Assembly (NCBI GenBank): GCA_011033025.1
Contig: WFMF01000249.1
Coordinates: 1 to 64,000 of the forward strand
From: Beroe forskalii
Lineage: Eukaryota > Ctenophora > Nuda > Beroida > Beroidae
Length of the DNA: 64,000 nucleotides
Direction of reading: 5' to 3'
Part shown: piece after piece, positions 1 to 64,000 of the stretch
Layout of the letters: every line of letters begins with the position of its first letter
Numbering within the stretch: the stretch's first letter is position 1
Program-made: the position numbers and the translations under genes
Notes under the pieces: generated by a model
The model's database searches: none
Seen by the model: only the letters and a program-made list of their open reading frames with translations
Told to the model about the DNA's origin: nothing

Positions 1-599
1 GAAGAGACAAAACCCGGAATCATCAGCGGTTACCATGCAGATGCAAGGTCTTCCCTTGTCAACTGATATGAGGTTTTCCATCAGCAGGTGACGAGAGAGA
101 ATGGAAGGGTTTGGGCCCACCATATCCCTCACAGCTTATAACTGCAAAGCTGGGCCACCCAGAACTCCAGAAATTCTGAGAATCACAGTTTAGAGAGAAA
201 AGGGGATTGTACATAAAGAACAATGGAAGTGGAAGAGATGAGTGATAATAAAAGTAACACGATTCAATCTAGTTAGTTAACTTCATATTTCGTTTCCACA
301 GCTAATATCCAAGGTAAACATTTTATATCCAAGGTAAACACCATATGTCTAAGGTAAATATTTCATTCAATTCAATTCAAAGAATCAAAGATATAATATG
401 CTTATAAGCAATACTATAGCAGAGCAGCATGCGCTGCCAGCATATTATAATAAAAGCAGCGAGTTCATAAGCAGCCTGAGCTTGACCAGTAAATTATTAT
501 AACATATTATTATAACATACTTACTTTAAACTTAATATATGATATTCCTTATGAATTTATAAACTCAATTAACAGAAGAAGCGAGGTAATAAGTTAACT
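1..599. other. AT-rich sequence without a gene
   Basis: No convincing coding region was seen. Around 300-360 a motif of the form ATCCAAGGTAAACA occurs three times in imperfect copies, and at about 362-383 there is a TTCAA microsatellite. The same pentamer tract recurs near 2692, 7759, 7836 and 15973, often beside repeat debris, so it may be the 3' tail of a retroposon family (inference). Confidence 0.5.
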
Positions 600-603
600 T
601 TTT

Positions 604-1470
604 ACTTGTCAGACGTTGTCGGTGGACGCGCGCGCCCACCGATCAGGCACCGAAGGCAAATGGGGTCAGACAGTAGTAGGTACGTCTGACAACATGCAAC
701 AGCACAGCGCAACAAAAAGAGGGCTATATTATATTACGTGTTTAGCGTCTCTAAAGGGCCGGGGTTATCATCAAATCAAAGGAATTAATTGTCATTTGAG
801 TTGCTCTAACCTTGCTAAACACGTATATCCCTGTCTGCGTTGCGCGGCGCGCTTCCCCGTAGGGAAGCGCCGCGCGCGTACACACACCTATGCGGGCTTA
901 GGAAGCTCTAACCAGATCCTTAATTTTACGCGCGCGCCGCGACACCCCTGGTTAGGGGAATCATTTAACGAAAACTTTATGAATGGTGATTTAATTGATC
1001 ACGCGCACGGACGCGCGCGCTTTGCCGAAAGCGAAAGGGTCGGACAGACAATCGTAGGATGTTACCCTACCCTCGCGCGCGCGGCGCAACGTTCCACGGC
1101 CGCGGCCACATTTGGACGTCAGAAGAAAGGGACGGACATCGCCCGTCGAACATGACAACGTGTGACAAATTTTTTTCTCCTAACCAGGGTTTAGCGCTTC
1201 ATGCCGCGCCGCGCACTCCGTGCGCGTAACCAGGGTCCTGGTTAGGGCAACTAATTTTTGATCAGTGTCACAGGCATAAATTATGAGTATGTATAAGATA
1301 GGATGTAATTACCCCAGATCAGTGATGCGATGTGTAGTAGGATTTTACCCTACCCTCCGCAGCGCGCCATTTTTCTCCGACCCTCCAAATTTTCACGACC
1401 CTCCAAATTTTTCACGACCCTCCAAATTTCCGAGTGTTGCGCTAGGGATGGGTGAAATCCATCTATGCGA
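604..1470. repeat. GC-rich hairpin island 1
   Basis: This block is much richer in CpG and GCGCGC than its surroundings. It contains modules that recur in two other islands (19.9-20.5 kb and 36.1-37.5 kb). One is GTCAGACGTTGTC at the left edge. A second is the module TTGCTAAACACGTATATCCC...TATGCGGGCTTAGGA at 812-905. A third is GTAGGATGTTACCCTACCC near 1056. A fourth is the palindromic CCTAACCAGG/CCTGGTTAGG motif at about 1180-1250. A fifth is CCGAGTGTTGCGC followed by ATGGATGG-like sequence near 1428-1465. An open frame of 179 codons runs through it but is only a consequence of the base composition. The family is unknown to me; a non-autonomous mobile element assembled from hairpin modules is the simplest reading. 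Confidence 0.6.
812..905 (+). repeat. GC-rich module A, copy 1
   Basis: Runs from TTGCTAAACACGTATATCCC to TATGCGGGCTTAGGAA, with a GCGCGGCGCGC hairpin inside (GCTTCCC / GGGAAGC arms). Other copies lie at 20145-20212, 36725-36814 and 37028-37102. Both ends are conserved while the hairpin middle varies in length. Confidence 0.75.
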
Positions 1471-1903
1471 TGTGACCAAGCCAACTCAAATAAAGTTCAT
1501 TGAGGTTAATTCATGATAACTGAACTCATTGAATCCACCCAAAAAAGTTTAAGATATGCAAAACTTTATCATTCTAAAATTCTATTTTCAGTTCAAATTC
1601 AGCAGCAAAAGTTTCTAAACTCTGTGGTTACGAGGTTAAGAGGTGTTGCAGTTTTCGTTATCCATCAAAAGAAAACAATTAATTTCAAGAAACGGGTTAC
1701 CTATTTATATTTCAGATGAAACAAATATTGGCGAACCAGGTCTTAGTCTTAGTCTTAGTGAAATGGCCAGTGAACTTGGCCCATGGCCAGTCAGTTACCC
1801 AAGCAGTCCATTCCAAAAATAAAAAGAAGGCTTGCCCCCAGGAAAAGCATACTAATTAACGAATGAAAGACAAAGGGTATTCACTTCCATACTCTAGTGA
1901 TGA

Positions 1904-2038
1904 GGGTCTTGTTGACAAAAATGGATACAAAATGCATCTTAAAAATGCTCAAAATTTGGCGACATCACAATTTGTGACGTCACCAAATTTTGAGCATTTT
2001 TAAGATGCATTTTGTAACCATTTTTGTCAACAAGACCC
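1904..2038. repeat. Short foldback (hairpin) element
   Basis: Two arms of about 60 bp are near-perfect reverse complements: GGGTCTTGTTGACAAAAATG on the left and CATTTTTGTCAACAAGACCC-like sequence on the right. A spacer of about 15 bp carries the TGACGTCA-like centre. It abuts the 3' end of the LINE ORF1 piece that follows. Confidence 0.8.
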
Positions 2039-2460
2039 TGTGACTCACAAAGTCAAACTGTGATTTGGCAATCTTGGTTTTGTTGATCAGTTCTCTTCTG
2101 ATATCAAGAGTTGTTTTGGAGAAGTCCTCAGCAACTCCAAAAGGTGTACCCTTGAATTTGAAACTGTTCTTCAGTACAGCCTCTTTTGCCTTGAAAAAAG
2201 TGAATTTACAGATTATAGAGCGTGGCCTCTGGTTTGCACCTTGCTTCCGTGGTCCAAGTCTATGAGCCCTGTCAAGAAAGTTGCTACTCACAGTATTTGG
2301 AGGGACAAGTTTGTTCTGGATCAGTAATTGTGTTATCAGTTCTTCACAGTCCTTTGTGTTGTTATTGTCAGACAGTTCATTTACTCCAAACATACCAAGT
2401 TGGATCTCCTGCTCCAGTCCTCCAGATCAGTGGCAGCAATGCTGAGCATGGAGACTATCC
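1980..2460 (-). mobile_element. LINE ORF1 fragment (RRM-type nucleic-acid-binding part)
   Basis: On the minus strand, an open stretch of 137 codons (2393 down to 1980) reads like the C-terminal half of an L1-type ORF1 protein. It has a DRAHRLG motif, then RPRSIICKF, then a GTPFGVAEDFSK stretch followed by RREL. Just upstream, in another frame, DLEDWSRRSNLV resembles the conserved DLENRSRRNN lead-in of this family. The element therefore has a frameshift near 2395. No endonuclease or reverse transcriptase follows, so it is a truncated, dead copy. The 3' end coincides with the foldback at 1904-2038. Confidence 0.7.
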
Positions 2461-2691
2461 CTAGTATGCTAAGCTAGGAATTTGAACTCTTGGGTGGTTT
2501 TTAGGCCACCCAACTTCCGGGGATAGGTATCCTGGGCTGAGAGTGACCAGCCGTTCTAGGACCCCTCTGGACTGGCGAGCTGCCAACACCCGTGGCATCA
2601 ATCAGACTGCAAAGCAAGACAATGCTTGCCTGCAGATTAAGTCAGAGATCTGCGGAAGGTGGCTATGTAGTATGTACCACCTCCCTTCATT

Positions 2692-2716
2692 TCAATTCAA
2701 TTCAATTCAATTATCA
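2692..2716. repeat. TTCAA microsatellite
   Basis: Five tandem copies of the pentamer ATTCA/TTCAA. It lies downstream of low-complexity repeat debris (2465-2690) in which I see no gene. Confidence 0.7.
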
Positions 2717-3382
2717 AGATGGTTCTGACTCAGCCAGACTGTGTAAATTATATTCCCATAGATTGGGATTAAACTGGGCTCAATGGGCAAAGCCTAGTTC
2801 CAGGATACTGCCAGGAACAACAGAAAAGAAAATAGTTATTAGGTGGTATTTTTGTTAGGTTTATCTTCTTAGTGAAATAGGCTCAGTTAGTTTTGATGAA
2901 AAAACATTATTAGTTCGTTTGTGGATTGTTATATGAAGTGGTTGGCAAGAGTTGATAATGTTGCCAAGTTTTGATAATTTTGAATGGTATATTCTCTGTA
3001 AGGAGAATGCTGGAAAGTCTTCTTCTATGTTTATTGCTGTTTTGTTTGGACAGAATACAGGGTCAATACAGGGTATATTCCAGCATTTTGAACTTGAAGG
3101 TCACAGGTACTGAAAAGATTTCCTGTTTAGGGTAAGTTCATGACAGTTGTTCATTAATCATGGTAATGTTGCTAAATCAGATTTATTGGCAAGGGACATC
3201 CTTTCAAAATGGGTTTATAGCAATTATTTCTACAGGTCTAGATGTACAGAAATTTGTTGCCTGACAGAAGTGGTGAGGTAATGGGACTTAGCTGGTTTGA
3301 AGTATGGAGTACCCAGCAGGTGAGGGTGATGAAAGTGGGAGAGATAATGAAGTAAAATGTTGTTTACTCATTGGATAAACAG

Positions 3383-3413
3383 GATTAAACAGGATTAAAC
3401 AGGATTAAACAAA
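3383..3413. repeat. 11-bp tandem repeat
   Basis: Three copies of AGGATTAAACA in a row. The 2860-3540 stretch around it has no recognisable gene. Confidence 0.8.
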
Positions 3414-3540
3414 AATAGTCCTTAGAAGCACTAATGCTCCTGTCAGGGATATGTACAATATCACAAGGTAACACTGATTCTCAAAAAGGCACACACATGA
3501 ACACATAAAAGCGTGGCAGCAAAAAAGTTCATATTTTAGC

Positions 3541-4644
3541 GCCGTTTGCTCTGTCCTTCCAATTTAGCACAGGTTGCAATTGTTCTCTTGAGCAACTCCT
3601 CGGCAGTGAGTTCAGGTGCACCCTTCTTACTGGCAGGAGATGAGGAGGCTGCGGCTTTAGGAGCCTTGTTAGAGGGAGCAGTGTGAGGAGTCATAGAGGT
3701 AACAGGTGCAGGTTTTGATGTGGCAGGAGGTTGGAGGACTGAAGGAGTAGGTTGAGGGGCTGCGGCTAGTGTACTGCTTGTGGTGACAGCTGGAGCAGGT
3801 GCACTGTGGTTGCGGATCGTCGGGGAGTTGTTGCACCAAACTTCGCCTCTTGAGATGTAGAAATGTTGCTCTGGATGAGCACTTCTCTTCGCTTTACCAA
3901 TCTTCTTCGCTCCGCTCTCTCCTCATGAGTCAAGTCTGGTGCAACAAACACTCGCCGGGTTGATGGAATGTCCCGCAATCTCTTCCCACAGTTCCGTAAG
4001 CGGACAGCTGCATCACCACTTGTTAGACAGACTTTGATGGGACGGGGTCTGTCTGTGCTCTTCCTCCCCAACCTTTCACAATAGCTGATGTGGGGCTTTT
4101 CTCCAACATTACTGAACATATCAACGACTGCTTTCTCCGCTTCAACATTGTCATCTTCATCCACCCCGAACAGAATAATGTTCTTTCCTCTGTTCTCTGT
4201 CTTCACAACATTCTCCACAACAGCAGCAATGTCCTGGGCAGAAACTATCGGCACTTGAGTACTGAGACTAGAGGCAACTGCGTCACTGTAACTCTTCAGC
4301 TCCGATTTCAGTGTTGTCTGTAAGTTACTCACGGTTTCACTCTGGCTTTCACAAAACTGTCTTCTTTGATTCTGTAACTCGTCCTTCTGTAGACTGATAA
4401 CTTCTCCTTTCAGTTGATCGATCTTTCCCATTGACATCCTCAAAGTATCATAACACAGCTTCAGCTGCTGTAGAGTTTCTACCAACCACATTGACACGAC
4501 CTCCTTCTTATAATCCGTACCCGCAAACACATTTTGAGGCATTTTAGTGATATCAGGACATTTCGTTCGAAGCGAAAACTTATGTAACATGGTAGAAACA
4601 TCAAACAAGACATTCTGAGCATTTTCCAATGTATACTGGTTCAT
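3541..4644 (-). mobile_element. LINE ORF1 protein, full-length-like with one frameshift
   Basis: Reads from an ATG at 4644 downward. The first 160 residues are a coiled-coil-like region. A non-LTR ORF1 RNA-recognition-like core follows: NIILFGVDEDDN, then CERLGRKSTDRPRPIKV, then DIPSTRRVFVAPDLT and ERAERRRLVKRR. This order is typical of ORF1 proteins of invertebrate LINEs. The first frame ends near 3766. A Pro/Ala-rich tail continues in another frame to a stop near 3541 and ends TIATCAKLEGQSKRR, so one frameshift near 3830 separates them. No ORF2 lies downstream on this strand. A domesticated host gene is a less likely alternative. Confidence 0.72.
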
Positions 4645-4661
4645 GGTGACTGAAGATTGTC

Positions 4662-5021
4662 TTGTACACGCTCATACACAGTAGCTGTTTGGAGCTAGTG
4701 AAAATTATAAAACAAGAGGAGCCTGTGTCTCTGTACCAAATTCTTAACAGATCAAAACGCAATACAAACCGATTTATAACTCCTGTCCCTTCTAAGAATT
4801 TCACATATAGAGCCCCTTGGCTGTGGAATTGCTTCACTCAAATTCTGGAATTAGGGAAATTTGGCTTAGATAGCGATGAGAATTTGATAAAAAGTCTGCT
4901 GAAAAGGTCTCTCCTAGAGGTACAAAACGACAACTTGGACTCCTGGAGCAACGAAAACTTTCTGGAGTTTGCTCCAATTGAGCTCACAAAGACAACCTGT
5001 AGCTCATCTGACCAATGTTGA
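4662..5021 (+). mobile_element. LINE ORF2 C-terminal tail
   Basis: About 119 codons. The centre, TNRFITPVPSKNFTYRAPWL, then WNCF, matches the conserved tail after the reverse transcriptase in many invertebrate LINEs (R.....P.......FSYRAP.LWN). The endonuclease and reverse transcriptase are absent, as expected of a 5'-truncated copy on the plus strand. It sits head to head with the ORF1 element at 3541-4644, 17 bp away, so two insertions or an inversion created the junction. Confidence 0.65.
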
Positions 5022-7002
5022 TGCCGTTATTTAATTCAAACTCAATGTAGCAATAAACAGGTTAAGAAGAGGGTCGACCATGGCACAGGTGGAAGGTGGC
5101 TTACTGAATTGGAACGAATATGTGTTGTAAGGTATAAGAAACTAACAGCACTTGAGAATCAAGTGCAACAACTTTCATGTTATAATGAGAGTTGTGAAAG
5201 TTTATGAGAGTCGTACATGAATGTCGTACATGATGAGTTGTACGGGATAAGGCTTTATCTCACTACTATAGACAAAGGTGTCTATTCAATTAATATACTC
5301 TTGTAAAGATTATAATCACGATTGTGAATAATGATAAAAATTGGCCCTGATTGGTGTGGCAGGTGGTCCCCAGGGGCACTCTTAAGCATACAGCAACTGT
5401 GTCCTTTCTCCAGCCACATATACTGCTACACTAATCAATTGGTCCCTGAAACGGAACTGGTCAACTAAACCGTGACTTTTAGCGAATTCATTGGACCAGT
5501 TTCAAATAAGCCTTATTAATTATTTCATGTAAATGTTATGAAGTAGGTCTCTCTATACACTTGGTGTTCCCAAGGGTGCATACTTTACTGCCATGCCATG
5601 AAGTATGTGCTCTACAAAGGGGTCTGGTATCATTCTCCTTTGTATGGCAGACCAAGCTCAAGAGTTATCTATTCCATGGTAAAACATTATATGTCAAGCC
5701 ATGATTCATTCAAATAGACCTAAATTGGTCTGATGAATTATAACGGTGCCTATTGACACAATACAGATAATGCAACAGTCCTCCAGATATAGTGATTGAA
5801 ACTACTTGAAGCTTACTTAAGATTTTACAAATATTACCTGGATAATGATGTCACTGTAAACCATTCTTAGATTATTAAATTATCTGTATCTATCTGATGG
5901 ATCCTAGTCTTAGATGCCTAATACGAAAGATAGTATCTTCCTTAAATATTAATATGAATAGTAGAATTGGGTAGCGTTATGCCCTCATCATTCTTTTGCG
6001 TGTGTTTTTGATTGTAAGTTGTGGAGATCAATAAAAAACTTTGTTTACTTAAAACTTTGTTTACTTGTATTTCAGTGTACCATAAGCAGGTAACAAACGG
6101 TGTGTGATGCGCTTATCAGGTATTAGCAGAGAGATAAAAACGCAACGAATGCAAAATGGTAATGATATGGTTGGATATAATATGGGTAAGTTGGACAGTG
6201 GGCTAAGTTTTATAGCAGTAAGAGGGTTCATAATGCAACCAGGGGTTGCCAATGTAACTGCCCCTTCCAGAATGAAACAAAATTATTCCATGATGGTCCC
6301 AAGGAACCTCGGAGGGATCTGAACTTTAACAAGTTGTATGAAGAGAAAATCTTATCAGGGGTTCTTGAGTGACCTTTGAGAGTTTGAGGGAGGAAGCCAT
6401 ATTGGTTGTTTTGTAGTACAAATTGAGTACTGACTACCAGGTTGTACCCATGTTGTTAAAGTATAAAATATGTACCTGTGATATGGGTTGATCATTCCTT
6501 TGATGACAGTCTTCAAGTTAATGTACCTGAATTATAATAAATTAAGTAAAAAGATTAAACACCCCAAAAGCTGAGGTAGGTATTAGACTGAAGATGCCTG
6601 CACACCACTCATCTTGGTGTGACTCATTTAGATCCTGCTGCTCTCAACATTGCATTACCTAAAGGGATCATGTTGGTGTTCAAGTATGGAGTTGGAGAAA
6701 AGTCTTGCAGATTGATGTCTTGAAGAAAGATTTCTTTTCAATTCAAATAAGATTAAAGAATAGTACAGATATAGAAAGAGGGGCCTAGGGTGGTTATAAT
6801 GTAAAATTAAAAGGTAATATACTGTAAGGGGTTGGATAGTGAAGTTATGATACTTAGCTGGTGAGTGATACTAGAGAGTACCCAGCAGGTGGAAGGTGTG
6901 GATGATACCAACTGCATGGGGAAGTGCAGTTGACACAATCAGGAGGGGGAGGTGGGTGAAGCCCCAACTGGAAAGAACCAGGTCCCTTCCCCAAAAGGCA
7001 AA
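5022..7002. other. Gene-free interval with old repeat debris
   Basis: No host exon seen. The phrase GTACCCAGCAGGTG near 6872 also occurs near 3309 on the same strand, which suggests a diverged repeat family. Short open frames near 6061-6322 have no recognisable features. Confidence 0.4.
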
Positions 7003-7153
7003 CTAGGTCTTTGAGTCACACAGGCGCATTACCCTTGAGTTGAGCCACCATGCCATCCAGAGGAGAGTCTTTGACTAGTGTTAGAACTCGAAGAGACTTA
7101 GGGTGAAAGGAAGTCTTCTTCAATAGTGTAGTTCTAGCTGTGTGGTCCCGGCT
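7003..7153 (+). repeat. Dispersed repeat R1, copy 1
   Basis: Shares about 150 bp with 11664-11826. Both read GGTCTTTGA..TTGAGTCACACA, then TTACCCTTGAGTTGAGCCACCAT, then AGAGTCTTTGACT, then GGAAGTCTTCTTCAAT and AGTTCTAGCT.TGTGGT. Divergence is moderate. The type (SINE, MITE or LINE tail) is not identified. A shorter scrap beginning GGCGAACCAGGTCTTAG lies near 1730. Confidence 0.7.
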
Positions 7154-9284
7154 TATACATCCATTCTGGTGTTATGAAATGGAGTCAAGACCGGCTTAGG
7201 CAGAGTTAAACATCGCTGTATGGGTGCCCAACAATCCTCCTCCCACATTTTTGATGCTAGAAATCATATGATAGAGGTCTTTGACCGTAGTCCTTCCTCA
7301 AACTTCCATTTACAAACATAAAGATCTTACAAAGAAAACAAAATGAATGAATATTTATTTCATGGTTGTTAGTAGCCTAGTTACTTTTTTATCCTAAAAA
7401 GAGTTTTGGGACCTAGGTCTTAGATGTAGGTATGATTAAAAAATATCAAATAAATAGCTGAGAAAGCTCCAGCTGTTCATAACAACGGGAGTAGGTATCT
7501 AAGATGTATAAGAAGAAAGGCCAAGGTTGTTAAAATCTACCATGTCTGGTGGCATCATGCTAGAACCAGAGCCTTCCCTGTATTGGAAGTTCTCTAATTT
7601 CTGACTAGGTGGCCTGATCAATCCAGACTGTGATCATTGTATCCTTAGTCATTGATAGATGATCATAGGAGAGATGCATTTACCTTCATCAGTGTTCAAG
7701 TAGATCTAACCAGAAGATAATGGGACAGCCACATTACCTACTTGAGTCTTAATATACAATTCAATTCAATTCAACTATATATTTTTACAGCCAATTCAAC
7801 TAATATATACCCCAGGGCTATTTTAATGATTGGTAATTCAATTCAATTTAATTATGAATTTTTACAGCACAAAACATGAGATATATATTTTTTCTGGGTA
7901 ATATAATGAAGCATCTGGGATGTGCTGAAGGTAGGCACCAAGTCAAATTTAAAATCTGTTAAAAGGGCCACCCTTGTTAAAGTGTGTCATCAGTTATTTA
8001 AAATGAACATCTAATATATAATTTGATGATAGCAAACAGTGTCTCATGTACTTGCAAAGTCTTTTTCTCAAGAAATTATGTTTTTCTATATTATATGTAC
8101 ATTGTACATTGTGTGAAAATGATTTTATTGATAGATAGATAGATAGATAGTTGACGGAAGGCTTACTAAAGCCCCCGTAGTGCCCCCAACACACAGGATT
8201 GGAGGACATATATGCCCGACCATACCCTTCCAGAAACATTGGCCGACATGGTTCCTTGGTGGTATGCGAGCAGTAATCATATTTAGTACTCCAGTGAGTA
8301 CGTCTCTGCATTAGCATAGCTCTAGTGCAGAGATATGATTGTGATGACTGCAGTCGGCCCTGTCTAGTGAAACCAGGTAGGATGTGGGGTCTCTTTAACT
8401 AGACTGGATCCAGTGTTCTGGTAGTTCCACATGCTCCAACTGCTGCAACAATGCCCTCAAAAAGTTAGTGCTGCGCACAGGTTCACCATTGGCTAGTGCC
8501 TATGCACAGCCGTACAGGGAGGCCTGCACACTGCACAGGGGGCATGATCAATTGTACCTAGGGAGTAGTACTGAAAGAGTTGCTGAAAGGTTTCCTGAAA
8601 GGGTTAGTTGTTGAGACTTTTATGGTAGCAACAAAACTGATAAGCTGCATGCAGCATGCGCACGCACTGCATGCGCTGCACTCTTGATAAGCTCGAAAAT
8701 GATTTCAATAGGTGTAATTGGTGGGATCTGGGTGTGTTCGTTTGCATCTGTTTGCGATCAAAGTGGAGTTGTGACTCATAGTATACCTGAGTGTCAGATC
8801 ACCAGTCTCTGGGAGATGCCTGAAGGGGGAAGAGAGGAGGAAAGTAGCAGAACTGCAACAAGAAAAGGGATTCAAGGGAACTGGGGAAGAAGGGGGTTAC
8901 GAGGGAAGGAAGAAGAGAGCCAAGGAAAGGGCTGCGTGGTGTGAAGTAAGGTGAGGAGGGTGAAAACAGGGGGGGGGACAGAGAAGTGGGATGATATGGA
9001 CACAGAGCTGGATGAGAGTCAGCTCTGTGCTGCCTGAACCTTAGCGTGACCCGGGGTGCACCTGGCAGAGCGAAGTAAGCCGGAGGGTGGAACAGGACTT
9101 AGCTGGCTGCCTCGTGACACAAGAAGTGCCAGAGACAAGACCACCTTATAAGAGAACATGCTGCGCAATATCCTCCCAAGGACCCCATTTTATTGATAAT
9201 ACTCTTCATTTTCTTTTCCCTTCAATAATCTCCCATATACTGTAGTAGGTATGTTGTTAAATAAGAGGAGGACAAGAGAGCACC
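7154..9284. other. Gene-free interval upstream of CFAP53
   Basis: Contains TTCAA tracts (about 7759-7774 and 7836-7852), a GATA microsatellite at about 8135-8152, and GC-richer sequence at 8150-8560 and 8700-9180 that reads like transposon debris without a clear open frame. The 86-codon frame at 8684-8944 has no recognisable domain. No promoter element can be assigned. Confidence 0.4.
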
Positions 9285-12200
9285 ATGGACCAACACCCCA
9301 TTCAGTTGCAATTGTGAGTTTTTAAAGTTTTGATTTTATTTTGGTGCAATACCTATTCACTTTACTTACCCTCACCTGCTCAATTGTGTGTTGCAATTGC
9401 TCATGTGTTATTTAATCATCTAATTATAACAAGTAATTTGTACATAGGTGCTTGTGTTTTGTTCCCCAAGGTTTATGTTGCTCTAATTGAGTAATTGGTT
9501 GGCTATTTTGAAGTGATGTTGTATACATATAACTGCAATATATTATTTGAACCTTTGAACTTACAATATACACGAGAAGTCAAGATAATCAGTATTATTT
9601 CAATTAATATATCATATTTTGAATTATTCTGGGGTTGTGTTGAGAAACACACTTTGGATATGATAGGATTGACTTTCTTCAGATTGCAAGACCCTCCCAT
9701 AAAAAGCCACCAGATAGTTTGATTTTAGAAAGGAGGAAAAAAGATGAGCAGAGACTGAAAGTCCAAGAAGAAGTTATGCAACAAAAACACCAAGATCTTA
9801 AGGTATTTCTACAATTTTCTTATCATTTCTCTTCAATTTTTGGCGATGATTGGTAATTGGTTCTTCTTGAATTAATTGATACAATAAATTTATCTCCTTC
9901 TGTATTGCAAATTAATTTTGAACTTTGCAGACTCAGTGGGAAAAAGAAACTGATGTTAGGATTCAGAAAAACACAGTGAAAAGGCGAGTTGAAACAATTC
10001 TGAAGAAAGAAAGTTTTGACCTTGAACAACGTCGAGAAAAGTAAGAAAATCTTATCTTTTTAGTTTTTATCCGTCGTGTAACTAGATTGGATATATCTCT
10101 CCACATTGAAAAACCTACTATAACATGAAAAATTGTACAGAAGGCATTCTGTTTGAAAAAGGCATTCTGTATGAGTGTATGAGTGCGTAAAACGTATTCT
10201 TGCTATGATTTTCCTCATTTCCCAGATTACGGGTACTTCTTGATGCCGAGGAGGAACAATACATTACAGAAATAGAGGCATCCCAAGAGACAACACTTGA
10301 ACGTCAAGCCAAGATGAGGGCCAGAGCAAAGGAACTCAGGGAGAAAAGGGAACAAGAGCGACTAGCAATCGTTCAAGAGAAGCTAGACATCAGATGGAGG
10401 TAAAATCTTGTTAGTAAGAGTCCATCAACTGGGATTCATTTGAATCACGTGCTTTCGTCTTATTTCAGAAACATCAATTTTATTATGACAACGCAAAACA
10501 TGCGACAAATGTCTTACTTTCTTAGGGAGGAGTGCGATGAGCTGCGACCAATTCTAGCAAGACAACATCAGAATGAAGTGTTCTCTGAGAGAGCGAAACA
10601 GATTGAAATAGCAAACCTGACCAGAGATAGGGAAAAGGAAGGTAGTCTTTCGTATACTTACCTACGAATAGCTCTTTTGTGGTTCATTTTCGATTATTTC
10701 CTATTATATTGATTGTTGAAAAATGCAAGCTTGAAAATGATACAATTACCGTAACTCTCACGTAAGACTTGGGTCTAAGGCACACAGAAAACAACCTCTA
10801 TGTTGGGTTATATCTCACTATTGCTTTGCTTTCAGAGGAGAACATGTATGCTGCCCTGTGGGAGAGTGACAGGATGATGAAGATGGAGCGAGAGGAGAGG
10901 GAGTGTGCAGCAGCTATTCAACGTAACAAGGATTGTCTCACTGTGAGTCAGGAACTTTTTGTGTTTTGTCATTACTTGTTTGTCTCATTAGTCGCTGTGA
11001 TTCATGTTTACGTAATCAATTTTTTGCCCCCCTCAGTAGTTGTATTTTTTACAATCACATCTCAAGTAATCTTCGGAACCCCCTCCCACTAACTGATTAC
11101 GTAATATGTGGACGATCCCTAATACACATGATTCCATTCTATGAAACAAATGGTTTCTCTCATCTGCTATCGTTTGAAATCGCGTTCTGGAATATGTTTC
11201 CAACTATCAACAAACTGTCTCTTCCTACTTCATAACCCAATTACCACTCGATTGCCCCCATTTCCCCTTCTCCCCATTACTAGACGCTTAGAACATGAGA
11301 ACATGGCTGGGAAAGCACTTATGGAAATCTAGGTGTATTTAGTGTTAGCCCGTGTGGGGAGTGCACTTCCAAAATAGGCTTATAATTCCTTCTGTATTCC
11401 AGGTTCTGGAGAAGCAGTTGGCAGCCATCAGACTGCAGCAGGAGAACGCTCAAGCCCTCAAGGAAGAAGAGGCAAGGTTAATGGAGGAGGAGAAGAAACA
11501 GAGGGAGGCTGAGGAAATGAACTTACTACAGGTAGTTTGGGCTATCAATCAAAATTCACAATGGGTCCTTGATAATTTAATACTTCTGTTGAGCAGTCTG
11601 GTGCACGAGATCTTAAGTTCTTGCGAATATCGAAATATTTTATAACTGATAAAACAAACATTGGCGAACCAGGTCTTTGAAGTTTGAGTCACACAGACAC
11701 ACTACCCTTGAGTTGAGCCACCATACCATCCAAAAGAGAGTCTTTGACTTGTGTTTGAACTTGAAGAGTGTCCGGGTGATAGGAAGTCTTCTTCAATTTT
11801 ATAGTTCTAGCTATGTGGTTCTAGCCATGAGAAATATTTTAAACCCTCCATTGACTTATTCCCCATCTTTGTGTTGCTGCAAATACAGTACCTACTATCT
11901 CCCTGGACTTCATGAGTGTGCGTGCAATGTACACTGTATTCCTGACAGTCTTTACTGTTCAATCCTGTCGCAACATTGATGTGGCTCATTCCATCGCCTC
12001 AAGTCTTACAGATCACTCGACTTTCTTCTTCAACTTGGAGCTAATTCTGTTCTCTTGTGATGTAGTAAAATACACATACTTCATTTTTTCAAAATTGGTT
12101 GACAATCAATTGACGGGAATCACGAAAAGTATCAATGGAAATGCCATGACCAAGACACCTGGCAGAATCCTTGGTGTCATCAAAGAAAAGACATCTCGGA

Positions 12201-15200
12201 AGTTGGGGCTTCAGAAGGATGGTACAACCCAGCAGCAAGTTGAAGCTCATGTACCAACAGCACAAAGCACCTCACTTGCCTTGAAGCCAAAAGACACCAG
12301 GTCTCTATCCGTGGAAGAGTTACTGAGCGAGTTCGTGCAGATCAAACTGCTCCTCTGTCTCAAGTTGATCTGCGCAGGGGGTGTCTTCTTAGTCCTGCCT
12401 CTTATCTTCGATTACATGCTCTTTGCTCAGACCATAGATTACACTGCGTGGCGGTGTGTAAATGAGAATGCTGGGTTGTGTAGTAATGCCACCAAAGGAG
12501 GATTTCTGTACACAAAAGAGACGTTCTGTTCGCTCAACCCCCTCAACAACCTTCCCATCGAGTTCTATACTTTTGAGCTGGCAGGAGACAGTGATCACAA
12601 AAGTGCTAATCTGAGCAGGTTCTTTATCAGAGATGTCAACTTCACCTGGCCTGCTGATGTTAACAGCTACTTTGCTGTAAGACTTGGAATGTACTGTGAT
12701 GAGGAGAGGAGTAATCACATGGATATGATATACTTCGGGGTGCTTATCACAGGGATCTTATCGGGGTTACTCATTGACAGACTGGGTCGGAGACCACCCT
12801 CATCATATCCAGTACACTGGGATACCTCTTAGTGTTGGTCCTGATATTTGCACGGGATTATATCGGTTTGGTTGTAATTCAAGTACTTCTTGGCATTGTG
12901 TATACCATGTATGCGATATCTAGTTTTATTTGGCTGTTTGAGAATATCCCCAGACGATATAGACCGCTAACAGTTATCTTGTTCAGTTGCATTATAACAT
13001 TTGGTAGGTTTCTCTTTGCCATCCTGGTAACTGAGTTAGCTAGTTGGAAAGATATCACGATTTGTATCCTTGTCATTTGCATGATATCAAGCTGTGGAGT
13101 CCATTTCCTCCCTGAGTCCATACAGTTCCTTCTATCACATCATCTTGATGTTGAAGCAAGGAAAGCCCTTCATCAACTCTCCCCTAAATGGCAAACCTTC
13201 TCAAAGATCCTTACCCTAAAGACTAAGTCTGGAATATCTCAGAGAAGTGAAGACAACTTGGGGGCCCTCTTCACTCACAGGAAGGTGGGTTACCGGGTTC
13301 TTGTGATTCTGTTCCTCTGGGGCACCATCCCCTGACCCTCACTAACAGAGCCCCCTCCAACAGCCCCCTCACCCTCCCAGCGTACTACGTCATCAGAGCC
13401 TCCCTGTGCTGGGTAGTTCAGCTGGCAGTGGTGGGGGCAATGGTTCTGTGGAGGTGTGAGAAGGCCCTGCTCGGTACCTTGCTCATCCTCACTGCTCTCT
13501 TCAACATGCTCTCCCTCCTCTTTTATCAGGTACCTCTCAATGTTCTGGTTCAGGTACTCAGTGAAGCAGCGTTCCTTATCCTAATGTACCTGACAGTGGA
13601 AGTGGTTCCCATGCCCCAGAGAGCTAGTGTATTCGGGTTAGGCTACAGTTTCCTGGGAATAGCAGCCCTTGTCAACCTCCACTTCTTTACTCTGAAGGGT
13701 GACGATCTTGTGCTGCGTATCATTATCACATGTCTGCTAACTGCTGGATCTTTCCTCTCCACGCTCCTACCTAACTTCCGAAACAAGGTACACCCCGTGT
13801 CTTTTCACTATCGGGGAAGCTAAGAAGACCATCTGTAAACGGACGCTGCTTATCACTGAGAAGGAAGTCTTCACTTCCACACCCCCGTCCAGTGGACCTG
13901 AAGTCCAGGGCGCCAGGAAGTCTAGCAGTGAAACCATCCTTCCCGCGGACTCTGATGAAAGTCCGAACACCAACATGAAGTACATTGTGTACAACAAAGC
14001 AGACCATGTGGACAGGTATATATTCCTTGATAAGGGCAACAGACGCCTTGACATTAGGTTTGAGAGAAGGATGAGGAAGGTAGGAGGCTTCAAGACAAAG
14101 TCAGGTAAGGAACCAATGAAAAGATGTGGAGTCAAGAAGACAATGTGACATCGGATGACGACTCAGTGGTTATTGTAAACGTTTACAGAGATGAGCACCT
14201 TGAGAAGACATTCCATCAAAGTCCCCTTCCCTGGTCATTGACTACGATTCTGCTGCTAGTGACATTAACGATGTGTACGTGGTTGAGGAAGGAGCCCTCT
14301 CTGATATGATGGCAGCGAACCAGCGGAGTCCTGTTTACACTGTACCAGCCAAGAGAAGGAACCCCACAGTTCGGCAACATATCTGGGTCCTACTCAGCCT
14401 GGGGGTGAAGGAGGGTCCTGTGAGGCTACTGCTGGATCTAATTCCGTGATGAACTCGTGTTACTCGTCTGAATCAGAGTGTCGGGGATCCAACATCCCTG
14501 GATCCAACTCATCTGTCCTGGATCTAGTTCTGGGAGACGAAGTTGAGTCCGATGGAACATTTGAAATCGTGACACCTTCCTCCCTGCGAGCTTTGACATC
14601 AGAAAGGAGCAGCACAGCTTTGTGCGAATCCCAGGAACAGTCTCTTGAGTTTTCAACTGATTGTGAGGAAGATGAACCTTCTCCTGAAATGGTGGGAACT
14701 CTCAGGAAGTTCAACACTCACATGCACCTAGCTAGTGTGACGGTGCCGGGTGGCACAGGTGAGGTGGCATCGGGCAGTGGGTCGGGTGCCGCCATTGGTG
14801 GCAGTGAGGAGAAGTGGCGAAATGTCATGGGGGAGGTGGAGAGACGGTTCAACGGCGGACAAAACCTGGAGTACCTCCGATACGACACACCAGTGATACC
14901 ATCGCCCAGCTCTGTCCAATCACAACGCGAGTTGTGGTCACGTGAACGGTTCGGACCAATCAGATTCACGGAGTGGGAGTTTAACGTATTCGATGAGTCG
15001 CCAGTTCATTGGTTCCCTTTGTCACAGGAACGAACCCAGCCGGCAGTGTTTGGTAGTGTCAGTAGCGAGACAAACTCCGAACTTTAGAATAGCTTCAAGC
15101 ATCACAGATACTGGGCATTCTTATTAGTAAATTTGTATTCTAATAATTGCTCTAGGTACCTATTTATCTTTTAATTTGTTGTAATATTAAACTGTGATAT

Positions 15201-17317
15201 TTTATCTATTTTAAATCTTTGTCATGGTTTTTCTCTAGAAAAGGAAGTTTATCATTTTTTGAAAAATTATCCGTCCATGGTCTAGGGTGGAGGTTTACGT
15301 GTATTTAAATGAAAGCACGGGTTGGTGAATGGGGATAAAGGAATAAATTATTAAATTCTTGTCAAAGTTTCTTGTTAGTTGTTCCACTGTCAATTTACCT
15401 TTCCCCGCGATCATCACACCAACTGACTAACCCAGGTGAAGAGGCTGCAGCAAGCCGAGGCAAGGGACCACCACACCAACCAAATCAAGCTGAAAGCCAG
15501 ACGACACGCCAAGGAGCTGCAGGGAGAACTTGCTATTGACATGAAGATACTCGAGACTCTTCTAGAAGAAACTGCCAATGAGAAGGAGGAAGCGGTCAAG
15601 AGGAAGGTACGTGGCTTAGTTATCAGAATTGTCAGACCAAAATGCAGTTTACTACGGAGGTATACTAATATTTTCACGAAGTTTTTTTTTAAAATAATTT
15701 TCTTGAGTTGACACGTATCGCTTTGAGTTGCAATATATAATACATCACCTTCAGAAAGAGTTGAATGCTGAAGCTCTGGCGTATATGAAGTACTTGGATG
15801 AACAGGTTGAGCGAGAAAAGGCAGCCGAGCTTGAACTCGAGAAACTGATTGATATGGAGGTATGTATAACAGTTATAGTACTGATGTTATTCATCACTCA
15901 CCATACATTCCTACGATTGTTTAATTTTCAGATCTGAATGGAAAGATTTTAAAGTGATTTCAATTTCTGAGGCAGTTCCAATTCAATCAAATTCAATGAT
16001 TTGGTAAATTGTAACGTACCGTACCCTAAGGTGGAAAAGCAATGGTCTAAACGTGTCAATCAGTGGCAAATGGAGCGCGAAGCCAGACGGAAGATGACCG
16101 AGGAAATGGTGGTCATCAGGAAGCAGCAGATCGCTGAAAAACGTAAGTGTTTCACGCATTCGAACTTTTCCACATTATTGCGTTCGGGTTGGCCCGGCTG
16201 TCCTGCTTCTATTTCAAACCATCATTCGAGGTGTTGAAAAGGCGATATGTCAAAACGACGAATAAAAACACGAAAAATGATTAGTGTCGTGAGAATCGAT
16301 AGGTTACCAAATCTCCAAATCATTTCAAAATTACTAAATTAGCATTTTTCGTGTTTTTTTAAAAATAATTTTGTATTTTGATGCAATTGTCACTATCATT
16401 GCCGAGTTCCACAACACGATTAACCACAAAGAGTTGAATTGTAAACGCCAGGTACTCTCGAACCACCATCATGAATCTTTGAGAAACCATAAATCTGTTC
16501 GCGTTCATAAAGTTTTAAAATTTGCCCTACAATTTGTCCCACTTTTGATGAAACATCGTATTACAGCAACTTTTATGTAACGCGCGATACAAATAAGCTC
16601 GTATTAAATATGAAATTTCATTGCAAATTTGCGCGCGTCACCATGGCAACACGCTGTGTAGCTGGTATAATCATTGCATTTGCGACGATAGTAAATCACA
16701 TCAAAATAGCGAATTCATACCACTTCAGTGTATGTTTTGAAACTTAATCCTCTCATTTCAGTGCAAACTCAAGAAGAAGAGAGAATGGTTTTGCAGCGAG
16801 AACAGGAGGAGCTGAAGGAAGCATTTGCTGAACACGAGCGTCTAGAAAACGATAAGGTTCAACGCACGAAAGAGGTATGCTATTTTGAAAATTAAGTAAA
16901 TATCCTAATGTAATGGGTAGTAGTTATTAGATGTCATTCGTATTTTTGCATATTAACTTTTTGTACTTCAAGCTACCATTTTTGTGATAACACAAGTAAG
17001 AATAATCGTCTCTGCTATTAAACTTTGTGCTTTTCGTCTGCTCTGTATTAGTACATGCCATCAACTAAATGCAGTATTCTCATCACATCTCATTTCAGCG
17101 TAACCTCAACTACCAATCGGATCTGATGAGTCAAGTGGCGTACACTCAAGGACTGAAAAATCTTGAGGCAGACGAGCGAATGCGTGAGTTGGAGATAGAA
17201 AACGAGGCAGAACGCAGGTACCAAGGAAAGTTAAGGGCAGCACTGGAGAGACCCACTGTGGACCGGGCTCACCCCCTACGCAAATACCACAACTCACAAT
17301 CTCGACTGTTCGGGTAG
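9285..17317 (+). CDS. CFAP53: Cilia- and flagella-associated protein 53 (CCDC11)
   Basis: Twelve exons: 9285-9313, 9691-9802, 9931-10040, 10226-10399, 10526-10641, 10836-10942, 11403-11531, 15436-15606, 15755-15859, 16031-16142, 16762-16874, 17099-17317. Phases agree across every junction and give about 498 residues, against 514 in the human protein. The product is charged coiled coil throughout. Family landmarks are LRVLLDAEEEQYITE (human LRELLALEENEYFTE), REECDELR, YAALWESDRM, ALKEEEARL, REARRKMTEEMVV and the C-terminal HPLRKYHNS. CFAP53 is a TPH-domain protein of motile cilia and centriolar satellites, needed for ciliary dynein docking and left-right patterning. The start has a good CACCATGG context, but an extra upstream exon is possible. 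The acceptor of exon 10 (CCCTAAG) is weak. Intron 7 (3.9 kb) hosts a separate transporter gene. Confidence 0.93.
11664..11826 (+). repeat. Dispersed repeat R1, copy 2
   Basis: Lies inside CFAP53 intron 7, just upstream of the nested transporter, and matches the copy at 7003-7153 in the same orientation. A retroposition event that also brought in the intronless transporter is conceivable but unproven. Confidence 0.65.
12146..15087 (+). pseudogene. SLC22-like (organic ion) MFS transporter, intronless, frame broken
   Basis: The likely start is the ATG at 12146 (MTKTPGRILGV). A first membrane helix is followed by the large Cys-rich outer loop typical of SLC22, with N-glycosylation sites NAT, NLS and NFT. 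Then come GLLIDRLGRRP (the MFS loop 2-3 signature), LPESIQFLLSHH (SLC22 LPESPRWL) and EVVPMPQRASVFGLGYS. The last helices end near 13780. A tail of about 430 residues, Ser- and acid-rich, continues to the stop at 15087 and is far longer than usual. The reading frame changes at about 12797, 13334, 13790, 14115, 14222 and 14405, each at a short C, T, A or G run. I saw no stop inside the stretches that continue the protein. That pattern fits either uncorrected indels in the assembly or very recent decay. It is nested, same strand, in CFAP53 intron 7. A possible ATTAAA poly(A) signal is at 15186. Confidence 0.75.
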
Positions 17318-17447
17318 TGAAATGTGATCGTGATGGAAATAACAATATCGAGATTTAAGAAAGCAATTACCTTGCCTAAACAGAGTGGGGTTATTGGTTA
17401 ACCATTCACTAGTTAATCTGCAACCCAAAAAGCAATGGAATTTCAAA

Positions 17448-17453
17448 AATAAA
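17448..17453 (+). promoter_or_regulatory. Poly(A) signal AATAAA of CFAP53
   Basis: A canonical AATAAA lies about 130 bp after the CFAP53 stop codon. No transcript evidence is available. Confidence 0.5.
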
Positions 17454-18932
17454 GGATCTGTAAAATTAGAACTTTTGATGTTGATGAATCAACGTGTATA
17501 GTTTTGAGCGAATTTCAAAGGTGTATTTTAAATAGCTATAGTGAGTTAAGATTTTATAACCCAAAATATAAGATTTATTAATTTATTGGTAAGAGGTGAC
17601 AACAGAACTCGAAACCGATCCATCCATTTTGATTAGAATATTTTGATTTACTTATATGCTGGCATGTTGCTAATCTTAAAATTCAACCCCAATTTATTGG
17701 TTTGCTGAAAGTTTTGTTGTGTTTAATAAGGTAAATAGTGAGTTATTTTTCGAAGATGGAAGATTTGTTCTCATCCATTCAAAATTCCGCTCGTGTATCA
17801 ATATGATCTATTGATCTGTCATTATTCCCTGTACATAGATGTAATCTTTTTATATAATTGTCAACTGTATGAGCGAGTTTTGATTGTGACTTGGCTATAG
17901 AGTATATATTTCGAACTATAAAAACAAAGCGTTAGATATAGAGCCTTCATGATCATGATAAGGGATTGTTCACATGATTCCCGCCCTGGCCAGGGCGGTA
18001 ACCCCCCGCGGTAATAGAAAAGACTGGCCAGGGGTATAAGTTAGAGATTTGAGTGTCACAGGGTGATATAATATAGATATAATAGTCATGATAATTGGGA
18101 GCAAATTTAAAACGATGAGATGTCAAGAACGGAAAATGGTAGAGACATGATCGAGGTCAGGTTTTGTTGATCTAAGATGGGAAAATGTTATAGGCTATAA
18201 TAGAAGTTCTGGTGACGTCATTTTCATGTCACTATGACGTCATCAACTTAGCGAAATTTTATTTCTTTTTTAGGTCATCTTTGTGCGCATTTTTCACCAA
18301 GAAGGAATGGAGATAGCTCAAAAATGTTGAAAAATCGTTAGTTGGAAATTTAAAGAGCTTTCAGAAAATCATACGGATCATCGGGCTATCTCGATTTTTC
18401 ATCGAGATATGCGCGATTTTCTAAGGTACGGTGAAAAATCGATTTCCAAATTATAGGTCAAAACTGAAACGAGTGAGATGTACCAAGTATCTTGAGATGA
18501 GACCGGTCAAAGTATGTTCCACTAAGGCGGAATTGCTTAATAGGCTATATGGGAAATTGGTTTGAGCCTATTTTGGTGCTGTGATGACGTCATCAAAATC
18601 GCGTAAAACCACTAAAATAACGTATTTTGCGATAAAACGCTATTTTGCACTACTTTGAACATCTCTAACTCAGAGAGTTTTCATCGGGTAATGTTTTACG
18701 TCAATATTTTGCTTTTAGACCTCGAGATTTAGCTATAAAAATAGTTTCAAGGTGATCGGTCGAAAAATGTCGTCATGTGAAGCCTCTAAAAATTGAGATG
18801 CAAAATGGTTGAAATTGCGTTTATGACGAAAAATTGTACTGTAGTCCTATTCTGTGATACGATAGTGAACTGATAATGGTTTCTCCATGTCTTGCAGTGA
18901 CTAGGGATGGAAATATACGATGGAATAGTGAA
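17454..18932. other. Intergenic, AT-rich
   Basis: No gene recognised. 17980-18040 holds a small inverted repeat (CCCTGGCCAGGG) next to CCCCGCGG. 18210-18850 is rich in TGACGTCA and TCATCAAAAT motifs and resembles old transposon sequence, but I cannot define ends. Confidence 0.4.
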
Positions 18933-19260
18933 GCACGTGAGTTCACGCGGACGTTTTGTAGAAATTAGGGATTTTGAAGAAATTGATATTTACACGGGAT
19001 TTTCGACTTGATTACGTTGAAATGAGTTTAAATACGACTACTGCACGTGAAATTAGATCTGGTTGCTATATTTCAGCACGTGAGTACACACGGCCGTTTA
19101 GTAGAAATTAGGGGATTTGAAGAAATTGATATTTACACGGGATTTTCGACTTGGTGACGTTGAAATGAGTTCAAATACGACTGATGCATGTGAAATTAGA
19201 TCTGTTTGCTTTATTTCAGCACGTGAGTTCACATGGATGATTTGTAGAAATTAAGAAATA
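18933..19260 (+). repeat. 143-bp tandem repeat, 2.3 copies
   Basis: Copies start at 18933, 19076 and 19219, each with GCACGTGAGT.CAC..GG followed by TAGAAATTA. The first two also share GATATTTACACGGGATTTTC and a GCACGTGAAATTAGATCTG-like stretch. The third copy is cut short. Confidence 0.85.
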
Positions 19261-19305
19261 TATCATTTCTAGTAAATTCAAGTTAGAATAACGTAGTTTT
19301 GGACT

Positions 19306-19425
19306 TCGTCAGGGTGAGTTACGTGGGTTAGACTTGCGTGTGGGCTTATAACGTGGGTTCGGACTACGTGAGGGCAAGTTACGTGGGTCCAAACTGCCTT
19401 TGGGCAAGTAACATGGGTTCAAACA
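19306..19425 (+). repeat. Degenerate tandem repeat of about 31 bp
   Basis: Four diverged copies of a unit built on ACGTGGGTT..GACT.CGTG.GGGCAAGTT. The open frame on the other strand through this stretch is a by-product of the repeat. Confidence 0.65.
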
Positions 19426-19442
19426 TACATATGTCAAGATAT

Positions 19443-19587
19443 CACCACCAAAACCGTTGGACGGTTGGTCTAGTAACCCCCCGCGGGTTTGGATGTGACA
19501 ACGGAACCTGAAAAGAGACAAAATGGGCTGATCACATCCAAACCAGCGGGGGGTTACTAGACCAACCGTCCAACGGTTTTGGTGGTG
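19443..19587. repeat. Hairpin element with about 58-bp arms
   Basis: CACCACCAAAACCGTTGGAC on the left has its reverse complement ending at 19587. The arms continue through GGTCTAGTAACCCCCCGC and a TTTGGATGTGA stretch, with a spacer of about 35 bp. Arm identity is near complete, so the insertion is young or maintained. Confidence 0.85.
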
Positions 19588-19885
19588 TATTATGTGATCA
19601 ATTTTTGACCATTTTCAATCCCCCCTCTCTGCTCTCCCTCGTAAACAAAGCCTAACCTCATGATCATGTTGAGATTATAATTATCACGTAATTATGGCTA
19701 TCCCCCATGAACGTTTGAGTAGGCAACGAAGAAAATGGGCTGGGCAGTATAAAAACGTTGGATAATATTGATGAAAAATATGTTGAGGAAAGTTTTCAAA
19801 AATTTTGCTGAATATGTTACCTTTGAGTAAGTTTTTTGGAATTTAATTTGCCAAAAAATGCCGATATAATTTAGCCCAAAATTGG

Positions 19886-20460
19886 TTTGTCAGACGTTGT
19901 CTGCACATTTTACTCGCGACCAATTTTGTCGAAGGCGTAGGGGTCAGACGTCTGACCCCTACGCCTTCGACAAAATTGGTCGCGAGTAAAATGTTGCCCT
20001 AATCTCGCTCGCGCTCGCGCGGGCCGCGCGTAACTGGCAAAGCTAATTAGCGCAATTGTTGAACGTTGCCGCGGGCACTTAAGTGCCGGCAACGTTCAAC
20101 AATTGCGCGTCACATAATTTGCATATTGCACCAATGCACCATAATTGCTAAACACGTATATCCCTGTCTGCGTTGCGCGGCGCGCGTACGCACACCTATG
20201 CGGGCTTAGGAAGCACCATAATAAAGGAAATAAACGGGCTACGACGCTACGTCAATTAAATTGGATGAATTTGATTACTTGTCGGCCACGTTGACAGATC
20301 CTCGGCTGGCGTCGCGTCAGCGGGTCATACCATCTATGCACCGAAACCCCCTACCCCCCGACCCCGTAATCATTTGATAGACATCCCTTGCCCTAACCAG
20401 GGCCCTGGTTAGGGGAAAGACATCCCCTGGCCCTCCCGTTTTTACGAACGCGCGGCGTAG
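19886..20460. repeat. GC-rich hairpin island 2
   Basis: Begins with TTGTCAGACGTTGTC (as at 604 and 36092). It contains a perfect palindrome of about 88 bp at 19906-19993 centred on GTCAGACGTCTGAC. A second hairpin at 20050-20108 has arms GCGCAATTGTTGAACGTTGC. Module A recurs at 20145-20212. The motif CCCTAACCAGGGCCCTGGTT sits at 20391-20410. No gene. The island lies directly upstream of the AGA gene. Confidence 0.7.
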
Positions 20461-20735
20461 CTCCTTGCTGAAAATTAAATTCCACATGTCGAGGCGCCGC
20501 GCAAGTTATTGATTCGTTTTGTAGAATCGAGCGCTTCATCTTATGGTTTTCCTCGTAAGACGAATCTTCGAAGACTTCTTTGTGGGTTGATATGGGTACG
20601 TAATTATTGCTCATTTGTATTGATTCACCTCCGGGCACGGTAAATTCTTCTTAAGAAGTAATTAATTAATCAATTCTTCTGGTGGACCCTACATCCACTT
20701 CTTTTATTGACCAGTCACGCGATAATGAACATCTG

Positions 20736-22007
20736 ATGGCTATGCTCCTCGAGAACTCTAGACCCTGGAATAAGCTGATGCTAGCTACGGCCATCTTTCT
20801 CTGCTTTGAAGTCTGTGACAATGTGTTTGTAGTGAACACATGGCCGTTTGTCGATGCTACCGAAGCAGCGTACAGTGTTCTGTCTGATCACGGCTCCGCC
20901 GTGGACTCCGTAGTTGCTGGTTGTACCCAGTGCGAAGTGGATCAGTGTGACGGCACAGTGGGCTGGGGAGGCATTTCACCTGATGAAGATGGGCATATTA
21001 CTTTAGACGCCCTAGTCATGGAGGGCAGCAGACAAGACATGGGAGCAGTCATTCAACTGAAATCTGTGAGAGAAGCAAGCCAGGTTGCACGGGCTGTATT
21101 GCATCACTCATTTCATTCAGTTCTTGTTGGGGAAAATGCTACCAACTTCGCCCTGGGCCTGGGATTTGCCGATCAAACCCTATCATCGGAAAGATCAACT
21201 GAAGTTTGGAGAAAGTGGAAAGAAAACGATTGTCAACCTAATTATTGGAAGAATATGATAAATTCAACTCTACAATGTGGCCCATATTCACCAGCCACTA
21301 ATAATGATAACGTTGACAGTACCGTTGTCGACGGGCCTGATGAGCTAACCAAACGTAACTCTAATCGCAAAGACCACGACACCATTGGTATGATAGCTCT
21401 GGACGAATTTGGGGACATGGCTGTTGGAACCTCTACCAATGGTATGTCACATAAGATCCCCGGTCGAGCCAGTGATTCTGCGCTGCCAGGCTGCGGGGCC
21501 TATGTTGACAGTGCTGTGGGAGGGGCTGTAGCCACCGGGAACGGTGACATCATGATGAGATTCAGTCCTGCCTTCCTGGCTGTAGAACTGATGAGAGCTG
21601 GATTATCAGTACAAGAAGCGGCTCACAGGGCCGTGCAGCGGATTGCTGAAAAATACCCCGGCACCTTCGGAGCTGTTGTCGCTGCCTCCAAGGACGGAGA
21701 ATTCGGGGCTGCTTGCTCTGGCATGGATACATTCACTTACTCTTATCGCAGAGATTCAAGTGCCAAGGCAGAGTTAGTTGAGATATCGTGTGCTAAGCAT
21801 TCAGGAAAAACTTTTACTCTTGAGTTTGGGAATAGCACTGGGATTGTAATATTTTCAGATTACTCTTTTTATTTGGCATTGTTTTTACTGAGCACATGTT
21901 TTTTAGTTATGATGTCATTTCTTTTATATTGTAGACGTTCTAAAGAATCTAAACCTAAAGAATTGGGAATAAAATTAATATGGAATAACGCTGAAGCGCA
22001 TGATTAA
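20736..22007 (+). CDS. AGA: N(4)-(beta-N-acetylglucosaminyl)-L-asparaginase (aspartylglucosaminidase) with C-terminal membrane anchor
   Basis: Ntn-hydrolase that cleaves the GlcNAc-Asn bond of N-glycopeptides in the lysosome. A single exon of 423 codons starts at the ATG at 20736; the frame is open further upstream but has no ATG. Residues 13-27 are hydrophobic (signal or signal-anchor). VVNTWPF then matches the start of mature human AGA. Other landmarks are QCDGTVG, NDCQPNYW, the autocleavage site HDTIGM (nucleophile Thr near residue 216), the substrate-binding GRASDSALPGCGAY and ATGNGDIMMRF. After the normal end of the enzyme there is a hydrophobic helix at about 376-399 and a basic tail with CRRSKESKPKE. 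Human AGA (346 residues) is soluble and lacks this, so membrane tethering is inferred. Lack of introns suggests a retrocopy that kept or regained function. ATTAAA at 22035 may be the poly(A) signal. Confidence 0.9.
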   Translation: MAMLLENSRPWNKLMLATAIFLCFEVCDNVFVVNTWPFVDATEAAYSVLSDHGSAVDSVVAGCTQCEVDQCDGTVGWGGISPDEDGHITLDALVMEGSRQDMGAVIQLKSVREASQVARAVLHHSFHSVLVGENATNFALGLGFADQTLSSERSTEVWRKWKENDCQPNYWKNMINSTLQCGPYSPATNNDNVDSTVVDGPDELTKRNSNRKDHDTIGMIALDEFGDMAVGTSTNGMSHKIPGRASDSALPGCGAYVDSAVGGAVATGNGDIMMRFSPAFLAVELMRAGLSVQEAAHRAVQRIAEKYPGTFGAVVAASKDGEFGAACSGMDTFTYSYRRDSSAKAELVEISCAKHSGKTFTLEFGNSTGIVIFSDYSFYLALFLLSTCFLVMMSFLLYCRRSKESKPKELGIKLIWNNAEAHD

Positions 22008-22315
22008 GTATTAATTTGTTTATGATTGAAATATATTAAATTGCTTCGAATGTTGTTCAGTTGTTTTAAAAATTGTAGCTATTCAGATGTATATTTCGTT
22101 GCCGATCGGTGTATAAACTATTTGATGTTTCATTGTTTCATTATAAAATGAATAAGATTAATTTTTCAATCGTTTCAAGATCATTACACTTAATACCATA
22201 GAAATGAAATTGATGAATATATGCATTTTACTTTTATACGTGTATAATGTTTATTGTTTATGAGAAAGATGATATTTTGAGGTAGATTTTAACTCATTCA
22301 ACTTGACTAGGTACA

Positions 22316-25300
22316 ATGGGTGACTACTCGAGCTACTTCAACACCAATACCACCTACTCCTCGCCCTACGCCAACACTTATGCTAATCTCACAGGTGAGG
22401 ACAATCACTCCTTTGCATTTTACTTACTTTTTCTGGTCATATCATTGACGATTATACCTCCTCCAGTCCACACTGTCTCTGACTTCTCAAAAACTTTTAT
22501 TAAACCCACGGTGGGGCTGGCGATTTGCCAATGTAAATAGATTATAATTTATTTTCAGGTGCGGAGACTACATACACGGCGTATCCGGCGGCGGCTGCTG
22601 CTGCTGCCAGTGTGTCCAGCGCCACTGCTGCGGCGTACGCCGCTGCAGCAACGGTGGGCAGCAACCCCGGAACAACCTACACTTCCTACACCATCAACCC
22701 GAGTGCGGCGACCTCCAACAGCGCCGCTGTGACGGCTGCAGCTGTAGCCGCCAACACAACCACCAACACTACTTACAACTACGTGAGTACCGGTGCATTT
22801 CATACTATGATGCATTTAGGATTCCAAAAACGCTTGAAAATTGGAGCTGGTGGTTTGGGTTTAATTTCAGTACTGCGCAGGAAACTAGTCATATTATATT
22901 TTGATGATATTCATATTCCGGCAGCAACCGAAGCAGAACAAACAGGAAGGAGGGCGGTGGTACAACAGGAACAGGACTAGTGGAGGAGGAGGCTCCGGTA
23001 AAGAACCACCTAAAACTTACTACTGCGAGATTTGCAAAGTCAGCTGCATGGGCGAACAGGTTGGGGATTTATAATTAAACGTTAATGATCAATATCATGA
23101 AAACATTTACGAACTATTGAAACACAACTATTGACTATTGAAACACAATCTCATGAAGTACTGTTGCACCTTGTACACTGAGTAATAGTTCTAATTCCCT
23201 CAGACGTACAAGGAGCACCAGAACGGACAGAAGCACAAGAAGAAGGAGAAGGAGAAGGAGGGGGACGCTAAGCCAGCCCCGCGCGGCTACCACGCCTTCG
23301 GCAAGCTGTACCGGTGCGAGCTGTGCGATATCAGCTGCACTGGCGAGCAGGCCTTCTCTGCTCACATGACGGGCACCAAACACAACAAGGTAAGATTATA
23401 AGCAGCGAATTATAGCGCACCCGTAGCATCCCCGAATTGCCTTGACTTCAACCAATCAGCTCGCGAGTTTACAGTCAACTCGCACGCTGATTTGTCAATT
23501 AACAACGGGTCTTTGGGTGGGGTAATTTGCTGCCGACAATAATGGTTATCACTCGAATAAATTACGGAGCATTGAAGATGAATTAAGTACCTTGCTAGCT
23601 TACCTGATTTCGTTTTGTGAAGGCAGATGAAATAAATTGTTGTTCATGCCGGTTCTTGGTATGGAAAATATCGAATGTTGAAAGCACCCGATTATAATTT
23701 GAAAACCAACCTCTTATTTCAGACAGTATTGCTGTTCAGGAAGCTAGGGAAACCAGTCCCAAGTCCCACGGTTACTAATAAGGACGGAGGTAAAGTTGTT
23801 GTTATCATAGTTTGTTTGAAAGAATTGTGCCAAGTCATGATGTACAATGTGTACATCATGACGTGGCAATCAGCATTCAGCAATCAGCATAATTAACCCA
23901 AAGAAATTTCTATGAAAACTCAAATCTGTTATGAATTACCAGGGCTTCTTTTTCAGTTTGATTTAGTATAAAGAAAATTATTTAAATGACAATGAACTGA
24001 AATAAGTAACTGAGAATTTTTGCAATTTTCTGAAATATCGAACTACACTGTTTTTTCCTCGAAAATGATAATAAAACGTCAGAAATTAGAAAATTATGCA
24101 TTGAAGTATTCGATTCGGGCCCATGTATTTATGCCGATGAAGACCTGCATACACCAGAGCCCATAAAATGCCCCCTCACAGCTTTACCATGGGTCATGGT
24201 AAGGCTGTCTGGGTAATTTCTATGTGCTCCTGGGGCTGACAGGTCTTTATTGTGTTCCGTCAGGAGACCTGGTTATTCCCTTCAGAAAAAGAAGAAGTTA
24301 GTCTTGAACAAGTCAAAGAGGAACTAGCGGTAATGAAACCCTTCCTTTCAATATTTCCGGGGGTTCTTCTCAAACCCCCATTTTATTTGCTAAGATGTGG
24401 CCTATCACAATGGGGCACATCTTACTTTCTGTAAGACGCTGATCTGTTATCAATGTAAAGCGTTTTCTCTGTTTTATGTTCCTTTTTTTCTAATGTGACT
24501 AGAATCAAGATGAACTTCATGGCTAAATTTGCTGCATCAAAAAATCAATATTTCGTTATACTACGAAGTACCAAAGAAATGCTGGATTATAATCTTGATG
24601 AAAGTCTAGCTTCATTTGATCTTGTTTTTGCCCATCCCTGAATATGAATAGAAAATGCTTTGCGAAGTTTCATTGGACAAATGAAGGTAGGAGGTTCCCT
24701 AGTACGGTAAGTCTTAGAAAGCTACAACGCGCACTACACCACGTGTACGGTGTACGGGTCCTATTATGAACTCGGGCCTGCTCTTAGATAAACAGAGCTG
24801 ACTCCGGTCCCCAGATGAGGTCCCCAGATGAGGCTTCGGAGTAAAAATGGGGCTGAAAAGTCGAAATTTGAACCAAATGAGAAGGCGCTCAGCTTTGATT
24901 CCATTCAATTCGTCTCTGCCAGTTTTTTAGTGCATTCTGTCCTGGTGCTACAAATATGGGGGTGACACTGCCCCAATTATCCCTAACTCAAGAAAAAGTG
25001 GACTGTGACAGGTACAAATGCGACATGTGGGACAGAGAAAATGAGACAATTGACAAATGGTACTCTAAAAAGTGAATTGGGATTGGGACAAATGGAACAG
25101 AGAAAGTGGGGCTCAAAAAGTGGGGCAGGGACATACTCTACCTTACAACCTATATAAAAGTATGATATGAGAAAGAACCAAACAGTTTTAATGCAGTAGC
25201 CAGTAACTGTTGCAACGTTTATAACATATAACTTCATGTCTGTTTTAAAATATAAGTTGCAGTGTAGTGACATAGCGGCAGTTACTAAATGTTGTGATAA

Positions 25301-28300
25301 ACACAACCAAACTTAGTATAGTAGTACTATGGATATAAATTTCAGGCAGAATTAGTCAAAATTCATTTTAATGATAAAAACTTGAGTCAATTTAAAAATG
25401 ATATTTCCACTTCTTTATTTGTCCCAAATGTCCAAGCTGTCAAAATTGTCTCAAATGACATTCCCAAACTCAACAAAGTAAAATGGGACAGGGACAATTG
25501 GGACAGTGACAGTCCCCTAATATACTTCGAGTTGCTCGAATGTACCGTATTATTGTAACTTCTTCCCACATTTGAGTTGCCGAACAGCCGCGACATTAGG
25601 GTGTTACTTCTGAAAGTCGGGAGATTCTGTTACACCCTACTGCGACATACGACCATATGAGTTTCGTAGCACTCTAACTTCCGCACTAAAACTGTTTGTG
25701 TCTGGGCACGTTCTCAGTGCAGTACACGCCTGTCTCGTGATACCGTCTCATCATCTTAGCCCCCTCCTCCAACGGCTGGATCTGCTGTATCAAGAACGTA
25801 TCACTACGACCTGCCTCGCAGCCCATGGTAGCGTTAGGCATGGAAGTCACCGGGATTTGACCCGAGTAAAACGCCAGGATCCCGATCATCTGATCGTCGA
25901 TCCCGACGGGGGGTTGCCGGGTTTGGTCCCAAACTCTGACCAGCTCCCGGATGGCACAAACTGAGTAAATTACTCCGGATCCGTCACAGAATATCGGGTA
26001 AACTTTGGGCCTCCACATTTCTTCCGAAACCTTCCATTTGCCCACCCGATCTGTTTCGTACACATGGCAACTGCTGCCCCCGTAAAACATCGGATTAGCG
26101 GACTTGTTCTTCATGTATTCGTTAATAAAGGAGTTAGCACCACTCACATTTAGGATCGAATCCTCATCGAGGACTATGAGGAAATTAAAGGAGAAGTTGT
26201 CGAGGAGGTACCTCAGTGCCCACATAACCTTGTAAATCTGCCCCAGATAAACATCCAGAACGGGCGCTAACAAGATGTCCCGGTGTGTTGCCCGTTCCTC
26301 GTCCACGATAGAGCGCGGGTAGCTGGGGCTGAGCCCGGAGAGGAAGAAGTGAGTCCACAGAACGGGCTTCCCGCCTTCATCCCGCCAGTCGTAGGAGAGC
26401 CAGCTTGATTCCCGCAGGAACCTGCGGGTTTCCAGCCGTTCTATCGGTGTTTTGGTGAGAACGATGAGGTTAAAGTGGGGTTTACTCTGCAAAATGCTGA
26501 GATTTTTATAACCAGTGTGGTTACACGCACAGTAGAGGCCTAAGAGGATCAAGAAGATTCCGATGAATGATTTCACGGTTACATGCTTGTTGAGTCGTCG
26601 TACTGGAATCATTCTCCGGCTGATCATTCGAACCTTTTTGTTAGGAGATAAGGAATTGAACGGTTTCACTCAAAGAAAAATGAAAATGTTCTTGCTTAGA
26701 ATACACTGAATTTTATATTTTAGAATACACTGAATTCTATATTTATACTTATTTATAGAAGGCATGGCTGCCGCCTGGTAAGTAAAGGTGATAGCTATTC
26801 ACCACTGACTGGCAAAGTGTCAGTCAGTGGCGTGACATAACTCAAAAAGCTTAGTGACTGCGCATCATTGCTCAAAAGCAACACGTTGAAATGGTAGTAA
26901 AACTGTAGTTGCAAAGATAGTCGATTCAATCATTCACGTTTCTTAAGGTTATCAAGGATTATTTTACACGCAGGGCTAATAGAGTAGTAACTAGTAGGTA
27001 CGTCAATCACAATTCTATGTTTAGGTACAGCTCAATGCTGTTACTCGATTACTTCAATGAAATTGTGACCTGCAACCACAATGCACCGCCACGACCGGGC
27101 TGCTATTGAAATTCATATCGGTACTTCTAATCATATATTTTAAGGTACTTTTGTGGCTGCGAAACTCAAGCAATTTTTATTGTTTTTGGCAATAAACTTA
27201 CTACATTTAGTTATAGTTGAGATAATTGCATTAATTGGTTCACAACCGGTGTTCAAATTAAATGTATGAAATACGATTTTGCTTTAGTAGATAATGCCGT
27301 TAGAATTAAGTCGATATCATTATTACTCTTTGAGTTATCAAGATAATTACTTGAATTGACCAATTATTTAATTAAGCGGTTGACAACTGTACTAAAATTA
27401 AACTCATAAAACTAAATTCTAGCTCTAGTAATAAATAAAGTTAAATAATATGATGAATTCAGCATTAATTTTATACCATAGCATAGAATCATATAACAAT
27501 AAAAATAAACGATTTAATCAGAAAAAGGACGAGTAGTGGTCACTGGTCACGAACATCTTCAATTGTAACAATTAAAGCATCGTGTTCTTGTGACATTTTA
27601 ATGTATGAATCATTCATCATAGTCATACTTTCTGTGAAGTTTATTGGTTAGAACATACAACTGACACACAACATTGAACATATTCATATCACTTATGACT
27701 AAGTTCTTATCTTGACTAAATCAATAATTTCAATTATTTATTGATTTAGTTAAGATAAGAACTAAGTGATATGAATATGTTGTGTCAGTTCTATGTTCTA
27801 ACCAATAAACTTCTCAGAATGTATGACTATGATGAATGATATATACAAGGAAATATCACAAGAACACGACGTTTTAATTGTTACAATTGAAGATGTTCGT
27901 AACCACTCTACTCGTCCTATTTTTGATTAAATTGACGAAGAAATCCCTATTCTACACACAATAAACGAGTATCCCCAGATGTTAGCAACTTTTGTCTTGT
28001 GGTGTCATTCTTTCATGAAATGTTTTTGTATTCTTATTAAGAGTACAGTCACGTGACAACTTTTCATTCCATTTCTTACAAATTGTTTCATGAGCACTAT
28101 GAAACTTGGTCTTACGAATACTCTTGGAAGAGTTAGACCAATGATAAGGCAAAATTTTGTTCGAATAACTTAATTAAGAGTATTCATAAGACCACTCCAT
28201 ATTGGTCGTAGAGTTAATTCGTAACGTAAAAAGTGAAATGTTTAGTTGTCACGTGACTGTACAGTGTACAAAAAACCGTTCATGTAAGAGCGCCTGGAGC

Positions 28301-31300
28301 TCTTCCACGAATTTTGTTGAATTTCTCATTGACCTCGTTAACAAAAGATAATTACGTTACCTGATTGTTCCATTGATAGTCACTAGTTTTACAATCAGTT
28401 GCTAAGTTGACTGAGGCTGAGGTTGAGGGGTTAGGAGGTTGAAAGCCAGATGAAATAGAGAATATCCAACACACCTAGTGTCGGCTGATACCTGCCTAAC
28501 TTGAAAATTTGACGCTGGATTATTGGACTTGACTAACTTTGACATTAGTCCACTAGTCTTATAAAGTCTCAAATTCTGTATTTGTTTTGTAATTTACGCC
28601 CTATGGTAACGCGCTCGCAGTGGGAAAAGTGCACGTGCTGGTTAATTGCTCGCGGCCATGTACCTATTTAATGCTTTTTTGATTTCCTAGGTCTACCGTG
28701 GTCCACACACAACGTTATCCAGCTTTATGAAATAACTAGCAGGCCCGTTCGGCGCTGCTACGCACCATCACACTCGCAAATTAATGAAAAACTTTTTTAC
28801 CGCATCGAAAAATTCGAATCAGAACTAAAGTTGTTGAGTGGAGTAGCGTAACAAAACCAGCAACGCAAGAAATGAAATTCACACACTATACATGTAACCA
28901 TAGCAACGCAAGCATTTCCCACTATCTGCACGTGCATGCCGACACAAATCCATACACACATCGACACAGTTCCCATACACACGGTTTTCCCATTCTAATC
29001 TATGATGCCGACACAATGACCCATACACACGCCGACACAAAATCCACACACACGCCGAAACAAAATCCATACACTCTTAAGATAGATACTATCTTAAGAT
29101 AGTTTTGATGATTCGACCACTTCCGAGAAGCTCATCAGATTTTTATTCTTTTGCCTTTGCGAAACCCAGCTCCCTGCAAAATGGTACTTGTGGTGAAGTT
29201 GTCATCACACACAGTACCTCCTTTGTAGAGGAGCAGCGATAATGAAGTCATCAGGCGTATACACTATACATTGCAATAATCATACAAGTTCAGATTTAGA
29301 GCTTATCCTGCACGGAACTCTGGGTGAAGGGTGATTGGAAAAATCATAATTCTAGCTTACTAGTTAATCCTGTTTACAAATAGTAACTATTGCACAAACT
29401 CATCCAGTGGCGTGTTCACAGAGCAGTAGAGCACAAGGTTAGTGAGAGTCTTATCTTCCTCCTTCTTACCATAGGGATCAAGGTAGTCAATCTTCGGAGG
29501 GGCGCCCCCGACCAATTGTTACACCTAGAGTATCACCACCTGGTACCAGGTAAGAGGTTGCTAGCAAGCCTAGTAGTGCAACCAGGTGGGTCCCAGTAGA
29601 ACTCTCTGCAATTGAGAGTTGCCACCCACCCCGGAAGGGGATGTGTTGGTCCGTTGGATATTGCACCAAAAAAAATAGTAACCCAGTAAGTATACCTTCT
29701 TGTGGTGTGGCTAGTGCTCGATTGACGGAGGACCCGATAGATTTAGTGAAGAAAATTAACGCGTGAGCAGTCAATCGAACGATCTGCAGACAAAGTCAAA
29801 AGCTGTGCTTCCTCGAGTTACTGGAGCGGAGGTACTTACTCAAGGTACTACTCAGAGCTTACTGACGCTGGACAATGGACATGGATATTATAATATATTC
29901 CGAGTATTCATGAGCACAAAACACGCATGGATATTGGATATATTCCGGGAATCTCTTTGAGAGCATTCAATAGCATAAAACACGAGAAAAAAGAACAATA
30001 TATTGATGAAGTTTCGTCCGCGAAAAATAGGCGGCTCAACACAACACGTCATAAACTTAATACCTTGTGTTATGACAATGACGTCATGTTCCGCTAACTT
30101 CTCCTGCGCCTGTTATAAGAATAATAGCCATAGTTCGTTGTAAATTTAACATTGGTGTGGCTTTAACTTGGAGTGTCATACATCAATGATCAAAGTAAAC
30201 AAGACAGTCCTCGAGAAAGAAATGGACCCTCTATATATCGTTGTCTTGGTGAAAAAAGATATTATCAGATTGCAGTCATCAGCTGTCAGAAATTTGCATT
30301 GTTCTTCATCATAATAACTATAAAACTCTTTTAGCCATCGCCCTCTATATTGTTTTTATTAATGAGTACTTTATTTATTCTCTATTGACTCAATGGTACA
30401 AGTACAAATGCAAACGATGTGGTTCCGCTATCTTAAGGAGACATCTTTTTCAACCACCCTGCAAAAAATCGCGGTATTTCAACTCCATTTGTGTCAGTTA
30501 TTTATGGAAAGAAAAGGCTCCTACCTATAACTACCTGTCTCGATAATTATATTAACGTTGGAGTATCGTTGCATATTTCGGTTTTGTAACTTGCAAAAAC
30601 TGCAAACCTTCCATTTAGAACCTCGGCCTTCGGACTCGGTCTAAATGCGATATTATGCCCACGTGCTTCGCGCTCGGCGCAAAATATCACGGTTTGCAAT
30701 TTCTGCTCGTTTTCACAAAGGCTGGTATCAATGATCACCTATTAGAGACGGATTGAATGGACTCAAGCTATTAAGCTAAGCTCTATGTCTTTTGATACAA
30801 ATTTCGACTATTGGACCCCATATTATATGCTCAAAAGCCTCATAAGGGCAATTTTGGACATATGAACCATCAAAATGTTGTGGTCATTCCGGCCAATTCA
30901 TATCTCGAATCGATTTATCCAAATTATGAGACCTGAACTGATTTGGCTTGTTCGTTTGTATGGAAACTTATGCTGTGTAATAGTAGATTCGTCCATTTTT
31001 TATGGAGTTTGCTATGTTTGCCGCCGTTTGTTGATATTTGCAGCATAAGTTTCCATGCAACTGTAACCAACTCATGGATATAATATTGATAAGAGTGTAT
31101 TGAGTATTGGTATCGAACTTTCTATCATTTGTTAAAATAATAAATAAATCCAACAGAAAAGGGCAGAGCGGATCGCAAAAGAGGAAGCTGAGAGAACTGA
31201 GAAACGGGTGAGTTTTATCACGTTATTTCATGAATTAAGGGGGCCGGGGGTTCTGAGGTCGATTTTCGGGTTTTTGTTGTTTCTGATAGAGGAGAACGCC

Positions 31301-34300
31301 AGCTACCAGTAGGTTTTTACCCCATGAAAAAATATTGTTCCTAGCCGAAGTTATAAATTTTTCAAATCGCGAGTTCGCCTGTAATTACAGTACGCGCGCG
31401 AACTTTCGACGCGATTTGCCGAAAATCAACTTTAAAATCTATCTTCTCCTACAAATTTTGGAGAAAACCCTTGAAACTTGGTAGTTATGTTCTAGGGCAT
31501 AAAACTCAACTTTGTATCGAGCCGATTTTTGATTTAGGCCTTAGAAGTGAAAATATCGACTTTTGAATTTTGAAAATCACTATTTTTGACGATTTTTGTG
31601 ACAGGAGCCAACTTTGAAAATTCATATTTACACTTCTGGTCTTCTGAGGCCTAAACCAAAAATCGGCTCGATACAAAGTTGAGTTATATGCCTTAGAACA
31701 TAACTACCAAGTTTCAAGGGTTTTGCCCAAAATTTGTAGGAGAAGATAGATTTTAAAGTTGATTTTCTGCAAATCGCGTCAAAAGTTCGCGCGCGTACTG
31801 TAATTACAGGCGAACTTGCGATTTGAAAAATTTATAACTTCGACTAGGAACAATATTTTTTCATGGGGTAAAAACCTACTGGTAGCTTGCGTTCTGCTCT
31901 ATCAGAAACAACAAAAACCCGGAAATCGACCTCAGACCCCCCGGCCCCCTTAAGGTAAACCTAGATTCTTCTTTCTGTTGGCCAGTTGTCTGTTTGCCTG
32001 TCTACATAGGCACTAACAAAACTGGTTTGGTTCATCATATTGTACTTCTTCTGTACTGTACGGTATGAACAGTACAAAGATAAGAATATTCCATTTTCCC
32101 ACAGAACAAGCGGAACCAGCAAGCAGAGGAACGTGCCAAGAAGCGGCTAGATGAAATAGAGAACAGGAGGAAGATGATGGACGAGCGACGGAGCAAGTGG
32201 GAGGAGGAGAGATGGAAGAGGGAAGAAGGTAGGTCAAATAATACTTACGTTACTGCTTATTGATCCTGGTAATTACTCTTTATACTCCACGGGGGCAAAA
32301 CAATTTCCGTACATTTTTGTGCATTTTAATCAATCAGTCAATCTGCATATGGACAAGAATAAGTAAGTACAAAAGCAGCCAGGAGCGTAGCTAGGCGACA
32401 CAAAAGTTCTGGCTCCCCCTTTCCCGACAGAGGTCATGAAAATGAAGCCAAACAAAATAAAACACTCAACAGGTTTTTGATTTAGCTCGGTGATCCCTTT
32501 CCAAAAACCTGACTACACCCATGACTAAGCAAACCCCCGCAATCCCAAACTCAATCCTGCTTCATCTCAGAGTGGAGAATGATGCAGGAACAACGTGAAG
32601 AAGAATGGAAGGAATGGCAGGAGACTGAGCAGTGCGAAACAACGCCCCAACAAGTGCAAGCCTCGGCTGGATATGTTAGTAGTTTACATGAAGTCTCTCA
32701 TCATACTATCATAGAATTATCATTAAAAATTATCTGATTTTCACTCCAATAATTTTAATTATTGGAGCTTCTAAGGATATTTTCTTAACCTGAGCTCTTG
32801 TTTTCCAGGTTTGTAGATTTCCACAGTTTGGAGTGCTGCTGTTAATTTTCATGTTTTTCCAAATTCCAATGCTGGGTTTGTACCCTAATTATAATTAAAA
32901 TTCCAGGCATCAAGGGAGGGAGACAACAACGACAACAACATTATCATGAGGCTGCACGACGAGATATACCCCGAGCAAACCGAGCTCGGTGACATCAAGA
33001 AGATTGTTAAGGTTACCGAGGACAACTTGAAAACTATTTCTGATAAGATGAGGGAGGAAACGGAAGAGGAGCTCAAAGAAAAAGGTAATATGTCGGCATT
33101 ATCGACTTATGATTCTTTCCGCCCAACGGTCGGTCTTTGTTTCCTAGCCCGATTATATTGGTGTGCAATGACCGTTAAACTTAAAGTTCAATTTTCAATG
33201 AAATTTGTCCGTAAAATTCAAATTAACATCATATTTGTACGTTTGTACAACTCTATATCTGAAATTCACTTCATTTCCAGGCTTACTAAAGGAGCCAGCA
33301 GAAGGCGAGGACGCTATTGAGACGAGAGTGTTGAAGGGATGTGTCAGAGTTGGTGACTTGGCCAACGGCTTGCTGCTCCGAGGTGACAGATCACTCAAGA
33401 TGCTCGTGTTCTGCACAGATAAACCCACCGTGTACATGCTCCAAAACATCAAGGAAAAGTTCGAGGAACTCCTTACGGTACTGATTCACTGGATTGTGTT
33501 TCGTTTACTATAATTTTCTTCCAGTGTGACAACTAAATTGCCACAAAAACATCTTTTTTAACTAGCAAAAGATGTCTCAAACTTGAAACAACGATCCTAT
33601 TTCAGCGAACGCGCGGCGCGCGCGAGCTATTTGCGCGGCCTTCATTGCATTGCATACATACATTTGTGTGCTGAGACGGTACACGCAATACGGTACAATT
33701 TTCCTTTTCAGGAAGCCCAGAAGAAAGCTTTGACAGTCAAAGTCGATGGGAGTAAAGCAGCTTTTGTGATAACGGATCCGAAAGGTTTCAATGTGACTGT
33801 GACCCTGACATCCAAAGCCATGGAGGCTGAGGCTACGGCTGCTAGCATAACAGGTATTATGAATGTGAAATGATTCTTGTACCTATATAACCTATATGAA
33901 CACTTCAATTCTCAAATGAATTGGGCAGTAACATTTTTCGTCGTAAGTTGAAACGCTCACTTCTCAGCTGACGTAGCAGCCAAGGTTTTGGACAGGAAGA
34001 TATGTGTACGTAGTCTAGAAGAAGCGAAACAATCGAAGTGGTTCCAGACCAATATCAGTCCGGTTCCGTCGGCGGTCATAGCTCTCCGAGTCCTCCGACA
34101 CATTATGAAGAAAAACGAGATGGAGCACTGGAGGTCGACCATCAAACCCTGGACACTTCAAGTTCTCATTGGTGGGTTGATTGCGCTTCTTCATGCATTT
34201 CTCCCTAGACTAACGATGCACGTCTCCCCGATTATTCAACAATTCTTGTACCACTTATTGTTCTCTAGGCATGCACATAAGTGTGACGTAGCTATCGAAG

Positions 34301-35305
34301 TATTTCAAAACTCCTGCGATTCTAATACCTACTTGTCTCCAGGTCAACTGCTAGCTGCCAACAGCGGACGGAAGTTCTCTCCCGGGGAGATAATCAGACG
34401 CACTCTGGAGGCTCTATCTGGCGGCGTTCTGTATACCAGCAACGGAACTCTCAACGACCCATGCTCTGAGCCTGCCGTTAACCTTACAGCTGATCTGCCA
34501 AAGGAATCCGTGGAGAAGGTGACAAGTGAAGCGCAGACTGCCCTTCGCAGCCTTGTGTTTAACAAGTTGCACGAGTTCCTGGGAGTGCCCGCTTTCGACG
34601 AGGCTGCCATGGAGGAGGAGGTTGAGGTGGAGCCCCAGGAGTTTGAAGGGTACGATGGTGCGCCTGGGCACATGGTCCATGGGGGGCCGCCCCTCAGAAT
34701 GAGAGGTATGAGGGGACCAAGGCGCCCTCCCGGAAGCCGGTTCATGGGCGGTCCCTACGGTGGGCCTTACAGAGAGGGGCCTTATGATGGGGCCTACGGA
34801 GCACCCGGCCCCTATTCTAGTGGACCTTACGGGCACGGCCCTCGTCCATACCCCACTCACCTGGGCCCCATGGGAGGACCTTGGAGAGGTCCCCCTCCAC
34901 ACATGAGACGAGGCGGACCACCTCCTTTTGGGCCGCGAGGATTCGGAGGACCAAGAATGCGAGGACCCAGACCCAACAACAGGAATAGGTTACTTTCTTT
35001 GTAGCTCATTTGGATTGAAATGCTTGCTTTATTCATATCAATGTCAATTTGAATCGAAAATGAAATGATGAACTTGCAATTAATTGTCCGCAATTGCATT
35101 CGAAAGAAATTCTTCTACCAACAAAACCCTATCCTTTACCCTGTTATAATTGACTCAACCTTTTTTCAGGAAGCGAAAGCCAGAAGAAGAACCGAAAGAT
35201 AATGTCAAGAAGGAGTGTGTAGAAATGGAGGACGATGATGAGACAACCCCGGATCCTGCAACCGATGCCCCTACGGATACAGACGTTGTGAAAGCAGAGG
35301 CATAA
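22316..35305 (+). CDS. ZFR: Zinc finger RNA-binding protein (ZFR) with DZF domain
   Basis: Fifteen exons: 22316-22394, 22559-22782, 22925-23059, 23204-23389, 23723-23789, 24286-24329, 31157-31207, 32105-32228, 32571-32674, 32907-33084, 33281-33477, 33712-33853, 33968-34171, 34343-34988, 35170-35305. All phases agree; about 838 residues. Order: Tyr/Asn then Ala-rich N-terminus; two matrin-type C2H2 fingers ([10 protein letters not shown] near 135, [10 protein letters not shown] near 184); [12 protein letters not shown] (human ZFR LHTKLGKPIPS); a highly charged coiled coil; a DZF domain at about 350-650 with [29 protein letters not shown] and DPCSEP; about 130 residues rich in Gly, Pro, Arg and Tyr; and a basic RKRKPEEE end with acidic tail. 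ZFR is a nuclear dsRNA-binding splicing factor. Human ZFR (1074 residues) has a third finger before the DZF domain that I do not find here. Exon 6 is the least certain. A poly(A) signal AATAAA lies at 35560-35565. Confidence 0.9.
25686..26627 (-). CDS. Beta-1,3-glycosyltransferase-like protein, family GT31
   Basis: A single exon of 313 codons starts at the ATG at 26627. Residues 1-20 are basic, and 21-35 ([14 protein letters not shown]) form a type II signal-anchor, as in Golgi glycosyltransferases. The luminal part carries the GT31 order: RRFLRESSW (R..IR.TW), [10 protein letters not shown], a LDEDS box near 154 in place of the usual [16 protein letters not shown] (YP.YC.G.GY..S), and [11 protein letters not shown] at the position of the EDV.VG motif. 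It probably adds Gal or GlcNAc to glycan acceptors, but the specificity cannot be read. DED keeps the outer acidic residues needed for metal-UDP binding. It lies entirely inside ZFR intron 6 on the opposite strand. A possible poly(A) signal is at 25414-25419. Confidence 0.82.
   Translation of the reverse strand: MISRRMIPVRRLNKHVTVKSFIGIFLILLGLYCACNHTGYKNLSILQSKPHFNLIVLTKTPIERLETRRFLRESSWLSYDWRDEGGKPVLWTHFFLSGLSPSYPRSIVDEERATHRDILLAPVLDVYLGQIYKVMWALRYLLDNFSFNFLIVLDEDSILNVSGANSFINEYMKNKSANPMFYGGSSCHVYETDRVGKWKVSEEMWRPKVYPIFCDGSGVIYSVCAIRELVRVWDQTRQPPVGIDDQMIGILAFYSGQIPVTSMPNATMGCEAGRSDTFLIQQIQPLEEGAKMMRRYHETGVYCTENVPRHKQF
26670..27510. other. ZFR intron 6, AT-rich stretch
   Basis: No exon, repeat or RNA gene recognised between the GT31 start and the foldback that follows. 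Confidence 0.4.
27511..27932. repeat. 422-bp foldback element
   Basis: Arms of about 200 bp are reverse complements with a few mismatches and small gaps. The outer ends are GATTTAATCAGAAAAAGGAC and GTCCTATTTTTGATTAAATT, meeting at an AT-rich centre near 27725. No coding potential. It lies in ZFR intron 6. Confidence 0.85.
28043..28262. mobile_element. MITE with 19-bp terminal inverted repeats
   Basis: Both ends read inward GTACAGTCACGTGACAACT. A second, inner inverted pair (TCTTACGAATACTCTT / AAGAGTATTCATAAGA) makes a nested hairpin. Length 220 bp; no open frame. A target duplication is not clear. Confidence 0.8.
28930..29075 (+). repeat. CACACGCCGACACAA-type low-complexity tandem
   Basis: Imperfect copies of a unit of about 16-30 bp built from CATACACACGCCGACACAA and AATCCA. 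The long open frames on both strands here arise from the repeat and from the lack of T-rich stops. Confidence 0.6.
29614..29666 (+). repeat. SINE-like 3' segment, copy 1
   Basis: About 53 bp shared with 50828-50880: GAGAGTTGCCA.CCACCC, then GGGGATGTG.TGGT, then GTTGGATATTGCAC, followed in both by an A-rich run. Conserved body plus A-run suggests a retroposed SINE tail. The 5' part is not defined. Confidence 0.55.
30593..30706. repeat. Compound palindrome 1 (two hairpins within an outer stem)
   Basis: The outer stem is GCAAAAACTGCAAACC (30593) with GGTTTGCAATTTCTGC (30691). Inside are two separate hairpins: 30612-30647 (CATTTAGA...TCTAAATG, core CTCGGCCTTCGGACTCGG) and 30649-30688 (GATATT...AATATC, core GCTTCGCGCTCGGCGC). 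It has the same architecture as 61633-61793. Confidence 0.75.
31235..31953. mobile_element. 719-bp foldback MITE with TTAA at both ends
   Basis: Two arms of about 345 bp are near-perfect reverse complements with the centre near 31595. The ends are TTAAGGGGGCCGGGGG and CCGGCCCCCTTAA. TTAA flanks with G-run termini fit a piggyBac-type target site (inference from known TTAA preference); no transposase is present. It sits in a ZFR intron, between exons 31157-31207 and 32105-32228, and would form a long hairpin in the pre-mRNA. Confidence 0.85.
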
Positions 35306-36091
35306 CTTGTAACACCTTGCCGAGTTTTGATTACTTTTACATAGTTTTCATCGCAATGCCACAAGACAGACTCGGACTAGACAGACATGGAACTTTAATT
35401 GAGAAATGAGGAATCCACTTTTTATTTCAATTGAAAACGTGGGTACTGGCGTCAGGCACGTTTTCGTGGTCATATAAGCAGTTTGCGGTCAACATACTGG
35501 TTACTGGCATGTTTATTTGGACCAAAAATTAGAACTTCACATGGGTATGTATGATTTGGAATAAACATACAGTCACTGTAAGGACGGTCCCTTGTTCCTT
35601 TTCTAATACTTCCATTCCTTATTTTATTTTTTTAAATTAATTGCGAATAGATTTTCGGTTTGACAAAAATTCATATAAGAGGCCATCCATAAAGGACCTG
35701 CTATTTCAGAAATAAGACCACTCCCCCTTGTCCGCAGTCCGAAAATCCTCCCCCGGGTGTCCGTATTTTCAATTTTGCCGAAAATCTCCTGAAAATTGTG
35801 GAAAATACGGGAGGGGGGCTATGGTTAGGTTTAAGACAGGATACAGAAAGATTGAGGTTTTGAGCTTTGACGTCACTCAGCCAGAGTTATATGGGACACA
35901 TCAATTAACTTTCTTTCAAACGGTAGTGGCGCCGACTTTGTTCTTGAAGTTGATTTTTCGCATTTTTTGAAATGGTACCATATAAAATTTTTGTTTTCTC
36001 ATTTTTCGCATCATAATTTAAAATGGTGCCTTATTTTCTTCCTGATTTTTAACGCAATTCTTTTAGTTTTTGAAATGGTACCACATTTGCT
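35306..36091. other. Intergenic after ZFR, with a MITE end
   Basis: From about 35680, GGCCATCCATAAAGGAC and, later, CTCCCCCTTGTCCGCA match the terminal region of the 38248-38697 MITE. Only one end was found, so it is a fragment. Otherwise nothing recognised. Confidence 0.6.
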
Positions 36092-37467
36092 TTGTCAGAC
36101 GTTGTCTGACCCCTCCCCCTTCGGCCCGCGTCCGCCGAAGACAACGTCTGACAACATTTGCTTTGCATTCTTCACACCTTTCTTAAAGTTAAGAATGGTT
36201 TGCCCTAACCAGGACCCTGGTTACGCCCCTGGTTAGGGAAAAAATTGGTACCCTCTTTTGTTAATTGATCATCGGGAATTTTCGAACGGTCATCTTCATC
36301 TTGCCCGTGCCGGACGTTGTCTGCATGTCCCAAATTTTTTCTTCGAGTCAGGACGCGGGCGGATGGGGCCAGGCAACGGTCATATTCATTTGGCACCTGC
36401 ATCGTCCCGCGTCGATCAAATGGTTATGGATTGATCAAATGAAAAACGCACACAATTGCTCGCGCTTGCTGTTTTGCGCGGAGCGGAGGTCATCGCAAAA
36501 GTGTATTGTGCGCGTTTTCATTTGTTCAGTCCATTCGATCGACGCGGAACGATGAATTAAATTGAGATTCTTGATAATGAAAATTTTAATTATAAATTGT
36601 ACCCAATTTAACTTCTAGTTTCTATATTTAAACGGTTACAAATTTCTTTGTTGTTTTTTAAATTAGAATACGCGTTGCGCGGCCCGCTTCTCATAGGGAA
36701 GCGCGTTCGCACTCCTTTATATCATTGCTAAACACGTATATCCCTGTCTGTGTTGCGCGGCGCGCTTCCTCAGGGTAGCGCGGCGCGCGTACACACACCT
36801 ATGCGGGCTTAGGAATTTATATCCCTGTGGGTCGTCTCTCTCGTAGGCAGTAGATAAAGCCGAAGAGTGCGGCGCGTACTTGCTCTTACCAGATCCCTAA
36901 TTTTGCGGGTGCGCGGCGCCTTGCGATCCCTCTGGTTAGGGGAATTGGAGCGTACACACACACACACACACACCTATGCTCAATTGCTTTGCCAAACACG
37001 TATATCCTTGATGGATTTTCCCCATCCTTGCTGAACGCGTATATATATCCCTGTTATATTATCGTCGCGCGGCGCGTACACACACCTATGCGGGCTTAGG
37101 AACTCCCATCCCTGCGCGGCGCGCAACACTCGGAGGCCGAGGTTAAGTTTGGATGATCGTGTTGCATGCATACTAAAACGTTGTGTGCGCGGCGGAGGGT
37201 AGGGTAACATCCTACAACGTATATCCCTGTGCAGCTGTGGCTCGCACTTACGATCCAAACTTCCGAGTGTTGCGCGCTATACTATGGATGGGAGAAATTA
37301 ATATTCCATCTAAAGGCATTAATAACATCTTACTAAGTCTAATCGAAACTGTCAGTTGATATTGTGGAGTAGTTATTTGGCTTGAATCATAATTGTTACT
37401 TTCAATGAAAGACAGCAGTTTTATTAATTGCCCTAACCAGGACCCTGGTTACGCCCCTGGTTAGGGG
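36092..37467. repeat. GC-rich hairpin island 3
   Basis: Contains a 63-bp hairpin with ends TTGTCAGACGTTGTC/GACAACGTCTGACAA (36092-36154). CCTAACCAGG palindromes lie at 36203-36239 and 37431-37467. A compound palindrome is at 36401-36553. Two copies of module A are at 36725-36814 and 37028-37102. GGGTAGGGTAACATCCTAC lies near 37196, and CCGAGTGTTGCGC with ATGGATGG near 37262. These are the same modules as in islands 1 and 2 but in different number, order and strand. No gene. Confidence 0.7.
36401..36553. repeat. Compound palindrome 2
   Basis: Outer arms of about 50 bp (ATCGTCCCGCGTCGATCAAA / matching GATCGACGCGGAACGAT end) enclose GCTCGCGCTTGC and an inner hairpin TTTTGCG...CGCAAAA. The layout resembles 30593-30706 and 61633-61793. 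Confidence 0.7.
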
Positions 37468-38247
37468 AATTTTATTAAATATATATATTACTAAGTCTTC
37501 TTTGTAGAACAAATACAGTCATCTTTGTAGTCAAGCTAAGTCTAATGAAATTAAAAGCACATGTTTATAATCATTAATCAGAAATATCTACGCAAAATTT
37601 CCACTAGAAAAATAATATTTAAAAGAATTAAAATGAATTATGAAAATGCTAGATTTGCTAGCCCACTATTTTTTTAGTGCTATTGCTATGGAACCTTAAA
37701 TTTGACTGATCAACCCTCCTATTCCTTTTTGCTTTTAGGGTTCGCTGCAGATTGTTACTATAAAGTAGAATCAATTAAAATCAATTCGAAAAACCTTATG
37801 TCAAGGATATATGACCATGAAAGCTCATTCATATTTCGTTCCTTTCCCAACAAAGAACAAGATAGTCTACTTAGAAGGAATATATTGCTATAGAATGATA
37901 CTGAAGCTTACTATAGTCCTTTTACTTTCTGGAGGAAAACAGAGAGAGAGAGTGGGAAGCTGAAGATGTCCCAAGGAAGAGGACTTTGGGAAATAATTTC
38001 CTGAATCAAGAATCTGTCTCAGGGGGGAAGTGGCATGGCAAATACCTGTAAGCAATGAATGTTATTAGTAAAAGCTAAAGCATATGGGAATAAGCTGTAA
38101 ACACCACAAGTAGATAGTGAATTGTTCAATGGAATGATAACCTTTGTAATTTGCATCTGTCTGAAACTAAGTTGCTGGAATTCATAGTAGCCAGAACCAC
38201 ACATGAAGTAGAGATGAGAAAAACATCATTATTGATTATAATCATTT

Positions 38248-38697
38248 AGGGGCCATCCATAAAGGATGTCTGCAAAGAGGGGGGTGGGGGAGTCTGGCCA
38301 ATGTGGACGTAGGGGGGGGTGTGTTTGGCTAAATTCTGATGTCCGCATTTATGAAATTTTGGTCGATATGAGTAGTTTTTCACTTACTCTAACCAGAGCC
38401 CTCTTTTGCGCGCAGCGTCGTTTCACTCCTCATTGCCGATCAGAGTTAGCAGTCTGGTTAGGTGAAGTTTTTCACTTTTTTAAGACTTTTGACTTAGATA
38501 TTCGACATTTGGTCAAATAATAAAGTTGATTTTGTCACCATATTTGAGAAAAAAGGGCATAAGAATGATGCCACAAAAGACTTTCAATGAAAATGCAGAC
38601 ATCCAGAGGGGGGGGGGGTATTTCAGGTTGCGGACAAGGGGGAGGGAAGGGTCTTAAATAGCCGAAATTTTGTGTATGTCCTTTATGGATGGCCCCT
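38248..38697. mobile_element. 450-bp MITE with 19-bp terminal inverted repeats
   Basis: Both ends read AGGGGCCATCCATAAAGGA going inward. The interior has G-rich and C-rich stretches and a diverged CTAACCAG...CTGGTTAGG pair at about 38389-38462 like that of the GC-rich islands, perhaps a nested insertion. It has no transposase, so it is non-autonomous. Its superfamily is not assigned. Confidence 0.8.
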
Positions 38698-41063
38698 TAT
38701 TCATATAACTTCACCTGTCTACTATATAGGATGAACCAGGCTGAAAGAGAGTGGTTAATTTCATCTTAGTACTTTAGTAGTAGGTTGAGGCAGATTTCGT
38801 ATGTAAGAAGATATTTCCAATTTGACATAAAACTCAGGTTTTGTACAATTAAGCCAATATACCTGAGAAGTTGAAAAAACATGCTCAAAATGACCAAAAA
38901 CTAGAATTGGATAAGATAACTCACATGGTGATAATAGACAGAGCAGCCTCCTAATGGGGGTCTGCCAGACAGTAGAGAGGGTCTCTCCAAGCTAGGCAGT
39001 CTAACTTGATGAGCAGGGTTTGTAGGATTCTTCAGGTTGCTATTGGCTAGAATTTACTTCAAGAGATGGTGTAGACTGAAGATTAATTTTTACTGGTTTC
39101 TGTAAAACATGAATTTTAGATATAAGTTGGCCAGGATGGCAAGAGCGTGTACCAACATTTTGACAGTGGTCTCGAGTCTAATGGCCTATATCCCATATTG
39201 TCCATGTCAGGCCTACCTTGGACCTAAATATGGCTGTAATGGCCATATTTTTGGAGATATGAGCTTTAAATTTGTGTCCATCTCTTAGGCCAAAATTTAT
39301 GGGCAAAACAATTTATAAGTGGATTGGACTGTATTTGGCCATCGTAGCCCATGAAACCTTCACAAATCCACTAAATTGCTTTAATCTCAATTTGCAATAT
39401 TTCCCAATTACTTTGCCATTTTTTAATATTTTGGCATGAAATTTTTAGATTTGCTTTAAAACTAAATTTGGCACTGATGTTATTGACCAAAATTTTGATG
39501 TAGGTCCTCAAAAATAAATTTGGCCATCAGAGCAAAAATCCCTGCAATGGCCAACATTTTTTTTCATTAAGATCTGGCTGATGAAAGTCAGTTGTTTCCA
39601 ACTGAATAAAGCTTTCTTAATGATATTTACAAAATGTGATTTTTACCAAAGTTTTTTTCAAATGCATTTATTAACTAATAAATGCATTTATTAACTAATA
39701 AATGTGAGTTTTAAACTTTACAACACTACTTTATACAATCAAACTAGAGGAAGGTGCTTATCACCATATCAAGTTTTCTGAAGATGAGAGTTAATATAAT
39801 CATTTTCAATGTTATATTCTCGAAACTGGCAGTAAATCAGTGGTGAAAAGTAGATCTGATTTGAATCCATTATTGCATTTTAAGTGTTTCACTACGGTGT
39901 ACCCTCAGTCAATGCTTTAAGCAATCAAGTTCAACAAATGTGAAATAATTAGGTAAATAATTAACTAACATGAAACAATTTCTTCAAGAAATAAACCATC
40001 ATTCCACCAGGGTAGAATGACGGTGTGGGTGATTGCTTAACAAAGAATAGCCTTAAGCCTTCAACTGCGTCGGGGTTTCTGCCACACCCCTCACATAATT
40101 TTGGCTGCAATAAGACTCAGAAAAAATCTAAACTATGACTTGAAAGTGTGATTTTTCTATACTAGGCCCTTTTCAATGCAGTTAACATCATGGCAACTTT
40201 TTGAACAAACAGTTTAACAGTTCATTTGAGACATCAATGTGCCACTTATTCTTTGAATGTTGTAGCCAATTATAACCAGTTAGATGATATCTGGCATTAA
40301 GGAATGCGGTAACAAAAAGTTATTGACACTTAAGCAGTACACAATTACATAAAACAGTTCATGACAGTTATTGACAACTTACTCTAGATTCATATTTTGA
40401 TGCCATATGACCCATTGTTGACATGTACGAGTTTACAGTATCACAGGTAGGTAACACAAAGGGGCTAGCTTTTGGGCTATTGCTAGTTTGTTAGTGTTAC
40501 CAGTAAGGATTGGGCTTGTAGATATGTAGGGTTAGCATTTTTGCTGGGACTTCACTCTAAGAATTTCTATCCATCTTCTTTCCACCCATACATAAGAGTT
40601 ATCGCCAATTCACTCCCAGCTATACAGGATATAGTTATTAAGTTATTTGTTGTTTAGCATTTTTTTCTATACTTATTAATATTTATAAATAAGGATCTTC
40701 CAGAGCCATTGGCTGAATGATGACATCATCAGTACAAATTAAAGCATGGTGATGATGTCATCATTTTTCTCCTACTGATATTGTGTACTACTTACCTGAT
40801 TCATGTGCACAGGAAGGTCTTGCTAAGTAAATGTAGCTGGTGTCTTCCTGGCAAGTGATGATTTCATCCCCCAACAAACTATACCCTTAATGAGGGGAGT
40901 ATTGGGTAATGAACCTGTTTCAAAATTATGTTGACTGGGCTATTTATACCAGTTACCACCAGGGATACAATAAAAAAAACTTTTTTATACCTCAGCTAGG
41001 CTACTGTTAAACATGCATTGTTGTTTTGTGGGGGCTTATTAATTATTATTGATTTATTTGAGA
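38698..41063. other. Intergenic, AT-rich
   Basis: No gene recognised. 39180-39560 contains phrases such as GGCCATATTTTTGGAGATATG that recur, diverged and inverted, near 51330-51380, marking an old dispersed repeat. At about 39665-39705 a 17-20-bp AATGCATTTATTAACTAAT unit is duplicated. 40718-40765 carries a small ATGATGACATCATCA/TGATGATGTCATCAT inverted repeat. Confidence 0.45.
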
Positions 41064-44000
41064 TCACATCCTTTGCTCAATTTTGATCTTTAGTAAGCAT
41101 TGTAATTGGTGACAACATAGCGAGTTCAATTTTGTCATTTGAATTTTAGAAGTACAACCTGATCGACACCCAACTGTCACCAATGTCCCATATTGCATAG
41201 GAAATGAGCTGTCTTGGAATATCAGGTGGTCTTCAAGCAAAGGTCCCACACACAAATCTGGGAATTAGGGAATTACTAAAATGTGCTGAATATTTCCTTG
41301 TCAAATCTTTGAATTAATCCCAGCCATATAACCTAGTTTGTGAAATTTGAGTTAAACCCTCATTTCTTGTTTTTCTATAATAGCAAACTATCCCAACTAT
41401 CAAAGCAAATGATCATTAAACCATACCATCAATTTAATGAAATTCTGAATTATTGAAAGCATACTTTTGGTGCACTCCGGCTGTTGAGTGATCGTATATT
41501 CTGTGTCCTTGACACAGGTGATGACGTCAGAACCACTGAAGGTATGTCCCACCTCACAACTTATCTCCACCTCTGTCCCGATGATGACAGGAAATGAAGT
41601 GGTGGTTAACAGGTTGGGAAGGTTGGGTAGCTCCGTGCACTGATCTGGGGATTCAGGTAATAATCTAATGCGAAATTATTATAATTTTTTGATTATATTC
41701 ATAGTTGGCAAAACTCCTACAGGAGAACATTGCCCAGGCCAGGGTAGGAATTATAGAAGCCTTGTAGGCAAATATTCTATATTTTAATGAACGTCGTGTA
41801 AATGGTTGCTTTTTTGCTTTTATTTGGTATTGACCTCAAACTTCTCTTAGATAATATCTTAGATAAGACAATCTTCCCCACCTAGGACGCACTGCTGAGG
41901 CCCGGCTGACTGGAACTCGTTCCCCTTGACACATGTCAACTCCTCGTCTCCTTGGAGACTGTACCCGGAAATACACGTCACTCTGATGACGTCACCATGG
42001 GACACGTCTACTGAAGTTGACCCGTCAGGGAGGACAGCGTTGAAGATGTCTGGCATTCCGTTACAGGTATCTGAAATATGGTCTTGTAGCTTTTCTTGAC
42101 TTTTCATAATCCCTCCATTCAACCTCGAGCTAAAGCGTCAATATATAAAATATATATCCAAAAGTGGTGTCTGGTAAGTGTCATGGCAAACAACAAGCGT
42201 ATTTTGTTGAATGAGGTACATTAATTCTCACCTTCCCAAACCACGTCTATTTACAAACAAGAAGTCGATTGGGGAGGGAAAATCCATTTTATGAAATCTA
42301 CGCCCTAGGGCAAATCCGACTTCAGATACTCAGTAGGTGTTTTTATACGTTTATAAACACTAACTTAACGTTTCACAAGTTCAAGGTTTCATGGCTGCTA
42401 TGACTAAACTGGTTTGAGCCCAGTTTCGTGCGTCAGATTTAATTTTTGCAATCAGGCATGAGAATCGAATCGCATGCCTGATTATCCCGGAAGGCATATT
42501 ACAACATTACCTAGTTGGCAGTGAGGTCCTGTGTGGGTTGAGTAAGAAAAGTCTGAGTCTTGAGAGCAGGTTATGGCGTTGTCTGTATCGGGGGAAGTCA
42601 AGGAGTAACCACTGGAACACGTGACATACACGACTGTTCCCCTGGCAACAGGAAACTCCTTGTCTATCTCCCAGTGCCTCCCGTCCGGTAGTCCTGTGCA
42701 GGTTCCTGTGGGAGTGTGGGATGAACGTGTTTGTATGAAGAGGTCATTGACATTATCCATCCCATGGTCATTGGTCATACCTGTGATTTAACTAAAGAAT
42801 TAGGATCATACGAAATAAGAAACCATCCAATTAGCTCGAATTTCGAATATAGTTTTCATTTTTCATCTGCAGATGCCTAAAATTTAGACATATTTCTTAA
42901 TTTCAAACCTTGTTCATTGCACCTCGGTTCTTCTCCACTGAAAGTGAAGGTTGTGCCACTGTCACAGGTTATAGAACTGTCACCCCTCAATTGTACGTTA
43001 GATGCAGGGTTACAGGACACTAAAACCTCTGTCCCGTACGGTACAGGGAATTGTGTATCTGTTTCTTGGTTAACAGCTCCTTCGGGGAGGCAAGTGCACG
43101 TTTCTGAGGAAAAGTTCGACCAATCAATTGTAAGTGAATAAAAGGAATGTAAATTGCTGGTGCCTGGTATTGAGTAAAGTATTTTTTTGCAAAACGATCA
43201 TCTAATTCGTAGTGAATTTAACTCACTTTGAATGCAGGTGACACTTCGTGTCGCTGAGAAGGTTGTCCCCTTCACGCAGGTGATCCCACTCGCCCCGCTC
43301 AACTTGTACCCATCCTCACATCCCACTGGTATGAAGTCCCCGAACTCTTTGGGAAAGGTTACTGTAGTTGTAAAATGGAGGGTTTCGTCTCCAGTGTCGT
43401 CTCCGGCGTCGTTTTGTTGGAGGTCCCCAGCAACTTGGGGCAGACCGGAGCAGGTGTCTGGCAGTTGAATAAGGTTTTAATGAAAAATTTGTTGTTGTCT
43501 CTTCCATGATTAAAATCTGAACTTACTTTGAACTGTGTAATTAAACAATTAACTATGGTTCATGAAACACCCCATTATTCGAGGTCAACCACAATGAGAC
43601 ATTGATTGGTCAGCTATATTTTATGAAGACTTTTGACTGATTGGGTAATAAGACCGAAGTTCGAACGATTCGACCCTCATTCGGTTCGAACTTCAGTCAT
43701 CCTTGATCCTTCGCGACAGAAGTCAGAACTACTCGATCTGTTCAAACTTTCGTCATAGAATCAACTAAAAGTTGTATCCCTTACCTCTAGTGCAGGAAGG
43801 ATCTACCCCGGCAGGAGTCTGATAGGTCTCCTCATTTACACAAGTCACAGAACTTGCTCCAGTCAGAGAGTATCCCGTGTCACAGGTCAGTTGGATTATA
43901 GTCCCGGGTGCGACTGGGAAGTCCCCGACTTCTAGTCTCATGTTAAACCAAGTGGGAAACAAACCCGTGCAGGCATCTGAAGGCATTTTTTCATTTTTAT

Positions 44001-47000
44001 TTGGATGAAAGAAAGAAAAAAAATGGGGATTTCGTAGGTTCTTAAAAGTTCCTAAGTTCACTCCCAGTGTCTCACTGTAAATTTTTTGGGGTAGGTTTTC
44101 GCATCAGACTTTGCCATATGCAAGGATATTTCACAAAGTCCCCTGAGTGAATATTTCTACTGGTCATGTATTATATTCTATTCCTTACCACAAGCAGTTT
44201 TATCGCTGCTGACCGCTGATCCCTCCGGACACTCAGAGCAAATACCTGCACCGTCAGCACTGTACAGGTTGTCTGGACATTGCTGGCAGGAATCCAAGCT
44301 GGAGCTTCTATAAGTCCCAGCGGTGCAAGGGGCTGAAATCGTATGGAAAATGTATTGAGATGATCTTAAACGTTTCCCGTTTAGATTTAAGTTTATCAAG
44401 TCTAATTTTTGCCTCAAGACGATAATATAACCGCACAAAGTGTTTCTGCTGCTCTAATTACACGAGGCTAGGCCAAAAGCAGTGCCTTCTCATTCACGGC
44501 AGCTTATCTTCTATTATAGATAATATGATCCTACAATGAAATCACTCGGTACTCACTGCATTCGGTTGCACTGTCTCTAAGATCATGTCCCTCGGGACAG
44601 CATTTGTCACCAACGTTAGAAGGCACCTGTGAGCCGTCCAAGCATTCACCTGAAGAGAAAGGTTTTAGGGGGGCACACGATATTTTAATGGGGGGGGGGC
44701 ACACGATATTTTAATGGGGGAGGGGGCACACGATATTTTAATTGGGGAGGGGGGCACACGATATTTTAATGGGGCACACGATATTTTAATGGGGAGGGGG
44801 GCACGATATTTTAATGGGGAGATGGGGCACACGATATTTTAAATGGGGAGGGGGGCACGATACGCACGATATTTTTTTAATGGGGGGCACACGATATTTT
44901 AATGGGGGAGGGGGGCACACGATATTCTAATGGCACTTTGAAACCTGGCCCAAATACCGTGGTATTATATATGCTTATATTTTGAGGCCCTTCCGACCCA
45001 AAATCCTAATTAAGTAATTACACTCTCTACAGGTGTACTTTGCTACTAAAGTGAACTTACAGTCACTACTGTCTGCAGGTGTACTGACAGTCTCTACTTA
45101 CAGTCTCTACAGGTGTACTGACAGTCTCAACTTACAGTCTCTACAGGTGTACTGACAGTCTCTACTTACAGTCACTACAGGTGTACTGACAGTCTCTACT
45201 TACAGTGTCTACAGGTGTACTGACAGTCTCTACTTACAGTCTCTACAGGTGTACTGACAGTCTCTACTTACAGTCTCTACAGGTGTACTGACAGTCTCTA
45301 CTTACAGTCTCTACAGGTGTACTGACACAGTCTCTACAGTGTACTACAGTCTCTACTGACAGTATCTACAGGTGTACTGACGGTCTCTACTTACAGTCTC
45401 TACAGGTGTACTGACAGTCTCTACTTACAGTCTCTACAGGTGTACTGACAGTCTCTACTTACAGTCTCTACAGGTGTACTGACAGTCTCTACTTACAGTC
45501 TCTACAGGTGTACTGACAGTCTCTACTTACAGTCTCTACAGGTGTACTGACAGTCTCTACTTACAGTCTCTACAGGTGTACTGACAGTCACTACTTACAG
45601 TCTCTACAGGTGTACTGACAGTCACTACTTACAGTGTCTACAGGTGTACTGACAGTCTCTACAGGTGTACTGACAGTCTCTACTTACAGTCTCTACAGGT
45701 GTACTGACTGTCTCTACTTACAGTCTCTACAGATGAACTGACAGTCTCGACTTACAGTCTCTACAGGTGTACTGACAGTCTCAACTTACAGTCTCTACAG
45801 GTGTACTGACAGTCTCTACTTACAGTCTCTACAGGTGTACTGACAGTCTCTACTTACAGTCTCTACAGGTGTACTGACAGTCTCAACTTACAGTCTCTAC
45901 AGGTGTACTGACAGTCTCTACTGTTTACAGGTGTACTGACAGTCTCTACACAGGTGTACTGACAGTCTCTACTTACAGTCTCTACAGGTGTACTGACAGT
46001 CTCTACTTACAGTCTCTAGGTGTACTGACTGTCTCCACTTACAGTCTCTACAGGTGTGACACTACAGTTACTACAGGTGTACTGACAGTCTCTACTTACA
46101 GTCTCTACAGGTGTACTGACTGTCTCTACTTACAGTCTCTACAGATGAACTGACAGTCTCTACTTACAGTTACTACAGGTGTACTGACAGTCTCTACTTA
46201 CAGTCTCTACAGGTGTACTGACAGTCTCAACTTACAATCGCTGATTGAGGTGGATCCAGGGAGGGAGGTGGTTCCATCTGGACAAGCCTCACACTCTAAA
46301 TCAGACTGCTTGTATTGACCTTCCTTACATTGCGCACATCCTTCCCTAGTCTGGACTTCACGTTCTGGGCATGGATCTGAAAGATTGGGCCTTTTACCAT
46401 GTAGCCAGAAACCATGTCCTTTTTACAATTACCAAAGCCTAAGCTGGGGGTTGATCTTATCTCCATAATGAGCGTGACTTACTTAAAAAAAACTCGTTCT
46501 AAATTCGCCGTTTTAAGCCACGGTGATATATTCATCGGCTGTTGGGCACAGTTTCAAACATTCTAACAAAGTGTTGCGGTTCTGTGTACTCGAGATTAGC
46601 CTGAGTTTACACACTCGTCACTCAGCACTCAAATAAATCATACCTACCCGAGCAATGTGATGACCCGGGCAATGATACCATCCCATCTTCACAGTGTGTG
46701 CACGACCTTGCATTGGCCTCGCTGAACGTGTTTCTAGGACAAATGTTTGATTTGACGCCCTCAAGCCAGTACCCGGCAATGCACCCTGCAAGAAGATAAT
46801 GATTATAATCATGGGGCTGAAAATGTTTGAATTCGTTTTTATAACTGAGTTAAAGTCATCTACTTATATTACAATTTTACCGCTGATTGTCCGAAACTGG
46901 AAAGTGGGTACTTTTTCAAAGATGGTACTTTTTCAAATATGATACTTTGTCAAAGATGGTACTTTTCCAAAAAACCTACAATCTAATCATGTAATTTCAC

Positions 47001-49414
47001 ATAATATTTTGAAAGTATGAAACTGCCAACCTCCTGCGAGTGCAATAAACGCTCCTGATAGTTCTTCTTCTCTGTTGACGCGATAAGATACTCCAGTCAC
47101 GCCATTGTTAACGCTATCTGATAAGCTCTCCCTCCATAGTTCCCATAGACGTAAGGCTTCTTCGTTAACCGAATTGAACTCCATAAATCGGATGTAATAC
47201 GAGGACGACTGCACCATCACCAGTTTATTTACCGTAGTTGCAGCCATATTTATCCTTATGATTTGTTCACCAGCTTGTTCGAGTTGACTCTCCCATAGGT
47301 CATTAGAAGCCTCCATATTTAAGAACCCTAACTTTTGAAAAGATATTCTCATAACTCTTTCACGCAAAGGATTGAACTCAAATTTCAAGGAGAAATCATC
47401 AAAAATGATTTTTATTTCAACATTGGCGTCTGAAGATGCAGTCGCAAGCCCAACAATTATTTTTATCTCAATAACTGAAACTGCTCCGTCTAACGGGTTT
47501 AGGGCTGTAGGATTAGCATTAAAACTACGACCAGGTACCAACCACTCTGAAAATTATAACATGATAAAAGTTAATTGTCTAGTCGACATAAATTATCGGA
47601 TATTGTTAAGTTGGAGAATAAATAAGTGGACATGTACATGTACATGTAAATGTGGGCTGGCACACTTTTAAGCTCTGGAATCAAACAAAAAGGCAAGAAC
47701 TTTGAACTAGTTTCAAAAATATCCAAAATGAACGATTTTGGACTGTTTTCTTTTTGAGAACTCGTTACTTTTGTACTGATTATAAAGTAATATTAAACCA
47801 TTCCCCAAAATACCACCAACAAAATTTTGTGGTTTTGAGGTTTTGGTCCATTGTTAATTGCACTGATGAATGAGTTAATGTATACAATCCGGATGATAAA
47901 CCCTTTATTAAAGTAAAATTGCCCTGAAGGAGGAATTATGTGGCTGGCAAGGGACGAAAATTGTTTCAGGGACATAATTATTCAAGATGAGGCCATCTGC
48001 ATTCTGCTATTCTGCGTATTGTTCGAATTACCACAGTACCACGATGAAGTATTTTTCATCTCAGTCGGTGAGCCTCGGTAACAAGCTACATGTTTGATTA
48101 TCATAAAGTTAGAAGTTCACCCTGCCATTTTGTGTAATAAATTATCAATAATTTTGCTACTTTTAATTTCTCCTAATAACATCTCAGTTTTGAAATTTCA
48201 ATTTTCATGAGTTAAAAGTGTGATGAAAATTTGTTCCAACGCAACGTCGTTGTTATAATTGAGTAATCGTCCTCAATCCTTATACAAATTACAAACATGC
48301 GATTATGCTGATTTGACCTACCTTTTGTGAGTACACGATAGTAAATATCGAATATCTCCTCTGTTTTTGCGCTAGGATAGTTATTGAAGACGGTAAAATA
48401 GTTTAATGTTGGGAAAGTATCTTTCTTCATCTTTCTGTAAAAACTTTCACTGCATATTGAAGCATCAGGAAAGCCTAGACCTTTTCCGTTTGCTGAAACT
48501 ATGTCAGTTCCCGATAATTCGAGCCTAAGGTTACCACTCACAAAATCTCTCATGGATCTGGAGTCCGTGCATCTTGAGTAAGAGGCACTGTTCCCACTAT
48601 ACCGATAATTAAAACTAATTGCTACCGATTTATCTTTTCCTCCGAGGCCGTATTTAATTTGTATTTCTGAACTTTTTCGGTTACTTAGTAGATCTTGATC
48701 AGAGAAGAACTTAAGTAACATTCCGAAAGACCTAGATTGACCCAGTTGACTGAGATCGACCCCATCTTTCTTCGCGAAATAGAAGTCGATAATTGCTCTC
48801 TTCACATCAAATTCGACTTTTGGTCCCTGACTCGTTGGCAAGGGAGTCCACGATGAACCTAGAGATTGGAAGTTTAAATGTAAAAAGGTAAAATTAACTA
48901 AATTTAAGGTTGAAAATATCACATAATATACTTAATCTTAGTTTAAGTGAATCCTTCTGGATTGGATAACCACAGATTTATGAATGTCACAGATGTTTAT
49001 TGTATAAATTCAACTTACAACCTCGTCCATCAATCACCCTTTAGAAGCTTTGAAGTTTCATTAAAGCTAAAATTAAGCGCTAATATTCATCGATCATCAA
49101 ATTTGGTTTCATTTATATTTGGCTTATAATTGGTTTATATTATGTCTCCTTATTTTCGGAAATCTTGATTTCCTGTAGTATATAAGTATAAAGCTTTGGT
49201 ATGCGCTTGGGTATGCGCTTCACTTCTTTGCAATCAACTAAAATTGATATTCAAATTTTAATGCCCAATCTTATAAACAAAATCTTTGGACAGGGATTAG
49301 GAAATGCTGCGAAATTATCTCACCATTAGCGACGATTGCTAGAGTCCCCAATAGGTAGGTGAAGCGATGAAAAATGTTCATGTTGCCGTCCTCATTCTCA
49401 TTCCTTTTGAACAT
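41064..49414 (-). CDS. Secreted multidomain protein with ephrin-receptor-like and sushi-like modules
   Basis: Fourteen exons, read downward: 49414-49324, 48858-48322, 47546-47031, 46785-46648, 46376-46236, 44649-44557, 44332-44189, 43976-43785, 43457-43227, 43103-42909, 42705-42511 (or from 42780), 42070-41882, 41644-41465, 41257-41064. Every intron is phase 1; about 1011 residues. Exon 1 gives a signal peptide (RFTYLLGTLAIVANG). Exons 2-3 (about 31-381) are an unrecognised, Cys-poor region. Exons 4-7 (about 382-553) are Cys-rich, of the ephrin-receptor-like/GCC2-GCC3 type (ECEACPDGTTSLPGS, CSECPEGSAVSSD). Exons 8-14 are seven sushi-like modules, with C.GLP, FPV..GT.V.V.C, GYSL and I/VTC, four Cys each in the best ones. 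The sushi Trp is replaced by Phe or Tyr. The last module is degenerate (SSFPMQYGTLVTVGCRSGC) and ends at a stop. There is no membrane helix, so secretion is inferred. Exon 11 has two in-phase acceptors. AATAAA on this strand sits just past the stop. Confidence 0.82.
44660..44935. repeat. Tandem array of about 28-bp units (GGGGCACACGATATTTTAAT)
   Basis: About ten imperfect copies of a GGGGCACACGATATTTTAAT core plus a variable G-run (GGGGAGG). It lies in intron 5 of the sushi-like gene, immediately after (in + coordinates) exon 44557-44649. On the transcribed strand it gives ATTAAAATATCGTGTGCCCC with C-runs, a strong pyrimidine-rich stretch just before that exon's acceptor. Confidence 0.9.
45022..46235. 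repeat. 34-bp minisatellite carrying copies of the exon 5 splice donor
   Basis: About 35 copies of a unit of about 34 bp (key part ACTTACAGTCTCTACAGGTG). It starts exactly at the 5' splice site of the exon at 46236-46376. On the minus strand the true donor region reads GATTGTAAGTTGAGACTGTC and each unit reads GACTGTAAGTAGAGACTGTC, so most units recreate a GTAAGT donor. Some copies carry point variants (GTCACTAC, GATGAAC) or are shortened. Confidence 0.92.
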
Positions 49415-50108
49415 TTTCGGACGTTATTTGTTCGGAAAATAAATGGGTGGGCGGATATATGGGCGATGGAGGAGTGAAAGTCTATGGGAATGAGTCAGCT
49501 TGGAGTAAGCTTTAAATTTGTAATAATAATGGAAGAAAATTTTCTTAAAGCTGGGAAGAAATAATCGTTAATGCTATGCGAGGAGCAACCACTCGTAGAC
49601 TTCTCGCAATCAAATGGAGAGATAGAGGAGAGAATCATTTAAATGGAAAGTAGGAATGTTACCTTCTCACGTGGACCCCTTTTAAGTGGTCTGGTGGTGC
49701 GACTGCGTTGACCGTTAATTACTTCATTGTCCTACGATCATAAGCAAATAACGTTTAGGTATTTGGGGATGAATGGCAGTTAAGATGGTGTCTTTAAATA
49801 GCTGACAGCTCCACCTAAAGATCAGCTGATCGAGAAATACTTTACTAAGTCTTTAGGATCTTTCCCTGGTTTTAAATAGTGAGATTCTAAAGCTAATGAC
49901 CGATTTACCATCTCAACAAAGCAAATCATAGTGACGAATGCCAGGGGGCACAAGTTAATAATGAAAACGCACCAAAATGTCAGAATGGTGGTCCAGAATT
50001 TACTATAACAGTAAGCCAAGATCATTGATGGCTAAGCTGGGACCACAGTTTGCCCGAGCTCCTTTTAAATGAATCACATATTGCACCTAGAATATCAGCT
50101 GTGGCTAC

Positions 50109-50270
50109 TACCTTAGGAGGTATATTTATGGAAGTTGTAATTTGGGGATTTTTTCCTGTTCATTATCATATGTTAACTAGAGTAATGACTTGAGATAGAT
50201 CCCCACATTGCACCCTACCAAATTTGTAAACACCAAAATTTTACTCCACATAAATTCACCTCCTAAGGTA
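50109..50270. mobile_element. 162-bp MITE
   Basis: Terminal inverted repeats beginning TACCTTAGGAGGTATATTTATG and its imperfect complement CATAAATTCACCTCCTAAGGTA. AT-rich interior, no coding. Confidence 0.7.
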
Positions 50271-50827
50271 CTTTAAATTTATATTATACTGTAGTATTAT
50301 ATTCGCATCTTGGAGTGCAGCCCTCAGAATCCGGAGACTCGAACAGTATAAAAATAATTCGATTTAACTAAATCTGAAGTCTGACCGAAATAAACTCATT
50401 TAGTGAAAATGTTCGTTTTCTTAAATCTGCAGTTCAGTTTTGAGCCATCTGCAAGTCATCATGTAAGCTGAACTTGCTAGGATAGGTCCAAAGATACCAA
50501 AATGACCTGAAAAGAATAAAGTGTCTGGCCAAACCAGTTATATAGTGTATGTGGGGTGGGGGGGGGGGTATACCAAGCTACCATTTTATCTGATAAAACT
50601 TTCTCCTAAGTCCTACAGGCTAAATCGAGGTATACCAGAACTGGATTTCAAGACTCAAGAACTCAATGAACTAATGAATAGGAGATAACAGGAACACTGA
50701 ACACTGAACAGGCTACTAATTACTGAACTCCCCAAGACGTGCTGAGAGATCAAGGCCCGAACCCTAAGCTGAAACAGTAAATCTTGCAATCAATGCTGTC
50801 TGCCTTATCAAATCAGAAGGTGCAACT

Positions 50828-50880
50828 GAGGGTTGCCATCCAACCCTGAGAGGGGATGTGATGGTCAGTTGGATATTGCA
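50828..50880 (+). repeat. SINE-like 3' segment, copy 2
   Basis: Matches 29614-29666 (GAGGGTTGCCA.CC, GGGGATGTGATGGT, GTTGGATATTGCAC) and is followed by an A-rich run. Confidence 0.55.
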
Positions 50881-52161
50881 CGAAAAAAGAGAAACAAAAA
50901 AACTGTGACATCCGAGTGAAAAGCTCCGAATCACGAAATTTGTGAACAATCAGACACTTTTTAGAATTACAGTGAATTTATAAGCTTATGATTATATCAT
51001 GTGAGTTCCGGCATAAACGGAAATTTATGTTTCGTTTCATTATTTTACGTGCAATGTGGTCTTGGCTTTAGCTCTTGACACTTTTTAAGGGGGAGGGGGG
51101 GCGGAGGTTCATCCCTCATATTTTGGAAAACACGATTTTGAGTCATAACACAAAATTTCGAGTTCTTTAGAACTCAAAATTTCGTTTAGTAACATAGGCG
51201 CGAAATTTAGTTTCGAAGCGATTCTGGAAATTTCATGCAGAAACATTATGGGCTAAAATGGCTAAATAAGGTCCAATTCATTTATAAATTGAATTGGCAA
51301 TTGCCCATCAATTTTGACCTTAATGATGGGCAAAACAAGTTTGAAGCTCATATCTCTAAAAATGTGGCCAATCTGGCCACCTTTGGGTCCAAAATTGAAA
51401 TTTTCCCAGTAGGAGAAAGAGCTTAGCTAATAGCTATCATTTTAGTGTATTTGTTTGTCAAAATTGGATGAAAAATGACGTAGTTATGGCCTTGCGAAGC
51501 GCGCACGCCAAATTGGCAGTTGGCCTATGTATATTTAATAAATAAATGGCATGCACCATCATTTTGGCGGTAGTCTTTATCCCATAGCTCAATATTGCCC
51601 ATGTGAGGCCTCGGAGCATATTTGGCGTCCCCCCTTTAATTAATAACATTCAATTTGTATTACAGGCAAATTACAGGCAATATCTTTCTTTTTACTTACT
51701 ATCATGAAATTGGTTTTTCAGTTGACATTATTTAATTCTTTTTTCGATTTAGTGCTCAATTCTTTATTGTATTTATTTAAAATGATTGATCCTGCAGGAT
51801 CATCTTGTCAACAAATTATTATGTTATTCGTTTTCTGACGATTGGGCAATTGAATTGTCTTGGATGAATATGCAAATAAAAATTCCCTTATTGGCCTCCA
51901 TTTACCCGGCCTTTTTTTAACCGGACCTTTTTTTACCGGCACTGTGGAAAAAATCGTATCATTTTTGAATCATTTTTACCGGCCCCTTAGACAAAAATCT
52001 CAAAGTTATTTTTGTCCTTTAGGTCAAAAAAGGGCCAATAAGGTACTACGAACGAGAGAAATAACCCTTATGGAATTCACGGATTTATTTGAGTAAAATG
52101 GATCACTAATCACTAGTTTACTAAGTACTTGTAGTATAAACCAACTCATCAGGGATAGTTT

Positions 52162-55100
52162 ATGTCCAAATCAGAGAATAAATTGAAAGAACTCAGTCTT
52201 GAGCAGAAATACAAAGTACTGTTGAAGAAAGTCCAAAGTGGAACAGTCGTTGAATATGCAACAAATTATCTATCGAAAGGTATCGTTCATTTCTTTTTTT
52301 GCACGATGTCATGTTTCAATAACTTAGAAATCTGTATCTCTTTATGAATAGCTTTGCAGGTTTTGAGTGTGATGATTTCTTCTGTCCATTGTGGCTAATG
52401 GTTTTAGGGACTACGGGTGCAACTGAGAAAAACTGTGGTAATTAAATAGCTACCAATGAAGCTTTCCTGGAACATAAATACCTGTCAGAGAATTGAATAT
52501 GATTACATAGTTTAGCTGATGAATGAGGATTAGTATAAAGTCCTGGTTAAATCCCGAATGATATTAAGTTATTACTGTAACTCTAATAAAACCTCCAGAT
52601 GTTGACGTTAGTTCAAAGACAGATGTGGCTGTCACCATCGCTGCCATCTTAGGACAAGAAGATCTAGTCAAGCAGGTTATTTAGTAAGTTGAGTTGATCT
52701 CCTCTTACTGGATCAACCTTTAAACTTGAATCGTGCCTTAAAAGCATAATTTCATTTATTATTACCCTACAGTGTAATTACTTTTCGAATTTTTGAGCAA
52801 TATTAATCATGTAATATCACCGTACCCAGCAGTTGAATTACTGTCAAGTGTGTAATTACTATACCTCAACTGTTGAATTGAATTACTACCAATTTTCTGA
52901 AACGGCCATTCGCACGATTCTAACCTATTTGCTATCTCTGTGTGGATGTAAATAGGAGAATAATAAGCGCCCAAGATATCTGTTATCGCACTTTTCATAT
53001 AAAAAACGTCTCGATATAATCTATTCTTAACCGTATAATATACTGTAAAACAAGATAAAATAGCGATAAGGAGCACAAAATGTTCGGTACGATATATGTT
53101 ATATTCTTCATGGCACATTCGGTAGCACAAGATAAAGTAAATATGAGCACAATGTATAAAATACGATATATCTAAACGATATTGTAGGGCAACACAAGAT
53201 AAAGATAAAATAGATAGAAGGAACACTATCGTATACACCTAAATGGCCGTAGATACTAAAAGCAGGAACTAGCGAAACCACCCCGAAACAAGCCGAAACA
53301 AGCGGAACGACCCGAAACCACCCCGAACCAACCCAAAAACCTTCCGAAACAAGCCGAAACAAGGCGAAACGAGCCGAAACAAGCCGAAACAGCCCGAAAC
53401 AAGCGAAACAAGCGAAACAACCCGAAACAAGCGAATCAACCCGAAACAAGCCGAAACAAGCAGTTTTGCATTCTACACTTGTTTCGGCTTGTTTCAGCTT
53501 GTTTCGGGTTGTTTCGGGTTGTTCCAGTTTTTAGTAAAATTTTGGCTTGATTCGGGGTTGTTTCGGGTTGTTTCGTGTTTTTGCTGCCATATCAAGCGAA
53601 ACAAGGCGAAACAAGCGAACCAACCCGAAACAAGGCGAATCAACCCGAAACAAACGGAAAATGCAAAACTGCTTGTAGTTCATGTCGAATCGGCTTGATT
53701 CGGGTTGTTTCGGGTTGATTCGCTTGTTTCGGGTTGATTCGCTTATTCCGGGTTGATTCGCTTGTTTCGGGTTGATTCGCTTGTTTCGGGTTGATTTGCC
53801 TTGTTTCGGGTTGATTTGCCTTGTTTCGGGTTGTTGTGGGTTGATTCAACTTGTTTCGCCGAAACAAGCCGAAACAAGCCGAAACAAGCGAATCAACCCG
53901 AAATTTCGCCTTGTTTCGGCGAAACACGTTGAATCAACCCACAACAACCCTAAACAAGGCAAATCAACCCGAAACAAGCGGAATCAACACAGAAAAAAGC
54001 AAATCAACCCCAAACAACCCGAATCAACACGATAAACTGTGAATTCAAGGAAAGCCCATGATAAAAGTTTGTATAACTGTAGTACTGTATTAGTAGCTTG
54101 ACTTCCATCCTCCAGCATGTTGCAGAGTTGACACTGACATGAGCTATTTCACTTCTTGTGTGCAAGTAAGAATTTAAATTCCTCATGGATATGTCTAGTG
54201 TCCACACTCCACGGCCCCGCTCAAATATAGCATCCCCAATCCATACGTGTATCAATTTATAATACCTGGAGAGCGAATTTTGGGGCAGATTTTCTATTCT
54301 GGGCAATTACTTCACTGCGATATATCCATTTAAATCCAATACCTATTCATTCTCGGGAGCTTTTTTGAGAAATTTGCTCTTCTAGAAATGAAATGTTGAA
54401 AGTTTGAGTATAAATCTTCAAAGAATTTTAATACGAACAGAAAGTTCTTGTGGCAAAAAATTACTATCCAATGCAAGAGCGGGGTTTGGAGAAATAACAG
54501 CACTATTATATCACTATTAACATGGATTGAACACTGAGTTCGACTTAAAATCGTAAATCAGGAACATGACATGTATTAATGACTTGTGGCAGCTTGAGCT
54601 ACGAAGTACGAGCCCGACGGCCAAGTTCAAGCTCGTTACTGATATGTATCTTCATAAATCATAGGGCAGAGGCATCAGATTGTAAAGAAAGTTGAAAGTG
54701 CAAAAGAAAGAAAGATCCTCAGTGGCCGGGTAATTGGGGAACCAAGGAGGAAGTAAAATGATTTGCAATGGGAACCCACGTGCTGCAATGGGAACCCACG
54801 TGCTGCAATGGGAACCCACGTGACCGCAATTATCCCGCTCCAGCCTAAGCAACGTCACGTGACTACCACGTTACCGCGCGCATATCATGTAAAACATGCG
54901 GCACGCAGGTCACGTGACCGCGCTTGATATTCGATACACCTCGGGGAAGAGCGGTGCAATGTTATTGTATGATACACCTAGCATGTAGGATATAGAGTGA
55001 TGGGGTGCAATGTAAACCTATGATATATTATATATCTATGTAAATACAGTGTATCGGAATGTGAGTGCAATGTAAACGTATGTTACACTTACACTGAACA

Positions 55101-58100
55101 TGTCGGTTGATACACAGGAGCGCTCAGCCTTTGCAGTTTTACAGAAAAGTGTGCAACAAGCGTACGATGGAGACTGTAGTAAAACAGTAAAGTAATGAAT
55201 AAATTTAAATGTCAAGAAGTATTACAAGGAAATTTCATTCATTGAAAGACATTCCGACCTCCTCAACTGTCAAATTGTTTAGTGTACGTGCATGTTTTAT
55301 AGTAGTTAAGTACTAGGTACCTATAGTTTACGTTCACTCTAGTCGAAGCAGCGGGGAACGGACATTTCATCTCTCGACACTTCATCTCACGACATTTCAT
55401 CTCGCGACATTTCATCTCCGACACTTCATCTCAAAGTACGACATTTCATCCCCAGGGTTTTTGAAGTACGACGTTTCATCTCCAGGGTGCGACGTTTCAT
55501 CTCAAAGGGTACGACACTTCATCTCCTACTGTAATTTGATTGTACTATAAAGTACAACATTTCATCTCCAGGGTGCGACGTTTCATCTCAAAAGGTACGG
55601 CACTTCATCTCCTACTGTAATTTGATTGTACTATGAAGTACGACATTTCATCTCCAGAGTGCGACGTTTCATCTCAAAGGGTACGACACTTCATCTCTAA
55701 CTGTAACTTGATTGCACTGTAAGGTGCTACATTTCATCAGGGTACGACACTTCATCTCAGACTGCGACATTTCATCTTAGGGTACGACACTTCATCTCAG
55801 GAATACGACACTTCATTCATCTCAAGTTACGACACTTCATCTCAGACTGCGACACTTCATCTCAGACTGCGACACTTCATCTCAGACATTCTTCATCTCA
55901 AATTACGACACTTCATCTCAGTACGACACTTCATCTCAGACTGGGAACACTTCATCTCAGACTGCGACATTTCATCTTCAGCGAAAGGGCGACACTTCAT
56001 CTGAAGATGTACGACACTTCATCTCAGACGACGCTTCATCTCTCAGGGTACGACACTTCATCTCAGACTGCGAAATTCATCTCAGGTACATTTTTCATCT
56101 CAGGGTTCGACACTTCATTTCAGGGTACCCTAAGATGAAGTGTCTTTATACACCCTGAGATGAAGTGTCAGTCTGAGATGAAATGTCGCACCCAGAGATG
56201 AAGTGTCGCAGTCTGAGATGAAGTGTCGTACCCTGAGATGAAGTGTCGCAGTCTGAGATGAAGTCATCATCTCAGACTGCGACACTTCATCTCTGGGTGC
56301 GACATTTCATCTTAGGGTACCACACTTCATCTTAGCTTAGGGTACGACACTTCATCTCAGGGTACGACACTTCATCTCAGGGTTCGACACTTCATTTCAG
56401 GGTACCCTAAGATGAAGTGTCATACCCTGAGATGAAGTGTCGCAGTCTGAGATGAAATGTCGCACCCAGAGATGAAGTGTCGCAGTCTGAGATGAAGTGT
56501 CGTACCTGAGATGACCCTGAGATGAAGTGTCAGTCTGAGATAAGCTTCATCTCAGACTGCGACACTTCATCTCTGGGTGCCATGACATTTCATCTTAGGG
56601 TACCACACTTCATCATTGAAGTGTCACCTGAGATGAAGTGTCACACCTAAAATTCTGAGATGAAGTGTCGCAGTCTGAGATGAAGTGTCCTACCCTGAGA
56701 TGAAATGTCGCAATTTTCAATGCAATCAAGTTACAGTTAAAGATGAAGTGTCGTACGCTTTGAGATGAAACGTCGCACTCTGGAGATGAAACGTCGTACT
56801 TCAAAAACCCTGGAGATGAAATGTCGTACTTTGAGATGAATTGTCGCAGTCTGAGATGAAATGTCTCACCAGAGAAGTGTCGTAGCCTGAGATGAAGTGT
56901 CGCAGTCTGAGATGAAGTGTCGTACCCTGAGATGAAGTGTTATACCCTGAGATGAAGTGCCGCAGTCTGAGATGAAGTGTCGTACCCTGAGATTAAGTGT
57001 CGTACCCTGAGATGAAGTGTCGTACCCTGAGATGAAGTGTCGCAGTCTGAGATGAAATGTCGCACCCAGAGATGAAGTGTCGTAGCCCGAAATGAAATGT
57101 CGTACCCTGAGATGAAATGTCGTACCCAGAGATGAAGTGTCGCAGTCTGAGATGAAGTGTCGTACCCTGAGATGAAGTGTCGTAGCCTGAGATGAAATGT
57201 TGCACCCAGAGATGAAATGTCGCAGTCTTAGATGAAGTGTCGTACATAGAGATGAAGTGTCGCAGTCTGAGATGAAGTGTCGTACCCTGAGATGAAATGT
57301 CGCAGTCTGAGATAAAGTGTCGCAGTCTGAGATGAAATGTCGCACCCAGAGATGAAGTGTCGTAGCCTGAGATGAAATGTCGTACCCTGAGATGAAATGT
57401 CGTACCATGAGATGAAGTGTTGCAGTCTGAGATGAAGTGTCGTACCCTGAGATGAAGTGTCGTAGCCTGAGATGAAATGTCGTAGCCTGAGATGAAATGT
57501 CGCAGTCTGAGATAAAATGTTATACCCAGACATGAAATGACGTACCCAGAGATGAAGTGTCGTACCCTGAGATGAAGTGTCGCAGTCTGAGATGTAGTGT
57601 TGCAGTCTGAGATGAAATGTCGTACGTAGAGATGAAATGTTGTACCCGGAGATGAAGTGTCGTACCCTGAGATGAAACGTCGCGCCCTGGAGATAAAACG
57701 TCGTACTTCAAAAACTCCTGGGGATGAAATGTCGTACTTTGAGATGGAGTGTCGTAGATGAAATGTCGCGAGATGAAATGTCGGGAGATGAAATGTCCGT
57801 TCCCGCTGGTTCGACTAGAGTGAACGTAAATTATAGGTACCTAGTACCTACCTACTATAAAACATGCACGTACACTAAACAATTTGACAGTTGAGGAGGT
57901 CGGAATGTCTTTCAATGAATGAAATTTCCTTGTAATACTTCTTGACATTTAAATTTATTCATTACTTTTACTGTTTTACTACAGTCTCCATCGTACGCTT
58001 GTTGCACACTTTTCGTAAAGCTGCAAAGGCTGAGCGCTCCTGTTTATCAACCGACATGTTCAGTGTAAGTGTAACATACGTTTACATTGCACTCACATTC

Positions 58101-61100
58101 CGATACACTGTATTTACATAGATATATAATATATCATAGGTTTACATCGCACCCCTTCACTCTATATCCTACATGCTAGGTGTATCATACAATAACATTG
58201 CACCGCTCTTCCCCGAGGTGTATCGAATATCAAGCGCGGTCACGTGACCTGCGTGCCGCATGTTTTACATGATATGCGCGCGGTAACGTGGTAGTCACGT
58301 GACGTTGCTTAGGCTGGAGCGGGATAATTGCGGTCACGTGGGTTCCCATTGCAGCACGTGGGTTCCCATTGCAGCACGTGGGTTCCCATTGCAAATCATT
58401 TTACTTCCTCCTTGGTTCCCCAATTGCATATATGGTGGTTTTAATCTACAAGAGAAATAGGGAAATAGGTAGTAAAAACATAAGAATTTGTTTATTCTTG
58501 TAGAGAAAATCCTCCAAACTGGGGCTACAGCCTACGGCAAACTACTTAAGCTGTTACTTTCGACCAATGAAGACCCATAAACGTTAGAGCTAAGGCAGTC
58601 TCACAAGCTCCATAAAAAGAGTAAAGGAGCAAAGGTGCTTTGAACTTTGAAACTATGCATGGTAACACTTTTTTTTTTGACCCATAACGTTCTTAAAACA
58701 ACGTTATGATTGCATCACTTTACTTGGGCCCGAATGTGCAAATTCTGATCCATTAAAACAATCATAATGTAATTCACAACGAAACATCTGACATTTGTTT
58801 GAAATGATAGAAGATTTTGCCGAGGGTAGCATCGCACACAAATAATAAGTCGCACACGAACAATATGCCCCCTGACACTGTCAGTGACAGTATAAATTCT
58901 TGCGCCTATTGTTCGCGCGCGACGCATAACATGCCCGGGCAGGTTCAGCGGCAGTAAGGGAAATGTCGCAAATGTGTCATTGGTTGGGTGAGAATCCTTC
59001 ATTTCGTTGCAGTACAGTAAGTTCATTGCTCATACGGCCCGTGCACTTATCTCCATCGCTTTCATGTAATTCGACCGTACGTTCATCTTATTCACCTCTA
59101 TGTCTTTATGTGAAAATGCAAGAACTCGAGAAGCATCTCTAAATTGGCATCTCTATAGGTGCCACGTAGCCCAGTAAATTCGCCCGGTAAACTTGAATGA
59201 ATTGATATCGAGTGGGACAATTTCCGAATTGATTCGAGTGTTGTCCGAATTGAGTCGTGTCATTTTGAGACTAAAAACACGGATGACGATGATACTGATA
59301 ATACGAACATAAGTTTTAGTAAATGTCATAACTTTAAACACCAATTCATGAGTTATATAGTCAAACATGAATGATAACTGACCCGCAAATAATTTTCTCC
59401 ATTACGAATTGTGAGTTGCATTTCATTTTGTTGCAAATTAAGGGAATAACATGATTAATTATAATGATTAATGACGTTGCATTTAAAATGATCATTTTTA
59501 CCACGAATAAGGATATCATTAGTATCATTTTGTTGTCAGCTTGAGAAAGATCATAATTGTCATAATTTGATGACTGTTAGCAAAACAAGACTGTTAAGTA
59601 CCGTGCCTTAATGAGTTAACGAGTGATAGGAACCTGAAAACATTCGACCTCTCGAGTGATTACGTTATTATGTAATTATCAGTCAGACACAGTTGATCAG
59701 TTATCAAGAATAGGGTGGTGATGAATGGTGAAAAGAGATAACGTAGCCAGAGTATTTTATCTACATACTACAGTACGGAAGTGCTAATAAGGATCCGCAG
59801 TCAACTCTAAATAGTTAGTTGGAAAGGGAAAAATAGAGATCTGTGAGATCAGGATATGCATAATATACAAATATGTGCAGTGTACGCAGTGTTTCACAGT
59901 TGACAGGTAAAATGAGCCGACTGAGTAGGGATTGGAGTAATAAAGTCGCCTAACATGAAAAGGAGATACAATTATAAGTTCATAAGATTTGTGTATACAC
60001 ATCTCTAAGAGTGCCTAGATAGCTAGATGACTAGAAGAACATATTTCTTGACAAACTGAATATCAATAAATATCCTATTAGTTATGTCCCATAATTATAC
60101 GGGTTGATTCACCTTGACTCTGACACTTATTCCGGATTGATCATGGCCGGCTTCAGATTGATTCGGCTCGTTTCGATATTTATTCGGGTTGAATCGTTTG
60201 ATTCGGTTGATTTACTCGAAACAAGCCGAAACAAGCGAAACAAGCTGAAACAAGCGAATCAACCCGAAACAAGCCGAAACAAGCGAATCAACCCGAAACA
60301 AGCCGAAACAAGCCGAAACAAGCCGAAACAAGCGAATCAACCCGAAACAAGCCGAAACAAGTGGAAAATGCAAAACTGCTTGTTTCGAGTTGATTCGCTT
60401 GTTTCGGGTTGTTTCGCTTTTTTTCGTTGAGTCGATTGTTTTGGGTTGTTTCGGCTTGTTTCGGGGTGATTCGGCTTGTTTCGGGGTGATTCGGCTTGTT
60501 TCGGGTTGTTCCAGGTTTTAGTAAAAAAATTGGCTTGATTCGGGCTTGATTCGGGTTGTTTCGTGTTTTTTCTGTTGTATCAAGCGAAACAAGGCGAACC
60601 AACCCGAAACAAGCGAATCAACCCGAAACAAGCTGAAACAAGCCGAAACAAGCCGAAACAAGTGGAAAATACAAAACTGCTTGTTTCGGGTTGTTTCGGG
60701 TTGATTCGCCTGTTTCGGCTTGTTTCGCTTGTTTCGCTTGTTTTGGGTTGTTTCGGGTTGTTTCGGCTCGTTTCGCCTTGTTTCGGCTTGTTTCGGAAGG
60801 TTTTTGGGTTGGTTCGGGGTGGTTTCGGGTCGTTCCGCTTGTTTCGGCTTGTTTCGGGGTGGTTTCGCTAGTTCCTGCTTTTAGTATCTACGCCTAAATG
60901 GCGCCACCCAGACGGGCTTGATAACTCCATCTGTGTTTCAATGTTTATTTATCTTGTGTTAGAGATATAACGCAGACTTGTGGCGCCATATATATGGTGT
61001 ATTGCTCCGTTTTATCAAATTCAACTACATTATTTCTGTGCGCCGTCATTTCTATCTGTCAGTGTTTGTTACTTATAATAGATCGGGATGAAGATAATGA

Positions 61101-63599
61101 TTATGGCACAAAACTTATTGTTCAACTGAGGAGTACATACATACATTTTGATGCACTCTAAAGATTTAGCTGACTACATTCACATGTGATCGTGTTTTTT
61201 TTTAAGGGCAGATTCTATACGAGAACCGCATAAGATTGTAGCTCTCGAGTCAGTTGTTATTAATGTTTGTGGTGTGAATTGTTTTGTTTTCGATTGAGTA
61301 CTTAACTTTCATGGTTCATTTGTTTATGGCAATGAAAGATCAAAACAAAATTTTTGTTAAGTACATATACATACACTACGTCATACACTAACAGAATGTA
61401 TCAATGCTGGGCGCTGGTTGTATCATTTGGACTTTTGAACTTATTCGCTGAATTGACCCAGATACGATGATGATGTGATTCTGACTTATACAAATCACTG
61501 GAAAATTTGTCCAAAATTCTCGCCTGTTTCAATTCTCGCCTGTTTCAATTATTCATAAAACATTGAGTTCGAATACCTAAGTTTCAAACCGTCTACTTTG
61601 ATTGATGCGTATATGGCAGGGTAATAATACAGTAAATACACACTTTGGTGTGTCAATTACCATCGTAATTGCACTCGCAAGCTCGTGCAATTACTCCAAT
61701 AAATGCACTCGCAAGCTCGTGCATTTATTGCATGAATTCCACTCGCAAGCTCGTGGAATTAATGTGGTAATTACACACCCAAGTGTGTATTTACCGTATA
61801 TAATTCATTGCAATATCATTAAAATATAGACCTTTGTAGAATGTACATTATATATTATCATATAATAACATTAAAATGCTGTGGTTGAGGCTATCGTCCA
61901 AGGACTACCGCGAAGAGAGTCAGCTTTGATACTTCAATGTAGTATGATAATATGGTTGGATTATTGAATGTGATTGGTGTATGATATTCAACTCTACAGC
62001 ATGAACCACATCACTTCAACAGGTTGCTGATGAGCTGGTTGCTGTGATCTGCAAATTCATTTCATCTGGGCCGACAAGTTGTTTAAGAGAGCTTTCTAAC
62101 CACTACATTCACTCTATCAAACAAAACAAGATAACTACCGGCAAGTATGTAATTATTACTATTTTAGTGATAAAATTTTTATAAGTCATGAGTGTGAAAT
62201 AAGGTATATTTTGAGATTTTGGTCAAAAAATTGCTTCAAAATTATTAGTTCCATTTTTCAGCTTCGAAGTTCTGGGTCATGTGTTGCTTCTTCTGGCTGA
62301 ACGAAAAGAGAAGATATCGTGCGACGGAGAAGAGTTTACCTCTTTGGAGTACAGGTCCCATCTGGTTAACAACATTTGCAACATCAGGTAGGTTAACAAC
62401 ATCTGGTTAACAACATATTTTGTAACATCAGGTAGGTCAAAAACATTTAGTTAACAACATCTAACGACAATAACCACATGATTTTAGAAAACTTCTGATA
62501 TTATAATTTCACGTATATCAGTCAGTCTTTTCAAACTGTAACATCCGGTAGATCGTGGATACAATCACTGAATGCATTAAGCATTTCTCATCCAATGCTA
62601 ACCCACTGGCACTCATGGTCAGTATACAATTTTGTAGCGTTTGTAGCAAAATAATCCCCTGTATTCAATATCCCACCTTTAGTTACAGAGTACCTGTCAA
62701 ATAAATCTATTGATGTATTGTGACATTTGAAACTTTCAGATGGAATTCTAGGATCGTCCTGGCCCTTGGTCAAGCCCTGTTGGACCTGTGTCTATCCGAT
62801 AAGGAGATGTCCTTTGTGATAGACAAGATCACGTCCAGCTTGTGTCTCCTCCAGCTGGTTGAGGTTCCGCAGATGGTTCACTCCCTCCTCGTGGCGGCTT
62901 CCAAGGTTGGTTTCGGGGAAACCCGAACTACCCCGCGTACGAGTGGATATCAAGTTTGGCTGATAGGGGTTCAATTTTGGGGCTTATCATTATCGGGTTT
63001 TTCGGCATTAGCTATATAAACGTATATAATAAACGTAGATTAACTTTATTTTATCTCTCAGGGATGTCATAAGAACGTGGTCCTTGGTGTTCTCAAATTT
63101 TTCAATGACACTGATGCTCTTCAACGGTTAGTACCTGAATCGAAGTAAGATTAAGTACCTAATCATACATCATAACTTCATAAGAATGCTTAGAACCTAT
63201 TTATAACCTGTTAATGATTGTACCGATTTTAATCATTTATTTGACCCAATGTTCTGTACCTATATCACGTTTGATAGCGTGATCGTATCAAGATAGTATA
63301 AGGAAATGAACCTAATCAATTTCAACCTATCCAATTTAGATGAGACCTTCGATGCTCATTGCTGCATATTATCTTTCTTGTCGTTTTCACGGGAATAAAA
63401 GTATTTCACCCCTTCGCCGTTAATTATATTGTCCATAATTGATTGACTATAAAACAGTCCTGACTAAATGAAAATCCTTAGTTCCTATACTTTTAGGAAT
63501 GACGAAGACGGGAACATGGCGAGTGACCCTGCCAGTGACCTGTCCCAAGCAGAGGGGACTTCTCTCCTACACATTTCCTTTGCTGTGAAGCACGACCAG
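52162..63599 (+). CDS. FANCI: Fanconi anaemia group I protein, N-terminal part (gene continues past the window)
   Basis: Seven exons: 52162-52279, 52599-52675, 62023-62144, 62262-62387, 62740-62905, 63062-63126, 63497-63599. Phases agree throughout; about 259 residues so far. FANCI pairs with FANCD2 as a DNA clamp in interstrand-crosslink repair in the nucleus. The match is best in exons 5-7. LLQLVEVPQMVHSLLVAASK corresponds to human NLQEIPPLVYQLLVLSSKG. GVLKFFNDTDA corresponds to GIIAFFSALDK, and TSLLHISFAVKHD to TIILHIVFAIKLD. Exons 2-3 (GQEDLVKQVADELVAVI) fit human SGDLQKEIASEIIGLL. Helical, alpha-solenoid-like. The donor of exon 2 (CAG/GTTATT) is poor, and intron 2 is 9.3 kb because of a large mobile element. 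The next exon was not found before the window ends. Confidence 0.85.
53238..53247 (+). repeat. Target-site duplication, left copy (CCTAAATGGC)
   Basis: Ten bases immediately left of the terminal inverted repeat. They are identical to 60893-60902 on the other side. Confidence 0.85.
54732..58425. mobile_element. 3.7-kb inner foldback with long arms
   Basis: Arms of about 640 bp (54732-55370 and 57795-58425) are reverse complements with few differences. They start AATTGGGGAACCAAGGAGG and include a threefold 20-bp GGGAACCCACGTG.TGCAAT repeat, several CACGTG and GTCACGTGAC sites, and ends at TTCACTCTAGTCGAA. The loop is a 2.4-kb tandem array. No target duplication is evident at its own borders, so it may be the core of the surrounding element and not a separate insertion. 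Confidence 0.85.
55360..57800. repeat. 20-bp tandem array with orientation switches
   Basis: Roughly 110-120 copies of a 20-bp unit such as GACACTTCATCTCAGACTGC. Units run one way from 55360 to about 56130 and the opposite way from about 56680 to 57790, with several short flips in between (around 56140, 56260, 56410, 56550). The second base set alternates between CAGTCTGA, TACCCTGA, CACCCAGA and TAGCCTGA, giving a higher-order pattern. Because 20 is not a multiple of 3 and the unit lacks stops on the minus strand, long open frames appear in all three minus frames; these are not genes. Confidence 0.93.
60893..60902 (+). repeat. Target-site duplication, right copy (CCTAAATGGC)
   Basis: Identical to 53238-53247, immediately right of the terminal inverted repeat. 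Confidence 0.85.
60903..61632. other. FANCI intron 2, remainder
   Basis: AT-rich; no exon or repeat recognised apart from a duplicated TTCTCGCCTGTTTCAATT near 61517-61550. Confidence 0.45.
61633..61793. repeat. Compound palindrome 3 (three hairpins within an outer stem)
   Basis: The outer stem is TAAATACACACTTTGGTGTG...AATTACCA with TGGTAATTACACACCCAAGT...ATTTA. Inside lie three hairpins: 61665-61694 (GTAATTG/CAATTAC), 61698-61729 (AATAAATG/CATTTATT) and 61733-61762 (ATGAATTC/GGAATTAAT). All three share the identical tip CACTCGCAAGCTCGTG while their stems differ. Located in FANCI intron 2, about 230 bp before exon 3. Confidence 0.85.
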
Positions 63600-64000
63600 G
63601 TTTGAAAAAAAGCATGATCATTTATCTTTTGCAAAATTTGCATAATGTCGGTGATTTATCTTCGCAAGATTCAACAAATAGCGTCAGCATTCTTTTACGT
63701 GTTACTCGATTGTTCGTCAGTTATGTTTTTGGTTTTTTGTACCGTAGGTAAGTTCGAAGGGGAAAATTGTGAAGTATTGGGATAAAGGCGGGAATTGGGA
63801 GAAGGGAAACTCCAATATCGAAACGGATCAAAAATGTAAATTCATATGACTGAGCATGAAATGCGCAATCATTGTTCACAATAATCAGAGCTTCATAAAC
63901 CATGGTGCAAAGATAAATATCATGCTTCTGCACGACTTCTACTTGTTAAGAGATTTCCCATTTAAACTTGTTATTTTTCTTATTCTAAAAGCCTAAAGTC
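63600..64000. other. FANCI intron 7 (incomplete)
   Basis: Starts at the GTTTGA donor after exon 7. No acceptor followed by a convincing FANCI exon was found before the window ends. Confidence 0.4.

What the first reader, a model, noticed from the sequence alone, without database searches (positions are those of the whole stretch)
53248..60892. Giant foldback transposon with intact 10-bp target duplication in FANCI intron 2
Ends, arms and the CCTAAATGGC duplication are all clean, so the insertion is recent. The element carries no visible transposase and is built from minisatellite blocks in alternating orientation around a second foldback. Such a nested, all-repeat architecture is unlike the usual MITE; it recalls Drosophila foldback and Galileo elements, though the 10-bp duplication points to Mutator-like transposition.
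Basis: partly seen in the sequence, partly recalled or inferred. Interest (0 to 1): 0.75.

Follow-up and report, generated by a model that had tools for sequence, protein, structure and literature searches.

The report
Nested foldback transposons in FANCI intron
A stretch that looks like one giant hairpin-shaped jumping element is two ordinary ones, one inside the other, sitting inside a third repeat within an intron of a DNA-repair gene.

Summary
The structure is real, but it is not one giant element. The outer element (53248-60892) belongs to a dispersed family: 127 exact copies of its 20-bp end in the 216-Mb assembly. Of 33 complete copies examined, 29 have an exact 10-bp target duplication, 2 have 9 bp, 2 none. 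23 of 33 are 3.70-4.03 kb; the window copy is 7,645 bp because a second, unrelated foldback element (54735-58422) lies in it, seen in no other of the 33. The inner family duplicates AT at A|AT|T-like sites in 10 of 11 copies, as ISL2EU transposons do. The outer element itself sits in a third repeat of about 1.4 kb. No partner transposase was found: 0 of 46 MULE-domain hits lie within 16 kb of an exact outer end. Best reading: a non-autonomous, probably Mutator-type foldback family like Tm1 and Muta1 derivatives, recently inserted, then hit by an ISL2EU-like foldback. New member of a known kind.

The parts
53238..53247 (.). left copy of the 10-bp target duplication CCTAAATGGC of the outer element
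   Evidence: direct reading; exact repeat at 60893-60902; single in the 6 fetched paralogous empty sites, which were picked from exact matches
60893..60902 (.). right copy of the 10-bp target duplication
53248..60892 (.). outer foldback element, 7,645 bp as found; about 3,955 bp without the nested element and its AT duplication
   Evidence: 127 exact end copies in the assembly; 33 complete copies compared
53248..54030 (+). left arm and subterminal zone: blocks of a decamer (CGAAACAAGC type) in alternating orientation; outer 285 bp pair with the right arm
   Evidence: inner border approximate
60160..60892 (-). right arm and subterminal zone, same decamer blocks inverted
   Evidence: inner border approximate
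53521..53536 (+). internal degenerate copy of the terminus (GTTCCAGTTTTTAGTA)
   Evidence: motif scan: of 8 other copies scanned, 5 have two internal copies, 2 have one, 1 has none
60508..60523 (+). internal degenerate copy of the terminus (GTTCCAGGTTTTAGTA), direct repeat of the right end
   Evidence: motif scan, as above
54031..54732 (.). non-minisatellite internal region of the outer element, left part
   Evidence: shared with other outer copies; one open frame tested (54007-54306, minus), no Pfam match over cut-off
58425..60159 (.). non-minisatellite internal region of the outer element, right part
   Evidence: 44 genomic matches, 94-100% identical, with 40 of 251 candidates scored; one open frame tested (58718-59029, minus), no Pfam match
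54735..58422 (.). inner foldback element, separate family (TGGGGAACC...GGTTCCCCA), 3,688 bp, minisatellite core of 15-, 20- and 86-bp units
   Evidence: 41 end matches genome-wide; uninterrupted site in 7 of 7 other outer copies printed; in 1 of 33 outer copies, the window's
54733..54734 (.). AT target duplication of the inner element, left
   Evidence: AT on both sides in 10 of 11 inner copies with both ends readable
58423..58424 (.). AT target duplication of the inner element, right
52745..53247 (.). left piece of the third, host repeat (about 1.4 kb in all) into which the outer element inserted
   Evidence: aligned to L102 and L103 across the joined site
60903..61804 (.). right piece of the third repeat

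Best explanation
The feature is three transposable or repeat elements nested in a FANCI intron. First a dispersed repeat of about 1.4 kb was there. A non-autonomous, probably Mutator-type foldback transposon of about 3.95 kb then inserted into it, with duplication of 10 bp of target (shown: ends, duplication, paralogous empty sites). Later a second non-autonomous foldback element with ISL2EU-like target choice inserted into the first one's middle at AT (shown: uninterrupted sites in sibling copies). The outer element has no transposase that I could find; it is inferred to be moved in trans by a MULE transposase that binds the 20-bp terminus and, also by inference, the decamer arrays and internal terminus-like motifs in its arms.
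For: 127 exact ends, control 0. 29 of 33 complete copies with exact 10-bp and 2 of 33 with 9-bp duplications. Joined 30-bp target exact at 51 places, 162 within 3 mismatches; 6 fetched exact ones align through the junction over 350 bp with one CCTAAATGGC. Window copy equals the family plus one clean insert, and the inner sequence is in 1 of 33 copies; sibling site uninterrupted in 7 of 7 printed; inner family with AT on both sides in 10 of 11. Recent: the window copy differs from the family majority at 0.39% of internal sites, the least of 33; exact duplications in 298 bp of 30 copies where 5.2 mismatches would be expected if they were as old as nearest-neighbour splits. MULE domains exist in the genome, 46 hits. 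MULEs have 8-11 bp duplications and long inverted repeats (PMC6446971, passages); 10 of 12 long-repeat MULE families of one mosquito carry 9-15 bp subterminal tandem repeats (PMC5225508, passages).
Against: No autonomous element with these ends was found: of 46 MULE hits only one lies within 20 kb of any of the 127 exact ends, about 16.5 kb away and on the outer side of that end; two of 35 DDE_Tnp_4 hits are 16-17 kb from an outer end, also on its outer side. Elements with diverged ends were not searched. 2 of 33 copies have no duplication (L019, L022). Most duplications are 10 bp, in the upper part of the 8-11 bp range. 41 of the 127 ends are unpaired; interiors of 20 were asked for, 18 came back, and 6 of these 18 did not match the family interior and were not identified.
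Confidence: 0.75

Rival explanations
1. One giant nested foldback element of 7.6 kb that moves as a unit.
For: The inner foldback lies well inside and the whole is flanked by one intact 10-bp duplication.
Against: Of 33 complete copies only the window copy has inner-element sequence; 7 of 7 siblings printed keep the uninterrupted site; other long copies carry different inserts. Three of the 33 (L019, L020, L037) could not be read at that site in the alignment. The inner element has its own family, ends and AT duplication.
Confidence: 0.02
2. A P-superfamily (Galileo/Foldback-like) transposase moves the outer element.
For: Arm anatomy resembles Galileo and Drosophila FB (recalled; Galileo arms also described in passages and a listing).
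Against: Duplications are 9-10 bp, where Galileo gives 7 and P gives 8 (recalled). No PF21787 match in this genome, but no control genome rang either, so that search proves little.
Confidence: 0.08
3. The mover is a Rehavkus-type transposase, the MULE sister group with minisatellites and a PHD finger.
For: Rehavkus is listed with 9-bp duplications, 26-400 bp inverted repeats and a minisatellite before the 3' repeat (PMC6446971, passages).
Against: Duplications here are 10 bp in 29 of 33; minisatellites lie in both arms; no transposase or PHD finger is present to test.
Confidence: 0.1
4. An assembly artefact (false palindrome or misjoined repeat).
For: Long inverted repeats can mis-assemble.
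Against: 31 of 33 copies lie in differing flanks, each exactly duplicated; the target exists uninterrupted elsewhere.
Confidence: 0.02

Closest known systems
Tm1 Mutator/Foldback family of root-knot nematodes (PMC3169594; abstract, section 9 and first part of the Discussion read)
   Same: Composite inverted repeats with variable numbers of a short unit (mostly 14 bp there, 10 bp here), non-autonomous majority, arms of one element about 93% identical, 9-bp duplications.
   Different: Duplications here mostly 10 bp; Tm1 has a copy encoding a Phantom-like MULE transposase, none found here.
Muta1 and its derivatives, Aedes aegypti (PMC5225508; passages)
   Same: MULE with short subterminal tandem repeats in the inverted repeats, called there a type 2 foldback; many non-autonomous derivatives.
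   Different: 8-9 bp duplications and 145-bp arms there; 9-10 bp and repeat zones of about 0.7-0.8 kb here; transposase known and active there.
Tetris foldback of Drosophila virilis (PMC4079207; passages)
   Same: Non-autonomous, tandem repeats inside the arms, 8-10 bp duplications, placed in Mutator from duplication length and earlier suggestions about foldbacks, transposase not found; internal repeats resemble part of the outer arm.
   Different: 220-bp units and three structurally complete copies there; decamers and at least 33 complete copies here.
MULEs with multiple tandem inverted repeats in plants (PMC3310237; abstract only)
   Same: Extra copies of terminal sequence inside the arms.
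   Different: Here the internal copies are short and degenerate.
ISL2EU group of the PHIS superfamily (PMC4482050; passages), for the inner element
   Same: AT duplication at A|AT|T-like targets.
   Different: No transposase seen in the copies, no YqaJ match in the genome, arms and core rich in minisatellite.

Membership tests
Mutator-like elements (MULE), non-autonomous, outer element | 8-11 bp target duplications | tested here: met
   29 of 33 copies 10 bp, 2 of 33 9 bp, 2 of 33 none; empty sites
Mutator-like elements (MULE), non-autonomous, outer element | long inverted repeats with subterminal tandem repeats (common, not universal) | tested here: met
   285-bp outer arms, decamer arrays
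Mutator-like elements (MULE), non-autonomous, outer element | mobilised by a MULE transposase; an autonomous relative shares the ends | tested here: inconclusive
   46 MULE hits in the genome, 0 within 16 kb of an exact end; copies with diverged ends were not searched
Rehavkus | 9-bp duplication, PHD-finger transposase, minisatellite before the 3' repeat | tested here: inconclusive
   duplication mostly 10 bp; no transposase to test; minisatellite in both arms
Galileo / P superfamily foldbacks | 7-8 bp duplications (recalled) | tested here: not met
   9-10 bp
Galileo / P superfamily foldbacks | P-type transposase | tested here: inconclusive
   PF21787: 0 hits, but no control rang
ISL2EU (inner element) | AT duplication at A|AT|T | tested here: met
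   AT on both sides in 10 of 11 copies with both ends readable; full A|AT|T in 4 of 11, W|AT|W in 10 of 11
ISL2EU (inner element) | DDE/THAP transposase and, in most, a YqaJ protein in autonomous copies | tested here: not met
   0 YqaJ matches in the genome while two control genomes rang; 0 of 35 DDE_Tnp_4 hits within 20 kb of any of 41 inner ends; so filed only as ISL2EU-like

The most novel reading that the evidence does not exclude
In this one genome, foldback families of different superfamilies have independently acquired minisatellite arms: a family with 10-bp duplications, probably MULE-type (decamer), a family with AT duplications, ISL2EU-like (15/20-mer), and an apparent third element with GGAATACCC-type repeats around a MULE fragment (in L057; its borders are not proven). 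Minisatellite arms would then be a convergently selected feature, for example as arrays of transposase-binding sites or as a way round silencing or repair.
Probability: 0.25. Interest if true: 0.45.

Novelty: new member of a known kind. Interest (0 to 1): 0.22.

Why it matters
It adds a low-divergence foldback family with many complete copies, exact duplications and paralogous empty sites, a convenient substrate for asking how foldback arms arise and what moves them. It also shows how nested insertion can be mistaken for a giant complex element. Otherwise it is ordinary transposon biology in an intron.

Tried and rejected
Looked for coding capacity in the outer element and in its long copies. 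The extra DNA is nested inserts: 6.5 kb in the C203 copy with an 8-bp overlap at the insertion point; others with alignment overlaps of 2-12 bp, none in L017 and L019. Three open frames of long copies (L013, L016 twice) gave no Pfam match over cut-off, nor did the three outer-element frames tested. One frame of the inner minisatellite (window 56869-57519) passes the AIPR_N cut-off by 0.4 bits with no stretch passing on its own; I take this as repeats read as protein, which is a judgement.

Took the MULE domain in the C558 copy of the inner family as a possible inner transposase, then set it aside: it lies between GGAATACCC-type repeats that are absent from the window's inner copy, and the inner element duplicates AT, not 8-11 bp. 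That it is a separate insert is likely, not proven; no clear duplication around it was found. A 4-bp AATT duplication for the inner element was rejected: the longest exact repeat is 2 bp in 10 of 11 copies once the terminal T and A are counted in the element.

Considered within-element homogenisation of the arms; rejected (94.9% within, 95.0% between). Searched unpaired ends for an autonomous partner: of 18 returned pieces 12 matched the family interior at least in part, 6 did not; the longest open frame in those 6 is 111 aa, and they were not searched against families.
Full report
OBSERVATION. The sequence at 53248-60892 is as described: the 20-bp end CGTAGATACTAAAAGCAGGA at both termini in inverted orientation, CCTAAATGGC directly repeated outside, 285-bp arms 94% complementary, and a second inverted repeat inside with arms of 416 bp (99%) and 167 bp (98%). 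Tandem Repeats Finder reports decamer blocks in the outer arms and 15-, 20- and 86-bp units inside the inner element.

COPIES. The exact 20-mer occurs 127 times in the 216-Mb assembly (63 forward, 64 reverse; 0 for the pattern read backwards), listed in full by two split searches (64 + 63). I compared 33 complete copies: 31 fetched loci, the C203 copy and the window copy. 29 of 33 have an exact 10-bp duplication, 2 of 33 have 9 bp (L025, L026), 2 of 33 none (L019, L022). The right flank of L019 runs at once into sequence of another outer copy. Ten more facing pairs of ends, 3.9-5.3 kb apart, are listed but were not fetched; that leaves 41 of 127 ends unpaired. 23 of 33 copies are 3.70-4.03 kb, one is shorter (L020, 2.2 kb) and nine are longer; the longer ones carry inserts.

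THE WINDOW COPY IS A NEST. Against a 3,949-bp copy (L018) the window copy aligns along its length except for one insert of about 3.69 kb. Seven other copies were printed at that site and all seven are uninterrupted: six read GGGTAATTGCAT and L015 reads GGGTAATTGAAT. The window reads GGGTAAT|TGGGGAACC...GGTTCCCCA|ATTGCAT. Inner-element sequence is in 1 of the 33 outer copies, the window's; three of the 33 (L019, L020, L037) could not be read at the site in the alignment. The inner element has 41 end matches of its own at up to 3 mismatches (23 forward, 18 reverse). These make 16 facing pairs; for C913 only one end was fetched and it is altered. Of the other 15, 11 had both ends readable with the 16-bp probe, and 10 of these 11 are flanked by AT on both sides; C215 is not. 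This is the target rule given for ISL2EU, A|AT|T (PMC4482050, passages), met in full in 4 of 11. Against membership: no YqaJ match in the genome, and 0 of 35 DDE_Tnp_4 hits within 20 kb of an inner end.

THE TARGET IS ALSO A REPEAT. The 30-bp joined flank occurs 162 times within 3 mismatches, 51 of them exact. Six exact places were fetched and all six align through the junction over 350 bp with a single CCTAAATGGC. Two longer pieces, 93% and 90% identical, place the borders of this repeat near window 52745 and 61804, about 1.4 kb without the insert.

GENE CONTEXT. Pieces of the plus strand from 52568, 61875, 62005, 62215, 62714 and 63468 onward, typed together as one query, align in order to Fanconi anemia group I chains (best E 3.6e-16; the 62714 piece alone 2e-6). 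A first piece (from 52159) did not align, and the piece before the insert gives only 14 aligned residues, so the exact intron number is not shown.

AGE AND DYNAMICS. Over the interior (positions 1001-3050 of L018), pairwise divergence among copies has median 2.6% and minimum 1.0% (494 pairs). The window copy differs from the column majority at 0.39% of sites, the least of 33 copies. The 30 copies with duplications and enough interior carry 298 duplicated bp, exact throughout, against 5.2 mismatches expected if duplications were as old as the nearest-neighbour split (Poisson P 0.005). So insertions look younger than the splits between the sequences that moved, which fits movement of already diverged elements. 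The copies were chosen by exact ends, which favours young ones, and the test is modest. Arm identity does not date insertion: left-right identity within elements equals that between elements.

MECHANISM. Shown: defined ends, duplications of mostly 10 bp, many dispersed copies, no coding capacity found. Inferred: a transposase supplied in trans, most likely MULE, because MULEs are described with 8-11 bp duplications (PMC6446971, passages) and 10 of 12 long-repeat mosquito families with 9-15 bp subterminal repeats (PMC5225508, passages). Degenerate copies of the terminus lie about 275 and 370 bp inside the ends of the window copy; of 8 other copies scanned 5 have two, 2 have one and 1 has none. 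By analogy with Galileo, for which the Tetris paper reports extra binding sites in the arms (passages), these and the decamers may be extra binding sites. 46 MULE domains were found in the genome. One is about 16.5 kb from an exact outer end, on that end's outer side; the other 45 are farther than 20 kb or on other contigs. The mover is therefore not identified.

COMPARISON. Tm1 and Muta1 derivatives are the closest described relatives in kind among what I read; Tetris and tandem-repeat MULEs share parts of the anatomy. Searches in the held library were.

VERDICT. Observation confirmed; interpretation partly supported. A non-autonomous, probably Mutator-type foldback family, interrupted in this copy by an ISL2EU-like foldback, inside a third repeat.

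Noticed in passing
window 52745-53247 + 60903-61804; L102, L103: A dispersed repeat of about 1.4 kb with 162 near-matches of one 30-mer, short hairpins near its right end, and in L102 a second copy starting directly after the first, head to tail. It might be Helitron-like; not classified.
   Followed up: partly
L057 about 4590-6632 (C558): A MULE-domain reading frame (290 aa, PF10551 E 1.2e-8) between GGAATACCC-type repeats, apparently a further insert in a copy of the inner family.
   Followed up: partly
C203 copy (L016 926-7447): A 6.5-kb insert in an outer copy with an 8-bp overlap at its insertion point and two overlapping open frames; the look of a hAT-type protein is my impression, Pfam gave no match.
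   Followed up: partly
window 19312-19614 and L048: A closely similar open frame (HHQNRWTVGLVTPRWFGCDQP...) followed by a short repeat occurs in the window and twice in L048 in part: probably another repeat family.
   Followed up: no
window 27512-27959: Two related stretches of a repeat into which the outer copy L012 is inserted; the L012 joined flank aligns to them through the junction.
   Followed up: no
L022, about position 2440 of L018: An unrelated 231-bp insert at almost the same place in an outer copy as the inner element in the window copy, with an 11-bp alignment overlap.
   Followed up: no
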